Assembly: GCA_014728035.1 (NCBI GenBank)
Contig: WJMJ01000096.1
Span: forward strand, 1 to 64,000
Length of the DNA stretch: 64,000 bases
Reading direction: 5' to 3'
Source: Promethearchaeota archaeon
Lineage (GTDB): Archaea; Asgardarchaeota; Thorarchaeia; Thorarchaeales; Thorarchaeaceae
In this document: piece after piece, positions 1-64,000 of the stretch
Position numbering within the stretch: position 1 is the first letter of the stretch
Layout: the number at the start of each line of letters is the position of its first letter
Position numbers and translations under genes: made by a program
The notes under the pieces: model-generated
Told to the model about the DNA's origin: nothing
The model's input: only the letters and a program-made list of their open reading frames with translations
Databases searched by the model: none

Positions 1-2
1 GA

Positions 3-83
3 AACGGTACTGGAACTGGCTCGGTCCTGGTCAGGGATCCTGTGTCTGTAGACCAAATCTCTATTCCAGATCACTCCATATAA
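3..83 (+). CDS. Possible 3' end of a protein-coding gene (partial)
   Basis: The window opens inside a reading frame of 26 codons ending in TAA. The residues (Gly/Thr-rich, then a Val/Asp/Pro-rich stretch ending in PDHSI) read like an ordinary protein terminus. The other two forward frames also stay open for part of this stretch, so the support is weak. No family can be named from so short a tail. Confidence 0.3.
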   Translation, partial: NGTGTGSVLVRDPVSVDQISIPDHSI

Positions 84-413
84 ACTCCTATCAGATCTTG
101 TCCAACAATGTCCAAGTTTTCAGTAGCTGATTGCTACCCTGGTTCATAGAGGCAGTCCTCTTTTCTTGACCAAATAATACTCTGTGACCAGAAATCTAGA
201 AAATACTGTTATAGATAATATTTCGATGTTTTCTCTCAAAATAACCCTCACAGTATTTGTTCAAGAAACAAGTATTGATTGGTATTTTCATATATCTTGA
301 AGAGATTATGGAAAAGAATTCAACTACTTGATCTAGAAAGTATAACAAATATCGTAATGGTAGAAAATAATTGCGAATCTCAAATTAACCAATATGAATC
401 GAAGTTACTCGTT
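84..413. other. Intergenic stretch without a recognisable gene
   Basis: About 330 AT-rich bases lie between the possible gene end at the left edge and the convergent end of the seven-TM protein gene. Short open frames exist, but none has a ribosome-binding site or a protein-like composition. No tRNA-like cloverleaf, repeat or strong hairpin was seen. Confidence 0.6.
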
Positions 414-1130
414 TCATTCTCCAAATCTCTTGATAAGCCAACTCCTAAACCAATCAGGCATAACCCAGCCCAACCATGCTGCAACATATGCTCCAGAAAT
501 TAGAAAGCCAGCTATCGTAAAAGCGACATAGAGTGACAATGTCGAAGCTTCGAAGATAGTGAGAATAAAGATAACAACATAAGAGAGGAAATATGTCACG
601 CCCCAAGAACCAACCAGCCAGAATTTTGCTTTTGTGGTTATTCGACTAGCCATTGGTGCAGTCTTGAAACAGCTATAACCCAATGGTACGAACACTAGTA
701 ATGTTAGGAGGAAGAGGAATAGATACACCTCTATCGGCGGGTCATAGAACTCTCCAGCGAGAGCAGTCAGCATAGTAGCATTACCTGCAAGAAATCCAAT
801 GGTAGGAATATACCATTTGTTACGTGGTTGAAATAGCCCTCCATAGAAATATGCCATAGGTACGAATGAGATTAGAAATGTCAAAGAGAATAGAAACGAC
901 ATAACAGGTACTAGGTCTGGAATAACGAAAACACGGAGAAACACCTCTGAAAATGTCGCTCCTATGAGACCTAAGGTTTGAAGTATGAAGGTCAATACCA
1001 ATGATGCAGTTAATGGGTCTTTATCTTGTCGCCATCGATTGAAAAGAACCATTGATGTCCAAATTGCTGCCACAATTGCGATATACGTTGACAGCATATC
1101 GATTGCAAATAGTTCAAAGATATTCTGCAT
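414..1130 (-). CDS. Seven-transmembrane protein in a small-GTPase operon
   Basis: I do not recognise the family. The 238-residue protein is almost wholly membrane: seven hydrophobic helices at about residues 9-30, 38-60, 68-101, 105-127, 132-155, 165-195 and 197-225, with short polar loops and a basic C-terminus (RSWLIKRFGE) that would be cytoplasmic if the N-terminus is outside. There is no signal peptide and no transporter motif. It lies 10 bases downstream of the small Cys-containing protein gene, which follows a Ras-like GTPase gene by 3 bases, so the three are very probably one transcript. Membrane location is firm. A sensor or receptor role feeding the GTPase is inference from this arrangement only; a small-molecule carrier remains possible. 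Confidence 0.85.
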   Translation of the reverse strand: MQNIFELFAIDMLSTYIAIVAAIWTSMVLFNRWRQDKDPLTASLVLTFILQTLGLIGATFSEVFLRVFVIPDLVPVMSFLFSLTFLISFVPMAYFYGGLFQPRNKWYIPTIGFLAGNATMLTALAGEFYDPPIEVYLFLFLLTLLVFVPLGYSCFKTAPMASRITTKAKFWLVGSWGVTYFLSYVVIFILTIFEASTLSLYVAFTIAGFLISGAYVAAWLGWVMPDWFRSWLIKRFGE

Positions 1131-1140
1131 TCACTCCACC

Positions 1141-1392
1141 TCAATATTTCTCAAAATACTCGAGCGCTCTAGATTTTTCATCCTGGGAGTCCTCAGCAAC
1201 CTTATCAGCTACATTATCTCCTCTAATAGCAAATTGTTCATCAAGAAATACTGTAAGAACGTGATCTCCATGGTCAAAAGCAACTGAGAAAACACCAACT
1301 GGTGAAAGGTCTAGTTCGGATGGATCAAGCAACTCTTCATACCACTTTTGGCATCGTTTACAGAACAATCGTACGATTCGTTTCTCAGGCAA
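1141..1392 (-). CDS. Small CxxC protein, candidate partner of the GTPase
   Basis: This 83-residue soluble protein begins with a CKRC knuckle (Cys11, Cys14) that could hold half of a metal site. A beta-rich core follows with HGDHVLTVFLDE and an AIRGDN turn, then a charged helix ending in YFEKY. The core matches the N-terminal about 65 residues of the protein encoded at 12515-13177 (DHFVTVYLDKNGAVRG there), so it is a domain used both alone and fused. It sits 3 bases after the GTPase gene and 10 bases before the seven-TM protein gene. Its function is unknown; an adaptor or regulator of the GTPase is inferred from the operon. Confidence 0.8.
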   Translation of the reverse strand: MPEKRIVRLFCKRCQKWYEELLDPSELDLSPVGVFSVAFDHGDHVLTVFLDEQFAIRGDNVADKVAEDSQDEKSRALEYFEKY

Positions 1393-1395
1393 TTT

Positions 1396-1947
1396 TTACA
1401 CCTTATTAATTGGTATTTCTGATTGTACCTCTAGCACAATCCGTAACAGATTAGAAAAAGCTTCATCGACACCTTCTCCTAGTTTTGCACTAGTTTCAAG
1501 ATATCCTGCAAGATTGTGTTTTTCAGAGAGCTTCTCTGCTTCCATCGCATCGACATCTCGACGTATTCCAATATCGGACTTTGCTCCAATAAGAAGAATT
1601 CTATCTGTGGGGATATGTTCCTGCATTAGCGCTAACCATTCAGTGACATGGAGAAAGGTGTGAAATCTTCCTAGATCAAATACTAACAAAGCACCATCAG
1701 CTCCTTTTGCCCACATTGGGAGCATGAAACGAAATCGTTCTTCACCACCAGCATCCTTGATGGTGACCTGAATATCAGAACCATCAACATCATACTTGCA
1801 AGATTCAACATTCACTCCAACTGTGATTTTCTGAGGTTGATAGCTTCTGTCCAAGAGATAACGAATTAGAGTGCTTTTTCCAACTCCACCTTCGCCAGCT
1901 ACCAATAGAATCTTCCCTGATAGTTCAGCCAATTCAGCACCATCCAA
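1396..1947 (-). CDS. Ras/Rab-like small GTPase
   Basis: A 183-residue protein with the full Ras-type G-box order: Walker A GEGGVGKST (18-26), the switch I Thr in the TVGV context (Thr42), G3 DAGGEE (65-70), G4 as GAKSD (120-124) and G5 ETSAK (150-154). The length equals a bare G domain. Two catalytic or specificity positions are unusual: the residue equivalent to Ras Gln61 is Glu69, and the Asn of NKxD is Ala121. There is no C-terminal Cys motif for lipid attachment; the protein ends in PINKV. It is first in a tight operon with a small CxxC protein and a seven-TM protein. Eukaryote-like small GTPases of this kind are abundant in Asgard archaea. It is expected to be a molecular switch; its partner is unknown. 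Confidence 0.93.
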   Translation of the reverse strand: MDGAELAELSGKILLVAGEGGVGKSTLIRYLLDRSYQPQKITVGVNVESCKYDVDGSDIQVTIKDAGGEERFRFMLPMWAKGADGALLVFDLGRFHTFLHVTEWLALMQEHIPTDRILLIGAKSDIGIRRDVDAMEAEKLSEKHNLAGYLETSAKLGEGVDEAFSNLLRIVLEVQSEIPINKV

Positions 1948-2080
1948 GCTCCAAGTATGAATTCTCCTGAGATATTTGATACAAATCTAGTTTTCAAGCT
2001 TGCTAGGATGGAATCTGGAATATATAATGCCTCAAAACATTCTTGATTTATCTTTGAGAAAATCTAATAGATTTTATGAA

Positions 2081-2260
2081 TCATTTAGACCTGTTCTGCT
2101 CTTTCCACTTGATAAACTCATCACAGTACTTGATTCTGCAACAACCATAAAATGTGTAGTCTGAACAAGAAATACATGGTAGATCTTTTGCTTCCAAGTC
2201 TATTGGAATCTTTACAACATCATGAGAAGAAGCTTTACCAGGATCGAACTCGTCTACCAT
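2081..2260 (-). CDS. 59-residue Cys-rich protein
   Basis: An ATG start is preceded by a strong GGAGG site that lies inside the last codons of the upstream TPR-protein gene; the two genes are only 2 bases apart. The protein has five Cys in its middle third (CISC, then GCC and KYC), an acidic N-terminus and a basic C-terminus (KWKEQNRSK). The spacing CxxC-x8-CC-x4-C fits a zinc knuckle or small Fe-S site, but no family is recognised. The coupled start argues that it is a real gene expressed with the TPR protein. Confidence 0.7.
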   Translation of the reverse strand: MVDEFDPGKASSHDVVKIPIDLEAKDLPCISCSDYTFYGCCRIKYCDEFIKWKEQNRSK

Positions 2261-2262
2261 TT

Positions 2263-2832
2263 TTACTCCTCCAAAGAAAGTTCAAGAACAAGTGTATGAA
2301 AAATGTCTTTAATTCCAGTCTGATTGCTATATCTCAATGCCCGCCATATTTTCATCGCATTCTTCATTTCTTTTGACTTCTCAAGAATTATTGCATATCC
2401 AGTCCATGCCTCTCGGTTTAGAACATCAAGCTGAATTGCTCGGCGATAGGATGCCCGAGCAGATTTGATTTCATTGATGCTTGTATAATATTCTCCAAGG
2501 TAGACAAATGTGTCAGCACATACGGGTTGTGTGGATATCCGCTCGCGGATGAGTTGGCAAAAACCAAAATCGGATTCTGGACGAGAGGAAAACTCTGCAA
2601 AGTCACGAAGGATTGAATCAGGTTCCGAGTCCCAAAAGGATGAGTCAAAGTTGGTTGTTGAACCTTCGATGTCTACTGTCATTTTTTCACGCTTCTGTAA
2701 TTCTTCAACTGCAAATTGGTTGCTATGTAGTATCGGGAATGAAGCCTTTTCTGACTTGACTTTGAATGGAAACAGCGTTATGAGTCCTCCTTTTATGCAA
2801 TAAGAGATTATTAAAGAGACAGAAATGTTCAT
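2263..2832 (-). CDS. TPR-repeat protein
   Basis: The C-terminal half holds tandem 34-residue helical hairpins with TPR signatures: a repeat around VYLGEYYTSINEIKSARASYRR and another around AWTGYAIILEKSKEMKNAMK. TPRs bind protein partners. The N-terminal 25 residues are hydrophobic and could be a membrane anchor. The start at 2832 is favoured because a TATA-like element inside the palindrome at 2856-2874 lies about 29 bases upstream, which fits leaderless transcription. A later Met at 2682 would give a 139-residue soluble form and cannot be excluded. The gene is translationally coupled to the 59-residue Cys-rich protein downstream. Confidence 0.75.
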   Translation of the reverse strand: MNISVSLIISYCIKGGLITLFPFKVKSEKASFPILHSNQFAVEELQKREKMTVDIEGSTTNFDSSFWDSEPDSILRDFAEFSSRPESDFGFCQLIRERISTQPVCADTFVYLGEYYTSINEIKSARASYRRAIQLDVLNREAWTGYAIILEKSKEMKNAMKIWRALRYSNQTGIKDIFHTLVLELSLEE

Positions 2833-2855
2833 CTTAAGTATCCAAGTATTACCCC

Positions 2856-2874
2856 GTTATAGCTATGCTATAAC
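2856..2874. promoter_or_regulatory. Perfect palindrome overlapping the TPR-gene promoter
   Basis: GTTATAGC-TAT-GCTATAAC is an 8-base inverted repeat with a 3-base centre. On the minus strand its inner arm supplies a TATA box about 29 bases before the ATG at 2832. The position, symmetry and overlap with the TATA element suggest a repressor operator, or simply a symmetric promoter. Confidence 0.5.
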
Positions 2875-3039
2875 AAGAGTTTGATAATCTTTATTGCTAA
2901 TTCGTTACGGTATTCCGACTCTTTTTGACAAAAACTAGTAGCTTCGCCCGATTAATCGATATTGATGAAATTTGATAGAAAGAACAACCAAGAATTACTT
3001 AAGAAATTCAATATATGTGGAATATCAAATCGCATCAGT

Positions 3040-4131
3040 CTACATTTTGAGATAGGGGAATGCAACATAAACTAATAGTGAAGCATCAAACTCATTGCTT
3101 GAGTGACTGGATGAGTCCAATACAGCGCCAAATTCCTCAATGAACATATCTGCAAACATCTCAAGAGATCTCTTCAAGAAGAGCGAAGAGCGTTCCACAA
3201 TTGCAGTAGCTACAATTCCATATTCTTCTCTTGTTGTGACCATGATAGAGCGGTCTTCTGATACAACACGAGTAAGCGGTGCTTCTGAATCTGATACCTC
3301 TTCTACAACTGATGAAATTGCACTGAGAGCCCCAGCAAAAAGATTTGGGTCTCGTTTCTTGCTCATTTCTCCAAAGTGATAGAGATTCATTCCAGTTGTG
3401 GTGTTAACCTGTATATCATAGATATTGATTGGCAACCTGTAGACATACTCAAAATCTGAACCCAGTGTAATTGCAATAGCAATCATCATAGATATCCGAA
3501 TGAAATCAAGGATTGTAGAGATTCCCTCTCCACCTAATGGATTATCGCCATAAAGAGTTGGGACATCATAGAGAATGATTCCTGAGAGATATGCTAACGT
3601 AACTATCATCAGTGCGATAGATAAAATTAGACTTCTTATTTCTGGTAGACGACGATTTGCATCAAGGTAAACCTTTGATCCATAACCAAATACCAGAGCA
3701 GCAAAAAGTCCAAATCCCGCATGCCAAATAAAATCAATGACAGCAACGTTGGCAGAGTCAGCAACAATCCATCCGAAGTACCCGGATAAGATTGAAACAA
3801 TGCCAACCGTGACAACCGCAGATACTATTTTCCAGTCTGGATTCTCATGACGAGTACCAATGAAAAAGAGACCAAACAAGCCAAAGACAAAAGTCCAGAA
3901 AGTAAGAGTGACTCGAGGAATCAGAATTGGACCCAAGTTAAAGATGTCAAATTCGGGTCCAGCTAGCATGATATTAGCAATACCAGCAAATACACCGATT
4001 ATAGTTGCTTCCTTCAAGAAGTAAATTTTCCTGCCTGTTCTTTTCTCTTGGATAATGAAGACTAAAGCTATGAGAGCAAAACCAGTTGTCAATCCAATTC
4101 CAACCAAGAACAATCCAAAATCCATTCTCAA
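3040..4131 (-). CDS. Seven-TM protein with C-terminal roadblock/longin-like cytoplasmic domain
   Basis: Residues 1-232 contain seven predicted membrane helices (about 4-27, 38-59, 65-92, 99-125, 130-156, 164-189 and 202-232). Residues 236-363 are soluble and alternate strand and helix: a TTGMNLYHF turn, a helix LFAGALSAISSVVEEV, strands DRSIMVTTREEYGIVATAIVE, then a long amphipathic helix. This pattern matches the C-terminal domain of the large surface protein at 15744-20423 in order and spacing. The fold looks like the small alpha/beta roadblock or longin domains that serve GTPases, but that assignment is by eye. The gene stands alone with its own promoter, divergent from the NIPA-like gene. 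A membrane sensor that recruits cytoplasmic partners is inferred. Confidence 0.85.
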   Translation of the reverse strand: MRMDFGLFLVGIGLTTGFALIALVFIIQEKRTGRKIYFLKEATIIGVFAGIANIMLAGPEFDIFNLGPILIPRVTLTFWTFVFGLFGLFFIGTRHENPDWKIVSAVVTVGIVSILSGYFGWIVADSANVAVIDFIWHAGFGLFAALVFGYGSKVYLDANRRLPEIRSLILSIALMIVTLAYLSGIILYDVPTLYGDNPLGGEGISTILDFIRISMMIAIAITLGSDFEYVYRLPINIYDIQVNTTTGMNLYHFGEMSKKRDPNLFAGALSAISSVVEEVSDSEAPLTRVVSEDRSIMVTTREEYGIVATAIVERSSLFLKRSLEMFADMFIEEFGAVLDSSSHSSNEFDASLLVYVAFPYLKM

Positions 4132-4284
4132 ACCCTAAGATCTGATGTAAAAACCGACTTTTATCATTGTTTTGTATATCGAAACCTGTAGTATATCTTG
4201 TTCACTTGAGATTAATTTTGGATATGATTTGATATATACAACAGCATCTTAATAACAAGACAGAAAATGCGAACCTGAATCAAC

Positions 4285-5163
4285 ATGCTGCAACTACTTA
4301 TGACTGGCGTTCTACTAGGTTTGTTACTAGCTATTCTAACCTCATTGCTTTGGAATATTGCTCCAGTCCTGCAAAAAGAAGCATTGGAAGAAATGGAAGA
4401 AATTGAAGCTTCGGGAGCAACCAAACACACCAGACGGCTCTTTGCTAACAAAAGATGGGTTGCGGGTTTTGGCATGTCAATTCTTGGAGGACTAACATAT
4501 CTCCTTGCTACTCAGATGGCAGGAATTGTGATTGTACAACCACTCATGAATATAGGACTTATTGCACTGGTCATACTATCATCCAAACGGTTAGGTGAGA
4601 AGATTGATACTCAGACAATAATAGGGATAATTCTCTTGATTCTAACTCCAATCTTTATCGCATTTGGAGGTGTTTCTGAACCGGTTATGTTCACGGATTA
4701 CTTTACACTTATTCTATTCAGTGGAATTCTTCTTCTTGGTATCGGAATCATGATACCAGTAGCAAATCGGACCACAATCCTCTGGGCACCAATAACATCC
4801 TTTCTGCAGGCTCTTGCATCAATCTATACACAGTGGTTTACTCTAGCACTTTTTGGACAAAATGATTTAATTCAGGGATTCATCAATGCACTAATACCAC
4901 TCATTCTGCTAGGAGTATTTACCTTCGCAGCTGGTGTATATGCGGTCTCAATAGGACTACAAAAGAATCCAGCCGCAAGATTCAACGGTATTGTAGGAAC
5001 TGTGAGTATGTTTGCAGTCATCTTTGGGGGTATTTTCATTTACACTCAGAATATGACAAATCCCCTGTTCTATGGAATAGGTCTGATGTGTGGAGTTATT
5101 GGTGTGATTCTTCTTAGTAGGTATCAAGAATTGGTAGAAGAAAATGATTCTGAATCGAATTAA
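4285..5163 (+). CDS. DMT-superfamily (NIPA-like / EamA-type) membrane transporter
   Basis: A 292-residue protein with nine or ten membrane helices. The N-terminal helix SLLWNIAPVLQKEAL is followed by a basic loop and GFGMSILGGLTYLLATQMAG, the layout of drug/metabolite transporter family members. The paired pattern of a helix, a short polar loop and GLI-ALV resembles the NIPA magnesium-transporter branch, so divalent cation transport is one option; the substrate cannot be read from sequence. It is divergent from the seven-TM gene at 3040-4131, sharing a 150-base promoter region. The start at 4285 has no clear Shine-Dalgarno sequence; a Met at 4300 is an alternative. Confidence 0.8.
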   Translation: MLQLLMTGVLLGLLLAILTSLLWNIAPVLQKEALEEMEEIEASGATKHTRRLFANKRWVAGFGMSILGGLTYLLATQMAGIVIVQPLMNIGLIALVILSSKRLGEKIDTQTIIGIILLILTPIFIAFGGVSEPVMFTDYFTLILFSGILLLGIGIMIPVANRTTILWAPITSFLQALASIYTQWFTLALFGQNDLIQGFINALIPLILLGVFTFAAGVYAVSIGLQKNPAARFNGIVGTVSMFAVIFGGIFIYTQNMTNPLFYGIGLMCGVIGVILLSRYQELVEENDSESN

Positions 5164-5322
5164 TTTGCCAAGCAGATTATTCTTCATCTCATTGAATCGT
5201 AATTGGTAGAAATCTATGAGATTCCATATCTTCTAAATGGAAATGAATCTGAAAATCTCAAAGAGTTCATTTACATTATCCGTTCATCGAGCAATCACAG
5301 ATGTTGAAGAACTGATTCAAAA

Positions 5323-5874
5323 TCAAAGGACGATATCGCGAACCACAATGCCATTTTCCACAATGCCATATGCACAGAATTTTAGCTTCTTCCAACGTTC
5401 AAAGGCAGTATCAAGAACACCTTGTAATTGAGCAAAATAAGTTGTTAAGTTGATGCCATGTGCAACAATCAGAACATTATTCACCTCAGAAGTAGTTTGA
5501 ATTGAATCAATGAATGAAGTAACTCGTGATTGTAATGAGTCTAATGACTCCCAGTCAAGAGCTTGTCCGTTCTCAAAGAACTGCTTCACAGCTTGTCTGT
5601 ATTCTTCTTGTGTCATATTCGATTCTTTTCCACGGTAGAGTTCATTTAATTCTTCAGTGGACTCTAATTCAATATCAAGTCGTTCACATACATATTGAGC
5701 AGTCATTTTCGCTTTGGTTTCATCGGAGGATATTATCCGTTGTACGGAATCAAATATCCCCGTGGCAGCAATCCTCATTGCATCTTCATGTCCGCGTTTT
5801 GTTAGGATCCATTCAGAAACAGGTCTATCAAAATCAAGTTTTGTTTCTGCATGTCGAAAAAAGAAGATTTTCAC
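5323..5874 (-). CDS. Histidine phosphatase superfamily protein
   Basis: The 183-residue protein carries the RHxE phosphohistidine motif as RHAE (residues 7-10), a second conserved SSD-x-A/T-x-A stretch at about 50-60, and the late VAHG motif, the usual three catalytic blocks of the branch-1 histidine phosphatase fold (phosphoglycerate mutase, SixA, CobC). RHG is usually RHA-free, so Ala9 is a mild variant. The length fits the small SixA/CobC-like members rather than glycolytic mutase. Substrate unknown. The gene lies 17 bases after the start-side neighbour's end region, downstream of the large secreted SBBP protein gene, and may be co-transcribed with it or not. Confidence 0.85.
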   Translation of the reverse strand: MKIFFFRHAETKLDFDRPVSEWILTKRGHEDAMRIAATGIFDSVQRIISSDETKAKMTAQYVCERLDIELESTEELNELYRGKESNMTQEEYRQAVKQFFENGQALDWESLDSLQSRVTSFIDSIQTTSEVNNVLIVAHGINLTTYFAQLQGVLDTAFERWKKLKFCAYGIVENGIVVRDIVL

Positions 5875-5890
5875 CGTCTGAACACCACTA

Positions 5891-8575
5891 CTATGTTGAT
5901 TTCAATCTATAGACCAGGAATATTGCTACAATTATAATTCCAATCATTGTTCCAGCTAACAGAAATGGAGCTAAATGACACAAAGGGTCGTTTACGAGAG
6001 GATTACATCCAGACCTAATTTCATCATAATCATTCCATCCATCCTGGTCAGAATCAGACTGATTTGGATAGGTGCCGAATTGCAATTCTTCAAGATTGGT
6101 CAGTCCATCTGAATCCGCATCTTCTCCGGAGTCATCAAGAAGAGGATTTAATCCATATTGAACTTCCCATCCATCTGGGCATGAATCGGAATCAGAATCA
6201 TTAAGGTACGGGTTGGTATTGAAAACATATTCATCATAGTTTGACAACGAGTCATTATCAAAATCATCAGACCCATCACTGGCGTTTAGAGGGTCAAGTC
6301 CATGTTCAATCTCCCATAAATCGGGACATAGATCACTATCTGAGTCATCTGATTGGGGATTTGTATAATTTCCGAATTCGTAGATATTTGGAATGCCATC
6401 ATTATCTGGATCTTCAAGAGAATCATTGATTCCTACTGACAGAGAGTATTCCATCTCCCAAGAATCAGACATTGAATCATTATCAATATCAATTGTACTA
6501 AAGAATCGGGAAACGAAAATATCACTACCCCACCCGAATTCTGGTAGAGAATTGAATGAATGGTCAAAAGCGTGAACCGTATCAAAATCCCAAGAACGAG
6601 TGACTCCCGTGATGTATATGGAACCATTATTATCAATAGCTATTGATACTGCATAATCAATGTCACTTCCGCCAAGGTATCCACTTGCCAGTAGAGTGTT
6701 CCCATCCTCACTGATTTGAAAGATAATACAGTCAGTCATTCCATCATGCTTTGCGCCAATCAACGGACTCTTGGGGAAATCTGTAGAGATAGAGTGACCA
6801 CATGCATAGATATCACCATCAAAAGTTGCAATACCCTCGATTTTATCATTATCAGACCCACCTATGTAGGTGAGAAATCCAACTGAATAATAACCGTCTA
6901 ATTTCAGGACGAAACAGTCTTTCCCTCCGTTATATGAAGTATCATATCCACTAGCAAAAGGTAAATCGTTAGACATAGTGTACCCGCCCAAAATTACGTT
7001 TTGGTCAGAATCAAGAGTAATAGAGTCTCCAGATTCCTGGGAGCTTCCACCAAAATAAGTTGCCATTAAGAGATTGGACCCATCTTTAGAAAAGGTTGCA
7101 ATGAAAGCATCACCCCCGCCGTTGTAAGTATCGTCAATTCCATTTACTGCAGGCAGATTGGTAGAAGTAGTATAACCACAGATAGATACTCGAAAACTGG
7201 AATCGATTGCAATAGAATTTGATTGGTCAATACCAGATCCCCCAAAGAATGAACTATACACAATATTCATACCTGTCGAATCAAATTTTGTAACAAAACA
7301 ACTCCCGAGAGGATTGATGGTAGAATTATATCCATTCAACACTGGAAAGTCAGAAGAAGATGTGAAGCCTGTGAGATATACATTATTCTGACTATCAACC
7401 ACTATGTCATTTGGCCAATCAACATTGCTTCCACCTAAATAGGTGGAATACTCCAAACCGTTTCCAGTTGCATTAATTTTCATAAGAAAACCATCGAGTT
7501 GGCCTCCACTGTGAACGCTATTGTAAGAATTGACCATAGGTAAATCAACAGCTTCAGTGAAACCCGCAATGTAAGCATTACCAAATGAATCAACTGCTAC
7601 CGCTGTTCCAATATCGTCAGATATACCATTGAATCCAGCTCCACCTGTGATATAGGTAGAATATTGTAATCTGTCACCATCAGGATGTAGCTTGAATAAG
7701 AAACAATCATAATGAAATCCGACGTACTTTCCAATCAAGGGATTTTGCATAGGAAAATCATAACTCCAAGTAAGTCCTGTAACATATGCGTTCCCATTGG
7801 CATCAATAGCTATATCATTTGCTTCATCTTGTTCATCGCCACTCACAAATGTAGAATAAATCAAAGGATCAATTACTAACCGTGAAGACCTATCATAAAT
7901 GCCTACTTCAAAACCATAAGTAGTTTCATCAAGTTTGATATATCGACCAGACACAACATTAGTGCTTTGATAGAGATAGAGACCAGTATCCATTACAGAA
8001 ATCGAATCAAATTGAAGCTTCACATGATTAGCAGAGGACTCTAGAATATCCTGACCTTCACTCTTGATTTTGATGTCAGCAGGATTCGCTTCAGGATCAA
8101 CATAAAAAGAGTATTTCACTCCATGTGAGTTTGGTTCGAAAACAAGATGTATTCCATCCCAGAGATTATCATAGAATAATCTATCACCCATTGGAATTTG
8201 ATATGTGTTTGTAGAATTATGAGAGAAATATGTAACGGGAAGAGTCTTTGCGTTTGGTGTATAAGGTATCACGGGATTTGAATGAAGAAAGGATAGGATA
8301 CATTCATCATCCATACCAATAGTTCGAAGGCGAATACGATTGGATTCAAATCCAATGATTCCACCAGGGATACGAACTGTGTATAGAACAGCCTTGTTTT
8401 CTATTTGTCCAACATTCTTAGTAAATAGAATCGGAGCTTCTACTGCAGAGCTCGAAATTGCATCGTTGTTAGAGTCTGAGACAGCAATAGAAATTGAGGA
8501 TTCCAAACCATAATTTGGAATATTTGAAAAAAGAAGCAATATCGAAATGATGATTGAAGCAATATGTAACCGCAT
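5891..8575 (-). CDS. Secreted/anchored SBBP-repeat protein with calcium-type Asp repeats
   Basis: An 894-residue cell-surface protein. A signal peptide (residues 1-25) is followed by a beta-rich N-terminal domain (about 40-240) of the kind usually found before SBBP repeats. About eight SBBP beta-propeller-like repeats (240-690) recur with the motif DSxGNxYxxGxT and GGS-x-D. Four to five Asp-rich thrombospondin-3/EF-hand-like repeats (DxDxDG followed by YGLNP, about 700-850) probably bind calcium. A final membrane helix (about 865-887) and a basic tail anchor it to the membrane. Such proteins are extracellular and likely act in adhesion or cell-wall interaction. No enzymatic motif was seen. 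Confidence 0.92.
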   Translation of the reverse strand: MRLHIASIIISILLLFSNIPNYGLESSISIAVSDSNNDAISSSAVEAPILFTKNVGQIENKAVLYTVRIPGGIIGFESNRIRLRTIGMDDECILSFLHSNPVIPYTPNAKTLPVTYFSHNSTNTYQIPMGDRLFYDNLWDGIHLVFEPNSHGVKYSFYVDPEANPADIKIKSEGQDILESSANHVKLQFDSISVMDTGLYLYQSTNVVSGRYIKLDETTYGFEVGIYDRSSRLVIDPLIYSTFVSGDEQDEANDIAIDANGNAYVTGLTWSYDFPMQNPLIGKYVGFHYDCFLFKLHPDGDRLQYSTYITGGAGFNGISDDIGTAVAVDSFGNAYIAGFTEAVDLPMVNSYNSVHSGGQLDGFLMKINATGNGLEYSTYLGGSNVDWPNDIVVDSQNNVYLTGFTSSSDFPVLNGYNSTINPLGSCFVTKFDSTGMNIVYSSFFGGSGIDQSNSIAIDSSFRVSICGYTTSTNLPAVNGIDDTYNGGGDAFIATFSKDGSNLLMATYFGGSSQESGDSITLDSDQNVILGGYTMSNDLPFASGYDTSYNGGKDCFVLKLDGYYSVGFLTYIGGSDNDKIEGIATFDGDIYACGHSISTDFPKSPLIGAKHDGMTDCIIFQISEDGNTLLASGYLGGSDIDYAVSIAIDNNGSIYITGVTRSWDFDTVHAFDHSFNSLPEFGWGSDIFVSRFFSTIDIDNDSMSDSWEMEYSLSVGINDSLEDPDNDGIPNIYEFGNYTNPQSDDSDSDLCPDLWEIEHGLDPLNASDGSDDFDNDSLSNYDEYVFNTNPYLNDSDSDSCPDGWEVQYGLNPLLDDSGEDADSDGLTNLEELQFGTYPNQSDSDQDGWNDYDEIRSGCNPLVNDPLCHLAPFLLAGTMIGIIIVAIFLVYRLKST

Positions 8576-8665
8576 CAGGAATACCCCTTATAGGTGGAAT
8601 CTCATTCTTTTCAAGATTATCAAAATTTAGAACATATAGCCTCTTTGAATCATGTATTGGTATTC

Positions 8666-8702
8666 GAAAAAAGAAAGAGGGGGGGAGGTGATTACTCACC
8701 TC
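8666..8702 (-). terminator. Hairpin plus T-run terminator of metG
   Basis: Read on the minus strand, a perfect 7-base stem (GAGGTGA/TCACCTC, 4-base loop) begins about 10 bases after the methionyl-tRNA synthetase stop codon. A C-run and a TCTTTCTTTTTT tract follow it. This is an intrinsic-type terminator. Confidence 0.75.
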
Positions 8703-8711
8703 TATAGAATC

Positions 8712-10769
8712 TTAGGCTGCTTTTGAACCAGGTGGAACTCCCTCAATTGTGACCGGAAGCCATTTGCCTTTCTCGTCAGCCTTCTCGACTGCAATAATCA
8801 TTCCTTGACTCTGCACACCAGCTAATTTTTTGGGTTCCAAGTTCACAAGGAAAAGAGCAGTAACTCCAGTCAATTCTTCAGGGGTGTATAATTCTGCAAG
8901 ACCGGTGACAATCTGTCTTGTTTCAGTACCAATGTCAACCTCAAGCTTTAGCAGCTTGTCAGTTTTTGGTACTCGTTCACAAGACAAAATCTTTCCTGCT
9001 CGTATGTCGAGTTTCTTAAAGTCTTCAAAGGATACTGTTGGCATATCAATCGATTCTCCTTTCTCAGCAGCCTCAGCAGATCTAATCCGAGTTTCAATCG
9101 ACTCGTTCAATTCTGCTAAGACCTCGTCTTCTAATTTATGGATAACTGGCTTTGGTTTAGGTATCTCGGTTCCGGCTATTGGAGGTTCAATTGCATCAGA
9201 TAATGGGATGGAATGGATATCTGTATCTGAACCCAGTTGCTTCCAAATTACTTCTGCAACCCCAGGCATTATTGGATCGATGAGTATTGTGAGAGCTTTT
9301 ACTAGATACACTGCATTGAATAGAACATGAGCACACTTCTCTTTATCCGAACGGACCAATTCCCACGGTTTGTTTTCTTGGAAATACTCGTTTCCTAGTG
9401 TTGCAAGAGAGAGTATTGTGTCGGTAACCTTTTTCAATTCGTATTCATTAACTCCATCAATAACAGAGTCAATTGCTTGCTTGATTTTTTTCCGAATTTC
9501 AGCATCTGGTTCGCCTTCAGGAATTTGTCCAAAGTTCTTTTTCGAGAAATGTAAAGCACGATAGATAAAATTCCCAAATGTGCCAACCAATTCATTGTTG
9601 ACCTTATCCCGAAATGCATCCCAGCTGAAATCAAGATCCTTGGTTTGACTAGTATAGGACACCATATAGTACCGCAAATAGTCAGGATGGAGACCTTGGT
9701 CAAGATAGTCATCAAGAATCCAGACAACGTATCCACGACTACGGCTGAAATTGTGCCCCTCGATCTTTACCATTCCGGAAGCGACAATTGCGTATGGGAG
9801 ATTGTAGTTGCTGCCTTTTAGCATAGCTGGCCAAAAGATACAGTGATGATAGACAATGTCCTGCCCAATGTAATGTACTAACCTTCCATCACCAGGTTTC
9901 CAGAATTTTTCCCAAGCTGTAGGGTCAGATTTTTTCTTCGCCCATTGCTCTGTACTTGACATGTAATGAATAGGAGCATCAACCCAAACATAGAGGGTCA
10001 GATCTTCATCACCAGGATATTTCACACCCCAGTCAAGATCACGTGTTATGCACCAATCCTTAAGACCTTCTTTTACCCAGCCAAGTGCGTAATTTCGAGC
10101 ATTTTTTGTTCCATCTACTTCTGTCAGATACGTCTTGAGAAAGTCCTCGAATGCACTCAATTTGAAATAATAGTGCTTCCGAGTAACGGACCGAGTAGGA
10201 GACCCACAGATAGCACACCTAGGATTAAGTAATTCTCCAGGCTCTAGATATCTTCCACACCCTTGATCACATTCATCACCACGAGCATCTGCATGACAAT
10301 ATGGACACTCACCTCGAACATAACGGTCTGGTAATGATCTACCACAACTATCACAGAATGGTGAATCAAGATCTTTGGGATAGATGTATCCTTCATCTTG
10401 GAGAACGCAAACAATTTGTTTCGTTCGTTCGTGATTCTCCACATCATCAGTAGTTCCATAGTTGTCAAACTGAATATTGAGTTTTGGAAATATATCAACA
10501 TAATGTTGGTGATATTTCTCGTAGAGTTCTTTTGGGCTGACATCTGCCTTTTCTGCTGCAGTAACAATGGGAGTACCATGTGTATCAGAACCACAGACAA
10601 AGGTGACGTCCACTCGCATTTTTCTTAGGAGTCTGACAAATACATCTGCGGGGACATAAGTCCGCAGATGGCCAATGTGCATGGGGCCACTAGCATAAGG
10701 TAGTCCACATGTTACTAGAACGGGTGCGTCGGTTGGATAATTTCGTTTCTTTCCGCTAAACTTGGTCAC
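8712..10769 (-). CDS. metG: Methionyl-tRNA synthetase
   Basis: It charges tRNA-Met with methionine in the cytoplasm. The 685-residue protein has the class I HIGH motif (residues 31-34), a metal-binding insertion with paired cysteines (CDSC, CPYC, a CDQGC and CAIC, about 140-190), the KMSKS equivalent FSRSRG (in the ...NFSRSRGYV context), and an anticodon-binding helical domain. The last 110 residues form an EMAP/Arc1p-like tRNA-binding OB domain (FKKLDIRAGKILSCERV...). Archaeal MetRS may carry this domain in cis or as a separate protein; here it is fused. Its own terminator follows the gene. The upstream region is shared with the divergent small ORF and permease. Confidence 0.97.
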   Translation of the reverse strand: MTKFSGKKRNYPTDAPVLVTCGLPYASGPMHIGHLRTYVPADVFVRLLRKMRVDVTFVCGSDTHGTPIVTAAEKADVSPKELYEKYHQHYVDIFPKLNIQFDNYGTTDDVENHERTKQIVCVLQDEGYIYPKDLDSPFCDSCGRSLPDRYVRGECPYCHADARGDECDQGCGRYLEPGELLNPRCAICGSPTRSVTRKHYYFKLSAFEDFLKTYLTEVDGTKNARNYALGWVKEGLKDWCITRDLDWGVKYPGDEDLTLYVWVDAPIHYMSSTEQWAKKKSDPTAWEKFWKPGDGRLVHYIGQDIVYHHCIFWPAMLKGSNYNLPYAIVASGMVKIEGHNFSRSRGYVVWILDDYLDQGLHPDYLRYYMVSYTSQTKDLDFSWDAFRDKVNNELVGTFGNFIYRALHFSKKNFGQIPEGEPDAEIRKKIKQAIDSVIDGVNEYELKKVTDTILSLATLGNEYFQENKPWELVRSDKEKCAHVLFNAVYLVKALTILIDPIMPGVAEVIWKQLGSDTDIHSIPLSDAIEPPIAGTEIPKPKPVIHKLEDEVLAELNESIETRIRSAEAAEKGESIDMPTVSFEDFKKLDIRAGKILSCERVPKTDKLLKLEVDIGTETRQIVTGLAELYTPEELTGVTALFLVNLEPKKLAGVQSQGMIIAVEKADEKGKWLPVTIEGVPPGSKAA

Positions 10770-10880
10770 ACTCCTTGGAGATATCTATACGGGATTAGAA
10801 AGAGAAACCACTCATTTGGTCTGTCAGGGTCTTCAAATTCAGCAATAGACAAAATATTGCTTGAGTTCTCTCTGTTAATT

Positions 10881-10889
10881 TCTTTATAT
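10881..10889 (+). promoter_or_regulatory. TATA element for a leaderless small ORF
   Basis: TCTTTATAT lies 20-27 bases before an ATG at 10908. The spacing puts the expected archaeal transcription start on or beside that ATG. Confidence 0.4.
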
Positions 10890-10907
10890 GAAGTGGTTGT
10901 ATGTTCT

Positions 10908-11024
10908 ATGAGTTCTTATTCCCGCCTTAGAATAGTATGCGTTTCGAGTGATTATACAGATATAACTCTAACGATAGATGGGATAGTTGAAAAAACAAAG
11001 GAATTACGTCTTGATGTGAAATAA
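10908..11024 (+). CDS. Possible 38-residue leaderless protein
   Basis: The 331-base gap between metG and the permease gene contains this short frame, which starts MSSYSRLRIVC and ends ELRLDVK. The composition is protein-like, and a TATA box sits at the right distance for leaderless translation. No family is recognised and there is no Shine-Dalgarno sequence. It could also be the leader of the permease gene, whose start is 77 bases further on. Confidence 0.35.
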   Translation: MSSYSRLRIVCVSSDYTDITLTIDGIVEKTKELRLDVK

Positions 11025-11100
11025 GCTTCTTGGAATTGAGTGAAATATCGTACAAGTAACAGATATAGGTCACCATTTCAATCATATATTTTGTTCCGGG

Positions 11101-12417
11101 TTGATGAGGATGGCAATAGACAAAAAAATATCACTACTTGGAATCATTGGTATCGGTCTTGGTACCGTGATTGGTTCCGGTATATGGAAAGATTCACTAC
11201 TCTGGTCTAATTCAGCTAGTATCTTCAGCATACCAGCAGTATTTCTAGCATGGTTGCTGATGTTCTGTGCGGGTTTAGCTTATGCTGAAAGTGTAAGCAT
11301 GTTTCCCCAGGGTGGTGGTCCTTACAGTTATGTCGGAGGAGCTTTTGGAAAAGAGGCTGGTTCCTTTGTGGGAATCATGTACTTGTTTGGATACTACATA
11401 ATTGGCTCAGTACTAAGTTTTCTGACCGCCCTGTTTGGTCTGGCAGCAATAGACTTGAATCTCTTAAACAACAGTCTACTGTTGACATTAGCCACAGTAA
11501 TCGTATTTGTTATCATGTCCATTCTTCCGAATATTTCAAATTACAAAAACTTTGGAAGAGTTGCATTTGGTTGGTCGATAGCTAAAATTGTCCTTGTTGT
11601 TGGGGTCTTTATGTTTTTGATTATTACTTGGTCACCAACAGCAATAAGTATTCCAGACCTTGCAGGATTCCAGAATGCAATCAACTCTAGTATCTGGGCG
11701 TTGCTAGGTTTTGAGGTTATGTTGGTTTTTGCTGCTGAAACTGAAGAGGCTGAAAAAACTCTACCACGAGCTATAACAATAGCACTACCAATATTTCTGA
11801 TATTGTATGTTTTCGTTTCAGCTCTAGCATCAGGTATAATTCCTGCAGGTTCATTACCCGAGGATATTGGATCAGTTGGGTTATTGATAATGCTGGCTGC
11901 GAGTACTGGAATTCCGGCTTCTCTAGTCTTCGCATTTGGTGCAATATCAGCAGGTGGTACTGCGTATATCATGCTAGCAATGTGTACTAAACAGACAAGA
12001 ATTCTTGCGAATGATGAAGTGTTACCTAAGAAGCTTGCTGGAAAAGAAGTGGGTTTTGACCTTTCAGTCGTTATGACGGTGATAATTGGTGGAACAATTG
12101 CAGGAGTCATGATAGGTACAAACTCCATTTGGAGCGACTCAATCGATGTCTTTGCAACAGCTGGAACAGCTTTGATATTGATTTCAGCAATGCTTCCAGC
12201 AGGACTAACAGCTTTAGTTCTAAGAAGAAGACTTCCAGCATTAGATAGACCCTTCAGAACTCCTCTCTATCAAGTAGTATTTAGTTTAGCAATATTACTG
12301 AGTATATACTTGGTTGCACTGAACTTCTCAAATCCAGATTGGTTCTTACCATCAATTATTATCTTTGCTGGAGTTATATTAGTCAGTGCACTTCTGGCAT
12401 ATGTTAGGAAGTCATAA
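11101..12417 (+). CDS. APC-family amino-acid permease
   Basis: A 438-residue integral membrane protein with twelve predicted helices. The first carries the amino acid-polyamine-organocation consensus GIGLGTVIGSGIW, which lines the substrate site in this family. PQGGGPYSYVGGAFG in the loop to helix 3 is also typical. It should import amino acids or related compounds by secondary transport; substrate unknown. Three closely spaced starts exist (TTG 11101, ATG 11104, ATG 11110); ATG 11104 or 11110 is likely, and the N-terminus differs by only three residues. A hairpin at 12456-12488 lies after the stop codon. Confidence 0.9.
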   Translation: MMRMAIDKKISLLGIIGIGLGTVIGSGIWKDSLLWSNSASIFSIPAVFLAWLLMFCAGLAYAESVSMFPQGGGPYSYVGGAFGKEAGSFVGIMYLFGYYIIGSVLSFLTALFGLAAIDLNLLNNSLLLTLATVIVFVIMSILPNISNYKNFGRVAFGWSIAKIVLVVGVFMFLIITWSPTAISIPDLAGFQNAINSSIWALLGFEVMLVFAAETEEAEKTLPRAITIALPIFLILYVFVSALASGIIPAGSLPEDIGSVGLLIMLAASTGIPASLVFAFGAISAGGTAYIMLAMCTKQTRILANDEVLPKKLAGKEVGFDLSVVMTVIIGGTIAGVMIGTNSIWSDSIDVFATAGTALILISAMLPAGLTALVLRRRLPALDRPFRTPLYQVVFSLAILLSIYLVALNFSNPDWFLPSIIIFAGVILVSALLAYVRKS

Positions 12418-12455
12418 AGTCAGACACTAGGTTAGAATAGTTCAAAGTAAAAAGG

Positions 12456-12488
12456 TGACAAGTAGGTTTTTACGTATCCTACTTGTCA
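12456..12488 (+). promoter_or_regulatory. Perfect 11-base inverted repeat between the permease gene and 12515
   Basis: TGACAAGTAGG and CCTACTTGTCA flank an 11-base T-rich loop. The element sits 38 bases after the permease stop codon and ends 26 bases before the ATG at 12515, followed by TTTATTTTC. It could terminate the permease transcript, or act as a 5' UTR hairpin or operator for the next gene. Confidence 0.6.
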
Positions 12489-12514
12489 TTTATTTTCAAC
12501 AAGAGGTAACAGAT

Positions 12515-13177
12515 ATGCCCAAGATAACGATAAAATGTGTTTGTGGCGAAATTTTTCAACCAGATATTGACTTAGAGAGGTACAAAGAAGAACTAAGTCG
12601 AACAGGACTCATACCTCTTTTAATATCACACAAAGATCATTTTGTAACAGTCTATCTTGACAAAAATGGAGCAGTACGTGGAGTCGAGAGAATTATTTTG
12701 GTGGATGACGATACTACCACACAAGTAGCATCTGAAGAATTTGATGTCCAGGCAATCCAAAACATTGTTTTGGATTTAGCTAAGGATGTTGATCCATCAG
12801 AAGAATATGAGAAATATGTATCAATATTGCTCTTTAAAATCAAACAACCAGAGGCTCTTTTTGTTGCGGGAGAGATAATTGGACGTAGAATGTGGTCAAA
12901 ATGGAGAGAGGCCATCCTACGTATGGGGGCTAAATATGTACCCAAATTAGACTTGATTATTAAAACCGAACTTAAGCCAATTTTGGACAAAGTGGGGAAA
13001 GCAAGTCTACATGGGAATAATGAGATTGTCATAACCAATTGTACCGCACCACAATTTGTGGTTGGTCTTGCACAAGGGGTATTGAACGCTATATCATCAG
13101 CCGCCAAGTCGGATATTAAGATAAAAATTGAATATTCCATCGAAGCAAACAATGTTATGCTTACTGTTATTACATAA
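12515..13177 (+). CDS. Two-domain protein: GTPase-neighbour domain plus V4R-like domain
   Basis: The 220-residue protein starts at an ATG with an AGAGGT ribosome site 8 bases upstream; a longer GTG start would lie inside the hairpin and is rejected. Residues 1-65 match the small protein beside the GTPase (1141-1392): a Cys-containing strand (KCVCG), then HKDHFVTVYLDKNGAVRG. Residues 95-220 resemble the V4R small-molecule-binding fold: a helix around GEIIGRRMWSKW, a region of strands and IVITNCTAPQFVVGLAQG, the position where V4R proteins have a C-x-F-x2-G motif. Function unknown. The shared domain links it to the GTPase cluster at the start of the window; ligand sensing is inferred. Confidence 0.8.
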   Translation: MPKITIKCVCGEIFQPDIDLERYKEELSRTGLIPLLISHKDHFVTVYLDKNGAVRGVERIILVDDDTTTQVASEEFDVQAIQNIVLDLAKDVDPSEEYEKYVSILLFKIKQPEALFVAGEIIGRRMWSKWREAILRMGAKYVPKLDLIIKTELKPILDKVGKASLHGNNEIVITNCTAPQFVVGLAQGVLNAISSAAKSDIKIKIEYSIEANNVMLTVIT

Positions 13178-13220
13178 TGAATTGTTACTGTTCTAGAAAG
13201 AAATCAAAATATACATTGAT

Positions 13221-13370
13221 CTAGCTTTCCCATTCCTCGCCTCTATTCTGGAATTCTCTGAATCTTGGATGGCGACTAAAAATTACTGGAAGGACAAAGC
13301 GAGAAAGTAGCCAGAATGGTATGAAGATGCTAAATCGCAAAAGGATACTCAGAAGATAAATCCAGTCCAT
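13221..13370 (-). CDS. Possible 49-residue single-TM protein
   Basis: An ATG-to-TAG frame on the minus strand encodes MDWIYLLSILLRF, a hydrophobic helix to about residue 31, then a charged tail ending REFQNRGEEWES. This is the shape of a small membrane protein with one helix and a cytoplasmic tail. There is no Shine-Dalgarno sequence; a TTTATGTA element about 30 bases upstream could serve leaderless transcription. It fills most of the 295-base gap between two plus-strand genes. Confidence 0.45.
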   Translation of the reverse strand: MDWIYLLSILLRFSIFIPFWLLSRFVLPVIFSRHPRFREFQNRGEEWES

Positions 13371-13472
13371 TATAATCAGTAATACTGATAGCTCGAAAAT
13401 ACATAAACCTTCTTTTCCATAAAATAGGAATTGAATTATAAAGGAGATTGAAATTCAACTGATTCGATACCA

Positions 13473-15218
13473 ATGGCTTTTGCTGAAGGAGTTACAACCG
13501 AACGAACAGAATACCTCATTTATACAGTATTTCCACTAGCTATCTCTTTCTGGTTTATCTCGTCATTGGTGGGAGATCCATTCCAGTTGCTTACCTATGT
13601 AAGTATTTCATCTAGTCTACTGACAATTTTCTTATTCGAACTCCGCTTAGACGAATCATTAGTAAGATGGTTCTACTCGAGAGTAAAAGGAATACAAAAA
13701 ACAAGTTTGAATGAATCATTTGTAAGCTGGAATGTATACTTGAAGACTTGGCAGAATCCAGTCAAGGACGCTCCACAAATGATGTCAGATGGTGGGAAGA
13801 CTATCGATATAGTAATTGAAGAGAGTACAAGAAGTGTTGTTGAAAGTTATGCAATTAGAAAACGGCTCTGGTCAATTAGAGGTTCTCTCTATCTATTCCT
13901 TTCAATTCCATTTCTCATATCAGTTGGTATCCGATACTTGAGAGAAACTAGCTTCAGCTCATTCATTTCGTTCATATCCATTCCAACAATATTTGACCCT
14001 TCAGGGCTGTTTGTTTCTACTCTGATTGTCAGCTCTGTGTTCTGGAGTATACAAATCATATTCAATATGCATCGATATAGAACTTTTAGAGAAGAACTGA
14101 AGAATCTTGTAATCTTCAGATATGTGCAAAAACTATTGGCTAATGATGCTATAGAAAACCCAGAGTGTTATGTTAACAATATGGACCTTGAACGAATCAA
14201 TCTGCAACAAGAATTGGCATATCTTGATAAAGTGATAGCACGAGACGACTGGGCTGTCTTTATTGATAGATGGAAGCCTTTACGTCAAAACGCAGAACGA
14301 CGAGGTAGAGTAAGATTTCGCGAGAATATGATTGACGACCTATTCACCACTTGGCTTTCACATTGTGTAGTTGATGAAGAGGGAAAGAGACCAAATAATC
14401 AAATTATTGAAACAGCTAGAATTCTTGCAACGCAAATTCACTTCATAGGAGAATTTTTGACAAAGACAAACTCACGAAAATTGGGACATCATTCAAAAGC
14501 AATATCACAATTCACCGTTGAACTCTATTACGAGATTACAGATTTTAATCCAGAAGAATATGCTAAAGGACTGAGTATTTCAAAACGCATCAAATCTTTC
14601 GTTATATACGATGATAGAGAATATGAATTTGCACCTATGAAAGTTCGAATGCTTCTCAAATTCATGAATCCAGTATACCTAGCTTCTAGAGCAACATCAA
14701 AGTTGCTAGATGATTCACCAAGAGGAAATGAGACCTTGGTGATGTCATTTGGCAAATTCATCGCATTGAAATTGCTGCAATACTTCATTGGACGAATACC
14801 AGAAAACAAATTGAAAATCATTCAAGAAGAATTTTCCAATAAAACAGCAATTAGATGTAATGATATCACCAATCTCATCGTCCGACTGGTTACACACTGT
14901 CAACAAGAAGGTTCAAAGACAGGAATTTGGAACAATTTAGGACAAGCTGAACAGATAGAAACATTGGAGACTGTCTTAGATTGGTTATCCAGTCACGAGA
15001 GAGAACAAGGAGTAATTATTGAGAGTTTCTTACGAGAAGCAGGAATAAGAGCTAGAAAAAATCTCCTTAGAGATCCAGACTGGCAACTTCTGATTAAAAA
15101 TACCCAGAAGGATTTCATTCGTGATGTTCTTACAAACAAGATACAGTATAGTCCCAAAATTCGCATTGAGATGGAAAAATTACCGTATGCTGAAGAGATC
15201 ATGAGCGATGAAATATAG
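13473..15218 (+). CDS. Unknown membrane protein with large cytoplasmic region
   Basis: The family is not recognised. The 581-residue protein has four hydrophobic helices in two pairs (about 14-34, 38-55, 138-155 and 175-198). The remaining 380 residues are soluble, helical and charged, with no nucleotide-binding or metal motif that I can find. Basic residues cluster after the last helix (MHRYRTFREELK), which suggests that the C-terminal region is cytoplasmic. A TATA-like run (AATTATAAAGG) lies about 35 bases upstream. The gene stands alone; the next feature downstream is the GC-rich hairpin element. Confidence 0.85.
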   Translation: MAFAEGVTTERTEYLIYTVFPLAISFWFISSLVGDPFQLLTYVSISSSLLTIFLFELRLDESLVRWFYSRVKGIQKTSLNESFVSWNVYLKTWQNPVKDAPQMMSDGGKTIDIVIEESTRSVVESYAIRKRLWSIRGSLYLFLSIPFLISVGIRYLRETSFSSFISFISIPTIFDPSGLFVSTLIVSSVFWSIQIIFNMHRYRTFREELKNLVIFRYVQKLLANDAIENPECYVNNMDLERINLQQELAYLDKVIARDDWAVFIDRWKPLRQNAERRGRVRFRENMIDDLFTTWLSHCVVDEEGKRPNNQIIETARILATQIHFIGEFLTKTNSRKLGHHSKAISQFTVELYYEITDFNPEEYAKGLSISKRIKSFVIYDDREYEFAPMKVRMLLKFMNPVYLASRATSKLLDDSPRGNETLVMSFGKFIALKLLQYFIGRIPENKLKIIQEEFSNKTAIRCNDITNLIVRLVTHCQQEGSKTGIWNNLGQAEQIETLETVLDWLSSHEREQGVIIESFLREAGIRARKNLLRDPDWQLLIKNTQKDFIRDVLTNKIQYSPKIRIEMEKLPYAEEIMSDEI

Positions 15219-15257
15219 CATTAAATTCATTTGAGCAATCGATATTGTTCCAAAAAG

Positions 15258-15347
15258 GAGTGGGAGCCCGCGGTGAACTCCCACATTGTCTCAGTGCCGG
15301 GAGGGCAGTCGGAGACAGCGAATGTTTGACCTCATTGTTACATGAGG
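15258..15347. ncRNA. GC-rich three-hairpin element, candidate structured RNA
   Basis: Three stem-loops stand in a row in a stretch far richer in GC than its flanks: GTGGGAG/CTCCCAC (15260-15284, 7 pairs); GTCTC/GAGAC with an inner TGCC/GGCA (15288-15316); and CCTCAT/ATGAGG (15330-15347). On the minus strand the outermost hairpin is followed by TCCTTTTTGG, so it could terminate a transcript of that strand, either the tail of the 50-residue ORF or a separate small RNA. On the plus strand ACA follows the first two stems, which recalls H/ACA guide RNAs, but no kink-turn was confirmed. A strong convergent terminator is the plain alternative. Confidence 0.45.
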
Positions 15348-15358
15348 AGCGTAATTAG

Positions 15359-15511
15359 TTAAGATCCAGAGTACAAGTAACGTAAAGCCCTAGCATCATC
15401 ATCTGTGGGGTCTCTATCACTTTCTAGTAGTCCATATAGGACATTCAGAACTTCAGCATTCTTCTGTAAGGTTGAGGTGGGTCGCGGGTATTGCTTTTTT
15501 GTATGGGTCAT
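15359..15511 (-). CDS. 50-residue hypothetical protein
   Basis: The frame could begin at 15574, but the ATG at 15511 has a GGAG site 9 bases upstream and gives MTHTKKQYPRPTST followed by a likely helix (EVLNVLYGLLESDRD) and an acidic/Arg C-terminus ending in YLYSGS. No family is recognised. It sits between the three-hairpin element and the gene for the large surface protein. Confidence 0.5.
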   Translation of the reverse strand: MTHTKKQYPRPTSTLQKNAEVLNVLYGLLESDRDPTDDDARALRYLYSGS

Positions 15512-15743
15512 GATTCGCATCTCCGTCATATTGTTGTATTCGTTTTTCACGGTACAACTAACCTTTATTTCCATTGGAATACTAATAAGGCTACGTCAAA
15601 CTCTCCCGATACTGGGGTAATATCTGAGCAATATCCCCGAATTATGCATAAGATACACTACTAGAACGATAGAAGATGGCATCTAGCAAAGATCTAACCA
15701 TTACCTAAATGACAGTCCAAAAGAAATGACAGGGGGAAGGGGA

Positions 15744-18700
15744 TTATCCAAGATCCAATTCGGAAGATAAATCAAGTGAATTAAGTTCAGAACGGCCGAT
15801 TTGTTCGAGAAGGCCTATCTCATATGCGTCCATAATCAGAAGGTACGTATCAGCAACTCGGACACCACAGCTCGCCATGCTCCTCGCTAACTCGACAAGT
15901 TGGAATGAATCAGACTCTAAGTTATTGACTCCTTCAACAATACACTCGTATTTTTCTGGATATTCTTCTTTATCTTTGAAATGATATTCTCCAAGTAAGA
16001 AGCCATCCATAACATCATCAAAAATGTAATCAAGGGTGGCAATTGTTTTCTCGTCATGAACTTGAGAGGTTTCTACTGAAACAGTATCATCCATTAACTC
16101 GCCAACTCTTCTTGCGTACTCTACCATTCTTTGTTCTTGTTCTTTTGATGCAGGGTTAATAGTAATGAACGCACACATCAACTGTTCAGTAGGTACAGTT
16201 CGCAAGATATCAGATATAGGAATAATTTGGAATAGTGTATCTCGCTCGTTACCTTCAAATTCAGACTGGAAATGAGTTATCGCAGTAATGAAAGCACCAA
16301 TCATACCTTCCTCAAAACCACCTTTGATTGCACGTGAATAAATCGGAAGACCAGATATCTTATGTAAGACAACTAATCCGATGATGTTGTTCGCATCATC
16401 AAATCTGTTTTTAATAGTCATCGCACGTACGAACCGTTCGTGGTCTTTTTGTTTCTTGTATCGATATGCCATGAAGGTGACAGCAATAATACCAATAGCT
16501 GCAGCTGCTCCAGTACCTACAATGGTAGCGGTACGCATTATTTCCCCAGCAATATCTGGTAATGCAGTGATAGATGATGAAAAAGCCCCAGTTAATTCAG
16601 CATTTTCTTGATCAACTGTTATGGACATTTCATAGCCAGATTCACCAGGCCAGGGTGGCGTAATAGTAGTAGAATATGTACCAGGTTCAGACTCTTCAAG
16701 AACTCCAGTTATCGGGCTTATCCCTTCAGCTGTGAGGCGATATTCGACATAGGCACCTGTTGAGGGAGAACCAGTGTCGCTCTCAATGAGTTGAAGTTCA
16801 ATTGTCAGAGGTTGTCCTTGTTGCCAAACAATTGAGTCCATTACAATCTCTAACGGTATTTCATCAACTTCAAAATTGAATGTGCCTTGTTGAGTCTCAT
16901 AACCCAGTTTGCTGAAAACGAATTGAACACGATATGAACCAATTTCATCAGCTCTGATAGTGATGTTGTACAGGCCATCTCCAATATAGTCCCATTCGAC
17001 CCAATCTGAGCCAGTTCCGGAAATAGAGATAGTTGCGTCATCTATACCATTAGTAGAGTTCTCTCTAAGATAGGAGAATTGGAATGTGTTATCTCGGTTA
17101 ATGGTCAAAGCGGAGCTTGGACTGAATATCTGAAGTTCAGAACTGATAGGACGTATTTCTATTGCCAATTCCAATGTGGCGGACTGATAATTCTCCTTGG
17201 AAATAGTTACAATTACTGACCATAATCCGGGTTCTTCTGAGCTAAAACTAAGAATATATTCTTCATCAATCTTTGTTATATTCCATTCAAGACCTTCCAA
17301 GTTCAAACCGGAAAGTTGTATGTTTCCGGATGTGATGTTTTGATTGTAATCTGTTCGTTCATAGAAGACTGAGAAATTATAGACAGACCCGAATACAGTA
17401 ATGATGTTAGAAGTGCCTACAGGATTGTATAGCCTAGTTGGAACTTTGACAACTGTAATCGTCAAGGATGTACTTGCATCGACATGATTTGGAACTGTGG
17501 CAACAAAAACTAATTGAAACGATCCAGTTGTATTTATTGCCATAGTGATTGAATAGTTGCCATCTCCAATTTCCAAGAAATTGAATACAGGAACACTTTC
17601 GGGGAGATTAATGCAGGTGATAGTCGCTTCTTCAACTCCCAAATCGGTTGAATTTTCTAATCTGAAATTAATCTCCATATTCTCATTGATTATTTGGATA
17701 GAACTTTCGAGATCCAAACTCAAAACCATGGACTCATTCGTAAAAGTAAGTGAGAATGTTTCCAACTGAGTAATATGATTAGTCAGATTTGCTTGAATTA
17801 CAATAGAATAGGTTCCTGAAGATGTTGAAGAGATACTGAACGAATAAATTCCATTTCCATGAGCTACTGAATCTCCATAATCAACTCCATCCATGGGAGT
17901 AATAGATGCTATCTCAACTGTTGCATTATCAAGACCATAGTCTGTTGAATTCACATATTCAATAAATACTTCGTATGTTTGCCCATATGAAACTGCAGCT
18001 GCAGAGCCATTCAAGATTGATAATTTGGTTTCAATACTACTAACAAACAGGAACAAAGTGTCCTCGGCAAACTCGTAGAAGCTCTTTGTTGCATGGAACC
18101 TGATAGAATAACTTCCTGCTAATTGGCTTGTAATGTTAACTTGGTAGTTTCCATTTCCAAGAGGAACCACCTGGCCTAAAACAACGCCGCCAGAGCTCCC
18201 GGAATAGGAGATATCAAGTGTAGCTCCATCAATTGGATTACCAAATCTGTCCTCATAATGGAAAATAGCGGTATGATTTGAATACAGTCCTATTTGAGCT
18301 GTGTCTTCACTCAAAAGTAGGAGGTTATTCGTATACACTGTGCGTATTATGAAGGAACAAGATGCGTTATCATAGTAATCAACAGATGCATTTACAATCA
18401 CGGTATTGTTGCCAGGAGAGATTAATGACGTATTGAAATCTGCTTCCCACGACTTTCTAACATCGTTAGGTGAAAAAACAATCTCACTTCCAGACCAATT
18501 AGCCACAATAGATGCTGAAGTCATGATATGTTCGCCATTTTCAGCGTCAATGAAACGGACAAAGTTTGTGATTACTTCACCAACCTCAGTTTCAATGTAT
18601 TCATTGACTGCTATCAGGAGTGATTGGTGGTGTAATTCAAATGAGATTTCATCATAAGCTATCTCACTTCCATTCTCCCAGAATACTTGAACTGACCATT

Positions 18701-20423
18701 GTCCCGCTGAAGCATTGAGAGAGCCAAAAGTTAATGCAGTGCTATTGACGGATCCATTTGTACCGGTAGTATTGTTTTCTAAATACCAAACTGTACCATT
18801 TGGAAATAAATAGGAAATCTCAACCGCACTATCAAGGGAGGGAGTTTCGGAGCTCGTTTCTATTCTTGCAGAAACACGTGTGAGATTTGTGCTTCTAAAA
18901 AGGCTTTCATTCATCCAGTTCGCATTAGAATAGATTTGAGTGTTGATTGTTCTTGCATAGTTAGGTGTATTACCTGATAACTTCCACCAACCAAGTCTTA
19001 TCAATAAAGTATCAGGAATAATAACAAGTCCGGGATATATTTGGCATTGACTAGTCACATCGGATAGAAAAGGATCTTGAATAGTGATATTTTCCCAATC
19101 AGTTGGAAGGGTAATTCTTAAACTGAGATTTTGATATTCTTCAAGTGAGCCCATATATGAGTAGGTTTCAACTACCGTACTACTTCCAAAATCAATAGAA
19201 TAATGGACACCATAAGATGACTCAGCTGTCGTCCAAGTAGTGTTTCCGAATTGGTGAATTTTTAGACGAGTTTCATAGTCAAAAGAAATGGATGAGTTAG
19301 AAGTAAGATTAACAGGAAGTATTTGTTGGTTCCAATAGCTGGTATTGATAACTGAAGAATAACCGACACCATTACTACCAATAACTGAACTAGAAGTGTT
19401 TTCAACATAGAACTTAAAATCTACTTCCTCAAACGAAGGCGCGGTCTGTCCAATTAGACTAATGTCGTCCAACAAAATAGAGATGTAAGCTGTATTCAGG
19501 AAACCATCTTCAATTGTGTCACCATCATAATCTAAGTCAGGGTCCAAATTCAATTCTTCGTCAATGTATAATCCAACCATAATTGTAGATGCATTTCCAA
19601 TTAATGGAAGTGATATTGGAATATCCCCAGATTCGTACCATACATCACGAGAATCGAGTGTTAGTAAACTTTGATTCCAAACAACTATATCATCAACAAA
19701 AACAGACACTGAACAATTACCACTCAATGCATCTCCACCAACACCATCGATTGGTCCTTGGAGATAAAGATATTTCAAACTAAGGATGAAATTTGACGTA
19801 TAAGGCAAATTTGGAAAACTTTGATTCCAGAGAATATAGGTACCAGCAGAATGAAGGAAGGTCGGAAAGTTAACATGAGTAGACTTACCTCTATTTTCTG
19901 CAGAAACATATCCATTAGAGTGATACTCAGCAATTTGTTTTTGTAATTCCTTTGTATCCGGGTTTGTGTCCTTGTGTTCTGGATACCAACCAAAAGGATA
20001 GTAATCAACACTATCATTAAGATTAGTATTAATACCCACAATACCGTCATCAAAAGTTCCATTTACTGCATAAGTTCGAGCAAGATTTGAAACGTTAACA
20101 GATGCTTCGCTGGCAATCCAGTTGTGAGTGATATCTAATTGATGATTGTACTGAAGATTTTGATAGATATCAGTTCTAGCGGAAACAATTCCAGATGTTG
20201 AGTAACCTATCTTTTCTAAACTACGAGAATCTAACACACCATCCCTGCTAGATTCACCTAGTTCATGTGTTTCAGAACTATCCAAGGGTTCGATACTTAT
20301 GTTTTTCAGATTGGGGTTTACAATTGCAGGATTGCAAAACATAGGTATAATCATGACAAATAGCGAGAACACTACTAGGATTTTACCCGAAATCCTCACG
20401 TGCTTTCTTGTTTGCATCCTCAT
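15744..20423 (-). CDS. Giant Ig-like surface protein with TM helix and cytoplasmic roadblock/longin-like domain
   Basis: The 1559-residue protein has a signal peptide (residues 1-28) and a beta-rich ectodomain with a jelly-roll-like part (about 100-600) and at least six Ig/cadherin-like repeats of about 95 residues, each with G-x-Y-x-(I/V)-x2 strands (GNGIYSFSI, GDGNYSITM, GDGLYNITI). One membrane helix (about 1300-1322) and a basic stop-transfer stretch follow. The cytoplasmic tail (1346-1559) begins with a domain matching the tail of the seven-TM protein at 3040-4131 (SGLPIYSR, a helix MIGAFITAITHFQSEF, strand CAFITIN, a long final helix). Start ATG 20423 is chosen; TTG 20432 is possible. 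The topology is that of a receptor joining an outside ligand or contact to cytoplasmic partners. Confidence 0.9.
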   Translation of the reverse strand: MRMQTRKHVRISGKILVVFSLFVMIIPMFCNPAIVNPNLKNISIEPLDSSETHELGESSRDGVLDSRSLEKIGYSTSGIVSARTDIYQNLQYNHQLDITHNWIASEASVNVSNLARTYAVNGTFDDGIVGINTNLNDSVDYYPFGWYPEHKDTNPDTKELQKQIAEYHSNGYVSAENRGKSTHVNFPTFLHSAGTYILWNQSFPNLPYTSNFILSLKYLYLQGPIDGVGGDALSGNCSVSVFVDDIVVWNQSLLTLDSRDVWYESGDIPISLPLIGNASTIMVGLYIDEELNLDPDLDYDGDTIEDGFLNTAYISILLDDISLIGQTAPSFEEVDFKFYVENTSSSVIGSNGVGYSSVINTSYWNQQILPVNLTSNSSISFDYETRLKIHQFGNTTWTTAESSYGVHYSIDFGSSTVVETYSYMGSLEEYQNLSLRITLPTDWENITIQDPFLSDVTSQCQIYPGLVIIPDTLLIRLGWWKLSGNTPNYARTINTQIYSNANWMNESLFRSTNLTRVSARIETSSETPSLDSAVEISYLFPNGTVWYLENNTTGTNGSVNSTALTFGSLNASAGQWSVQVFWENGSEIAYDEISFELHHQSLLIAVNEYIETEVGEVITNFVRFIDAENGEHIMTSASIVANWSGSEIVFSPNDVRKSWEADFNTSLISPGNNTVIVNASVDYYDNASCSFIIRTVYTNNLLLLSEDTAQIGLYSNHTAIFHYEDRFGNPIDGATLDISYSGSSGGVVLGQVVPLGNGNYQVNITSQLAGSYSIRFHATKSFYEFAEDTLFLFVSSIETKLSILNGSAAAVSYGQTYEVFIEYVNSTDYGLDNATVEIASITPMDGVDYGDSVAHGNGIYSFSISSTSSGTYSIVIQANLTNHITQLETFSLTFTNESMVLSLDLESSIQIINENMEINFRLENSTDLGVEEATITCINLPESVPVFNFLEIGDGNYSITMAINTTGSFQLVFVATVPNHVDASTSLTITVVKVPTRLYNPVGTSNIITVFGSVYNFSVFYERTDYNQNITSGNIQLSGLNLEGLEWNITKIDEEYILSFSSEEPGLWSVIVTISKENYQSATLELAIEIRPISSELQIFSPSSALTINRDNTFQFSYLRENSTNGIDDATISISGTGSDWVEWDYIGDGLYNITIRADEIGSYRVQFVFSKLGYETQQGTFNFEVDEIPLEIVMDSIVWQQGQPLTIELQLIESDTGSPSTGAYVEYRLTAEGISPITGVLEESEPGTYSTTITPPWPGESGYEMSITVDQENAELTGAFSSSITALPDIAGEIMRTATIVGTGAAAAIGIIAVTFMAYRYKKQKDHERFVRAMTIKNRFDDANNIIGLVVLHKISGLPIYSRAIKGGFEEGMIGAFITAITHFQSEFEGNERDTLFQIIPISDILRTVPTEQLMCAFITINPASKEQEQRMVEYARRVGELMDDTVSVETSQVHDEKTIATLDYIFDDVMDGFLLGEYHFKDKEEYPEKYECIVEGVNNLESDSFQLVELARSMASCGVRVADTYLLIMDAYEIGLLEQIGRSELNSLDLSSELDLG

Positions 20424-20542
20424 ATTCCCCAAGTATGTTTCGGCGTGAAACTTTTGAAGGTGACGAACTTTGAGTAGGATTTTGAGTTAAAATATCTAAT
20501 AGATAAACTATCCGCGAATGTTTTTTTCGGAAAATCGAAAGG

Positions 20543-21358
20543 TTATTCACCATTAGTGACAATTCTACCCCTTGCAATGACATCATGCTTGTGTATGCTC
20601 TCTAACGATGTTGCTTCAGCGTACATCTCAAGGACACGACCAGAGAATTTGTCATATGCATGTTGTAGGATATTTCTACAGACATCTTCAACAAAGAGAG
20701 GGTTGTTGTGCATCTGTTTCGTAACATGAACTTCATCTTCAAGTTTTAGAAGCGAGTATGTTTTACTTGAGAAGGAAGATTCGATGACTTCAATCATATC
20801 ACCATAGGTAGGAATGTTCTCAGTAGTACCTACAACTTTAAGACTTCCAGTTGCACGTTGCATGTGAGTCAGACCTTCGTTATTCGCCATACAATGAGGA
20901 CAGACTGTATTTCCGATGACTTTGATTTCAACGGTATGACGATAGGTCTTATTCCCGTTCTCCTTGTTAGTAGTAGCAACTACGTCACAGATCTCCCATG
21001 TTCGCTTGTTGCTTGCTGGGGTTCTACTAGCATATCCAAACTCAAACTCGAATTTGATCTCTCCATGATTTAGAGGGTGACGTCTTGCTAATCCCTCCAA
21101 GATATGAATCTGCAATTCTTCTACGGATTTATGAACACTAAATTCATCACTGATAACTTCAGTCATGGATTCTACAAGTCTAGACATGTGGATTCCTTTG
21201 TATTCAGCAGGAAGGTCAATGGTAAGCTCGACAGAAGGAATGATGTGATGACGAACACCACTTCGTTCAGTAATGATAAATGTCTTGAGATTCTTAACCC
21301 CAACTTTCGTCAGGTGTATCTTGTGTTTTGGACGTTCGTCTTGTGTATCGATGACCAT
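20543..21358 (-). CDS. mptA: GTP cyclohydrolase MptA (archaeal type IV / FolE2 family)
   Basis: It opens the GTP imidazole ring in the first step of pterin and 7-deazaguanine synthesis, in the cytoplasm with a divalent metal. The 271 residues show the family marks: the YKGIHMSR block near residue 55, EFGYASRTPASNKR mid-protein, VCPHC near residue 155, and HMNNP-type sequence (KQMHNNPLFVEDVCRN) near the C-terminus. The length is normal. The start is 2 bases after the QueD/PTPS-like gene stop codon and uses an AGGTGAG ribosome site inside that gene, so the pair is translationally coupled. Products could feed archaeosine (with QueD, QueE, QueC) or a methanopterin-type cofactor. Confidence 0.94.
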   Translation of the reverse strand: MVIDTQDERPKHKIHLTKVGVKNLKTFIITERSGVRHHIIPSVELTIDLPAEYKGIHMSRLVESMTEVISDEFSVHKSVEELQIHILEGLARRHPLNHGEIKFEFEFGYASRTPASNKRTWEICDVVATTNKENGNKTYRHTVEIKVIGNTVCPHCMANNEGLTHMQRATGSLKVVGTTENIPTYGDMIEVIESSFSSKTYSLLKLEDEVHVTKQMHNNPLFVEDVCRNILQHAYDKFSGRVLEMYAEATSLESIHKHDVIARGRIVTNGE

Positions 21359-21360
21359 GT

Positions 21361-21834
21361 CTATTTCTCACCTATCTTATCGTGAGTACGTTCGAAGCAG
21401 GCTATTGAACCGGGAGTTTCCTCAACACAGACCCGTAGTCGCAAAGCATTCGGTATTTCAAGTTTTGTAGAAATGTACTCTGCTAGTAACTCAGCAGTTG
21501 TAGCTTCTATGGGAAGCATAATACAGTCCTCAGAGGGAATCAAGTACCGTTTGCCTTCCACTCGTACTTCAATTGAATCCTCAATAGTCGTTATCCTAAT
21601 TTTTGTCGAATGCTTTGGAAGTAAAACTTTATGGTCTAGTGATTGACATATTTTTCGACCATCTTTCTTGAGTTTCGTAAAGTCAATTACCATGCTATGT
21701 TCATCAAGTGGAGCTTGAACAAAGATTTCAACCATGTAATTATGTCCATGTAGATTCTCACAATAATCAGAACCGATAACAAAATGAGCTGAACTGAAAT
21801 GCATCTTCTGATCTTTTACCTGAACAAAGTGCAT
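21361..21834 (-). CDS. queD: 6-carboxytetrahydropterin synthase / PTPS-family protein (QueD-like)
   Basis: It acts on dihydroneopterin triphosphate made by the cyclohydrolase pathway. The 157-residue protein has the zinc His in FSSAHF, the CxxxHGH block (CENLHGHNY) that supplies the catalytic Cys and two zinc His ligands, a DFTKLK strand, SLDHKVL, and the C-terminal Glu in VEETPGS. This CxxxHGH spacing is the QueD/PTPS type. An insertion of about 25 residues (THRxTTIEDSIEV region) lies before the LPIEATTAELLAEYI helix. The start at 21834 is chosen for its AGGAG site; the frame is open further upstream. It precedes mptA in one operon, pointing to preQ0/archaeosine or pterin synthesis. Confidence 0.9.
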   Translation of the reverse strand: MHFVQVKDQKMHFSSAHFVIGSDYCENLHGHNYMVEIFVQAPLDEHSMVIDFTKLKKDGRKICQSLDHKVLLPKHSTKIRITTIEDSIEVRVEGKRYLIPSEDCIMLPIEATTAELLAEYISTKLEIPNALRLRVCVEETPGSIACFERTHDKIGEK

Positions 21835-21964
21835 GGAAATAACTCCTAGATTTGTGCTGTCACAGATATTCGAGCATGTAAAACTGTCGGAAGGACCACT
21901 TGTTTGCAAAAGGCAAATCACCTCATGAGAACAATTGTTTCCAAAGTAATAGTTTCAAATCCCA

Positions 21965-23716
21965 TTACATACCTCGTTGTTTTTCCAACATCTCAACTAG
22001 ATCAGCTACAGTAGTAGCCTGTTCTGGAGATTTATCATCACGCCATCTGCCTGTAAATCGTGGAAAACGAATAGCGAGACCTCCATCTTGTAAACGATCC
22101 CTACCTGCAGGATGCGTTGGGCTGATTGTGATCTCGTCCCCGAGTATCTCAATCACCTCAATAGGCTCGAACCAGACATCAGCATCAATATCTGACAGCA
22201 CTTTGCTATCCTTGTGAGTATGAATATGTTCATCCAATCTTGCCTTGAACTCATCCAACATTTCATCAGTAAACCCAGTCCCAATCTTACAGACTGTTGG
22301 AAATGTATCATTCTCCGAATCATATGCTGAAGCTAGAATAGCTCCATAGACTCCAGTTCGCTTTCCTCTGCCATGTATTGCTCCAACAACAACCAAATCC
22401 ACTGAGTCAGCCATTCCTTCTTGGTAAGATGCTTTGAGTTTTATCCATAGCCAACTTCTAGATCCTGCTTGATATGTGGACTTATCGTGAACCCCTTTAG
22501 CAATCACACCTTCATGCCCAGTTTCTAATGCATTCAAAAATTGCTCATCTAATGATTCTGGATTGTCAATTAAGGTTCCAGTCGTTAGGAATACATGACT
22601 ATTTTCCTCGATTAGTTCTTCAAGTAAACCCCTCCGGTCTAACAAAGTCTGGCCGGTGGTGTCTACTCCATTAAGAAACAAGATATCAAATAGAAAAAGC
22701 ACAACCGGAACCTCATCACTAGTTTCCTCAATGTCAGTCTTTCTCCGTCTACGCATCAATTCCTGAAAGGGGCGAAGGTTCCCGGTAGTTTGATCAAATG
22801 CAACACACTCACCTTCAACAATACAGGTTTCTGCATCGAGATGTCTTTGAATATACTCTACAACATCAGGATATTGACGAGTTATTACTTCCTGTCTTCT
22901 CGAAAATATAGTAACTGCATTTCGATCTTTGTGAATTTGCATTCTCTCTCCATCATATTTGAATTCTACAAAGGCTTTGCCACCAGTTTTTTCCAGTATC
23001 TCAATAGAGGAAGTCAACTTTTTCGCAGCCATCATACGAATTGGACGTCCAACTTTAGCATGAATTTGTTTGATAGCTTCGATTCCGTCTGTTGCAAGAA
23101 TATAGGCAATATCAGGAAGGTCGCTAAGATAGTTATACGCGCGTTCGATTTCAGCCCTCTCAGAACGATTCCCCAAAAAAGCAACCGATAGTGCATCAAT
23201 GATACTCATATTGCCAAGTCCCAAACGAAGATCTCCAGTAATAGTACGGAGAATGTACTTTGCTTCGGATGGACTAGCATCTGTAAGGAGACCAATCAAA
23301 AGGGAACTTTTCTTCTTTGCACTTCCAGAACCAGAAACCTTGGATATCTCATCAAGCCGGTCGTAGACAGATTGGATTGTCAAGTCTTCTGAAAAAAGAG
23401 TCATCTGTAAACTAGACTCCAGAAGTTGTTCAGCAGTTAGACCGATATCACCAGTCTTCTGAAGAATGTCAAAAACAGTCTTGTCAGAAACTGAGGCAGC
23501 TTGAGCAACTATTTGTGCTGCGGATGTTTCAGCTATCCCAATCTCTGGTTCTTCTTTCCAATCAGGATGGAGCTTGCCTTTTGTCAACGCGATGATAGCA
23601 GGTAGTTCAGAAGATTTTGCATCTTTTAGCAATGCCGCAAACCGATCGATTTTTTCGAGATTACCTGTCATATTTTCAATATCTGAATATGCCTTGGTTA
23701 GCCGTTCATATTCCAT
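21965..23716 (-). CDS. lig: ATP-dependent DNA ligase (archaeal LigB/Lig1 type)
   Basis: It seals nicks in DNA during replication and repair. The 583-residue protein has an N-terminal helical DNA-binding domain (1-220), the adenylation domain with the nucleophile motif KYDGER (Lys253), and a C-terminal OB domain with SWLWIKLK and later FPRFTG. This is the normal size and order for archaeal replicative ligases, which resemble eukaryotic Lig1. The start at 23716 has GGAGG 8 bases upstream; the frame extends to 23821 but would then overlap the eS17 promoter. It is divergent from the eS17 gene. Confidence 0.97.
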   Translation of the reverse strand: MEYERLTKAYSDIENMTGNLEKIDRFAALLKDAKSSELPAIIALTKGKLHPDWKEEPEIGIAETSAAQIVAQAASVSDKTVFDILQKTGDIGLTAEQLLESSLQMTLFSEDLTIQSVYDRLDEISKVSGSGSAKKKSSLLIGLLTDASPSEAKYILRTITGDLRLGLGNMSIIDALSVAFLGNRSERAEIERAYNYLSDLPDIAYILATDGIEAIKQIHAKVGRPIRMMAAKKLTSSIEILEKTGGKAFVEFKYDGERMQIHKDRNAVTIFSRRQEVITRQYPDVVEYIQRHLDAETCIVEGECVAFDQTTGNLRPFQELMRRRRKTDIEETSDEVPVVLFLFDILFLNGVDTTGQTLLDRRGLLEELIEENSHVFLTTGTLIDNPESLDEQFLNALETGHEGVIAKGVHDKSTYQAGSRSWLWIKLKASYQEGMADSVDLVVVGAIHGRGKRTGVYGAILASAYDSENDTFPTVCKIGTGFTDEMLDEFKARLDEHIHTHKDSKVLSDIDADVWFEPIEVIEILGDEITISPTHPAGRDRLQDGGLAIRFPRFTGRWRDDKSPEQATTVADLVEMLEKQRGM

Positions 23717-23751
23717 CCTGATGGCCTCCAAGTACCAGAGTGACACCAATG

Positions 23752-23762
23752 GCTTTATAAAC
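23752..23762. promoter_or_regulatory. TATA element in the divergent lig/eS17 promoter
   Basis: The near-palindromic TTTATAAA lies 41 bases from the ligase start and about 55 bases from the eS17 start, so it could serve either strand. Only about 95 bases separate the two genes. Confidence 0.5.
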
Positions 23763-23811
23763 GCAATCCGAGGTTTTCGCAAAGCAGATAGCAAATTATA
23801 CGGTGATACAT

Positions 23812-24057
23812 GTGGGTTCAATCAGACCAGGCTACATCAAAATAGCGGCAAAGACACTCTTCCAGTGGTACCCAGACGAGTTCACAGTTGATTTTGAAAC
23901 CAACAAGAGACTCGTTGAGCAGTACACCGACGTGAAGTCCAAGATTGTTAGGAATAGACTAGCTGGTTATCTTGTTCGACTCGTTAGACGAAGGATTGCT
24001 GATGAAGAAGCTGAAGCTGCACTTACAGCTGAAGAACCAATTGACATGGAGATGTAA
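23812..24057 (+). CDS. rps17e: Ribosomal protein eS17 (S17e)
   Basis: A small-subunit protein found in archaea and eukaryotes and absent from bacteria. The start GTG at 23812 gives MGSIRPGYIK, which aligns with the conserved eS17 start and has a GGTGAT site 4 to 5 bases upstream; a GTG three codons earlier is less likely. Conserved blocks DEFTVDFETNKRLVEQYTD and RNRLAGYLVRLVRR are present. The 81-residue length includes a short acidic tail (EEPIDMEM). Confidence 0.96.
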   Translation: MGSIRPGYIKIAAKTLFQWYPDEFTVDFETNKRLVEQYTDVKSKIVRNRLAGYLVRLVRRRIADEEAEAALTAEEPIDMEM

Positions 24058-24202
24058 GTGTAGTTCAAAGACTACCTCTCCTCTAACTTAATTTGTAGTA
24101 GATAATAGATTTCTGAGTCAAGTGTTCTCTAGTAAAAATGTGAAAAGCCAAATAGCATGTGTATATTTTACAGTCATAATTCCTACAGGCGAGGACTGAC
24201 TA

Positions 24203-25270
24203 ATGGTTTGGCAAAACATCATAATACAGGGTGATTGCTTACGGGCCATTGAGAATCTCACGCCAGAATACCATGGAAAAATCAAACTAATCTATATAGA
24301 CCCACCCTTCTTTTCCGGTACTGATTATAGTCTAAAAAAGAGATATGATGAAAGCTCAAGCAATGATTCACCAGAGATTGAAGATATCAAAACTTATAGT
24401 GATAAATGGGAAGGTGGTCTTGAAGAATATCTCAAATTCATGAGAGAGCGACTAGAACTAATGCCAGAATTACTTACTGAGGATGGTAGTATCTGGATCC
24501 ATCTTGACTTTCATGTCGCACACTACATCAAAACAATTCTCGATGAAATAATGGGATACCATAACTTTGTGAATCAAATAATTTGGAAGAGAACCAATAG
24601 TCCGAAAATCCAGAGCAAGGGTTTTGGTAGTCAGCATGATATTATTCTTCTCTATGCTAAAGATTCATCCAATTTCAGAACAAATCTCGTTTATCGGGAA
24701 CATGATGAACGAGCACTAAAACCGTATAGCTATAAGGATGAGAGAGGTAGATTCAGACTTATAGAAATAGAAGCACAAGGTATTCAACGCACTGAAGGAA
24801 GGAAAAGATACGAGTGGAGAGGAAGAACTGCACCATATCTGTACAAGAGAGAAAAACTGGATGCATGGTGGGAGCAAGGATTAATCTACGAGAGTAGAAA
24901 CAATAGATATTCTAAGAAGCAATATTTAGCTGATGTTCCAGGAATCCCTGTTTCTGACCTGTGGTTGGACATCCCACCCCTTCAAGGATCTTCAAAAGAA
25001 TATCTGGGTTTTATTACTCAAAAACCAGAAGCGTTACTGGAAAGAATTATTCATGCTGCAACTATCAAAAATGATATCGTGGCAGATTTTTTTGCGGGTT
25101 CAGGTACAACAGCAGCCGTAGCTGAAAAAACAGGAAGAAAATGGATTGCATGTGATTGGTCGGAAATATCAATCGACCTAATCCAAAAAAGACTGGAGCA
25201 AATCTGGAAAAAGTGGCCGAAAGGAAAAGAACCAATAAAGGCAAATTTGGTTAAAGTTGATAATAGCTAA
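24203..25270 (+). CDS. Site-specific DNA methyltransferase (adenine-N6/cytosine-N4 class, beta order)
   Basis: The catalytic motif IV DPPF (about residues 34-37) precedes the SAM-binding motif I FFAGSGTT (about 292-299), the order of beta-class amino-methyltransferases such as type III Mod and CcrM-like enzymes. DPPF rather than SPPY points to adenine N6. The central region (about 150-250) with many aromatic and basic residues should be the target-recognition part. A GAGG ribosome site precedes the ATG. No endonuclease gene is beside it, since the next gene is a CDF transporter, so it is an orphan methyltransferase here; its role could be regulation or protection. Confidence 0.92.
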   Translation: MVWQNIIIQGDCLRAIENLTPEYHGKIKLIYIDPPFFSGTDYSLKKRYDESSSNDSPEIEDIKTYSDKWEGGLEEYLKFMRERLELMPELLTEDGSIWIHLDFHVAHYIKTILDEIMGYHNFVNQIIWKRTNSPKIQSKGFGSQHDIILLYAKDSSNFRTNLVYREHDERALKPYSYKDERGRFRLIEIEAQGIQRTEGRKRYEWRGRTAPYLYKREKLDAWWEQGLIYESRNNRYSKKQYLADVPGIPVSDLWLDIPPLQGSSKEYLGFITQKPEALLERIIHAATIKNDIVADFFAGSGTTAAVAEKTGRKWIACDWSEISIDLIQKRLEQIWKKWPKGKEPIKANLVKVDNS

Positions 25271-25308
25271 AATAGTAACCATTTGTAAGAAATTCTAGAG
25301 GAGAGGTC

Positions 25309-26550
25309 ATGGTAGCAGAAAGAAAAGAAAAAGATGAATTTTATCGAGGAGAAAGGGTAGCTATTTTATCGGTCTTCCTAATGATTTTCTTAACCGTTCT
25401 GAAGGGGTCGGCGGGTCTATTTTATAATAGTGTTGCATTATTGGCTGATGCAATAAACTCCTTTGCGGACATTCTTGCCTCTGCATTGATTTGGTCTGGA
25501 TTGCGATTAGCTAGTAAAGAGGCAGATGAGAAATTTCCATATGGATACTTTAGAGGGGAAACTCTTGCGTCTCTTGCGGTAGGAACCATGGTCTTAATTA
25601 CAGGAGGGCAGATTATTCTTGAAGGAGTCCGTGGCTTAATTGAGCCTTCACAAATTTCAGATGGTTTTATCCCGCTGCTAGCAGCAGCAATTTCATCAAT
25701 CATATATTTCATTCTATCAAAGTATAAGCGAAAAGTCGGAGAAGAGATAGGAAGCCAAGGACTTATTGCAGACAGTACTCATTCCATGTTAGATGTTTAT
25801 TCTGGTTTGATTGTATTTATTGGGATATCATTCTCAATCCTAGGATTTCCTTTAGCTGAAATCGTTGTAGCTTTGATTATTGGAATATACATTATCAAAG
25901 AAGGTCTAGAACTTGCCAAGGATGCAATTATGTCACTCATGGATGCAAATGTGAATCCAGAATTAGCTAAAGAGATTCAAACCCTTACTGAAGCTGATGA
26001 TGAAGTGCTTGATGCACATGACGTCAAAGTTAGAAGATCAGGTCCTGTCCAGTTTGTCGAGATGCATATTATTGTTGATAGAGATCTACATGTTGAATCC
26101 GCTTTCAAGATAATGTCTGAGATAGAAGAAAAAATATCAGAAAAATACCCAACAATCGAATCGATAACGGTGAGAATCGAACCAGGAGAGAACATCCCAA
26201 ATTATGTAGCAATCCCTGTTGATTCTGATGGTACGGATTCTCAATACATGTTTGAACATTTCGGAAAAGCTCCATTTTTCGCACTTTGTGAAATTTATGA
26301 GGATAGGTGTGAAACTAGATTTATTGAGAATCCGGGATATGCAGTAGAAAAACAGAGAGGGCAACTAGCTGTAGATGCTCTTGTGAAACACAATGTGAAA
26401 GCAGTAATAGTTGGAGAGATTGGTATGGGCCCATTAGGATTGTTGAGAGGTTTCAGTATAATGGTATACAAAATTAATGAGGAAATCAAGGATTTTCGTA
26501 CAGTCCTTAAGAAATTCCAAGAGGGCGAACTTGAAAGAATAGGCGCATGA
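25309..26550 (+). CDS. CDF cation efflux transporter fused to a NifX-like domain
   Basis: Residues 1-205 are the six-helix cation diffusion facilitator unit with the metal-site Asp/His pairs (the NSVALLADAINSFAD helix and a matching DSTHSMLDVYSGL helix). Residues 205-285 are the usual cytoplasmic CDF domain. The last 120 residues are a dinitrogenase Fe-Mo cofactor (NifX/NifB-C-like) domain: FGKAPFFALCEIYED, a NPG turn and VKAVIVGEIGMGPLGLLRG. CDF proteins export Zn, Fe or Mn in exchange for protons. CDF-NifX fusions are known from archaea; the extra domain may bind a metal or metallocluster for control. A GGAGAGG site precedes the ATG. Confidence 0.93.
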   Translation: MVAERKEKDEFYRGERVAILSVFLMIFLTVLKGSAGLFYNSVALLADAINSFADILASALIWSGLRLASKEADEKFPYGYFRGETLASLAVGTMVLITGGQIILEGVRGLIEPSQISDGFIPLLAAAISSIIYFILSKYKRKVGEEIGSQGLIADSTHSMLDVYSGLIVFIGISFSILGFPLAEIVVALIIGIYIIKEGLELAKDAIMSLMDANVNPELAKEIQTLTEADDEVLDAHDVKVRRSGPVQFVEMHIIVDRDLHVESAFKIMSEIEEKISEKYPTIESITVRIEPGENIPNYVAIPVDSDGTDSQYMFEHFGKAPFFALCEIYEDRCETRFIENPGYAVEKQRGQLAVDALVKHNVKAVIVGEIGMGPLGLLRGFSIMVYKINEEIKDFRTVLKKFQEGELERIGA

Positions 26551-26609
26551 ATAACCGAGAGATATATCAAATAGTGCATTGAATAGTTCTCTTATTGAGA
26601 ATCATTGAG

Positions 26610-27089
26610 ATGGACATATTGAGAGTTAAAGGAAGAACAGGAGAAGTTCTAAGGTTTGGTCTTGGAGCTAGAAGTTGGTTGTACGCCCAAATGGAGGGAG
26701 CACCTGAAGAATTTACTTGGAGACCTCCCGAAGGCGGTAGATCTGCATCAGATGTAGTGAGTCATATTGCATGGGTCGTGTCTGTGGTTTGCACAAAGAT
26801 TGCTGAAGACTACAATATAGATACATCTGGGAAAGACATCGGGGCCACTGCGAATCTAGTTGTTGCACTACGAGAAGAGGTTGAAACTGCGTATGATATT
26901 CTCAGAAAATTATGTCGTGACCTTCGAGATGAACAATTAGATGAAACAACAAAACTACCACCTCCCTCACAGATAAAAAAAGGGACAGTAGAGCAGGTTC
27001 TGCGAATAATGACTGGATACCATACTATCCATCACGCAGGTCAAGTTGCACTTCTTATCAGACGAGCAAAAACAGCAGTACTCAAATAA
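26610..27089 (+). CDS. DinB/YfiT-like putative metalloenzyme
   Basis: The 159-residue protein is a four-helix bundle type: helix 1 around LRFGLGARSWLYAQM, a WRPPEGGRSASDVVSHIAW block (first His), a middle helix with regular Leu, and the closing YHTIHHAGQVALLIRR helix with the remaining His ligands. This three-His layout is that of the DinB/DUF664 superfamily, whose members are thiol-dependent transferases or remain unassigned. A TTG five codons upstream (26595) is an alternative start. It is convergent with sdhB, with 12 bases between the genes. Confidence 0.8.
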   Translation: MDILRVKGRTGEVLRFGLGARSWLYAQMEGAPEEFTWRPPEGGRSASDVVSHIAWVVSVVCTKIAEDYNIDTSGKDIGATANLVVALREEVETAYDILRKLCRDLRDEQLDETTKLPPPSQIKKGTVEQVLRIMTGYHTIHHAGQVALLIRRAKTAVLK

Positions 27090-27101
27090 ATGAATAGCCA
27101 T

Positions 27102-27833
27102 CTACTCGTTCTTTATTTTTCGAATTGCTCCACCGGGAGCAACACCTTTTGGACAGACCTTTACACAGTTCATTATCAATTCACAAAGTAATGCACCATC
27201 ATCACGCTTCGCATCTTCTAGATATCTCTTTGGTTCTGGAGTTCTGGAATCGCTATAGAATCTCCATGCTTTAGCAAGTGCTGCGGGTCCGAGATATTCT
27301 TCTTCCTCAGAATTAACCGGGCAAGAACCAAAACATAGAGCACACATAATACAATTTACGTACCGTTCAATCTTTTTTCTATCCGCAGGTTTCTGGGTTC
27401 GTGGAGTTTCTCCTTCTTCAGTATCGGACCAAAGCCTAAGTTCATTAAGAGCTGCATAAAAGCGTTGCATATCGACAACTAGATCCTTCAATAGAGGTAA
27501 GTTTGGTAATGGCTCAATTAAGACTTCATTGCCAGGAGTCCATCCTTGAGGTGCTTCCACTAGAGCGGGAAATGGCTGAAGGTTCCGCTCATCTTTCTTA
27601 AGTGATATTAGTTGTGTCCTACAAGCTAACCGAGGTATCTTGTCAATCAACATAGCGCAACTACCACAAACTGCACCTCTGCAAGAATAACGAAATGAGA
27701 GAGAGGGGTCCATTCGGTCTTGTATTTGAAACAGAGCATCGAGCACTGTCATCCCTTCTCGTACTTCCACTTTGTAGAGATCATAATGAGAGATTTTACC
27801 TCCGGTTTTACTTCTTGCAATTCTGAACAGCAT
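27102..27833 (-). CDS. sdhB: Succinate dehydrogenase / fumarate reductase iron-sulfur subunit
   Basis: It passes electrons between the flavoprotein and the electron carrier. The 243-residue protein has the 2Fe-2S plant-type domain (CRGAVCGSC, about residues 51-59, and a further Cys at LACRT) and the alpha-helical ferredoxin domain with CIMCALCFGSCPV and NCVKVCPKG for the other two clusters. The gene begins on the last base of the sdhA stop codon (TGATG), so the pair is coupled. No SdhC/D or SdhE/F anchor gene is adjacent. Confidence 0.95.
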   Translation of the reverse strand: MLFRIARSKTGGKISHYDLYKVEVREGMTVLDALFQIQDRMDPSLSFRYSCRGAVCGSCAMLIDKIPRLACRTQLISLKKDERNLQPFPALVEAPQGWTPGNEVLIEPLPNLPLLKDLVVDMQRFYAALNELRLWSDTEEGETPRTQKPADRKKIERYVNCIMCALCFGSCPVNSEEEEYLGPAALAKAWRFYSDSRTPEPKRYLEDAKRDDGALLCELIMNCVKVCPKGVAPGGAIRKIKNE

Positions 27834-29515
27834 CAGTAAGCCCGCTCCTTTACTTCAAATTGTCCAAGAGTTACGTCAATATATTCAGTCTTGATGGCAC
27901 CATTTTTCATAAGTGTGAACAATGAATGCTTTAGGAATTCTGAGTCATTCCTGCTTGGGTAATCTAATCTCCAATGTGCACCACGACTTTCCCTTCGCAT
28001 GAGAGCTCCCATTGTGATTATCTCCGCTAGCGTTAGCATGTTTTCCAGTTCTAGTGTCCTAACCAAGGAATAATTGAATCTGATATCACTTGGTCCGATT
28101 GAGATATTTTCAAATCTTTCTCTAAGGTTTCTAATTACTCGCAGTGCCTGTTCTAGTTGTTCTTGATTTCGATAAACACCAACAAGTTGGTCCATTGTCG
28201 CTTTCATTTCTTGTCGCAAGTTATGAGGTGACTCTCCCTCCTGACGAACTACCATTGCCTGTAGCTTACCACGGTCCTTGAAAGCCATTTCTTCCACACA
28301 GGAAGAATCTACAAAGTCACAGCTTTTGATATAATTTGAAACAGACTTTCCAACCAACCGACCGAAAACAAGAGTTTCAAGAAGCGAGTTTCCACCAAGG
28401 CGATTTGCACCATGTACACTCATACAGGAGGTCTCACCTACAGCATATAATCCGGGAATTGATGTTATACCATCCTTATTACAATGAATACCACCCATAG
28501 AATAGTGTTGTCCAGGTTGTACCGGAATGGGTTGGTCAATAGGGTCGATACCAGCAAAATCAATAGAGATATCTCTAATTCCAGGAAGACGGGCTTCTAT
28601 TTTATCTTCACCAAGATGACGCAAGTCAAGATGCACGAATTCATTTTCAAATCCTCGACCTTCTTCGATTTCGGTTCTAATGGCGCGTGCAACAATATCT
28701 CTGGGAGCTAACTCCATTTGTTCAGGAGCATAATTCTTCATGAAACGATCTCCGGAAGAATTAAACAGATATCCACCTTCTCCACGGGCTCCTTCAGTTA
28801 TGAGAATATTAGAACCAAACAGTGTCGTTGGATGGAATTGTATGAATTCCATATCTTTCAATGAAGCACCCGCTCGCAAGGCTAATGCACACCCATCTCC
28901 TGTGTTAATGAGAGCATTAGTTGACTTGCCATATATTCTTCCAAATCCACCTGTTGCAAGTACAATAGATTTCGCTACTATTCCAATAATTTCCCCAGTG
29001 GAAATTTCAAGCGCAGTTAAGCCACAGATTTTTCCATCTTTACTTACAAGAGAGGTTACAAACCATTCTTCGTAGATAGTAATACCCTTTCGAAGTACTT
29101 GCTCAAATGTGGTATGCAGAAGATTATGACCGGTTCTATCAGCTGCATAGCAAGTTCTTGGAAACAGAGCACCACCAAAGGGGCGTTGGGCAATATCTCC
29201 ATCTTCTGTTCGTGAGAAAGCAGTACCCCACCTTTCGTTTTCAATCACAGCCTTTGGTGCCTCACGAGTCAAGACTTCTACAACATCTTGATCAGCAAGA
29301 TAGTCGGATCCTTTCACTGTGTCGAAGGCATGCTGCTCCCATGAATCATCCGGACCCATCGCAGCATTGATTCCACCTTGTGCAGCAACAGAATGAGACC
29401 GTAAGGGATGAACCTTTGTCAATATTGCAACGTCACAATTATCCGCAAGCTCAATTGCAGTTCTCAGACCTGACAAGCCAGCTCCTACTACTAATACGTC
29501 ATGCTTCAGAGTCAA
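27833..29515 (-). CDS. sdhA: Succinate dehydrogenase / fumarate reductase flavoprotein subunit
   Basis: The catalytic subunit that interconverts succinate and fumarate. The 560 residues start with the FAD-binding GAGLSGLRTA motif. HSVAAQGGINAA is the conserved flavin-linkage and active-site block, ATGGFGR and the HPTTLFGSNILITEGARGEGG catalytic stretch follow, and RESRGAHWR lies near the C-terminus. All catalytic blocks are present. The direction of reaction cannot be told from sequence. The gene is transcribed away from the restriction gene at 29680, with 164 bases between the starts. Together with fumC and korAB it makes part of a TCA branch. Confidence 0.96.
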   Translation of the reverse strand: MTLKHDVLVVGAGLSGLRTAIELADNCDVAILTKVHPLRSHSVAAQGGINAAMGPDDSWEQHAFDTVKGSDYLADQDVVEVLTREAPKAVIENERWGTAFSRTEDGDIAQRPFGGALFPRTCYAADRTGHNLLHTTFEQVLRKGITIYEEWFVTSLVSKDGKICGLTALEISTGEIIGIVAKSIVLATGGFGRIYGKSTNALINTGDGCALALRAGASLKDMEFIQFHPTTLFGSNILITEGARGEGGYLFNSSGDRFMKNYAPEQMELAPRDIVARAIRTEIEEGRGFENEFVHLDLRHLGEDKIEARLPGIRDISIDFAGIDPIDQPIPVQPGQHYSMGGIHCNKDGITSIPGLYAVGETSCMSVHGANRLGGNSLLETLVFGRLVGKSVSNYIKSCDFVDSSCVEEMAFKDRGKLQAMVVRQEGESPHNLRQEMKATMDQLVGVYRNQEQLEQALRVIRNLRERFENISIGPSDIRFNYSLVRTLELENMLTLAEIITMGALMRRESRGAHWRLDYPSRNDSEFLKHSLFTLMKNGAIKTEYIDVTLGQFEVKERAY

Positions 29516-29679
29516 ATTTTCTCTCCTCAGAACAACAATTCTCTGAACAGAAACTTATCGGAGGCATGTACTTAAAGCACCTTTTGGGGTGTATACTATC
29601 AAAAAACGGTTTCAGAATCAATATTTATTTATCAGAAGATTATTCAAACTCCTCATTCGTAACTAGAGGAGATGTACGA

Positions 29680-30396
29680 TTGACAAGTGTCATTGAGATG
29701 ACAACTAAAGAGTTAGCTAGAAAAATTGAAGCTATCAAAGCTTTAGGTTTTGTAAGAAGTGCACGAAAAGGACCAACTGGAATAGGACATACATTCGAAG
29801 GTCTAATGGGATATTCTGAGAACAACATATCAGTCCCGGATTGGGGAGTAGTTGAGTTGAAGACGACTAGGAAAAACTCGGATAATCTAATAACATTGTT
29901 TTCAAAAGTACCTAAAAGAAGAAAAGGACTAACCCCAAAATTATTGGTGGAAAAATACGGATATTGGGATGAGAGAAAGCAAAGACAAGCCCTATATACC
30001 TCAATCAATGGTACAAAACCAAACAGTCTTGGTTGGATTTTGAAGATAGATGAGAAAGAAAATACTTTAAAGATATTTCACAATGGAACTGAAGTTGCAT
30101 ATCAACCATTAAAGGAATTGGAATCAATCATAGACAGAAAAGTAAATAATCTTGCACTTGTTTTAGCGGATACTAAAACTAAAGGAAAAGATGAATTCTT
30201 TCATTATAACGAAGCATGGTTATTGGCAAATCCTGAGAGTGAAAATTTGATTGGTTTGATTAGAGGTGGCTATTTGATTTTCGACTGGAGAATGCACATA
30301 AAATCAACTGGACGTGCAAGAGATCATGGTCCAGGATACCGAATAAAAGAATCATCATTACCAAAATTATACTCTGAAAAAGTGAAACTTGTCTAA
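29680..30396 (+). CDS. MvaI/BcnI-type restriction endonuclease
   Basis: A type II endonuclease of the monomeric MvaI/BcnI family. The TTG at 29680 has a GAGGAG ribosome site about 9 bases upstream and gives 238 residues, close to the known family sizes; the frame is open to 29380 but that part is antisense to sdhA. The GIGHTFEGLMG block is followed by the catalytic D-x4-E-x-K as PDWGVVELK (Asp54, Glu59, Lys61), then the family's K-rich loop and FHYNEAWL near the end. Family members cut CCNGG-type sites; the exact site here is unknown. It is convergent with its likely cognate methyltransferase gene, sharing 4 bases. Confidence 0.9.
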   Translation: MTSVIEMTTKELARKIEAIKALGFVRSARKGPTGIGHTFEGLMGYSENNISVPDWGVVELKTTRKNSDNLITLFSKVPKRRKGLTPKLLVEKYGYWDERKQRQALYTSINGTKPNSLGWILKIDEKENTLKIFHNGTEVAYQPLKELESIIDRKVNNLALVLADTKTKGKDEFFHYNEAWLLANPESENLIGLIRGGYLIFDWRMHIKSTGRARDHGPGYRIKESSLPKLYSEKVKLV

Positions 30397-31688
30397 GTCT
30401 TTCGTAAAATAACGATATTCTCGGTATGCATAGTATCAGCAGATACCCCCTCAATGTTTTCAGGAGCATTTTGCCACGGCATCCGCTTTGTTGGTATATC
30501 TCTCCCAATTGTTCGTTCATGGGTGAAACCAATACGCTCTCCTAATTCAACAATGATGAGATTTGTGGGTATTCGAATTCTACTCATTGACCTATTACCA
30601 ACTACTATACATGCAACTGAATTCTCTCTTAGAGTTCTGAACATTTCCATCAAGGATTGATTCAATTCGAAAAAGAAATTATAGAAATCCCTTGCACGTT
30701 TTTTACTCCTCTTACGAATTGCGGAAAAAGTCAAATCAAGAATATCACTTTCTAATGCATTCTGATCATATTCCCTCTTAGCCCTACCACCTAATCCTCT
30801 CTTGTCAACTGTCTTGACAGATTCCAATTCCAAACCAATCCAAAGAGCGGGATATCTGCTAAATTGACCATATGCGACCGTAGTTGAATGATCACCATAA
30901 GGAGGCGAAGTAATAATCAAATCAATAGATTCACTTTCAATAGGAGTGTCTCTATTATCAATCTCAATTATTTCTGGTTGAAAATAAGATTCTGGTAGAT
31001 TCCGTTTAAAGCCCGCCATCAGCGGGATACATCTATCAACGTGAGAAATAAAAGAAGATAAAACATCAGGCTTGAATACCTTCATTTTTTCCTTTTTCAT
31101 TCGTACAATTTTGAACTCACGTTTTTTTAGATACGAAACATCTCTTACGGTGGAAGATAGACATAGCAGAAAGAAATTTCGAATGCTTTCGTTGGATATT
31201 GAATCAATAGCATGTCTGATGATACCTAAATCCAATTGCACATCAGATGCGAACCAGTAATCAATATTGGGCATTTTTGGTGGATCAAATCGCTTCTGTT
31301 CCTTTTTTAGTTGATGCATCCTATCAAATACATTACTCTTTGATTCTTTTAACTTAGTAGGAGAGATTGGTCTTGTTTTTACTCTTGAAAGGAAAATAGC
31401 AAATGGATTTAGGTCTGTACCTATTGATTGACGTTTGGATAACATCGACTCAACAAGAGTTGATCCCGATCCACAAAAAGGATCCCAAATTAAATCAGTG
31501 GGATTTGAATATAAATTTAACAATCGATTAACAATTTGAGGAATCATTCTAGCAGGATAAGGATGCAGTCCATGTGTGAAATACTTAGTATCAGCCCCAG
31601 AGAAAGTCCAATCCTCTGATTTAGAGTCTTCAATCTCTGAGTCATAATCGCTAATCCGGGTCTGATCCATATGTTTCCAACCACGCAT
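30393..31688 (-). CDS. DNA methyltransferase (N4-cytosine type) of the MvaI/BcnI-like system
   Basis: The 431-residue protein has SAM-binding motif I DPFCGSGSTLVE near residue 70 and catalytic motif IV TSPPYG near residue 262. SPPY is the form typical of N4-cytosine methyltransferases, which is what MvaI- and BcnI-type endonucleases pair with. Between the motifs lies a Lys/Arg-rich region (KKREFKIVRMKKEKMK) that may touch DNA. The C-terminal end has GNRSMSRIRIPTN. Its 3' end overlaps the endonuclease gene by 4 bases tail to tail. It should protect host sites from the endonuclease. The ATG at 31670 is an alternative start. Confidence 0.93.
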   Translation of the reverse strand: MRGWKHMDQTRISDYDSEIEDSKSEDWTFSGADTKYFTHGLHPYPARMIPQIVNRLLNLYSNPTDLIWDPFCGSGSTLVESMLSKRQSIGTDLNPFAIFLSRVKTRPISPTKLKESKSNVFDRMHQLKKEQKRFDPPKMPNIDYWFASDVQLDLGIIRHAIDSISNESIRNFFLLCLSSTVRDVSYLKKREFKIVRMKKEKMKVFKPDVLSSFISHVDRCIPLMAGFKRNLPESYFQPEIIEIDNRDTPIESESIDLIITSPPYGDHSTTVAYGQFSRYPALWIGLELESVKTVDKRGLGGRAKREYDQNALESDILDLTFSAIRKRSKKRARDFYNFFFELNQSLMEMFRTLRENSVACIVVGNRSMSRIRIPTNLIIVELGERIGFTHERTIGRDIPTKRMPWQNAPENIEGVSADTMHTENIVILRKT

Positions 31689-31790
31689 AGATTATTTCAC
31701 CAACTTATCAAACTAATGATTTTCATCCAGTTTCTACAATTGATTGAAATAGGAGATAATAAATTCCTATCAGATTGATGTTGTTTTCGC

Positions 31791-33176
31791 CTATACCATC
31801 TTCTTGGGATCTAAAATCTCATCAATATTGTCAAGTGAAATAGCCATATCATCCAAAGTTTCACGAATTGTCTTTCCAGATTTCAAAGCAGTTTGTGCTA
31901 CCTCTGATGCCTTATCATATCCGATATGAGGAGTTAGCCTCGTTACAATCATCAGACTTCTTTCTAATTGTGAAGAGATATGTTCTTCATTTGCTTCCAA
32001 ACCCTTAAGACAATTATTTGTAAACGACGTAATTCCATTAGTGAGAATATGAATGGATTCGAGAAGATTGGATATAATAAGAGGTTTGGTGACATTCAAA
32101 TCAAGCACACTTCCTAGAGATTCGGCCATTGAAATTGCATGATCGTATCCAGCAACCTGGATGCAGACCTGAATCAAAGCTTCTGATTGAGTAGGATTAA
32201 CTTTTCCTGGCATGATAGAAGAACCAGGTTCATTAGCTGGTAGTTTGAGTTCACCCAGTCCTGCACGTGGTCCTGAGCCCATCCACCGAATGTCATTTGC
32301 CATTTTGATTAGTCCTAATGCTAGAACTCTGAGAGTTCCGCTAACTCGAATCATGGTTCTATGTGAAGCAATACCCTCAGCTTTTACGGAATGGGTTCTG
32401 AAAGGAAATCCAGTAATCTTTTCAAGATGAGATACGACCCGTTCTGCAAACCCTTGGCTTGTGTTGACTCCTGTTCCAAGAGCTGTTCCACCAATAGGAA
32501 CAACTACCAGATCCTCACGGATTTCTTGTATCTCTCCAAATGATTTTACCAACTGTGTTTGATATACCGAGAATTCAGTACTGAGAGATATCGGAACTGC
32601 ATCCTGAAGATGGGTTCGTCCAACTTTTACGATGTCATTGAACTGTTCGATTTTGTCATCCAGAACATGAATCATCTTATCTATTGCAGGAAGTAAATCT
32701 TTGCTGATTGCATCTAAAGCTGCAACATGCATAGCTGTTGGAATGACATCGTTTGACGATTGTCCCATATTCACATGATCATTCGGATGAACTGGCTTTT
32801 TCTTTCCCATGGGAAATCCAAGGATTTCGTTCGCCCTATTTGCAAGAACCTCGTTCATGTTCATATTGGTCTGTGTTCCTGAACCAGTCTGGAACAAATC
32901 AATCGGAAATTGGTCAAGCATTTTTTTATCAAGGAGAATTTCATCAATTGCCTGAAGGATTGCATTGCTTAGTTCTTCATTGATATCACCATTATCAGAG
33001 TTAGCAAGAAGACATGCTTTTTTGACCTGTGCTAAAGCAACGATGAACTTGGAAGGCAACTGTTTTCCAGAGATTCTAAAATTCATCAGTGCTCTTTGAG
33101 TATTGATACCCCAATAAACATCAGCTGGTACCTCAAGGTCTCCAAGCATATCGTGTTCGATTCTCTTTTCGGTCAT
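31791..33176 (-). CDS. fumC: Class II fumarate hydratase
   Basis: It interconverts fumarate and malate without an iron-sulfur cluster. The 461 residues have the superfamily signature GSSIMPGKVNP (about 316-326), the SSNDVIPTAMH region and GSGTQTNMN, with a normal length. It lies 25 bases after korB on the same strand, so korA-korB-fumC is likely one transcript. The R-M methyltransferase gene follows. With SdhAB this gives malate-fumarate-succinate, and with the oxoacid oxidoreductase succinyl-CoA to 2-oxoglutarate. Confidence 0.97.
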   Translation of the reverse strand: MTEKRIEHDMLGDLEVPADVYWGINTQRALMNFRISGKQLPSKFIVALAQVKKACLLANSDNGDINEELSNAILQAIDEILLDKKMLDQFPIDLFQTGSGTQTNMNMNEVLANRANEILGFPMGKKKPVHPNDHVNMGQSSNDVIPTAMHVAALDAISKDLLPAIDKMIHVLDDKIEQFNDIVKVGRTHLQDAVPISLSTEFSVYQTQLVKSFGEIQEIREDLVVVPIGGTALGTGVNTSQGFAERVVSHLEKITGFPFRTHSVKAEGIASHRTMIRVSGTLRVLALGLIKMANDIRWMGSGPRAGLGELKLPANEPGSSIMPGKVNPTQSEALIQVCIQVAGYDHAISMAESLGSVLDLNVTKPLIISNLLESIHILTNGITSFTNNCLKGLEANEEHISSQLERSLMIVTRLTPHIGYDKASEVAQTALKSGKTIRETLDDMAISLDNIDEILDPKKMV

Positions 33177-33201
33177 GTCAGAACCTCTGTCATTGATACC
33201 A

Positions 33202-34071
33202 TTATTCCAGGACGAGTCTATCGATTAATTTCTGAACCTTTTCTGGATCATTCTTCTTATCACGGAGCTTCCCATCTGTAGGAATAGCAAGACCCTTAGT
33301 CAGATGTTGTTTCTCTGTTTTGTAAAATAGTCCAATTGGGATTTTTTCTCCATCTTCTAGAGCTTTCGATATTGCTGCCATTTTATCTGTAACATCATGC
33401 TCTTCTTGCTGAAGAGAATATGTGTGTTCATTATAGTACTTCCAAGTAAGCTGACGATTCCAAGTGACACAAGGTTGAAAGATATCAATCACTGCAAATC
33501 CTTCATGTTGGACTGCTTGAACCATTAATTCAACCAACATCGGAAGATCTCCAGAGAAACCTCTAGCTGCATAGGTGGCACCATTGGCAATTGCTAGAGC
33601 CAGTGGTTCAACTGGATCCATCGGAGCACCTGTTGGCGGAGGAGAGGTCTTTGATACATACCCTCTAGGGGAAGCTGGTGAGAATTGTCCCTTTGTCAGA
33701 CCATTTACACCATTGTTATGAATAAAGACAGCCAAATTCACGTTTCTTCTCGCAGCATGAAGATAGTGACCCAACCCCTCACCTAAACAATCACCATCAC
33801 CAGTGATTACTATAACTTTAAGATCACCATTAGTAGCATGTACACCAGTTGCAATTGGAATAGGTCTTCCATGAAGGGTATGAAATGAGTTCAGATTAAT
33901 ATAGTGAGGAAGCTTACCTGAACAGCCAATTCCTGAAACCAGTACCAGTTCTTCATGGGGTACTTCAAGTTGTATTGCCATCTTTTTTAGAGCTGCAAGT
34001 ATCCCAAAGTTTCCACATCCCTTACACCAAGTCACTTTCTGTGGACCTTCAAGTTGACTTTTCTCAATCAT
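33202..34071 (-). CDS. korB: 2-oxoacid:ferredoxin oxidoreductase, beta subunit (KorB-like)
   Basis: The thiamine-diphosphate-binding half of the enzyme that converts a 2-oxoacid and CoA to acyl-CoA with ferredoxin. The 289 residues contain WCKGCGNFG at the start (Cys for the cluster), the TPP/Mg motif GDGDCLGEG with a following HNN (FIHNNGVNGLTKGQ), and the family PFAQ-like C-terminus. Its start overlaps the stop codon of korA (ATGA), so the subunits are made together. The fused gamma-alpha partner suggests a 2-oxoglutarate-type (Kor) enzyme rather than a four-subunit pyruvate one. Confidence 0.93.
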   Translation of the reverse strand: MIEKSQLEGPQKVTWCKGCGNFGILAALKKMAIQLEVPHEELVLVSGIGCSGKLPHYINLNSFHTLHGRPIPIATGVHATNGDLKVIVITGDGDCLGEGLGHYLHAARRNVNLAVFIHNNGVNGLTKGQFSPASPRGYVSKTSPPPTGAPMDPVEPLALAIANGATYAARGFSGDLPMLVELMVQAVQHEGFAVIDIFQPCVTWNRQLTWKYYNEHTYSLQQEEHDVTDKMAAISKALEDGEKIPIGLFYKTEKQHLTKGLAIPTDGKLRDKKNDPEKVQKLIDRLVLE

Positions 34072-35780
34072 TCAATTCCAACCTCCCTAAGCTCACTAAG
34101 AATCCATTTTGCGGTCATTGGACGGCCATCATATTTGTTAATTCGATGTGTAACCGATAAACCGGTTTCCATTCGAACTAGTTTAGCAAATTGCGAAGTT
34201 GCATTCTGCTCAACAGCTATAACAATATCAGAGTTATCAAATACTTTCATCAATAATTCATCTCGTAATGGATACAAATCGCAGAAATGAAGCTGATTAA
34301 TTGAAACATCATTCGAAGAAAGAATTTTAGACGCTTCATTTGCAGCGCCCCAAGTTGAACCCCAAGTTAAAAGAGTAGTATCTGCTCTTTCTTCGCCATA
34401 TATCTGAGGAGGATTCAGATCTTCCAGAATTTGTGGTACTTTTTTGAAGAATTTCTCAACCATGGCTTTTCTGATTACTGGATCTTCCGTCACGTGACCA
34501 TCCTCAAGATGACAATTACCTGATGATACGACTACTTTGTCTTTATCACCTGGAAAAGCTCTTGGTGAAATTCCATCATCAGTAAGATGATATCGTTCAT
34601 AGTTATTTGATTTACCCGCAATCTTCCCTCGGTCAATTTCAACATTTGCTACATCGATATTAGGAAGATTCAGTATAGAATCTGCAAAATGCTGGTCTCC
34701 AAGAATGAGTACAGGAACCTGATACTTGTCTGCAAGGTTGAACGCACGAACGGTTACTTCAAATCCTTCTATTGGATCTTTAGGTGCAAACATGATTCTT
34801 GGAAACTCTCCTTGACTAGCATTGAGTAGAAACAACAAGTCAGATTGTTCGGTCCGGGTTGGTAATCCCGTACTTGGTCCACCTCGTTGAGCATTGTAAA
34901 TAACAACTGGTGTTTCTGTCATGGCAGCTAATCCTAATCCTTCGACCATAAGAGAGAAACCTCCGCCAGAAGTTGTTACCATCGATCTTGCACCAGCATA
35001 TGATGCTCCAATTGCCATTGTCAATGAAGCAATCTCGTCTTCAGTCTGCAAAGCTCCAACTTCTAATTCATGAGATGCCGCCATTAGCTCATCAAAAACA
35101 GAAGTTGATGGACTCATTGGATACGAAGATATCCACTTCAATCCAGCTGCCATTGCTCCAAAAGCGATGCCCTGACTCCCTGTCAATAAGAGGCGATCAT
35201 GACATGGGCCTTTTTCTATGTCTTGTAAATCATGACGACAACTGCTTTTGAATTCCTTCTGGGTTAAATCGTAGAGTGACTTGGCAACATCTATATTTGC
35301 TGAAATGATATCCTTGCCTTTTTTCTTGAAGATTGCAGAAAGGGCTTCCTCCGCCATGTCAAAGGGAAAACTAAGAACTGAGAGAAGAGCTCCCAAAGCC
35401 GCAGCATTTGTCATTTTTGCAGTGCCTCCTAACTGCTTTGCAATTTTTTCAAGAGGCGCAGGAAAATGACACGATTCCAAATCTGTAAAATCGATAGATT
35501 CGTCGAAAATGATGACGCCCCCATCAACAAGTGCATCCCGCTTTCTAACAATAGCATCTTCAGATAGGGCAATGATAATATCGATTTCCTCTAGCGGAGC
35601 AAAGATTGGTTTGTTACTTACTCGAATTTGTGTGAAATTATAGCCTCCACGAATTCGTGACTCATAGCTCTTAATGGTGTGAGTATAGAAACAGGCTCGG
35701 ACAAAAAGTTGAGTTAGTAGATCACCGATAGTGTCTATGCCTTGACCTGCCTCACCACCTATATTGAAGTTAATATCCAT
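34068..35780 (-). CDS. korA: 2-oxoacid:ferredoxin oxidoreductase, fused gamma-alpha subunit (KorA-like)
   Basis: The N-terminal 190 residues are the gamma (CoA-binding Rossmann) domain, with GGEAGQGIDTIG at its start and RIRGGYNFTQIRVS. After a short linker, the alpha (pyrimidine-binding) domain begins at TGSQGIAFGAMAAGLKWISSYPMSPSTS, with TTSGGGFSLM and PVVIYNAQRGGPSTG blocks. This gamma-alpha fusion is the normal form in two-subunit archaeal and bacterial enzymes. The start at 35780 is chosen because the family begins close to the GGEAGQG loop; a Met ten codons earlier is also open. There is no separate delta ferredoxin subunit. Substrate is likely 2-oxoglutarate but not proven. Confidence 0.93.
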   Translation of the reverse strand: MDINFNIGGEAGQGIDTIGDLLTQLFVRACFYTHTIKSYESRIRGGYNFTQIRVSNKPIFAPLEEIDIIIALSEDAIVRKRDALVDGGVIIFDESIDFTDLESCHFPAPLEKIAKQLGGTAKMTNAAALGALLSVLSFPFDMAEEALSAIFKKKGKDIISANIDVAKSLYDLTQKEFKSSCRHDLQDIEKGPCHDRLLLTGSQGIAFGAMAAGLKWISSYPMSPSTSVFDELMAASHELEVGALQTEDEIASLTMAIGASYAGARSMVTTSGGGFSLMVEGLGLAAMTETPVVIYNAQRGGPSTGLPTRTEQSDLLFLLNASQGEFPRIMFAPKDPIEGFEVTVRAFNLADKYQVPVLILGDQHFADSILNLPNIDVANVEIDRGKIAGKSNNYERYHLTDDGISPRAFPGDKDKVVVSSGNCHLEDGHVTEDPVIRKAMVEKFFKKVPQILEDLNPPQIYGEERADTTLLTWGSTWGAANEASKILSSNDVSINQLHFCDLYPLRDELLMKVFDNSDIVIAVEQNATSQFAKLVRMETGLSVTHRINKYDGRPMTAKWILSELREVGIE

Positions 35781-35914
35781 ACTGTGTGGGCTCTCCTGAC
35801 TTTCCAGCACATCATATTGATGTAGCTAGATGACTACTTATGTCATACGTAAGCACATTATTGGGTTGCGGGCGTTGTAAACAGTTGCAAGCTGTAGATA
35901 CTACTAAAAACTCC

Positions 35915-37732
35915 TTACAGAGGTAGTTTTGGAATATTGTCTTCAACAACTTCGCCATGTTCTTTCAAAGTCGTCATAACAATATGATATGAGCGTAGGA
36001 CATCTTCGCGAGATACAGTTCCAATCATTGTTTCAAGATCATCAGGATGTGTGACTATGGCAAATCCGTGTCCATGAAGAATCATATTCTGTAGAACCCA
36101 ATCCATCGTGATATCAGGCGTTAAACGGATAAACTCTTTCTCGATAAAGAATCGCACCTGCAGTTCGCCACCCCACTTATAGTATGCTTCTTGCATATCA
36201 TCAGCGAATGCTAGACCTAGTAACTGCCAGTCATCGTCCACTACAGGGAGTACCTCCGCCCGAGACCTCGTCATCTCTCCCAAAGCCACCTCTATAGGCA
36301 TATCAGCAGATAACGCCTCGGGATTTGGGTCCATCATCATTCCAACCATTACAGCCTTTAGAGCATCTACATAAACAGCTGTCTGTAATCTGATGTTCTG
36401 ACGGGATAGTTTGAGGGTGTAGATACTATCGTTCATTATTGAATGACTAACAAGATAAGAGCTTGAAACCGCAATCATTAGAGGCAGCATCATACCATAA
36501 TCCCCACTCATTTCAACTATCATAATTATACAGGTGATAGGGGCATGTGCAGCACCTGCGAAAAGTGCAGCCATCCCTACTAATACAAAAGCCATGGGGG
36601 CACCAACCGCTCCAGGTGCAATGAATGCAAAGAATTCACCAAGGGCACCACCCAATCCAGCTCCAATAAATAGTGTGGGTGCAAATACACCTCCAGACCC
36701 GCCAGAACCAACACTGAAGGATGTAGCAAGCATTTTCATAATCCCGAATATCAAAAGCGATATCCATGTCACTCGACGTAATAATGCTGCATTTACAAAA
36801 GCATACCCAGTACCCATGATTGCAGGTGTGTAAGGCTCTTCATGAAATACTCCTTGATAGCCACTGTTCATCTCATACCAAATTGCGATAATTCCTAAAA
36901 CTCCCAGAAATAAAGCTCCAAGTGCTGGTTTCACATATTTTGTCACATCGAGGTCTTCAAAGAAATCTTCGAATTTGTAAAATAGTGTAGTCCATCCTTT
37001 TGCTAACACGCCAAATACCAGTCCCATAATCAAATAGAAGATTAGCTCAATCTCGCTCGTTAATGTGAATTGAGGTGCAACAAATGGGGCAGCTCCAGCT
37101 CCAAAGATCACATTCGAAACTGCAACTGCAAGCACAGTTGATAAGATGACAGGTATGATTGAAATTCCCATAATCTCTCCTGCAATAATTTCTAATCCAA
37201 ATATGGCTCCTCCAAGAGGCGCATTGAATATTGCAGCAATACCAGAAGCCATACCACAAATCATCAGGGTTCTAGTCTTTTCTGTACCCAACTTCAAGTA
37301 TTGAGCCAATGCAGAACCAGTTCCAGATCCTATTTGACCAATCGGTCCTTCGCTTCCACACGAACCTCCTGAACCAATAAGAATAGCAGAGGAAACAGCT
37401 TTTACAACAGGAACCCGAGACCTCATCTTACCCTTATCCATAACATACGACATCATTATGTTAGGAATGCCATGGCCTTCAGCCTCAGGCGCATATCGCT
37501 CTACAATAAATCCACTTACGAGTGCCCCAATAACTGGAACAATAATCCAACCCATAATTCCTATGACAGAGGGAATTGAAGCGAACAGGGAACTGAGTCC
37601 AATAACAGCGTGTTTGAATACTCCAGCTCCGATTCCAGAAATTATCCCAGTCAATGCTCCGAGACTATAGAGTACCAGAGCATCATTAGAGAGCAATCTT
37701 TGCTTGATTTCACTAACTTGCGTGTTTGCCAT
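35915..37732 (-). CDS. CLC-family chloride channel/antiporter with CBS pair
   Basis: The 605-residue protein has the CLC core of some 18 helices with selectivity motifs: GSGGSCGSEGPIGQIG (gating Glu retained; the usual GREGP has Ser for Arg) and GSGGSGGVFAPTLFIG. Residues from about 430 to the end form two CBS domains, which usually bind adenosine nucleotides and gate the channel. It may exchange chloride or other anions for protons. Nothing in its neighbourhood indicates a dedicated role. Confidence 0.93.
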   Translation of the reverse strand: MANTQVSEIKQRLLSNDALVLYSLGALTGIISGIGAGVFKHAVIGLSSLFASIPSVIGIMGWIIVPVIGALVSGFIVERYAPEAEGHGIPNIMMSYVMDKGKMRSRVPVVKAVSSAILIGSGGSCGSEGPIGQIGSGTGSALAQYLKLGTEKTRTLMICGMASGIAAIFNAPLGGAIFGLEIIAGEIMGISIIPVILSTVLAVAVSNVIFGAGAAPFVAPQFTLTSEIELIFYLIMGLVFGVLAKGWTTLFYKFEDFFEDLDVTKYVKPALGALFLGVLGIIAIWYEMNSGYQGVFHEEPYTPAIMGTGYAFVNAALLRRVTWISLLIFGIMKMLATSFSVGSGGSGGVFAPTLFIGAGLGGALGEFFAFIAPGAVGAPMAFVLVGMAALFAGAAHAPITCIIMIVEMSGDYGMMLPLMIAVSSSYLVSHSIMNDSIYTLKLSRQNIRLQTAVYVDALKAVMVGMMMDPNPEALSADMPIEVALGEMTRSRAEVLPVVDDDWQLLGLAFADDMQEAYYKWGGELQVRFFIEKEFIRLTPDITMDWVLQNMILHGHGFAIVTHPDDLETMIGTVSREDVLRSYHIVMTTLKEHGEVVEDNIPKLPL

Positions 37733-37843
37733 CCCCGGTTAAAGAATTAATCTCATGTGGTCCCCTGAGAATAAACAATACAAAAGAGAAGATTTTCATT
37801 GATAAAGAAATCTTGCTTGAATGTGGGTTTTTCTGCGAAAACA

Positions 37844-38368
37844 CTAGAAATCGGGTTCTAAACTGCCAGGCCAGAGCTGTTTAACCACTTCTCGAAAAGT
37901 TTCAATGATTTTCTCCACATGGCTAATAATCTGTTCAGCAATGGAGCCATTAGTAATCTTGAGTTTATCACGGGCGCGACATTCAACTGCAAACATGTAA
38001 TGCCCTGGTTCGATATTACCTGCATTCTTCAAGACCATATGATAGGTACTCGAGTCGTTGAATTTTTTCATTGGACCTTTAGCAAAATCAGGCCCATATT
38101 TTTCAAAAACACCATATGCCGCATGGAAAAACCACGTCGCATCCAGAGATATGGATATAGCCGAATCATCACTCGAATATTCAATGGCGGGGTATAACCA
38201 AGGCACTAATCTCAGAGCGAATACTGCTCCATTCTGAGGGCCAAAAAATCCAGTATGTGGAGTTTCTCTCCAAAAGTAGGACATTCCTTTAACAAAGCCA
38301 TGCTCTACGTTGAAAGATTCCTTAAAGAATTGGTCTAATTCATCTGAGTCAATAGAGATATCAAGCAT
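37844..38368 (-). CDS. Hypothetical protein
   Basis: A 174-residue soluble protein without a recognised family. The first half is rich in aromatic residues (YFWRETPHTGFFGPQ, WLYPAIEY, ATWFFHAAYGVFEKYG), and the C-terminal 40 residues form an amphipathic helix (AEQIISHVEKIIETFREVVKQLW). No signal peptide, membrane helix or catalytic motif is visible. The gene is single and divergent from the V4R-like gene. Confidence 0.75.
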   Translation of the reverse strand: MLDISIDSDELDQFFKESFNVEHGFVKGMSYFWRETPHTGFFGPQNGAVFALRLVPWLYPAIEYSSDDSAISISLDATWFFHAAYGVFEKYGPDFAKGPMKKFNDSSTYHMVLKNAGNIEPGHYMFAVECRARDKLKITNGSIAEQIISHVEKIIETFREVVKQLWPGSLEPDF

Positions 38369-38494
38369 ATGCTCTCTATACTACTGAAGCAATTTTACTT
38401 TTCTGACATTCAAATTGCTCTGCTTTTCGATATATCGATTGTAATAGCCCACCTAAGAAAGATTATAATCAATTGATGGATTCAACTCGATGAT

Positions 38495-38986
38495 ATGCTC
38501 GACCCTAGTGACTCCCCTGATTCAAATCTTTTGCATGCCTGCATGTCAATGCTCGCAACGATAAACAATGGAATTGAAGACCTACTTGGACCGGCATCAA
38601 AAGGACTCATCTTCAATACTGGTGTTGAACAAGGCAAATTACTTGGACATAATCTTCCAAAATCTGATGAGTACGAGACCGCTTTAAAGACTGTAAACAC
38701 TGCATACAAAGGTGTTTGGGATGTTGCGCTTCACAAATCAGCAGATCAAGATGGTTACATCTTTGAAGACAAAATGGGAAGAGAAGCAGCAAGAATTGTT
38801 GTGAAAGACTGTCCTGTTAGAAAAGCAGTGGAATTATGCAACCTCCAACAAGAAGGACCAATCTGTTATCTTACTAATGGATATCTCTGTGGAATGTTAT
38901 CTGTTCTCACCGGAAAAACGATTGGTATGGAAATCATTAAGGCTGGACCAAAATCTTGCATGAAGCAAATTTATGTGAGGAAATAG
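38495..38986 (+). CDS. V4R-domain-like small-molecule-binding protein
   Basis: The 163-residue protein matches the V4R (4-vinyl reductase-like, heme-NO-binding-related) fold: a long N-terminal helix region with GVEQGKLLGHN, then strands, and the closing C-x-L-x-N-G-Y-L-C-G-M and AGPKSCMKQIYV blocks. The paired cysteines in CYLTNGYLCG and the late Cys are the usual positions. V4R domains bind hydrophobic ligands and often act as sensors. It stands alone, so its ligand and partner are unknown. Confidence 0.75.
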   Translation: MLDPSDSPDSNLLHACMSMLATINNGIEDLLGPASKGLIFNTGVEQGKLLGHNLPKSDEYETALKTVNTAYKGVWDVALHKSADQDGYIFEDKMGREAARIVVKDCPVRKAVELCNLQQEGPICYLTNGYLCGMLSVLTGKTIGMEIIKAGPKSCMKQIYVRK

Positions 38987-39081
38987 ATATTCCTTTAGAA
39001 CACTATACCATTCCAATTAATTCTAAATTCAATGTATGATATATTTTCTAACATTATTGCATTGCTCTTTCCGCTAGCATT

Positions 39082-39672
39082 ATGACGGAATTGTTGAATG
39101 GAGATATGATGTATATGTACGAAGGAGATACTGTAAGTTTGAGACGTCTGGAACCTTCAGATGCAGACATATTCTTCGAATACTGGAATGATTATCAATT
39201 AAGAAAGAATTTTCCGAATCCATTCCCTCGAACATTAGAGGATATACAGGATTTTATTACTTCTAGAAATAAAAGCTTTGCAGGTCGTTGGGTATTTACA
39301 TTCGGAATCGAAGATACCACGAACGGAGCTCTTGTTGGATTCATTGATTTATCGAACATCAATTGGATTAGTCGTACTGCTATGATTGATAATATTGTTA
39401 TCTTTGACAAAGAGAAACGAGGAAAAGGATACGGCAAAGAAGCTATGTTACTGTTACTTAATTTTGCATTCAATATCATAGGACTTCACAATGTCTGTCT
39501 GTATGTTTATAGATTCAATCAACATGCAATTGAGTTCTATAAGAATTTTGGATTTCAAATCGTGGGTAATCTTAGAGAAGCCGCTTATATCGATGGAAAA
39601 CGTGATGACACTGTCATTATGGACATCATCAGATCCGAATTCATCGATAAATATGGACATCTTCCACATTGA
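39082..39672 (+). CDS. GNAT-family N-acetyltransferase (RimJ/RimL-like)
   Basis: The 196-residue protein begins with the VSLRRLEPSDADIFFEYW motif of ribosomal-protein-acetyltransferase-like GNATs. It has the acetyl-CoA loop RGKGYGKEAM (the Q/RxxGxG/A signature) and the C-terminal INKHAI-like helix with GFQIVGNLREAAYIDG. It transfers an acetyl group to an amine. The target is unknown. A Met eight codons downstream (39106) could be the true start; it better fits the family N-terminus. Confidence 0.9.
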   Translation: MTELLNGDMMYMYEGDTVSLRRLEPSDADIFFEYWNDYQLRKNFPNPFPRTLEDIQDFITSRNKSFAGRWVFTFGIEDTTNGALVGFIDLSNINWISRTAMIDNIVIFDKEKRGKGYGKEAMLLLLNFAFNIIGLHNVCLYVYRFNQHAIEFYKNFGFQIVGNLREAAYIDGKRDDTVIMDIIRSEFIDKYGHLPH

Positions 39673-39810
39673 ACTCTAAGACGATTCTATGGTTCTATTG
39701 GAGCCAGTTCATACCATTCTAGACTAAAAAAAACGAATATCCCAATATTCACACCCAATTGAAAAACTAGCGCATAGAAATGATTTAGAGCATTTTTCCC
39801 TAAACCTCAA

Positions 39811-39877
39811 GGTTTTTATACGAAGTGCATGCACAGTTTTATTGAGTGTGCATGCTGAAGTGCATGTACAGTTTTAT
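39811..39877 (+). promoter_or_regulatory. Thermosome promoter with two near-identical direct repeats
   Basis: A TATA element (GGTTTTTATAC, 39811-39821) is followed by two 21-base direct repeats at 39822-39842 and 39857-39877 that differ at one position and start 35 bases apart. Each contains GTGCATG followed by CAGTTTTAT. A third GTGCATGC lies between them (39848-39855). The first repeat overlaps the expected transcription start, and the CAGTTTTAT part of the second could itself be a TATA box. The layout suggests a bound regulator that controls chaperonin expression, for example a heat-shock repressor; it does not match the known Phr box. Confidence 0.6.
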
Positions 39878-39952
39878 CATACGATACTCAAGCTATGCCA
39901 CCGTGAAATGGTGGATAGCAAAACCTAGAAAGTAAAAATAGGGGAAACGAAA

Positions 39953-41635
39953 ATGGCACAATTATCAGGTACGCCAGTATTGATTCTTAAGGAAGGTACA
40001 TCACGTACGCGCGGCAAAAGCGCACAATCCAACAACATCATGGCTGGTATTGTCATCTCAGACGCAATCAAGTCCACCCTCGGACCACGAGGAATGGATA
40101 AGATGTTAGTCGATTCTTTGGGTGACGTTACTATAACCAATGACGGTGCAAGCATACTAAAAGAGATAGATGTACAGCACCCAGCAGCAAAGATGTTAGT
40201 TGAAGTATCAAAGAGCCAGGACCAGGAGACCGGAGACGGAACAACCACCTCCGTAGTCATCGCTGGCGAGTTGCTCAAGAGAGCACAAGAGCTCTTAGAA
40301 AAGAAGATTCACCCGACCATCATAGTAGGCGGATATCAGAAAGCATCTGAGAAAGCTTCAGAGATTTTGAAGGAGCTATCCGTATCGATGGAAGGAATGG
40401 ATAAGAAAATCCTAGAAGGAATTGCAAGCACTTCGATGAACAGCAAATCCATATCAGGTTCAAAAGATCATTTTGCAAAGATTGCTGTTGATGCAGTTCT
40501 ACAGATTGCTGAGGAAGTAGACGGCAAGACCATAGCTGACATCGACATGATTGAGATCATCAAGAAGCAGGGTAAGAGCCTCACTGAAACCGAACTCGTG
40601 AAGGGTATGGTTGTAGACAAAGAGGTTGTTCACGCTTCGATGCCACGAAAGGTTGAGGGAGCAAAGATTGCTCTGATTAACGCTGCTATCGAGGTTGAGA
40701 AAACCGAATTCGATGCAGAAATTAAGATTGACAGTCCAGAGCAAATCAAAGCATTCCTTGATGAAGAAGAACGCATGCTCAAGGCAATGGTAGACAAAAT
40801 CACCAACACTGGTGCAAATGTCCTAATTTGTCAGAAGGGTATTGACGATGTTGCCCAGCACTACCTAGCAAAGGCTGGAGTCATGGCTATTCGAAGAGCC
40901 AAGAAGAGCACTCTAGAAAAGCTAGCAAAGGCTACAGGTGCAAAGGTCGTATCCAACCTAAGCGAACTTCTTGAGTCAGCAGAGAATCCAGACGAGATTC
41001 TGGGTACTGCAGGACTTGTCGAAGAGGTACGCATTGGTGACGACAAACTTGTCTATGTCAAAGACTGTGCAGATCCCAAAGCAGTTTCAATCGTTATTCG
41101 CGGTGGAACCGAACACGTTGTTGATGAGGCAGACAGAGCTCTACACGACTCACTCTGTGTAGTCAGAAACGTTGTAGAAGACGGTACTTACGTCGCTGGT
41201 GGTGGTTCAATCGAAGCAGAGATAGCTAAGAGATTGGACGCATTCGCTGCAAGCGCAGAAGGCCGTGAACAGCTCGCAATCGAGGCATTTGCTGAGTCAC
41301 TACGAGTTGTGCCCAAGACACTAGCAGAAAATGGTGGTCATGACCCCATAGACATTATCACAGCACTCACACAAGAGCACTCCACAGAGAAAGGGCTCTG
41401 GGTTGGTGTAGATGTCTTGAAGGGTAAGGCAACCGATATGATGAAAGCTGGTGTGATCGAGCCATCACGTGTCAAATTGCAAGCAATCAGATCTGCTTCT
41501 GAAGCAGCTCAGATGATTCTACGAATAGACGATGTCATTGCAGCTAAGGCTGGCGCAGCACCACCAGGTGGCGGAATGCCCGGTGGAATGGGTGGAATGC
41601 CAGGCGGCATGGGCGGAATGCCCGGCATGATGTAA
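39953..41635 (+). CDS. thsA: Thermosome subunit (group II chaperonin)
   Basis: An ATP-driven protein-folding chamber of the cytoplasm, built of eight- or nine-fold rings. The 560 residues show TLGPRGMDKMLVDS, the ATP motif GDGTTTSVVIAGELL (about 90-105), an apical/lid segment, and a C-terminal tail rich in GGM repeats (PGGGMPGGMGGMPGG), a frequent feature of archaeal and CCT-like chaperonins. The upstream region carries a strong promoter with direct repeats, and a hairpin/T-run terminator follows. Only one subunit gene is seen here, so others would be elsewhere. Confidence 0.98.
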   Translation: MAQLSGTPVLILKEGTSRTRGKSAQSNNIMAGIVISDAIKSTLGPRGMDKMLVDSLGDVTITNDGASILKEIDVQHPAAKMLVEVSKSQDQETGDGTTTSVVIAGELLKRAQELLEKKIHPTIIVGGYQKASEKASEILKELSVSMEGMDKKILEGIASTSMNSKSISGSKDHFAKIAVDAVLQIAEEVDGKTIADIDMIEIIKKQGKSLTETELVKGMVVDKEVVHASMPRKVEGAKIALINAAIEVEKTEFDAEIKIDSPEQIKAFLDEEERMLKAMVDKITNTGANVLICQKGIDDVAQHYLAKAGVMAIRRAKKSTLEKLAKATGAKVVSNLSELLESAENPDEILGTAGLVEEVRIGDDKLVYVKDCADPKAVSIVIRGGTEHVVDEADRALHDSLCVVRNVVEDGTYVAGGGSIEAEIAKRLDAFAASAEGREQLAIEAFAESLRVVPKTLAENGGHDPIDIITALTQEHSTEKGLWVGVDVLKGKATDMMKAGVIEPSRVKLQAIRSASEAAQMILRIDDVIAAKAGAAPPGGGMPGGMGGMPGGMGGMPGMM

Positions 41636-41651
41636 TATTAGAAAACACAAT

Positions 41652-41682
41652 GGGGCCCTCTGGGCTCCCAATTATTCTTTTT
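41652..41682 (+). terminator. Terminator hairpin after the thermosome gene
   Basis: A 7-pair stem (GGGGCCC with GGGCTCC, one G-U pair, 3-base loop) is followed by CAATTATTC and TTTTT. It begins 17 bases after the thermosome stop codon. An ATG at 41650 sits inside the stem and is an unlikely start for the next gene. Confidence 0.7.
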
Positions 41683-41691
41683 AGAAAGGAC

Positions 41692-42558
41692 ATGGTTCAA
41701 TTGGTAGAAAGAATTCTGCTTACTGGTATGCTCAGTTTTGAGTCAGGAAAAACCTATGTGGCAAACCAACTTGCTCAAAAATTCAGCAGAGAGGGTCTTA
41801 ACGTGGAATACTTCAAACCAATCAGCGGACATAATTTTTGGTATAGATATGAACACTCGAAAAGATGTGTAGACCAGGGGAAACTCGTTTCTAAGGATGC
41901 AACCAGAGTGAGAGCAACGATTAATTCATCCGTTCCAGTTGAAATTGCAAATCCTGTTCATAGATTGTTTGTTCCAATGATTGTACAGAAACCTGGAGAG
42001 ATTCTCCACAACACACTTGCTCTGGCTGGATGGGATTCTATCTTTGCACTACAGAGGTTTTCGACAATCGAAAAGGAGGGTGTTAGTAATGTGTATTTGG
42101 TAGCTGATTCAATCATTAACCAAAAACAGCTCATTATCAATACTGAAGAAATTCAGTCATTGATAGGTGATAATAAGATAATACCTGTGAAGAATATGGA
42201 ACAGGTGCAGGCCTTTGAAAGAGAATACTTTGAATCAACTGTGCAAACAGCATTTCAAAGGATTGAACGGGGACAAGATGTAGTGCTTATCGAATCGTTT
42301 AATGATTCAATCTGGCCTTGGGAGGGACTTGCTTCCGTAGATCAAGTATTTGTGATTGGTCCGGGACAGATGTTTAGATATCATCCTGAAAAATTCAGGA
42401 AAGCAGCCTTTCTCATGCATCGAGACCCATCACCAATTCGTTCTGTTATCTTGAATAGAATTTCAGATTTGATGAAACCAGTAGAACGAATTCAACTTCA
42501 TGGAGGGACGGGATTGACTGAAAACGATATGAGAAAGATTGTAGAGGATGTAAAATAA
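41692..42558 (+). CDS. Predicted P-loop NTPase (BioD/DRTGG-like)
   Basis: The start at 41692 avoids the thermosome terminator and gives 288 residues. The first strand and loop read ILLTGMLSFESGKT, a Walker A-like turn (Gly12 to Thr21) but with an altered spacing before GK. A SIMIBI-type ATPase pattern follows with YFKPISGHNFW, where dethiobiotin synthetase and phosphotransacetylase-N domains have KP-x-(S/G). Later blocks include VYLVADSII, a predicted Walker B-like VLIESF, and VFVIGPGQM. Substrate unknown; an archaeal P-loop kinase or ATPase of the BioD-like group is the best reading. It lies between thermosome and thioredoxin reductase genes on the same strand. Confidence 0.75.
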   Translation: MVQLVERILLTGMLSFESGKTYVANQLAQKFSREGLNVEYFKPISGHNFWYRYEHSKRCVDQGKLVSKDATRVRATINSSVPVEIANPVHRLFVPMIVQKPGEILHNTLALAGWDSIFALQRFSTIEKEGVSNVYLVADSIINQKQLIINTEEIQSLIGDNKIIPVKNMEQVQAFEREYFESTVQTAFQRIERGQDVVLIESFNDSIWPWEGLASVDQVFVIGPGQMFRYHPEKFRKAAFLMHRDPSPIRSVILNRISDLMKPVERIQLHGGTGLTENDMRKIVEDVK

Positions 42559-42603
42559 AGTACTATAAAGCAAGTAGTTACTTATTGAAATGGTGACCTG
42601 TTA

Positions 42604-43554
42604 ATGACTGAAGAAGATCTGAATTGGGAATTGATAATAGTTGGCGGTGGTCCAGCAGGAATGACTGCAGCAATATATGGTGCAAGATATGGTTTGAAGA
42701 CCCTTCTTCTTGAAGAGAAAGTGCTTGGAGGTGCTCAAGCTACGAGTCCAGGTATTGAAAACTATCCTGGGTTTACATTCATTGTTGGCATCGACTTGGC
42801 AAGTAAAATGAAAGAACAAGTTAAAAAGTGCGGAGCGAAAATTAGGGAGATTACAGAAGTAAAAAGCATCACTCGGGAAGATGATGAAGGTGACTTTATT
42901 CTTGAAACTCGAAGGGGAAACTATCGTGCTCAAGCAATAGTTTACGCAACGGGAGGTGGGCACAGGAAACTAGGAGTACCTGGTGAAGATGACTTTGAGG
43001 GAAGAGGAGTTTCTTTTTGTGCAACTTGTGATGGGCCACTATTTCGGGAAAAGAAACTGGTAATTGTTGGTGGAGGAAATACCGCAGTGACTGAGGCATT
43101 ATATCTGGAAGAACTCGCTTCGGAGGTATTCCTTGTCCACAGACGAGATGAACTACGAGCTGAACAGGCACTTCAGGACCAGATTTTCAAATCAGATATC
43201 ACCATACTTTGGGACACCATAGTAACTGAATTCAAAGGAGACAATATCCTCAATACGGTAGTTCTTCAAGATGTAAAAACCAAGGAAACTCAAGAATTAG
43301 AAGTTGAAGGAGCTTTTGTAGCGTTGGGTTCTGATCCCGCAAGCGGCCTTGTGAAGCCACTGGGAGTAGAGATGAATGAGGGTGGAGAGATTTATGTCGA
43401 TGCGCATATGGCAACGAATGTTCCAGGACTTTTTGCAGCAGGAGATGTAGTAGAGTCAATGAAACAGATTACAGTTGCGGTTGGCCATGGAGCGATTGCT
43501 GCAGATTCCGCTTATACTTACATCAGAAGAGTCCAACGAGGACCATTAGACTAA
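42604..43554 (+). CDS. trxB: Thioredoxin reductase
   Basis: A flavoprotein that reduces thioredoxin or a related thiol protein. The 316 residues show the FAD-binding GGGPAGMTAAIYGARYG (13-29), the redox disulfide CATC (Cys139, Cys142), the NAD(P)H loop VGGGNTAVTEALYL, and the second FAD block VPGLFAAGDV. The NAD(P)H loop ends in HRRDELRA, the pattern usually linked with NADPH preference. Size and order are those of low-molecular-weight thioredoxin reductases. It is 45 bases downstream of the P-loop NTPase gene. Confidence 0.96.
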   Translation: MTEEDLNWELIIVGGGPAGMTAAIYGARYGLKTLLLEEKVLGGAQATSPGIENYPGFTFIVGIDLASKMKEQVKKCGAKIREITEVKSITREDDEGDFILETRRGNYRAQAIVYATGGGHRKLGVPGEDDFEGRGVSFCATCDGPLFREKKLVIVGGGNTAVTEALYLEELASEVFLVHRRDELRAEQALQDQIFKSDITILWDTIVTEFKGDNILNTVVLQDVKTKETQELEVEGAFVALGSDPASGLVKPLGVEMNEGGEIYVDAHMATNVPGLFAAGDVVESMKQITVAVGHGAIAADSAYTYIRRVQRGPLD

Positions 43555-43681
43555 TCACGAATATAGAGGCAATTGTCTTATGATTGCCTCAAATTCTATT
43601 TCTATACTAAGTTTTTCTCACTCACAGTCAAACTAATAATATAATAACTAAACACAAGTTGTAAAACAGTACAATCTTTGT

Positions 43682-43774
43682 TAAGGGGGAAACGTTAATA
43701 ACCTCGCCACGGTCCGAGGCTCAACGCGTTACGCCAAGAGGCTAAACGACAGGATAATCAATTGGGATGTCCCT
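43682..43774 (+). promoter_or_regulatory. Structured 5' leader of the secreted toroid protein gene
   Basis: About 93 GC-rich bases sit directly before the ATG, in an AT-rich gap with a TATA-like run near 43633-43648. It can form a CCTCG/CGAGG stem (43702-43719) and a CGTT..GCC-AAGA-GGC..AACG stem (43727-43748) with a 2x2 internal loop. A final GGGATGTCCC hairpin overlaps the ribosome-site region. No riboswitch family is recognised. Confidence 0.5.
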
Positions 43775-44959
43775 ATGAAAAAAGGTAAAGCTATTTGCAT
43801 TGCAATCGCATTGGCTCTAGTGACAATGACATTCATGGTTCAACCTACATCAGCAAGTTCAACCAGAAATGAAACTCTACGAGAATACATTGACAGTAGA
43901 TATGACCCAGAAGCTGGAGCTTATGGTTTTGAGGAAGGTAAAGCAACTTGGGTGTCTCCGACATATTCAGCACTAACATTGTTTGAAGCACAAGAACTTC
44001 TTGATGCAAGACCACCAATTATTGATTTGTTCAAGACCAAGAACTTCACCATGAAGGTTCAATGGGACACAGGTAACGAAGATACAGAAGATCGATATGG
44101 TGGATTTGCCAGATATCAGGCAGGTCCTGTAGACATGTTGTCTACATTCCGAGCAATCGACCTTTGGAGAATAATCACTGAACATGAACAACTAATTCCT
44201 AATATCGAAAATATTGATATCAATGGAACCGCAGTCATGGTGTTTCTGAATAAGACTCATAACGCCGATGGTGGTTTTGGTTCAGTTGTTGGAGCATCTT
44301 CTGACATGTTATCAACATACCATGCACTATACATCATGGATTATATCGCAACCAATTATGAGTTATCCATGGAAACATGGCTTGGAAACGAAACCCAGAC
44401 TTACAACTGGATTATGAGCTGTTTTGTCGGAGAAGCTTTTGTTCTCCATCCAGATGCGAGGTCAGCAGGTGTAACACCAACAGCAGCAGCATTGATGGCA
44501 CTGGATATTCTTGATAGATTGTCAGAGCTTGAAACTCAGAGTGTTCAGAATTGGCTATTAGGTAGACAGAGCTTATCTTCTAATGATACATTCATTGGTG
44601 GTTTCCAAGAGGGCGTACTAACAAATGATACGAATCTGAAAAGCACATTTTATGCTCTTCAAGCACTCACAGTTCTTGAGAGTGTATCAAACGTGAATAT
44701 TACCACAGCAAAGGATTTTGTCTTGGATTGTCAAGCTGCAGATGGCAGTTGGGGTCTAACCCCAGGAATAGAAGAAGGAGACTTCAGCTATATTACTTAT
44801 GCAGTCCAGAGCTTAGATATGCTTGAGGCTATGGATGGACTTTATGAAATAGATCCTAATAGTCCAAATTATCCCCTTATTGATTGGAGAATAGCATTGG
44901 TAATCGGAATAGTTGTAGCAGCTGTGGTTGTGGGTGCAGTATCGGTAAAAATGGATTAG
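43775..44959 (+). CDS. Secreted prenyltransferase/squalene-cyclase-like toroid protein
   Basis: The 394-residue protein has a signal peptide (1-28) ending in QPTSASS and several 50-residue alpha/alpha-toroid repeats, each with a GGF or GSWG turn then a helix: GGFARYQ with DMLSTFRAIDLW, GGFGSVVG with DMLSTYHALYIM, GGFQEGVL with STFYALQALTVL, and GSWGLTP with SYITYAVQSLDML. A single membrane helix (about 372-391) anchors it outside. Terpene-cyclase and prenyltransferase families have this fold, but their catalytic Asp motifs are not visible, so an extracellular binding role is more likely. Transcription starts beneath a structured leader. Confidence 0.85.
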   Translation: MKKGKAICIAIALALVTMTFMVQPTSASSTRNETLREYIDSRYDPEAGAYGFEEGKATWVSPTYSALTLFEAQELLDARPPIIDLFKTKNFTMKVQWDTGNEDTEDRYGGFARYQAGPVDMLSTFRAIDLWRIITEHEQLIPNIENIDINGTAVMVFLNKTHNADGGFGSVVGASSDMLSTYHALYIMDYIATNYELSMETWLGNETQTYNWIMSCFVGEAFVLHPDARSAGVTPTAAALMALDILDRLSELETQSVQNWLLGRQSLSSNDTFIGGFQEGVLTNDTNLKSTFYALQALTVLESVSNVNITTAKDFVLDCQAADGSWGLTPGIEEGDFSYITYAVQSLDMLEAMDGLYEIDPNSPNYPLIDWRIALVIGIVVAAVVVGAVSVKMD

Positions 44960-44982
44960 AATTGCAATAGGTTTATCTCCGC

Positions 44983-45018
44983 TTTTTTTCAATTGCACTA
45001 TGGGGGCATTTTGCCCCC
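44983..45018 (+). terminator. T-run and strong hairpin between two genes
   Basis: A TTTTTTT run (44983-44989), the common archaeal terminator signal, follows the toroid gene. A perfect stem GGGGGCA/TGCCCCC with a 3-base loop (45002-45018) comes next. The hairpin ends only a few bases before the GAGGTG ribosome site of the TTG-started gene at 45031, so it may instead control that gene's translation. Confidence 0.55.
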
Positions 45019-45030
45019 TGAGGTGCTCAT

Positions 45031-46608
45031 TTGCCACAGTCACAAGATGATTTGGAAAACATACCACGATATCAGCGCGGATTCGAGTGGTTCACTCATA
45101 TAGTTCAGACAGAAATGAAAGAGCGACCATGGCGTCGTTTGGGTATTTTATCATTTTACGATAAACCATATGCTGACACAGATAGTATATACCTCTCTCC
45201 AAAGCAAGTTATCCTAGCAATGGCAAAAGAGGTTAAGAAAAAAGAAACTGGACTTCTTATTGTTGTTGACGCTCTGGAAAAAGGAGAGATGGGACTGAGT
45301 ACAAAACAAGGATTTGATCAGTTCATGGAAATATTTGATACTGTATTTCCAGATTCTGTGAAATACTACTTTGGCAATAAAGCATCCGATAGGAAATGGC
45401 TTCACGAATATGATCCATTGAAAATTCCTCTAAGTTGGCTAGTAAAACGACCAGATATCTTTGCAGACATTCTATCTGATGCATCCCCAATCGGGGAAGA
45501 TATTGGTCCTGGTGACGCGGCTTTTGAAAATATTGAGGGAATGATAGAAGTTCTTCTAGAAAAACTTGGCCCTCCATCATTAACTGAGGAAGTAATGGGA
45601 AAAATCAAGAGTACAGAAGCGAGTGATTATGCCGGAGAAGCTGTTGGACTCATGACAGTCTTTGTTAGTCCAACAACAGCGGTTTCAAGGGGAGTAAAAT
45701 ATCTTGGAAAATTCATGAGCTTGGTTAAAGATAGAAGAAAAGCAGAAGTAAAGAAAGTATATGAAGAATGGGAGAGTCGAGTCGAAAAAGGGTATTCTAA
45801 AGAAAATCTACTGAAATTCTTCGAGCTTGATGATAAGTACGATGCAGGGTTAGATGAGGCTTTAGCTGATTATAAGACGGTTCTATTAGTTGTAGAAACA
45901 CGAAATTCACTCTATGACTTGTTTTTGCCTTTGGTTCTTCAGCATCTAGTCGAAGAAATAGGATATCTACCTCCAGAGGACCGACCGAAAAGAGAACCAG
46001 GAACTGAAGAAGAAAGTACTAGTGCAGAAACTGAAGAATGGGATACTGATGCACTGACGTATAGTGATATAGAAGAAGTTGATTCTGAACAATTATCGGA
46101 TTTAGATGATGCTCAACTGCCAAAAGTAGATATAGAATTTGAAATCAAGTCGGATATTGATATCACTGATGCGGATTTCGAAGGAAAACCTGAAACGATT
46201 CTATTCCTTGATGCAGCAACACATTTGTCAAAATTTGATAGGTCATTCAAATTTGCACTCGGACTTCCAGATAAATATCCAAATCTTTCAGTTTCTGCAA
46301 GTTTCTACACAGACAAGGAGAAAATTATTGATTCTCTGGAGGAAGGAGTATTAGAATATATGAAAGATAGAGCACTAGTGTTTGACCTTCACCCTGATAT
46401 TTTCGATGATGTTACTGCACGAATGCCAATCACCAGAAAAGCTTGGTTGATGGCACAGCTTCAAGAGATGGAACAACTTAGGTCAGAAGGCGATCTGGCT
46501 GTACTTGAATACTATCCAAGCGAAGATCCTAAATGGAGCTTACGAAAGGTAGCCAAGCCAGAGAGCAAAGTAGTGCGAGAGATTAGATCTTGGTTTAGGA
46601 GAGGATAA
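45031..46608 (+). CDS. Unknown protein with acidic linker
   Basis: The family is not recognised. The 525-residue protein starts at a TTG with a GAGGTG site 5 bases upstream. The first 300 residues are mixed alpha/beta, with LLIVVDALEKGEMGLS and a GVKYLGKFMSLVKDRRKAEVKK helix. Residues about 330-365 form an acidic, disordered linker. The C-terminal domain (about 370-525) has FLDAATHLSKFDRSF and ends with basic SWFRRG. No signal peptide or membrane helix is clear. A hairpin lies just upstream of its start. Confidence 0.75.
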   Translation: MPQSQDDLENIPRYQRGFEWFTHIVQTEMKERPWRRLGILSFYDKPYADTDSIYLSPKQVILAMAKEVKKKETGLLIVVDALEKGEMGLSTKQGFDQFMEIFDTVFPDSVKYYFGNKASDRKWLHEYDPLKIPLSWLVKRPDIFADILSDASPIGEDIGPGDAAFENIEGMIEVLLEKLGPPSLTEEVMGKIKSTEASDYAGEAVGLMTVFVSPTTAVSRGVKYLGKFMSLVKDRRKAEVKKVYEEWESRVEKGYSKENLLKFFELDDKYDAGLDEALADYKTVLLVVETRNSLYDLFLPLVLQHLVEEIGYLPPEDRPKREPGTEEESTSAETEEWDTDALTYSDIEEVDSEQLSDLDDAQLPKVDIEFEIKSDIDITDADFEGKPETILFLDAATHLSKFDRSFKFALGLPDKYPNLSVSASFYTDKEKIIDSLEEGVLEYMKDRALVFDLHPDIFDDVTARMPITRKAWLMAQLQEMEQLRSEGDLAVLEYYPSEDPKWSLRKVAKPESKVVREIRSWFRRG

Positions 46609-46707
46609 CATTATGATAAGTAACAATAAAAGAGAGGAATGCGACCATCCCACAAGAAATATAATCTAATTTCTCTCAATCAGACCTAGTTCGGAGGCAT
46701 TATTGAT

Positions 46708-47124
46708 TTGAGCAAGAAAGATATGACTCAGGCAAGAGTTCTAAAAATAACCAAAGGAAACGAAGTTACATTACCCGCAGATTTTGTAGAGGGTATTGGT
46801 ACATCTTATGGCCTTGCAATTCTTATTATGAAAGATAAGAGCGTAAAGCTTTACCCAGTTGATGAATCAGAGGTATATTACCTCAAACTGGAAATTGAAA
46901 AGCTAAGTAAAAGTTTCCTTGAGGAATTAACCAACATCTTCGAAGGAGCGGGATTAGAAGATGTGCTATTTACAAGTGGTATTTGTCAGGCAGAAAATCA
47001 GTGTTACTACGAGTGTTATTTCACTCCTCAACAGCTTCGAATTTCACGAGAAGAAATGGAACAAGGACTGAAAGGAATTACAGGTGTACAAAAAGTAATC
47101 TTGAATGACGTTCCCGTTTCATAA
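46708..47124 (+). CDS. AbrB-like N-terminal domain protein, possible regulator
   Basis: The 138-residue protein begins at TTG 46708 with GGAGG 10 bases before it. Residues 8-52 read like an AbrB/SpoVT swapped-hairpin DNA-binding element (RVLKITKGNEVTLPADFVEGIG, then LAILIMKDKSVKLYPVD). Residues 55-138 form an ACT-like alpha/beta domain with three Cys (GICQAENQCYYEC). A DNA-binding regulator with a ligand- or metal-sensing domain is inferred; the AbrB match is by pattern only. It precedes the asparagine-synthetase-like gene by 83 bases. Confidence 0.65.
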   Translation: MSKKDMTQARVLKITKGNEVTLPADFVEGIGTSYGLAILIMKDKSVKLYPVDESEVYYLKLEIEKLSKSFLEELTNIFEGAGLEDVLFTSGICQAENQCYYECYFTPQQLRISREEMEQGLKGITGVQKVILNDVPVS

Positions 47125-47207
47125 CCATCTTGTCAAATCATGCATTAGCAAATGAACCAAAGGAATACTGTACCATTTCCTAGGTTTCCTTGGAGTATAT
47201 TCTAAAA

Positions 47208-48686
47208 ATGATCAAGTTTTTGGGACTAATTGCTATTGAGAGGGAATATTCAAGCTCAATTCTACAAAACTTGACTCATAAACTCCAAGGTATGTCAAAT
47301 ATCACTAATGAAGCGAGACATGAAGAAAGTATGTTAGTCTCAGTCTTTTCAAACGGTCATTTCGACCATTCAAATGAGGATTCAATCCGAATATTATGGG
47401 GAATCTACCGTAGTGAACAATGTGATGATGTCATCTCTCCATCATCTGGAAGTGATTTTGGAATTCAAATAATCAAAAATCATCCTGAAATACTACTACT
47501 GGATTATCACCATTCAAGATTTCAAATGGTGCGTGGTCACTACTCGATGATTCCTTGCTATTATATGCTAGAAGGAAACCAATTATTTTTCTCAAGCGAA
47601 AAAAAAGCTCTATGGAAAATATCAGACAAAAAAATTGAATCACTACAGCCTGGTGAAAGAATCCACCTAACAAAAGAAAAAGGCTTTCAAAAAGAAAGAG
47701 CAGTTCAGAGGAAGAAACCGGCCTTAGTAAAATCACGTAGCTATGATGAAACAATTTCACTATTAGGTAAACTGCTGAAAAAATCATTTCGAACGATTCA
47801 CCCCAAACAGAGAGTTGGAGTGATGCTATCAGGGGGTGTTGACAGCTCCCTAGCTGCATTCATCACAAAAGAACATGGAGAAGATGTTATTGCTATATCA
47901 ACATCTGCTGAAAATGCAAGAGACCTCGATGCCTCAAAATCAGCTGCAAACGTTCTTGAAATCGATCAAGAAATTGTCCATTTCGACCTGAAAAGAATTT
48001 GGAATATTCTACCTCGCGTTATCCATGCCATCGAAACATCAAACAGATTAGATGTGGAAATTGCAATTCCATTTTATCTTGTTGCTGAAAGAGCTGCAGA
48101 ACTAGAAATCCCTCTGCTCATCTCTGGGCAAGGACCTGATGAACTCTTCGCAGGTTATGCAAAACATGAAAGGTTTGTTTCAGAAGGCTATTTGATGGAT
48201 TTGCCAGAACAGCTATGGCAAGAAGTATCAATAACACACGAAGCGAATATTGAACGCGACCAAAAGGTGATAGGATATTATGATGTTGGTTCCTTCTTTC
48301 CTTTTCTGTATCCGCCTTTTGTTGAGGAGTCATTAAAAGTACCACCAGAATGGAAAGTGGATTTGAAAAGGGTTCCACCTAGAAAGATAATATTCAGAGA
48401 TTTAGCTCGCGTCATGGGATTACCCGATCAATTAGCTAGTAGACCAAAAAAAGCTACTCAGTTTAGTTCTGGTTCTCACAAATTGCTACTTAAAGTGATA
48501 AAGAAAAATATTCGTGACAAATCTATCACAAATCGAGAAGTGCAGCAAAATATGCAGCTCTTTTTAGACCATATAGCGGAGAGAGTGGGAATACGTACTT
48601 CAATAAATGAAAGTGATGTTGGAGGAGTAGAATGGATACCTTCAATGATTGACCAATTAGACTTGGCCACCCGCGATAATTGGTAA
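47208..48686 (+). CDS. Asparagine-synthetase-like protein with degenerate glutaminase domain
   Basis: The synthetase domain (about 200-470) has the ATP pyrophosphatase loop MLSGGVDSS (208-214 region) and the SGQGPDELFAGY block, so ATP-dependent amide formation is likely. The N-terminal class II glutaminase domain is present in outline (RGHYSMIPCYYM, a FFSSEKKALW block) but lacks the N-terminal catalytic Cys: the family MCGI start is MIKFLGLIAI here. It should therefore not use glutamine, or should use another amine source. ATG 47208 is chosen over TTG 47190. Its last 30 bases overlap the convergent MoaD/ThiS-like gene. Substrate unknown; the whole protein is 492 residues. Confidence 0.85.
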   Translation: MIKFLGLIAIEREYSSSILQNLTHKLQGMSNITNEARHEESMLVSVFSNGHFDHSNEDSIRILWGIYRSEQCDDVISPSSGSDFGIQIIKNHPEILLLDYHHSRFQMVRGHYSMIPCYYMLEGNQLFFSSEKKALWKISDKKIESLQPGERIHLTKEKGFQKERAVQRKKPALVKSRSYDETISLLGKLLKKSFRTIHPKQRVGVMLSGGVDSSLAAFITKEHGEDVIAISTSAENARDLDASKSAANVLEIDQEIVHFDLKRIWNILPRVIHAIETSNRLDVEIAIPFYLVAERAAELEIPLLISGQGPDELFAGYAKHERFVSEGYLMDLPEQLWQEVSITHEANIERDQKVIGYYDVGSFFPFLYPPFVEESLKVPPEWKVDLKRVPPRKIIFRDLARVMGLPDQLASRPKKATQFSSGSHKLLLKVIKKNIRDKSITNREVQQNMQLFLDHIAERVGIRTSINESDVGGVEWIPSMIDQLDLATRDNW

Positions 48687-48869
48687 TACTACTACTTTAT
48701 CATCTTCGTTAAGTTCAGTTTCCAAATCAGCTTTCTTTCCTTCGACAAGCACAACGTGTGTATCAGATAGTTTCAATTCTGCGAGAAGATCGGATACTGT
48801 TATCGTCTTTGTGACTGTAATGGTCTTAGCGCCTGCTTTTTCAAGTGCTCTTGACAGGATAATCACCAA
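48657..48869 (-). CDS. MoaD/ThiS-type ubiquitin-like beta-grasp protein
   Basis: The 70-residue protein has the beta-grasp order: strand (MVIILSRAL), strand (TITVTKTI), helix (SDLLAELKLS), strand (HVVLVEGKKA), and closing strand VVVLPIIAGG. Sulfur carriers and protein modifiers of this family normally end in GG; here two more residues (Gln-Val) follow, so either trimming is required or the protein is a variant. Archaeal relatives act in molybdopterin and thiamin synthesis, tRNA thiolation or protein modification (SAMP). It is convergent with the asparagine-synthetase-like gene, overlapping by 30 bases. Confidence 0.85.
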   Translation of the reverse strand: MVIILSRALEKAGAKTITVTKTITVSDLLAELKLSDTHVVLVEGKKADLETELNEDDKVVVLPIIAGGQV

Positions 48870-49154
48870 TCACTCTTAGGAGAAATTTCCTTATAGAGTT
48901 ACGCTAGTTGGCTATTAATTTCTGAGGCAATTGTCGAAATAACATTAGACAAAAGCCCATGCTGAAACATTAGGAATAAATAGGACCGAAAAAACAATGT
49001 CGTCAACAGGCTAAGCTGTTAGTATCATTTCGTAAAGAGTCGTTTTTTCTCTTTGGAACAGACGACAACCTTCATAAGAAGCTCTTAGCGGCTCAGTAGA
49101 CGAGTGTCGAATCCCATTTCGGCATATATCGAATTAAACGAGGAGATAATAGCC

Positions 49155-50198
49155 ATGGTTGGCATTATAGGCTATGGAGTATACATACCTAGATATCGAA
49201 TAAAAACTGAAGATATTGCAGCTGTTTGGGGAGATGATGGTCCCCAGATGGCAAGTGGACTCGGTGTTTTTGAAAAATCTGTACCGGGCCCTGATGAAGA
49301 TGTAGCGACCATTTCAGTAGAGGCCGCTCGAAACGCAATCAAATATGCAAAAATCGATCCGAAAGATATTGGTGCTGTTTATGTCGGATCTGAATCACAC
49401 CCCTATGCGGTGAAACCAACAGGCACCATCGTAGCGGAAGCAATTGGTTGCACTCCCTATATGACTGCGGCTGATTACGAATTTGCTTGCAAAGCAGGAA
49501 CTGCAGCAATTCAGACTTCTATGGGTCTGACAAAATCTAAAATGATTAAGATTGGACTGGCTATTGGTACAGACACAGCACAGGGAAGACCAGGTGATGC
49601 ATTAGAATATTCAGCAGCAGCTGGAGGTGTTGCAGTATTAATTGGAGAGAAGAATCCTGTAGCTACTATTGAAGATACCCTCTCATTCACCACGGATACA
49701 CCAGATTTCTGGCGTAGAGAGGGAGAAGACTTCCCCAGCCATGGTGCAAGATTCACTGGTGAGCCAGCTTATTTCAGACATGTTGGAGAAGCTGCAAAAG
49801 CAATGCTGAAGAAAACAGACACCACAATTGAGGACTATGATTATTTTGTATTCCATATGCCAAATGGAAAGTTTCCAGTAAAACTTGGCAAATCATTGAA
49901 AGTACCTAAAGAGAAGCTAGAAGATAGTCTTGTTGTACGACAAATTGGTAATACCTATTCAGGCTCTGCAATGATGGGAATGGCAAGGATTCTGGACATA
50001 GCAAAACCAGGAGATAAAATCTTCATGGTTTCCTATGGTTCAGGAGCTGGTAGTGACGCATTTGTGTTGACAGTTGAAGAAGAGATTTTGAAACATCGAG
50101 GAGAAGTGCCTACTGTCGATGATTACATTGAGAGAAAGACCTACGTGAGTTATGCGGTCTATGCTAAATATCGACGAAAAATTAAGGCACTTGGTTAA
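49155..50198 (+). CDS. hmgS: Hydroxymethylglutaryl-CoA synthase
   Basis: It makes HMG-CoA from acetoacetyl-CoA and acetyl-CoA for mevalonate and the archaeal lipids. The 347-residue protein starts at the ATG with GAGGAG 8 bases upstream; the frame is open further but that part is not family sequence. The first strand [16 protein letters not shown], catalytic Glu80 ([11 protein letters not shown]), Cys112 ([11 protein letters not shown]) and His in FHMPNGK match archaeal enzymes. It starts an operon with thiolase and the DUF35 protein (14 and 4 bases between genes), the set known to form an HMGS/thiolase/DUF35 complex in archaea. Confidence 0.97.
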
Positions 50199-50212
50199 AG
50201 GGAGGGAATAAC

Positions 50213-51373
50213 ATGAGTAGAAAAGTTGCAATTATTGGAGTCGGAATGAGTACCTTTGGAGAACTCTGGGATAAGAGTCTTAGAGATATAACTCTGGAGG
50301 CAGGAATGTATTCAATCTTTGATGCCGAAATAAGTGGGTCAGAGATTGATGCATTGATTATTGGAAATATGAGTGCAGGTAGATTTACTGGCCAGGAACA
50401 CCTTGGTGCGTTAGCTGCTGATATGGGAGGGCTCGGGAATATTCCAGCCTATAGTGTTGAAGCAGCATGTGCTAGTGGTGGAGCTGCAGTGCGACACGCA
50501 TACATGGCAATCAAATCTGGAGAACATGATGCAATGATGGTTCTAGGATGTGAGAAGATGTCTGATGTAAATCAGACTGAAGCCATGAAGACCATCAGTG
50601 TTGCCAGCGATTGGGAATGGGAAGGCCTATTTGGAGCAACATTTCCAGCCTTATACGCATTCATTGCTAGAAGACACATGAAAGAATATGGTACTACCGA
50701 GGAAATGCTAGCACAAGTAGCGGTAAAGAATCATGCAAATGCAGCACATAATCCTTGGGCGCAATTCCAGAGAGCCGTGCCTATCGAATTTGTTATGGGA
50801 TCAGGTATGCTTGCGGACCCCATTAGAGTGCTTCACTCATCGCCAATAAGTGATGGAGCTGCAGGATTGATAATGTGTGATGCGAAGATTGCAAAGAAGT
50901 ACACTGATACCCCGATCTATATAGAAGCTTCAACTCAGAGTAGTGACACATTAGCTCTTCATGACCGAAGAGACATTTGTACTGCTGATTCAGTAGTACA
51001 TTCTTCGAGAGCCGCATTGAAGAAAGCTGATTTGACAGTGAATGACATTGACGTATTCGAACTTCATGATAGCTTCACTATAAGTGAAATCACACTCACT
51101 GAAGATGTAGGTATTGTGGAGAAAGGACAGGGGGGACAAGCTCTGATGGATGGTCTAACTGAGATTGGTGGGAAATACCCAGTAAACACCTCAGGCGGAC
51201 TGAAAGCACGAGGTCATCCCATTGGAGCGACTGGAGTCGCACAAGTCGTTGAACTAGCCCTTCAGCTAAGAGGCGATTGTGAGGGAAGACAAGTCGATGG
51301 AGCTGAAAAAGGTCTAGCTGTCAATATCGGCGGAACTGGAGCAACATCAATAGTACACATACTAGGGAGGTAA
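50213..51373 (+). CDS. Acetyl-CoA C-acetyltransferase (archaeal thiolase)
   Basis: It condenses two acetyl-CoA to acetoacetyl-CoA, the substrate of HMG-CoA synthase. The 386 residues have the nucleophile in EAACASGGAAV (Cys86), the HDSFTISEI block with a catalytic His, and the GGLKARGHPIGATG motif with the second catalytic His near residue 335. The normal GHP layout is intact. It lies between HMGS and the DUF35 gene; the three together channel acetoacetyl-CoA in known archaeal complexes. Confidence 0.96.
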   Translation: MSRKVAIIGVGMSTFGELWDKSLRDITLEAGMYSIFDAEISGSEIDALIIGNMSAGRFTGQEHLGALAADMGGLGNIPAYSVEAACASGGAAVRHAYMAIKSGEHDAMMVLGCEKMSDVNQTEAMKTISVASDWEWEGLFGATFPALYAFIARRHMKEYGTTEEMLAQVAVKNHANAAHNPWAQFQRAVPIEFVMGSGMLADPIRVLHSSPISDGAAGLIMCDAKIAKKYTDTPIYIEASTQSSDTLALHDRRDICTADSVVHSSRAALKKADLTVNDIDVFELHDSFTISEITLTEDVGIVEKGQGGQALMDGLTEIGGKYPVNTSGGLKARGHPIGATGVAQVVELALQLRGDCEGRQVDGAEKGLAVNIGGTGATSIVHILGR

Positions 51374-51377
51374 GAAA

Positions 51378-51800
51378 ATGGCAGAACATGGAGTAGCAAA
51401 CATTTGGCGAAAGCAAAAATCGATGTACAGCATAATTGGATCAAAGTGCACCACATGTGGTACACACTATTTCCCACCTAGACCAGTCTGCCCAGAGTGT
51501 CGACGTAAGGGAAAACTGGAAGAACATGAATTCAAAGGACTTGGAAAAATCCATACCTTTGCGATTGTACGCCAAGCACCAGAGGATTTCAAACGACAAG
51601 TTCCCTATGTTGTTGCTCAGGTAGAGCTTGATGAAGGAGCTAGACTCACTGCTCAAATAGTCAATATAGATCCAGAAGATGTGGAGATTGGCATGAGGGT
51701 CCGTGCTTGCTTTAGAAAAATAACCGAGTATGGACAAGGTGGGATCATTGTCTATGGCTATAAATTCGAGCCAACAATGAAAGTCACAGGTCATGAATAG
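51378..51800 (+). CDS. DUF35 Zn-ribbon/OB-fold scaffold protein
   Basis: The 140-residue protein has the N-terminal helix, then a zinc ribbon CTTC...CPEC (Cys24, Cys27, Cys38, Cys41) and an OB fold (LGKIHTFAIVRQAPEDFK, VPYVVAQVEL, ARLTAQIVNID). In archaea this protein bridges thiolase and HMG-CoA synthase and shapes the shared CoA tunnel. It begins 4 bases after the thiolase stop codon. Confidence 0.95.
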   Translation: MAEHGVANIWRKQKSMYSIIGSKCTTCGTHYFPPRPVCPECRRKGKLEEHEFKGLGKIHTFAIVRQAPEDFKRQVPYVVAQVELDEGARLTAQIVNIDPEDVEIGMRVRACFRKITEYGQGGIIVYGYKFEPTMKVTGHE

Positions 51801-51808
51801 AGTTCAGT

Positions 51809-52504
51809 TTACCAGATTTCGAGTTCGGTAACAGTCCCTACTGCAGGGAGTGAAACATTCCGAACTCGAGTATCTCCAATATATGCTTCGTGGATTCTTG
51901 CATTGTGTACGTGTCCATGGATAACAAGATTAGGTTGTTGTTTTTGAAGAATTTTATAGAATCTTTTGCTTCCAAGCCAAGAGAATGCACGTCTGTCTTC
52001 TCCTTCACAGGTTTCAAGACATGGGCTATAATGCATTAGAAGAATTCTTCTATCAACATCCTTTTTCGTAAGTCGTTTCAGCAAATTCTCTGCACGTCCA
52101 ACCCTTCTCTTGAAAATCCGCTTGATGCTTGGTATATTGTCACGTTGCCAAGAAGTGGGACGGTCCAAAGAACCTTGAGTACCGACAATCCCGATTTTTA
52201 TATCTCCAATAGTAAGAATCAAAGATTTTTCGTCAAGAATAGTCATTCGTGTGCCGATAATCTCAATCAACTCATCACGTACTTCGGCATATTCTTCATT
52301 CCCAAAACAACCAACAATAGGAAAGTTTGAACCAATTTGTTCATCAATAACATCAAGTACGGTAATCATCTCATCAGCTTTTCCACGATTAACCATATCT
52401 CCTGCCATTAGAAAAAGGTCAGGTGGGCGATATTTAGCAAGTTCACTAGTGAACTCCTCTATATATCGAGGACTATGCACATCAGCGACTGCTAGCAATC
52501 TCAT
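51809..52504 (-). CDS. Calcineurin-like metallophosphoesterase
   Basis: The 231 residues carry the five dimetal motifs: DVHS (about residue 8, usual DxH), GDMVNRG, the GNEE variant of GN(H/E), LLMHYSP, and GHVHNAR. It should cleave phosphoester or phosphodiester bonds; the substrate is not evident. The ATG at 52504 is preferred over a GTG at 52516 because it starts directly on the first strand (MRLLAVADVHS). Convergent with the DUF35 gene and divergent from the CoA-biosynthesis fusion gene. Confidence 0.92.
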   Translation of the reverse strand: MRLLAVADVHSPRYIEEFTSELAKYRPPDLFLMAGDMVNRGKADEMITVLDVIDEQIGSNFPIVGCFGNEEYAEVRDELIEIIGTRMTILDEKSLILTIGDIKIGIVGTQGSLDRPTSWQRDNIPSIKRIFKRRVGRAENLLKRLTKKDVDRRILLMHYSPCLETCEGEDRRAFSWLGSKRFYKILQKQQPNLVIHGHVHNARIHEAYIGDTRVRNVSLPAVGTVTELEIW

Positions 52505-52588
52505 AATTAACGACACTCAATTCTTCTTGGAGATTGATAAGGACGGTGATTATTAAAGGTTCGACTCTAAAGTGAAGGGTGTGATTCC

Positions 52589-53578
52589 ATGACAGAAACC
52601 TGGGCCCTCAATCTCTTTGATAGGCTTCATATCGGCCATCATGTTTTGATAGATGTCATCCAAGAAATGCCAAACCCAATCGCTTGTGTAACAGGAGGAG
52701 AAATAATTGGAAAGGATTTAGAATATCGTTCACTCATCCAACCACTTGAAGTTCGTAAGCGGGGCATTGAAAACTACCTTAGAGAAATGGACTTGGAGAA
52801 GAAAATTCAAGTTAAAACGATGAATAGTTTTGATGATTTTTTGCAAATCCCAAACTCAACTACTTTCGTTATGTTTTATGGTCCTTGTTGCATGGAAATC
52901 GAAGAAAGAGGACTTGAGTTAAGATCAAAAAATTTGGACGTTTCGGATAGTGTAGAATACATTAAGCCCGTACAGGCAACCGATGGGGATAAGATAGCTT
53001 CTGCAAGGATAAGAAAAGGAGAGATTGATAGAAGAGGAAGAAGGTTAGCTGGAACCTCTGAGCCACCAAGAATACTTAGAGAGGATAGGAGAAAAGACCT
53101 CAAGGCTCCAAAAGGAAACATCTTCAGTACTGAAGATGGAAAACCAGAAGTTGCTGTGGTTAAAAAAATACTACAAGAAAAGCCAGACATCGTCATAAGT
53201 GTTGGTGATGTGACAACCGCAACTTTGATGGAACAAGGATTTACTCCTCGTGTAAGTGTAGTCGATGGAATCACAAAAAGAGGAGTATATGAAAAGGAAT
53301 TCCATTCTGATAATGAATACACCATCTATAATCCAGCTGCAACAATCTATCCTGAAGCATGGTCAGTTATGAAGACCGCTATAAAGTCTGAAACGGACAC
53401 ACTCATCAGAGTTGAAGGAGAAGAAGATCTGTTAGGATTTCCAGCCGTACTACTTGCACCAGAAGGTTCTGTGATGCTTTATGGTCAACCAAACGTAGGA
53501 ATAGTATGGGTTCCCGTAACTGAAGAAAATAAAAATAGAGCAAGAGGGCTTCTTGATGCAATGAAAATCATTTCATAA
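52589..53578 (+). CDS. Fused phosphopantetheine adenylyltransferase and GTP-dependent dephospho-CoA kinase
   Basis: The last two steps of coenzyme A synthesis in one 329-residue chain. Residues 1-155 are the archaeal (COG1019-type) nucleotidyltransferase with the HxGH motif HIGH (14-17) and GGEIIGKDLEYRSLIQP. Residues 175-325 are the GTP-dependent dephospho-CoA kinase (DUF359): SVGDVTTATLMEQG, SVVDGITKRG, NPAATIYPEAW, VEGEEDLLGFPAVLLAPEG and YGQPNVGIVWV. Archaeal genomes usually encode these as separate proteins, so the fusion is notable and parallels the eukaryotic PPAT-DPCK enzyme, whose kinase is unrelated. It is next to CoA-using mevalonate genes. Confidence 0.92.
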   Translation: MTETWALNLFDRLHIGHHVLIDVIQEMPNPIACVTGGEIIGKDLEYRSLIQPLEVRKRGIENYLREMDLEKKIQVKTMNSFDDFLQIPNSTTFVMFYGPCCMEIEERGLELRSKNLDVSDSVEYIKPVQATDGDKIASARIRKGEIDRRGRRLAGTSEPPRILREDRRKDLKAPKGNIFSTEDGKPEVAVVKKILQEKPDIVISVGDVTTATLMEQGFTPRVSVVDGITKRGVYEKEFHSDNEYTIYNPAATIYPEAWSVMKTAIKSETDTLIRVEGEEDLLGFPAVLLAPEGSVMLYGQPNVGIVWVPVTEENKNRARGLLDAMKIIS

Positions 53579-55073
53579 CATCTGGGATATACTCTATGCA
53601 ATCTGTCGCCATAAGATGATTTCCCAACTTGGAATGTGCTAACTCGCCTGATTTGCCAGATATGAAAGCAGCGGCACACGCAGATAGAAATGCAGACCTA
53701 CGAGCGAGCAAAGCTGCACAAATACCTGTCAAGACATCTCCAGTTCCTCCTACAGTCATTGCTGGAACTCCAGTTCTATTGAACCGGTACTGTCCGTTTG
53801 GACTCACAATAATATCGTCATGTCCTTTCAACAAGACAGTAGCCTTGAAGAGTTCCACTGCGTATCTCGCTGACTTCAATTTTTCATCCAATGAAGGGGA
53901 TGCATCAAGTTTTTGACCCAACATTATACCTAATTCGCCCCAATGAGGGGTAAGAATCGTTGACTCTGATTCGAAGGTGATATCAGATTTAGCCAAACAC
54001 TTCAATCCATCTGCATCAATAACTAACCGTTTGGACGATTCTATTTGGTTCAGAAATTGAAGAACAGCTTCCTGTGTTTTGTTGTCCAATCCAAGTCCAG
54101 GACCAATCGCAATGACATCATTTGACTCCACAAGAGGAAAAATAACATCAAATGATTCTTCTGCGAATACATCCGTACCAATCGATGTGACCATCAGATT
54201 TGGTGAATATCCTCGAATAGTTGAAGCAACAGGACTCGGAGCTGCGATACTGACCAGATCCGCACCAGTTCTTAGTGCTGCTAGACCAGTCAAACTAGGA
54301 GCTCCCGAATAAACATCACTTCCACCAATGACAAGAATGCGTCCGTAATCACCCTTATGCGATGAGGGATTTCTGGATTGTGTGAACAAAAAGACGTGGC
54401 CGGGTCCACAAATTTCACTAGCTTCCAGGGGTATACCAATCGAAACTACATGTAATTTGCCAACATATTCTTCTGCTTTTGCTAGACCGATTTTCTCTGC
54501 ATGAAGTGTTATCGTTTGATCGGCTATCACTGCATCACCATGGACTTCTCCTGTATCAGAATCAATACCTGTTGGTATATCAATAGCATATTTCTGAGCT
54601 TTTGATGCATTGATTTGTTTTACTGCAGTAAGAATAGGTTCTCTTAGGTCAGAATGCAATCCAAAACCTAACAACCCGTCAACAAGAATATCTGATTCTT
54701 CGAGTGCAGGACAGCTTTTTATTGCTGATTCGGTCTTCAAGACAATATTAGGAATCGTTTCAAGATTGTTTAGGATATTCCAATTCTCTTTTGTATCGGA
54801 ACTTGCAATTCTCTCAGCTGAGCCAACAAGGAATACCTCAACACTAGCTCCAGCTTCCTGAAGATACCGTGCAGCTACCATACCGTCTCCGCCATTACCT
54901 CCGAGGCCGCAAAGAATTGAAACGCGCTTTCCTTCTACTGAAGCTGAATTAATGATAACACGAGCAACCTCTCTACCTGCATTCTGCATTAGCATACTAA
55001 GGGTTACACCAAGATATTGCGAATTAAGTTCTAATACGCGCATTTCTTCGGTACTCATCGGTGATGGTTTCAT
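53568..55073 (-). CDS. nnr: Bifunctional NAD(P)H-hydrate epimerase / ADP-dependent dehydratase
   Basis: It repairs damaged hydrated NADH and NADPH. The N-terminal 215 residues are the YjeF_N epimerase (MQNAGREVARV, then GLGGNGGDGMVAARYL). Residues 230-500 are the ribokinase-fold dehydratase (HKGDYGRILVIGGS, the ADP-site AIGPGLGLDN, TPHWGEL, and GGTGDVLTGICAALLA with the catalytic Asp). Both domains look intact, as in bacterial Nnr. The 3' end overlaps the CoA fusion gene by 11 bases, tail to tail. Confidence 0.95.
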   Translation of the reverse strand: MKPSPMSTEEMRVLELNSQYLGVTLSMLMQNAGREVARVIINSASVEGKRVSILCGLGGNGGDGMVAARYLQEAGASVEVFLVGSAERIASSDTKENWNILNNLETIPNIVLKTESAIKSCPALEESDILVDGLLGFGLHSDLREPILTAVKQINASKAQKYAIDIPTGIDSDTGEVHGDAVIADQTITLHAEKIGLAKAEEYVGKLHVVSIGIPLEASEICGPGHVFLFTQSRNPSSHKGDYGRILVIGGSDVYSGAPSLTGLAALRTGADLVSIAAPSPVASTIRGYSPNLMVTSIGTDVFAEESFDVIFPLVESNDVIAIGPGLGLDNKTQEAVLQFLNQIESSKRLVIDADGLKCLAKSDITFESESTILTPHWGELGIMLGQKLDASPSLDEKLKSARYAVELFKATVLLKGHDDIIVSPNGQYRFNRTGVPAMTVGGTGDVLTGICAALLARRSAFLSACAAAFISGKSGELAHSKLGNHLMATDCIEYIPDVMK

Positions 55074-55176
55074 GGTTATTTCAGTAATATCATGATTAAT
55101 CCACCTAATGAAGTCTTACTCTACTAGAATTGTAGAAAAAGAGAATTGGGTGCTGAAAAAAGCACCCATAGAGATT

Positions 55177-56604
55177 CTATTCTTTCTTCTCACTAAGATA
55201 CTTGTGAATTCCTTCAGCAGCTGTCTTCCCAGCACCCATAGCACTGATGACAGTTGCAGCACCTGTTACAATATCACCACCAGCAAAAATACCAGGAATC
55301 GAACTCATTCCTGTTTCTTCGTCGATGACGATTGTACCCCACTTTGATAGTTCGAGACCAGGAATGCTCTCGGTCACGATTGGGTTCGGTGAGTTACCTA
55401 TAGCTACAATGACTGTGTCAACGTCCATAACGAATTCAGAGTCTTCAATTGGGATCGGACGTCTACGACCTGAGGAGTCTTTCTCACCAAGCTCCATTTT
55501 AATGCATTTCATACCGATTACGCTACCCTTCTCATCACCAATGACTTCAGTTGGGTTAATCAGCAGTTTGAATTGTACACCTTCTTCTTCTGCATGATGA
55601 ACCTCTTCAAGACGAGCGGGCATCTGTTCCCGGGATCGACGATATACGATGTACACATCTTCAGCACCTAATCTAAGTGAAGTCCTTGCAGCATCCATGG
55701 CTACATTCCCTCCACCAATCACAGCTACTTTATTGCCAATTTTGACGGGAGTATCATATTCAGGGAACTTGTAACCTTTCATGAGATTTACACGAGTAAG
55801 AAACTCATTGGCAGAGAACACATCCACTAGAGTCATACCCGGAATTCGCATGAAGTTTGGTGCTCCAGCACCAGTACCCAGGAAAACTGCATCAAATCCA
55901 TCTTCTTCCATGAGTTCTTTGACTTGTCGAATCTTTCCAATAACATAGTTGTAGCGGATTTTGACACCAATCTTTTCAAGAAATTCTACTTCGGCTTCTA
56001 CAATGTCCTTGGGCAAACGAAATTCAGGAATGCCGTACATCAGCACTCCACCAGGTTTGTGAAATGCCTCGAAAATTGTCACATCATACCCTAGTTTAAT
56101 TAAATCTCCAGCACAGGTAAGACCTGCAGGACCAGAACCAACTACTGCCACCTGCATCCCATTTTTGGGTGGTAGGTCTGGGAGAGGTTCACCCTTTTCT
56201 CGGGCAAAATCAGCAACAAAACGTTCGAGTCTACCAATCGCGATAGCTTCATTTCGAATTCCATAGATACACTTTGCTTCACATTGTGTTTCTTGAGGAC
56301 AAACTCGACCACAGATTGCTGGAAGACTATTGGTCTCCTTTATCTTTGCAGCCGCTTCCATGAATTTCCTTTCACGGACAAGTTCAATGAACTCCTTTAT
56401 TGGAACATCAACAGGACAACCTTCAACACATCGAGGATTTCTACATTGCATGCATTTCTCAGCTTCTTTCACAGCTGCATCGATTGCATAACCCAAAGCC
56501 ACTTCATCAAAATTCTTACTTCGTGCATCCGGATCTTGCTCTGGCATTGGCTCCTTCTTGGTTGGTGGCTTCCTCTTTCTCTTTGGTTTCTTCTCATCAG
56601 CCAA
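55177..56604 (-). CDS. Flavin- and Fe-S-containing NAD(P)H oxidoreductase, large subunit (NfnB/SudA/GltA-like)
   Basis: The 475-residue protein has the N-terminal cysteine block (CMQCRNPRCVEGCPVDVPIKEFI, then CGRVCPQETQCEAKC) for 4Fe-4S clusters, the first FAD loop GSGPAGLTCAGDLIKLGYDVT, the NADPH loop GGGNVAMDAARTSLRLGAEDV followed by YRRSREQMPA, and the closing GIFAGGDIVTGAATVI. This is the glutamate-synthase small-subunit-like fold of NfnB and SudA. The TTG at 56604 is chosen because GGGAGGTAA lies 6 bases upstream, overlapping the stop codon of the preceding gene. A Lys-rich N-terminal tail precedes the fold. Confidence 0.93.
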   Translation of the reverse strand: MADEKKPKRKRKPPTKKEPMPEQDPDARSKNFDEVALGYAIDAAVKEAEKCMQCRNPRCVEGCPVDVPIKEFIELVRERKFMEAAAKIKETNSLPAICGRVCPQETQCEAKCIYGIRNEAIAIGRLERFVADFAREKGEPLPDLPPKNGMQVAVVGSGPAGLTCAGDLIKLGYDVTIFEAFHKPGGVLMYGIPEFRLPKDIVEAEVEFLEKIGVKIRYNYVIGKIRQVKELMEEDGFDAVFLGTGAGAPNFMRIPGMTLVDVFSANEFLTRVNLMKGYKFPEYDTPVKIGNKVAVIGGGNVAMDAARTSLRLGAEDVYIVYRRSREQMPARLEEVHHAEEEGVQFKLLINPTEVIGDEKGSVIGMKCIKMELGEKDSSGRRRPIPIEDSEFVMDVDTVIVAIGNSPNPIVTESIPGLELSKWGTIVIDEETGMSSIPGIFAGGDIVTGAATVISAMGAGKTAAEGIHKYLSEKKE

Positions 56605-56605
56605 A

Positions 56606-57442
56606 TTAGTTACCTCCCGACTCACTTGCATATTGCTCTTCAGAGATTGATTCCTGTTTTGTATATGCGTTTAATCTGCCCATGAGTTCGTCAAAATCGA
56701 CCTGATGCCCATCAAATTCAGGACCGTCAACACATGCGAACTTCATTTGTCCACCGACAGTAACTCTGCAAGCTCCACACATTCCAGTTCCATCAACCAT
56801 AATGCTGTTGAGGCTAACAATTGTCGGTATCTTCTTATCTTCGGTCGTCTTTGCGACAAACTTCATCATTGGAACAGGTCCAACTGCAAAGACCAGATCA
56901 ATCTCGCGACCTTCCTGGATGAGGTCACCTAGAACATTGGTCACAAAACCGTGTACACCACATGAACCATCATCTGTTGTTTCATAGGCTTCATCACTAA
57001 TCTTCTTCATTTCCTCTCTATAGAGAAGGAGACTCATGCTCCGAGCACCATTAATTGTAATCAAATGATTGCCTGCTTCTTTGAAAGCACGAGCTACGGG
57101 ATACGCAATCGCGCTACCGCATCCACCACCAATTACAACCACCGTGCCGATATTATCGGTGTGAGTTGCCTTACCGAGAGGACCAACGAAATCCAATATC
57201 TCATCGCCAACCTCAAGGCGTCCCAATAACTTTGTTGATTTTCCTACTTCCTGGAAAACAATAGTTACGGTGCCCTTTTCACGGTCAAAATCAGCTATGG
57301 TAAGAGGAAACCTCTCACCTGTTTCATTCACCCGAATCATAACGAATTGGCCTGCTTTGCAGACCTTTGCTATATCAGGTGCTTGAACCACAAGCATCTT
57401 TGTGACCTCGTTGAGGACTTGCTTAAACTTAATCTCATACAT
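56606..57442 (-). CDS. FAD- and 2Fe-2S-containing oxidoreductase, small subunit (NfnA/SudB-like)
   Basis: The 278-residue protein resembles ferredoxin-NADP reductase/dihydroorotate dehydrogenase electron-transfer subunits: a flavin-binding barrel with RFPLTIAD, the NAD(P) loop GTVVVIGGGCGSAIAYPVARA, and the 2Fe-2S block MCGACRVTVGGQMKFACVDGPEFDG. With the large subunit it makes an NfnAB-type (electron-bifurcating NADH-dependent reduced ferredoxin:NADP oxidoreductase) or SudAB-type (sulfide dehydrogenase) enzyme. The two names describe closely related proteins, and the sequence does not decide. The genes are adjacent with one base between them. Confidence 0.92.
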   Translation of the reverse strand: MYEIKFKQVLNEVTKMLVVQAPDIAKVCKAGQFVMIRVNETGERFPLTIADFDREKGTVTIVFQEVGKSTKLLGRLEVGDEILDFVGPLGKATHTDNIGTVVVIGGGCGSAIAYPVARAFKEAGNHLITINGARSMSLLLYREEMKKISDEAYETTDDGSCGVHGFVTNVLGDLIQEGREIDLVFAVGPVPMMKFVAKTTEDKKIPTIVSLNSIMVDGTGMCGACRVTVGGQMKFACVDGPEFDGHQVDFDELMGRLNAYTKQESISEEQYASESGGN

Positions 57443-57546
57443 TCTGGTTCACTGCCTCGTATCGAAAGGTCCTAGAGTTCACTAGAACACGAATCGAAGC
57501 GATATGGGGGGAGAAATAAGCATTTGGGTTCAAACGAGTATGTGTT

Positions 57547-59292
57547 TCAAATTGTAAATACACCACGCACTTCCCTCACAACCATTCCGGGAAGGTCTTC
57601 TACTGATTCTATGGGAATAAGAGTAGCACCTGCTCTAATTATTGAACGGAATCCTTTGCTGGAAATTTTTTTCTTATCAGATCCAATACAGAACATTATG
57701 AATTTGTGTCCTAGTCGAGTCAGCTTCTTCGCAGAACTTACCAAATTCTTCCAATTTGCAATCTCTGCATCTGTAATCATCAAGATGATAACATTAGACT
57801 CTGCTTCAGAACAAGCTTGGAGAATCTCGGTAGTAGGAGCAACGGTTCCGCCTCCCTGATAAGAAAGGAGAATCTTCTCAGCACTACTCCTTTCACGAGT
57901 CCAAGTAGATTTTCGTACGCCATCTGAAAAGTTGATTGCTGCTACCTTTGAGCCTTTTTGCACTGCAAAATCGATGGCAGCAAATGAAGCTACAAGAGCG
58001 GTATGATAAGACCCGGAAATGGAACTCTTTCGCATTGACCAAGTCATGGAGCCACTAGAATCAATAACCAACAACAAATCGGGAAAAGACTCGGATGAGG
58101 TATCACCGGATTGGTCTATCGATTGCCATCTACGAGTTGATAGATTGGGAATGAGAATAGGAAATGCTTGTAATGATTGAACAATGTCAAGTTCTTCCAC
58201 TGGGTCACCCAATCTCCATACCTGCGGAGCCAAAGGAGTGAAAGCTGCTGTGGACTTTTCTTTTATCTCGAAACGAATAATCGCTCGTGCTTTTGCTCTG
58301 TATAAGAATCGGGTCCAAGCACGACCACGAGTTCCGATTCCTGCAATAAAATATGCTCCTTTCAGGTCGTCTATACCACCGCCCCGTTGTTCAATCTCTT
58401 TGGCTAATCGTTCCATCTCTTCTTCAAGACCTAGAGCTTGATCTCGGTCTTTGCATCTTTTAGCCCGGTCTCCATTACGAACCTCAATGGGATTTCCCAT
58501 CACCGCATCAACATCTAATGGAACGAGTACAATATTCTCACCTTCTTCCTCATCCCCATCTTCAGAACTAATAATTCCACATCCAGCGAGTTTTGTATCA
58601 TCGGGATTCCATTCTTTGATTATTTTGGCAATTTTCCGAGTTGCTAGTTTCCATCTATTTTCTCGATGTATGTATTTCCTAGTTATAGAAACAATCTTCT
58701 TTGCCGCTGTAAATGTGGGGTCATCGATTAAAACAGAAGACGGGATTGTAAAGTCCCAAGCTTCATGATAACATGCAATAATGAGTTTCCATAGTGCACT
58801 ATGCACTTTGACACGCTTAGTAGAATCAAGTATTGAGGTTTCTATTCGTTTCCTTGTTAAATCAGGAAAGCGCTTTAGGAGTCCAGTATCTACTACTAGA
58901 TCTGCAAAAAGATTGCATACAAACATGGCAGTTGCATTGTTCACATGTTTGCTTGCTCCAGCAAACATCATGCCATTTAGAACACCATCAAAAGGACAAA
59001 TCAGGTAGTGTTGAATCTCATGATGACAAATAGAACGAGTATACGAAAATAGCTCGTCACCCTGCAAATGTGTAGGAATTCCAGCAGTATTCAGATATAC
59101 TGTCCAAGTGGTTGAATCAATGTAAAAGAAACTATTGGCCTGTTCTTCGTATTCTATGACTGGTTCAGGAAGAGGGGGATTATAGTAGTCGGATAGTGCC
59201 TTGAGCCAAGCAGACTTTGCTACATCAGAAATCTCAGAGATGAGATCATCCATCGACAATTCAGTACTTATATCAAGCATCCTCCGATCCAA
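57547..59292 (-). CDS. HExxH metallopeptidase-like protein with VWA domain
   Basis: The 581-residue protein has an N-terminal HHEIQH motif (HExxH at 91-95) followed by NNATAMFVCNLFADLVVD, the kind of Asn/Asp helix that supplies a third ligand in VWA-linked peptidase-like domains. The C-terminal VWA domain (about 405-581) has the MIDAS DSSGS (Asp411, Ser413, Ser415), a Thr in GTVAPT and a late Asp in ITDAE. It is paired with a MoxR ATPase gene, overlapping it by 20 bases; MoxR-VWA pairs usually act as chaperone-like complexes that insert metals or mature enzymes. An ATG at 59280 is an alternative start. Confidence 0.85.
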   Translation of the reverse strand: MDRRMLDISTELSMDDLISEISDVAKSAWLKALSDYYNPPLPEPVIEYEEQANSFFYIDSTTWTVYLNTAGIPTHLQGDELFSYTRSICHHEIQHYLICPFDGVLNGMMFAGASKHVNNATAMFVCNLFADLVVDTGLLKRFPDLTRKRIETSILDSTKRVKVHSALWKLIIACYHEAWDFTIPSSVLIDDPTFTAAKKIVSITRKYIHRENRWKLATRKIAKIIKEWNPDDTKLAGCGIISSEDGDEEEGENIVLVPLDVDAVMGNPIEVRNGDRAKRCKDRDQALGLEEEMERLAKEIEQRGGGIDDLKGAYFIAGIGTRGRAWTRFLYRAKARAIIRFEIKEKSTAAFTPLAPQVWRLGDPVEELDIVQSLQAFPILIPNLSTRRWQSIDQSGDTSSESFPDLLLVIDSSGSMTWSMRKSSISGSYHTALVASFAAIDFAVQKGSKVAAINFSDGVRKSTWTRERSSAEKILLSYQGGGTVAPTTEILQACSEAESNVIILMITDAEIANWKNLVSSAKKLTRLGHKFIMFCIGSDKKKISSKGFRSIIRAGATLIPIESVEDLPGMVVREVRGVFTI

Positions 59293-60988
59293 TCTGTTCT
59301 TTAATTTCTTCTTTTAAGTCTACAGCATCGCTGCCACCGGATATCTCAAGAAAGACTTTGGATTCGGGAGAGTCCCCGGTCACATATATTATTAGAGTTA
59401 AACCGTCAGTTCTGATGACCTTGCGTTTTGGAGGGTTAAGGGTTTCTTTGAGTACACTGGTCATCCGAGGATGTTTGATTGAAATAATTGTCCACAAGTC
59501 TTGCCAAACATCAAAACTGGTTGAAAATTGAGATAAGGTGAGTTTATGCATTGCCTCTGAGACCTTATTTAGCAGCATACTACGATTCGGAAAGTCGGTC
59601 TTGTCTAAAAGCTCGGAGTGGAGTTTTGTGAGTGTGTCAACATCTCCTTTCTTAATGCTTTTTTCTATACTCTTGACCATTTTGATATATTTTTTCTTCT
59701 TCAATTCTTTTGCAAAGGCAAGATAATCCATGCGAACAAGAATGTCACTCTTTCCCATTTCTCTTAACTCGTCTGCAATCGAGCTTTCTGCAGTTCCATG
59801 CCGTAAATCATGGATCAATTGCATTGCAGCATCACGTTGAGCAAAACGGGTTGATGCCAGTTCAACCAAGTTCTCAGTAAAGATAAATCGATTTCCGTAG
59901 TAAGGAGATTTTTCAAGTTCATCGCGAGAATATTTCGTTCTGTGCCAGAAGACCAGAGGAGCTATTGATTTCACAATGTCAATACTTACCTCTTCCCCAC
60001 CAATTAGCCAAGCAACAGCTTTGCAATACCGGTTCAGATCTTTCGCAGCTCGTACACTAAGAGGAATCAAGACTTTATTACATACACTCTTTGATGTGTT
60101 GAAATGACATCCATCACAGAGACCTGTTTCTATGGTAAGGTCACTTGATTGGCTTTTGTCAACCCGAATACAGGCTCCAAACTCTCGAACAACAGAACGC
60201 ATGAATTCCGAAGCCTCTTCAGACACTGGCATCTTATCAGCTAGATTCCAAATTGTAAGGAGGTCCTCCTCTGATAGAATTGCAGGGACTTGCCACAGTT
60301 CATCATATCCAAATAGCTTCTCATCTCGTGATGCTAGTATCAATTCCAAATCATTTACCGTAGGCATAGTTATGGGTACAGCCATTCCGAACCGATCTAA
60401 AAAGGGTGGAGCCATATCGAATGTTCCCGCATCAGTTGGATTCATAGTCGCATAGAGACAGAAGTCTTCACAACGTTTGATTTCATCATAGTATTTCAGC
60501 TCTCCTTCTGCCAGCATAGAGAGAAGGATATTCTGAGCATGAGGTGTTAGTCTGTTTACCTCATCAATCATCTTCCAAAATCCAGTCACAAATCGTCTCC
60601 AGACAACAACTTCAACACCATCTTTCATCAATGGTCCTGGTTTTAGGGTTGCTACCATCTTCTCCTCTGTAAGTTGTGGATGACCTCTGAGAACTCCGTC
60701 TTCAATCTCATTCAGGGTCTTACCAGTCATCATTCTGCCTAATAATTTGATTAAGGTGGTTTTTCCACCACCATGACCACCTACGAGTAACATTGCCGAC
60801 CGTGGAACCAGAGCATTCAGCACCGCAGAGCCAACTATCAAAGGTAACCTGAAGGTCTTTGTCTTTGACTTTCTGGAGGGGGTGTGACGAATAGTAAGGT
60901 CTCCAGCATGAACAAAAAGCCCCCTACTCTCAACTGTTGTTATAACACGCCAAATATCATCCCGTAGTCGGTCACTATCAATACTCAT
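59273..60988 (-). CDS. MoxR-type AAA+ ATPase
   Basis: The 571-residue protein has Walker A GGHGGGKT (70-77), a Walker B in KMIDEVNRL, the MoxR-typical RLTPHAQNILLSMLAEGE segment, a sensor 1 at YATMNPTDAGTF, and an Arg in PFLDRFG. Residues about 280-310 hold Cys pairs (CDGCHFNTSKSVCN) that may bind a metal, which is not general in MoxR proteins. The C-terminal 250 residues are a helical extension. It works with the HExxH-VWA protein encoded directly after it. The target is unknown. Confidence 0.93.
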   Translation of the reverse strand: MSIDSDRLRDDIWRVITTVESRGLFVHAGDLTIRHTPSRKSKTKTFRLPLIVGSAVLNALVPRSAMLLVGGHGGGKTTLIKLLGRMMTGKTLNEIEDGVLRGHPQLTEEKMVATLKPGPLMKDGVEVVVWRRFVTGFWKMIDEVNRLTPHAQNILLSMLAEGELKYYDEIKRCEDFCLYATMNPTDAGTFDMAPPFLDRFGMAVPITMPTVNDLELILASRDEKLFGYDELWQVPAILSEEDLLTIWNLADKMPVSEEASEFMRSVVREFGACIRVDKSQSSDLTIETGLCDGCHFNTSKSVCNKVLIPLSVRAAKDLNRYCKAVAWLIGGEEVSIDIVKSIAPLVFWHRTKYSRDELEKSPYYGNRFIFTENLVELASTRFAQRDAAMQLIHDLRHGTAESSIADELREMGKSDILVRMDYLAFAKELKKKKYIKMVKSIEKSIKKGDVDTLTKLHSELLDKTDFPNRSMLLNKVSEAMHKLTLSQFSTSFDVWQDLWTIISIKHPRMTSVLKETLNPPKRKVIRTDGLTLIIYVTGDSPESKVFLEISGGSDAVDLKEEIKEQIGSEDA

Positions 60989-61141
60989 TGCGACTCACAC
61001 TGAACGTATCTTAAATTAATCCAATCCTTATGGTCTCATCGGTTCCAGCGCGAAATCATTGATATCTAATCAGATTTGAGAATATTTTCGAGCTATTCTA
61101 CATTCTTTCAGTTTAGGACTGTCGAGATAGATAATGTTTGA
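60989..61141. other. Intergenic region before a small ORF
   Basis: Part of the 448-base gap between the MoxR gene and the AAA-like gene. It is AT-rich and probably carries the divergent promoters. No strong hairpin or repeat was seen. Confidence 0.5.
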
Positions 61142-61261
61142 ATGCTGAAAAATATAGCAATTCCAAACGTTCTAGTAAGAGTCTATGGTTTTGCGATTGT
61201 AATGGCACTGTTAGAAATTGGAATGATGCTTCTACAAAAGCACAAGCAGGAAACAAAATGA
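61142..61261 (+). CDS. Possible 39-residue single-TM protein
   Basis: An ATG frame inside the 448-base gap encodes a short basic start (MLKNIAIPN), a hydrophobic stretch around YGFAIVMALLEIGMMLL and a Lys-rich end (QKHKQETK). This is a plausible one-helix membrane peptide. There is no clear ribosome site, and no homologous family is known to me, so it is tentative. Confidence 0.35.
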   Translation: MLKNIAIPNVLVRVYGFAIVMALLEIGMMLLQKHKQETK

Positions 61262-61404
61262 CATCTCTTGATAGAATCATCGGAAATTGTTTCATCAAGA
61301 AACGTGTTGTACGAAACCCCGCGAAAATGTGTTGTTGATAAGGGTATTTTAAAACACAAGCTATCTAATATAGTATGGAGGAAGCATTCTGCTCTAGCCA
61401 AAGC

Positions 61405-61412
61405 TATAATAT
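61405..61412 (+). promoter_or_regulatory. TATA element before the AAA-like gene
   Basis: TATAATAT lies 25-32 bases before the TTG at 61437, consistent with a leaderless or near-leaderless transcript. Confidence 0.45.
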
Positions 61413-61436
61413 GCTTTCAAGATAATCGACTCTAGC

Positions 61437-62528
61437 TTGACAGGATGGCGGTTGAAAGTGGGTGAAGACGACTCCTTTATTGAAATGGTCAGGTTAATAG
61501 CACCTGAAGAACTATCACTTGATAGAATAAGTCAAAGAAGTCTAATTAACTTTGGAGAACAATACATCTCAGCATTCAGAAGATCTATCGAGATGAAGGA
61601 CCAACTGAATGAGATGAATCTTCAATTTGGTGGGAGAGCTCTACTAATCGGACCAGAAGGAACAGACTTTGAGACCTTCATCACTCATATTGCAACTGAG
61701 ATTCCAATCAAAGTTATCCGTCTTAATCTCACAGAAGTGATTACTCACAAGGAGCAAATTCCAGAGATTATTCGATTCGTTTGTGAATATGCTCAAAGAA
61801 ATGCACCGTGTATCCTTTATATTGACCAGTTGGAACACATTGGAGTTCCCGATACCACAAATGCTACAATTCTCATGTCCGAATTGGACCAAATGAGCTG
61901 GGATGATAATGAGATTATTGTCATTGCATCATCTCACAGACCCCAAGAAATTGACACTTCGATAAGATCCGTTTTTGATAGGTCATTCATTGTGTCACAG
62001 CCAGATGCAAATGATAGATTGGCAGCTCTGGAAAGCATTTTACAAGAAAGAAAAGACCTAGATTTAACAGCCATATCGGAGTATACAGATGGATGGAGCT
62101 TTTCAGACATAAAGAAACTTGGAATAGCTCTACTTATGACAGAACCAAGTGCAGAGGGACAGATAAATCCTGAAGAACTGGAGCAAATAATTGCAGATAC
62201 TCATGTAATGCCGATATCAAATCCTGAAACGTTGAAGTATATCTTAACAGAGTCTAAACTGAAAACAAGCTCAAAGATTCAGAAATCAATAGATGCATAT
62301 CCAGAAGACTTCCTGGAGCAGTTATACCTTATGGCAGTGGGAGATAACTATCAAGACACACAAAGAATCATCGAGTCTCTTAATACAGGTCTTCCTCTGT
62401 CTGCACAGGACCAAGAGTTTCTTGGAAGATACCCGTTTCTTCTATCAGGAACACCAGAAGACAGACTGACTCATCTATTAAAGGCAAAGAAAAGTCATGA
62501 CCGACTATCAAGAATAATGGGAAGATAA
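61437..62528 (+). CDS. Catalytically degenerate AAA protein
   Basis: The 363-residue protein follows the AAA (Cdc48/FtsH-like) layout but has lost its ATPase residues. The Walker A position reads GPEGTDFE where GPPGTGKT is usual, so Lys and Thr are gone. The Walker B reads ILYIDQLE where hhhhDE is usual. Later family parts remain: SVFDRSFIVSQPDANDRLAALESIL and EYTDGWSFSDIKKLGIALL match the usual RFDR-to-sensor-2 region. A helical C-terminal tail follows. The gene begins 16 bases before the SMC gene on the same strand, so it is probably co-transcribed and may act as a structural partner. A TTG start at 61437 is assumed. Confidence 0.8.
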   Translation: MTGWRLKVGEDDSFIEMVRLIAPEELSLDRISQRSLINFGEQYISAFRRSIEMKDQLNEMNLQFGGRALLIGPEGTDFETFITHIATEIPIKVIRLNLTEVITHKEQIPEIIRFVCEYAQRNAPCILYIDQLEHIGVPDTTNATILMSELDQMSWDDNEIIVIASSHRPQEIDTSIRSVFDRSFIVSQPDANDRLAALESILQERKDLDLTAISEYTDGWSFSDIKKLGIALLMTEPSAEGQINPEELEQIIADTHVMPISNPETLKYILTESKLKTSSKIQKSIDAYPEDFLEQLYLMAVGDNYQDTQRIIESLNTGLPLSAQDQEFLGRYPFLLSGTPEDRLTHLLKAKKSHDRLSRIMGR

Positions 62529-62544
62529 TAGGATTTGAAAACAA

Positions 62545-64000
62545 ATGGTGCGAAATACTGTTAGACTGGTAGCAGTCAAGCTTCACAATTTCCTCTCATT
62601 CTACAATGGAGTTGTTGAGTTTGATCCAGGTCTAACTGTTATTTTGGGCCCTAATGGTTCAGGAAAGACTTCCATTTTTCATGCCATAAAATTTGCATTA
62701 GGATCAAATCAGAGAGAGAACCGATATCGAAAGTGGAGCGATTTCATTCGCCACGGAGCATCGACTGCTGAGGTTGAGCTAACTGTAGAAACTGGAAATG
62801 GCCCTAAAACATTTAGAAGAAAGATTGACAGAGATGGTATTCCACGAGCCTATATTGATGGGAAACGTGTAAAGGCAGCTGAACTTCGTACTCAAGTTGA
62901 TGCACTCGGGTTTGATATTGATAATACACTTGTATTCATGCCTCAAGAACGAATCAATGCATTGAGAGATATGGACCCTATTGAAGTTAGGAAGCTGGTA
63001 GAAGAAGGAACCGGATTAGCAGTTCTTCGTGACAGAATCGCACTCCAAGAAGTAGAAGTCAGACAAAGCCGCCAACGTCTTGATAGTGCGACTCTTGAAT
63101 CACAGATGGTGGAAAAAGAATTAGAGTTTTTGAAAACCGATCTGGCTAGATTGGCTAAGAAAAGAACCCTTCAACAAGATGAGCAGAAACTGAGAATTGA
63201 ACTAAAATGGGCTTCACTGGATGACGTATCAAAGAATATCGACCAAACCAGATTCGACATTGAAGAAATGGAATCAGGATTAAGTACAACTCTTGAAGAG
63301 ATAAGCTCTCTAAAGGCACAGCTCGAATCAGAGGAGAACGAAGCAAATACTCTGGATACACAATTGAACTCTCTTCAGCAAGAAATGGGTAAAATTGATG
63401 CTAAGATCGATCAGCAAGAACGAGTTTTGGATAAAATAAAGGATGACTCAAAACAACTAACCCAAGAGATACGTCAATTAGATCAAGAGGTTCGAGCTGA
63501 AAAGCGAAAGAAAAAGAAACTTCAGAAAGAACTACGAAGAGCATCAAAGACTGTAGAGGAGCTGCTTGACAAACAAGTCACACTCCAAGAAGAACTTGAA
63601 AAGATCGAGGATGAGAGAACCAAGATTGAAGATGAGCTAGCAGCATTTTCAGAATGGAACGCTGAAAGAGCAGAAGTGCATGGTGCATACAAATCATTAC
63701 AAGCTGAAGTTCAAGGGAAAGATGTCTTGATTAGAAGTCTGCGAGAAAGGTTACAGATTGAGGAGGCTGAACTCCAAGCTATTGAAAATAGATGGGGCGA
63801 GTCATGGGGAGTTATGGAGAAAGCTGACGAAAAAGAACTCGTACTGCAAAAGGGAGAGATTGAGAGAAAACTAGCATCAATCAACGAAGAACGGTTTGCT
63901 ATTTCTAGTAAGGTATCACAACTCCAAAAAGAAATCAAGGATATTCAAATCCAGCTTTCTGAATCATCACTAAGAGTACCTGAAAGCGTACGGGAACTAA
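62545..64000 (+). CDS. SMC-family ATPase, 5' part (runs off the window)
   Basis: The reading frame is open from the ATG at 62545 to the end, 485 codons of a longer gene. The N-terminal ABC head has a strand VAVKLHNFLSF, Walker A LGPNGSGKTS (about 34-43), and the NTLVFMPQERINALRDMDPIEVRKLVEEGTG stretch. From about residue 170 on, the sequence is a long coiled coil of charged heptads (KKKKLQKELRR, QLQKEIKDIQ). The start pattern and the FMPQERI block resemble SMC5/6-type heads (LPQD there) more than the canonical bacterial/archaeal Smc, which has FKSF and QG. The hinge and C-terminal head are outside the window. Confidence 0.92.
   Translation, partial: MVRNTVRLVAVKLHNFLSFYNGVVEFDPGLTVILGPNGSGKTSIFHAIKFALGSNQRENRYRKWSDFIRHGASTAEVELTVETGNGPKTFRRKIDRDGIPRAYIDGKRVKAAELRTQVDALGFDIDNTLVFMPQERINALRDMDPIEVRKLVEEGTGLAVLRDRIALQEVEVRQSRQRLDSATLESQMVEKELEFLKTDLARLAKKRTLQQDEQKLRIELKWASLDDVSKNIDQTRFDIEEMESGLSTTLEEISSLKAQLESEENEANTLDTQLNSLQQEMGKIDAKIDQQERVLDKIKDDSKQLTQEIRQLDQEVRAEKRKKKKLQKELRRASKTVEELLDKQVTLQEELEKIEDERTKIEDELAAFSEWNAERAEVHGAYKSLQAEVQGKDVLIRSLRERLQIEEAELQAIENRWGESWGVMEKADEKELVLQKGEIERKLASINEERFAISSKVSQLQKEIKDIQIQLSESSLRVPESVREL

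What the first reader, a model, noticed from the sequence alone, without database searches (positions are those of the whole stretch)
414..1947. Ras-like GTPase, small CxxC protein and seven-TM protein in one tight operon
Seen: three minus-strand genes with 3 and 10 bases between them encode a small GTPase with all five G boxes, an 83-residue Cys-knuckle protein and a protein with seven membrane helices. Known: Asgard archaea have many small GTPases, but membrane receptors coupled to them are not established. Inference: this could be a seven-TM sensor whose signal passes to a GTPase through the small protein, a simple analogue of receptor-coupled GTPase signalling.
Basis: partly seen in the sequence, partly recalled or inferred. 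Interest (0 to 1): 0.78.

Follow-up and report, generated by a model that had tools for sequence, protein, structure and literature searches.

The report
Archaeal 7TM–small GTPase operon
In an Asgard archaeon, a Rab-like molecular switch, a small zinc-binding-like protein and a seven-helix membrane protein with a receptor-like predicted shape are encoded together; the trio is conserved in related genomes, and relatives of the membrane protein sit next to other GTPase machinery across the phylum, so a simple receptor-to-GTPase pathway here can now be tested.

Summary
Window 414-1947 (minus strand) encodes a Ras-superfamily GTPase (G), an 83-residue CxxC...HGDH protein (C) and a 7TM protein (T), 3 and 10 nt apart. 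The order G-C-T recurs in three other genera of the family, with different flanks. It is patchy: T is found in 4 of 47 family genomes and not in the same-genus genome. Beyond the family, T belongs to an unannotated family in 60 of 228 Asgard-phylum genomes. Of 54 distinct T genes, 10 have an Arf-like GTPase directly upstream, 12 a roadblock/longin protein and 4 (the G-C-T cassettes) a C gene; none has any of these downstream. C proteins likewise follow a GTPase in 14 of 47 cases, some with a V4R-like third gene instead of T. AlphaFold gives T seven helices plus a short helix 8 (pLDDT 93), N-out in 30/30 relatives; its nearest solved folds are GPCRs (TM about 0.55, E>=0.006). There is no GPCR sequence homology, and a phage 7TM protein matches as well. 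The GTPase has an altered switch II (DAGGEE) and G4 (AKSD). A 7TM-GTPase link is well supported; signal direction, ligand and C's role are inference.

The parts
1396..1947 (-). small Ras-superfamily GTPase 'G' (183 aa, Rab-like, no C-terminal prenylation Cys)
   Evidence: Pfam Ras 1.6e-33; nearest solved chains Rab2B/Rab2A 4.5e-36; in the G-C-T cassettes of four genera
1870..1896 (-). G1/P-loop GEGGVGKST
   Evidence: translation; invariant in four cassettes
1732..1755 (-). G3/switch II DAGGEERF: Glu at the Ras Gln61 position, in all four cassette GTPases
   Evidence: alignment of 50 GTPases
1573..1584 (-). G4 AKSD (Ala/Thr instead of Asn in all four cassette GTPases)
1483..1497 (-). G5 ETSAK
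1141..1392 (-). small putative metal-binding protein 'C' (83 aa), a widespread Asgard domain, C-terminal helix ...ALEYFEKY
   Evidence: conserved in the cassettes; family in 197/228 phylum genomes; AlphaFold pLDDT 81; no Pfam match
1351..1362 (-). CKRC (C11, C14), first half of the putative metal site
1261..1272 (-). HGDH (H41, H44), second half of the putative metal site
414..1130 (-). 7TM protein 'T' (238 aa), N-out/C-in, predicted GPCR-like bundle with short helix 8
   Evidence: AlphaFold pLDDT 93.4, pTM 0.89; positive-inside 30/30; Foldseek; no curated family above cut-off for the window protein
444..470 (-). family signature GWVMPDWFR at the TM7/helix-8 junction
   Evidence: A4 alignment, G221 invariant, P225 nearly invariant

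Best explanation
The locus is a three-gene module in which a GPCR-shaped 7TM membrane protein (T) works with a dedicated small GTPase (G) and a small putative metal-binding protein (C). Most likely T is the input: it detects a ligand or a membrane state and, through its cytosolic loops and helix 8, changes the nucleotide state or membrane recruitment of G, with C as co-regulator or adaptor. The G domain's Glu at the Gln61 position and altered G4 suggest atypical hydrolysis and exchange, so control may lie in exchange or recruitment. Shown: gene order, conservation, topology, predicted fold, recurrent linkage of T and of C to GTPase machinery. Inferred: physical interaction, direction of signal, ligand, the role of C.
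For: G-C-T order conserved in 4 genera with different flanks. Distant T relatives (profile-profile probability 97.9-98.6% for T; 0.1 and 0.4% for two other window membrane proteins) have directly upstream an Arf-like GTPase (10/54), a roadblock/longin protein (12/54) or C (4/54), none of them downstream: linkage to different kinds of GTPase machinery. C follows a GTPase in 14/47 cases, with one GTPase within 500 nt downstream, while Ras-type GTPases number only 36 in this 4.3-Mb genome. C-paired and T-paired GTPases separate on a tree. N-out topology 30/30; nearest solved folds are GPCRs.
Against: No ligand-binding domain or pocket shown; no interface prediction; T carries no GPCR sequence motifs and no family match. 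Foldseek E-values are modest (6e-3 at best) and the PDB is rich in GPCRs; against viral structures the best match is a Gordonia phage membrane protein. 19 of 54 T genes have none of the searched partners directly upstream. The cassette is patchy within the family (4 of 47).
Confidence: 0.5

Rival explanations
1. The signal runs the other way: the GTPase is the switch and T is its membrane effector or docking site (for example a recruitment platform or a GPCR-fold lipid scramblase), with C as effector or adaptor.
For: Same genomic linkage; many distant T genes pair with roadblock/longin proteins rather than with a GTPase, and such proteins are platforms for GTPases (PMC10933270); opsins are reported to scramble lipids in all domains of life (PMC12805836, title and abstract).
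Against: Short loops leave little room for a large effector; the predicted fold resembles receptors rather than enzymes or channels.
Confidence: 0.3
2. T is a transporter or permease that happens to be co-transcribed with a GTPase.
For: Weak similarity of some relatives to NCBIfam MAB_1171c 'putative transporter' (16 of 30 members, best 2.2e-6).
Against: Single scans gave 15-19 bits against a 100-bit cut-off; the label is itself putative; none for the window protein; repeated GTPase linkage in other families.
Confidence: 0.08
3. The three genes are a mobile or fortuitous cluster without joint function.
For: Patchy distribution (4/47); transposase-like genes and a duplicated peptidase-like gene near it in some genomes.
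Against: Order kept while G, C and T diverged to 47, 46 and 29% identity; directional linkage of both T and C to GTPase machinery elsewhere.
Confidence: 0.07

Closest known systems
Eukaryotic GPCR / G-protein signalling
   Same: 7TM N-out/C-in bundle with short helix 8, nearest solved folds are GPCRs; GTPase partner
   Different: No sequence homology or class motifs; partner is a single-domain small GTPase, not a heterotrimeric G protein; activity unknown
Actinobacterial conservons (actinobacterial G protein systems, CvnA-D)
   Same: Operon linking a membrane sensor, a small Ras-like GTPase and small regulators; paralogous Asgard C-winged-helix proteins match DUF742 (the CvnC domain, from my own knowledge) weakly below cut-off
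   Different: No histidine kinase, no roadblock gene in the cassette; window C has no family match
Eukaryotic Rab GTPases
   Same: Ras-superfamily G domain, best solved match Rab2
   Different: Glu at Gln61 position, G4 AKSD, no C-terminal Cys
TRAPP/Ragulator-like roadblock, longin and V4R/TRAPPC3 proteins of Asgard archaea
   Same: Distant T genes follow roadblock/longin genes; in this genome GTPase-C pairs precede V4R-like genes
   Different: The window cassette has no roadblock, longin or V4R gene
Prokaryotic 7TM receptors (7TMR-DISM) and microbial rhodopsins
   Same: Seven helices; one of 30 T relatives matches 7TMR-DISM_7TM at 3.2e-5
   Different: Window T does not match and has no Lys in TM7

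Membership tests
GPCR | seven TM helices, N-terminus outside | tested here: met
   AlphaFold; positive-inside 30/30
GPCR | GPCR fold | tested here: inconclusive
   the 50 PDB matches listed are GPCRs almost throughout, TM 0.38-0.61, E 6e-3 or worse; best BFVD match is a phage membrane protein
GPCR | sequence homology to a GPCR family | tested here: not met
   no GPCR family among the Pfam or NCBIfam matches shown
GPCR | DRY, CWxP, NPxxY motifs of class A | tested here: not met
   absent from the translation
GPCR | ligand-dependent nucleotide exchange on a G protein | not testable with these tools
   needs biochemistry
Conservon (CvnA-D) | histidine-kinase-like CvnA in the operon | tested here: not met
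   none of the three genes
Conservon (CvnA-D) | roadblock CvnB in the operon | tested here: not met
   none of the three genes
Conservon (CvnA-D) | DUF742 CvnC | tested here: inconclusive
   window C no match; paralogous C proteins 17.8-19.5 bits against cut-off 27
Rab GTPase | Ras-superfamily G domain | tested here: met
Rab GTPase | switch II with catalytic Gln, NKxD, C-terminal prenylation Cys | tested here: not met
   DAGGEE, AKSD, C-terminus ...EIPINKV
Microbial rhodopsin | retinal-binding Lys in TM7 | tested here: not met
   no Lys in residues 197-223
MAB_1171c putative transporter | curated NCBIfam cut-off (100 bits) | tested here: not met
   best 18.8 bits in single scans of relatives, none for the window protein

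The most novel reading that the evidence does not exclude
Asgard archaea hold a phylum-wide family of GPCR-shaped 7TM proteins, many coupled by operon to a small GTPase or a GTPase-regulating platform, forming a receptor-to-GTPase signalling system that resembles, by descent or convergence, the logic of eukaryotic GPCR signalling.
Probability: 0.3. Interest if true: 0.95.

Novelty: new variant of a known kind. Interest (0 to 1): 0.74.

Why it matters
How receptor-coupled GTPase signalling arose is open, and Asgard archaea have many small GTPases with few assigned partners: a 2024 structural study stated that the small GTPase genes of the isolate MK-D1 do not generally lie in operons with roadblock, longin or TRAPPC3 genes, which makes matching them to regulators difficult (PMC10933270). 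Here are operons, in several Asgard families, that name candidate partners, with a membrane protein of receptor-like predicted fold. They give defined protein sets for binding, exchange and localisation tests.

Tried and rejected
Window 3040-4131 as a T relative: rejected (profile-profile probability 0.4%); it matches the roadblock/longin profile instead (4.5e-5). P proteins as longins: not supported (probability 0.5% against the roadblock/longin set). A C-terminal acidic-Trp motif of the upstream roadblock/longin proteins as a T-docking tag: found in 25 of 27 next to T but also in 14 of 28 without T, and some of those sit near acyl-CoA-synthetase-like genes instead, so not T-specific. The small protein as exclusively GTPase-linked: rejected; the C domain also heads TPR, coiled-coil and winged-helix proteins without a GTPase next to them. 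Solved-structure searches with T and C profiles gave nothing significant; fold search with C gave nothing. Naming the class: only two named relatives were returned, one labelled Candidatus Lokiarchaeota, so only the phylum is inferred.

Full report
The observation. Three minus-strand genes at 1396-1947, 1141-1392 and 414-1130 encode a small GTPase (G), an 83-residue protein (C) and a 7TM protein (T), 3 and 10 nt apart. G matches Pfam Ras at 1.6e-33; its nearest solved chains are Rab2B and Rab2A. In an alignment of 50 GTPases, the four GTPases of this cassette all have Glu at the Ras Gln61 position (DAGGEERF) and Ala or Thr for Asn in G4. C has CxxC and HGDH; across 20 relatives C14, H41, D51 and R57 are invariant and C11, G42 and H44 nearly so, which suggests a metal site.

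Conservation. T relatives at high similarity are in G008, G012 and G013, three other genera of the family. In each, G, C and T lie in the same order, with identities to the window of 60/55/47% (G), 53/55/46% (C) and 46/41/29% (T). Neighbouring genes differ. Two of these are in named records, archaeon isolate Dive96_bin4.146 and a Candidatus Lokiarchaeota archaeon, hence Asgard. The cassette is absent from the same-genus genome G001 and from most of the family.

The wider T family. A profile of the four T proteins finds matches in 60 of 228 phylum genomes, supported by profile-profile comparison with two sets of distant members (97.9 and 98.6%; two other window membrane proteins 0.1 and 0.4%). 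Of 54 distinct T genes with neighbours held, directly upstream on the same strand are a roadblock/longin protein in 12, an Arf-like GTPase in 10, a protein P of unknown family in 4 and C in 4; none of these is directly downstream. The roadblock/longin assignment rests on weak but consistent matches: Robl_LC7 in 8 of 12 members, best 1.4e-4, and a solved Robl_LC7 protein (7f8f) at 7.8e-4. The C-paired and T-paired GTPases form separate groups on a tree, so T has been joined to GTPases of two kinds.

The C family. The C domain occurs in 197 of 228 genomes. In 14 of 47 distinct cases a GTPase lies directly upstream on the same strand, against one within 500 nt downstream; Pfam Ras matches number 36 in the 4.3-Mb genome. 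On contig C125 of this genome two tandem sets of GTPase, C with winged helix, and V4R-like protein occur. C also occurs in proteins without GTPase neighbours, so it is a general module.

Fold of T. AlphaFold with 30 relatives gives pLDDT 93.4, seven long helices and a short eighth. Lys/Arg counts put the N-terminus outside in 30 of 30. Foldseek against the PDB lists GPCRs almost throughout the 50 matches shown, probability about 1, TM-score up to 0.61 but E-values of 6e-3 or worse. Against viral structures the first match is a Gordonia phage membrane protein (8.7e-4), then a herpesvirus GPCR, with a histidine kinase further down. So the fold is GPCR-like, but this does not show descent. No curated family claims T: one relative matches 7TMR-DISM_7TM at 3.2e-5, sixteen match MAB_1171c weakly.

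Reading. Joint function of T with GTPase machinery is well supported. That T is a sensor that controls G with the help of C is the most likely reading (about 0.5), with the reverse direction as main rival (about 0.3). I compared mainly with conservons, in which a sensor is thought to pass a signal to a GTPase through GAP and GEF components (PMC13343842), and with Asgard roadblock, longin and TRAPPC3 proteins (PMC10933270). I found no description of this module in the papers searched; the library holds open-licence papers only.

Noticed in passing
window 3040-4131 (-): A multi-helix membrane protein whose C-terminal part matches the roadblock/longin profile (E 4.5e-5): a fused membrane-longin protein close upstream of the cassette, unrelated to T.
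   Followed up: partly
window 12455-13177 (+): A second C-domain protein (E 1.7e-12) without an adjacent GTPase, with an unassigned C-terminal domain.
   Followed up: no
L047 5364-7037 and 8412-9983: Two tandem sets of GTPase, C with winged helix, and V4R-like protein on contig C125 of the same genome.
   Followed up: partly
L053-L077, L109-L128 (proteins upstream of T): Most roadblock/longin and P proteins upstream of T end in an acidic residue shortly before a C-terminal Trp (for example KLKDSGLW, DDLW); also seen in half of the roadblock/longin proteins without T. Unexplained.
   Followed up: partly
L044 211-4070: In G008 the cassette lies between two copies of a peptidase-like gene, with a fragment of T near the second copy, suggesting a past duplication.
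   Followed up: no
window 15744-20432 (-): A 1562-aa protein with a large N-terminal region, a TM helix and a C-terminal domain that looks longin-like by eye; the longin profile did not confirm it.
   Followed up: partly
window 2021-2028: TATA-like sequence (ATTATATA on the minus strand) about 74 nt upstream of the GTPase start.
   Followed up: no
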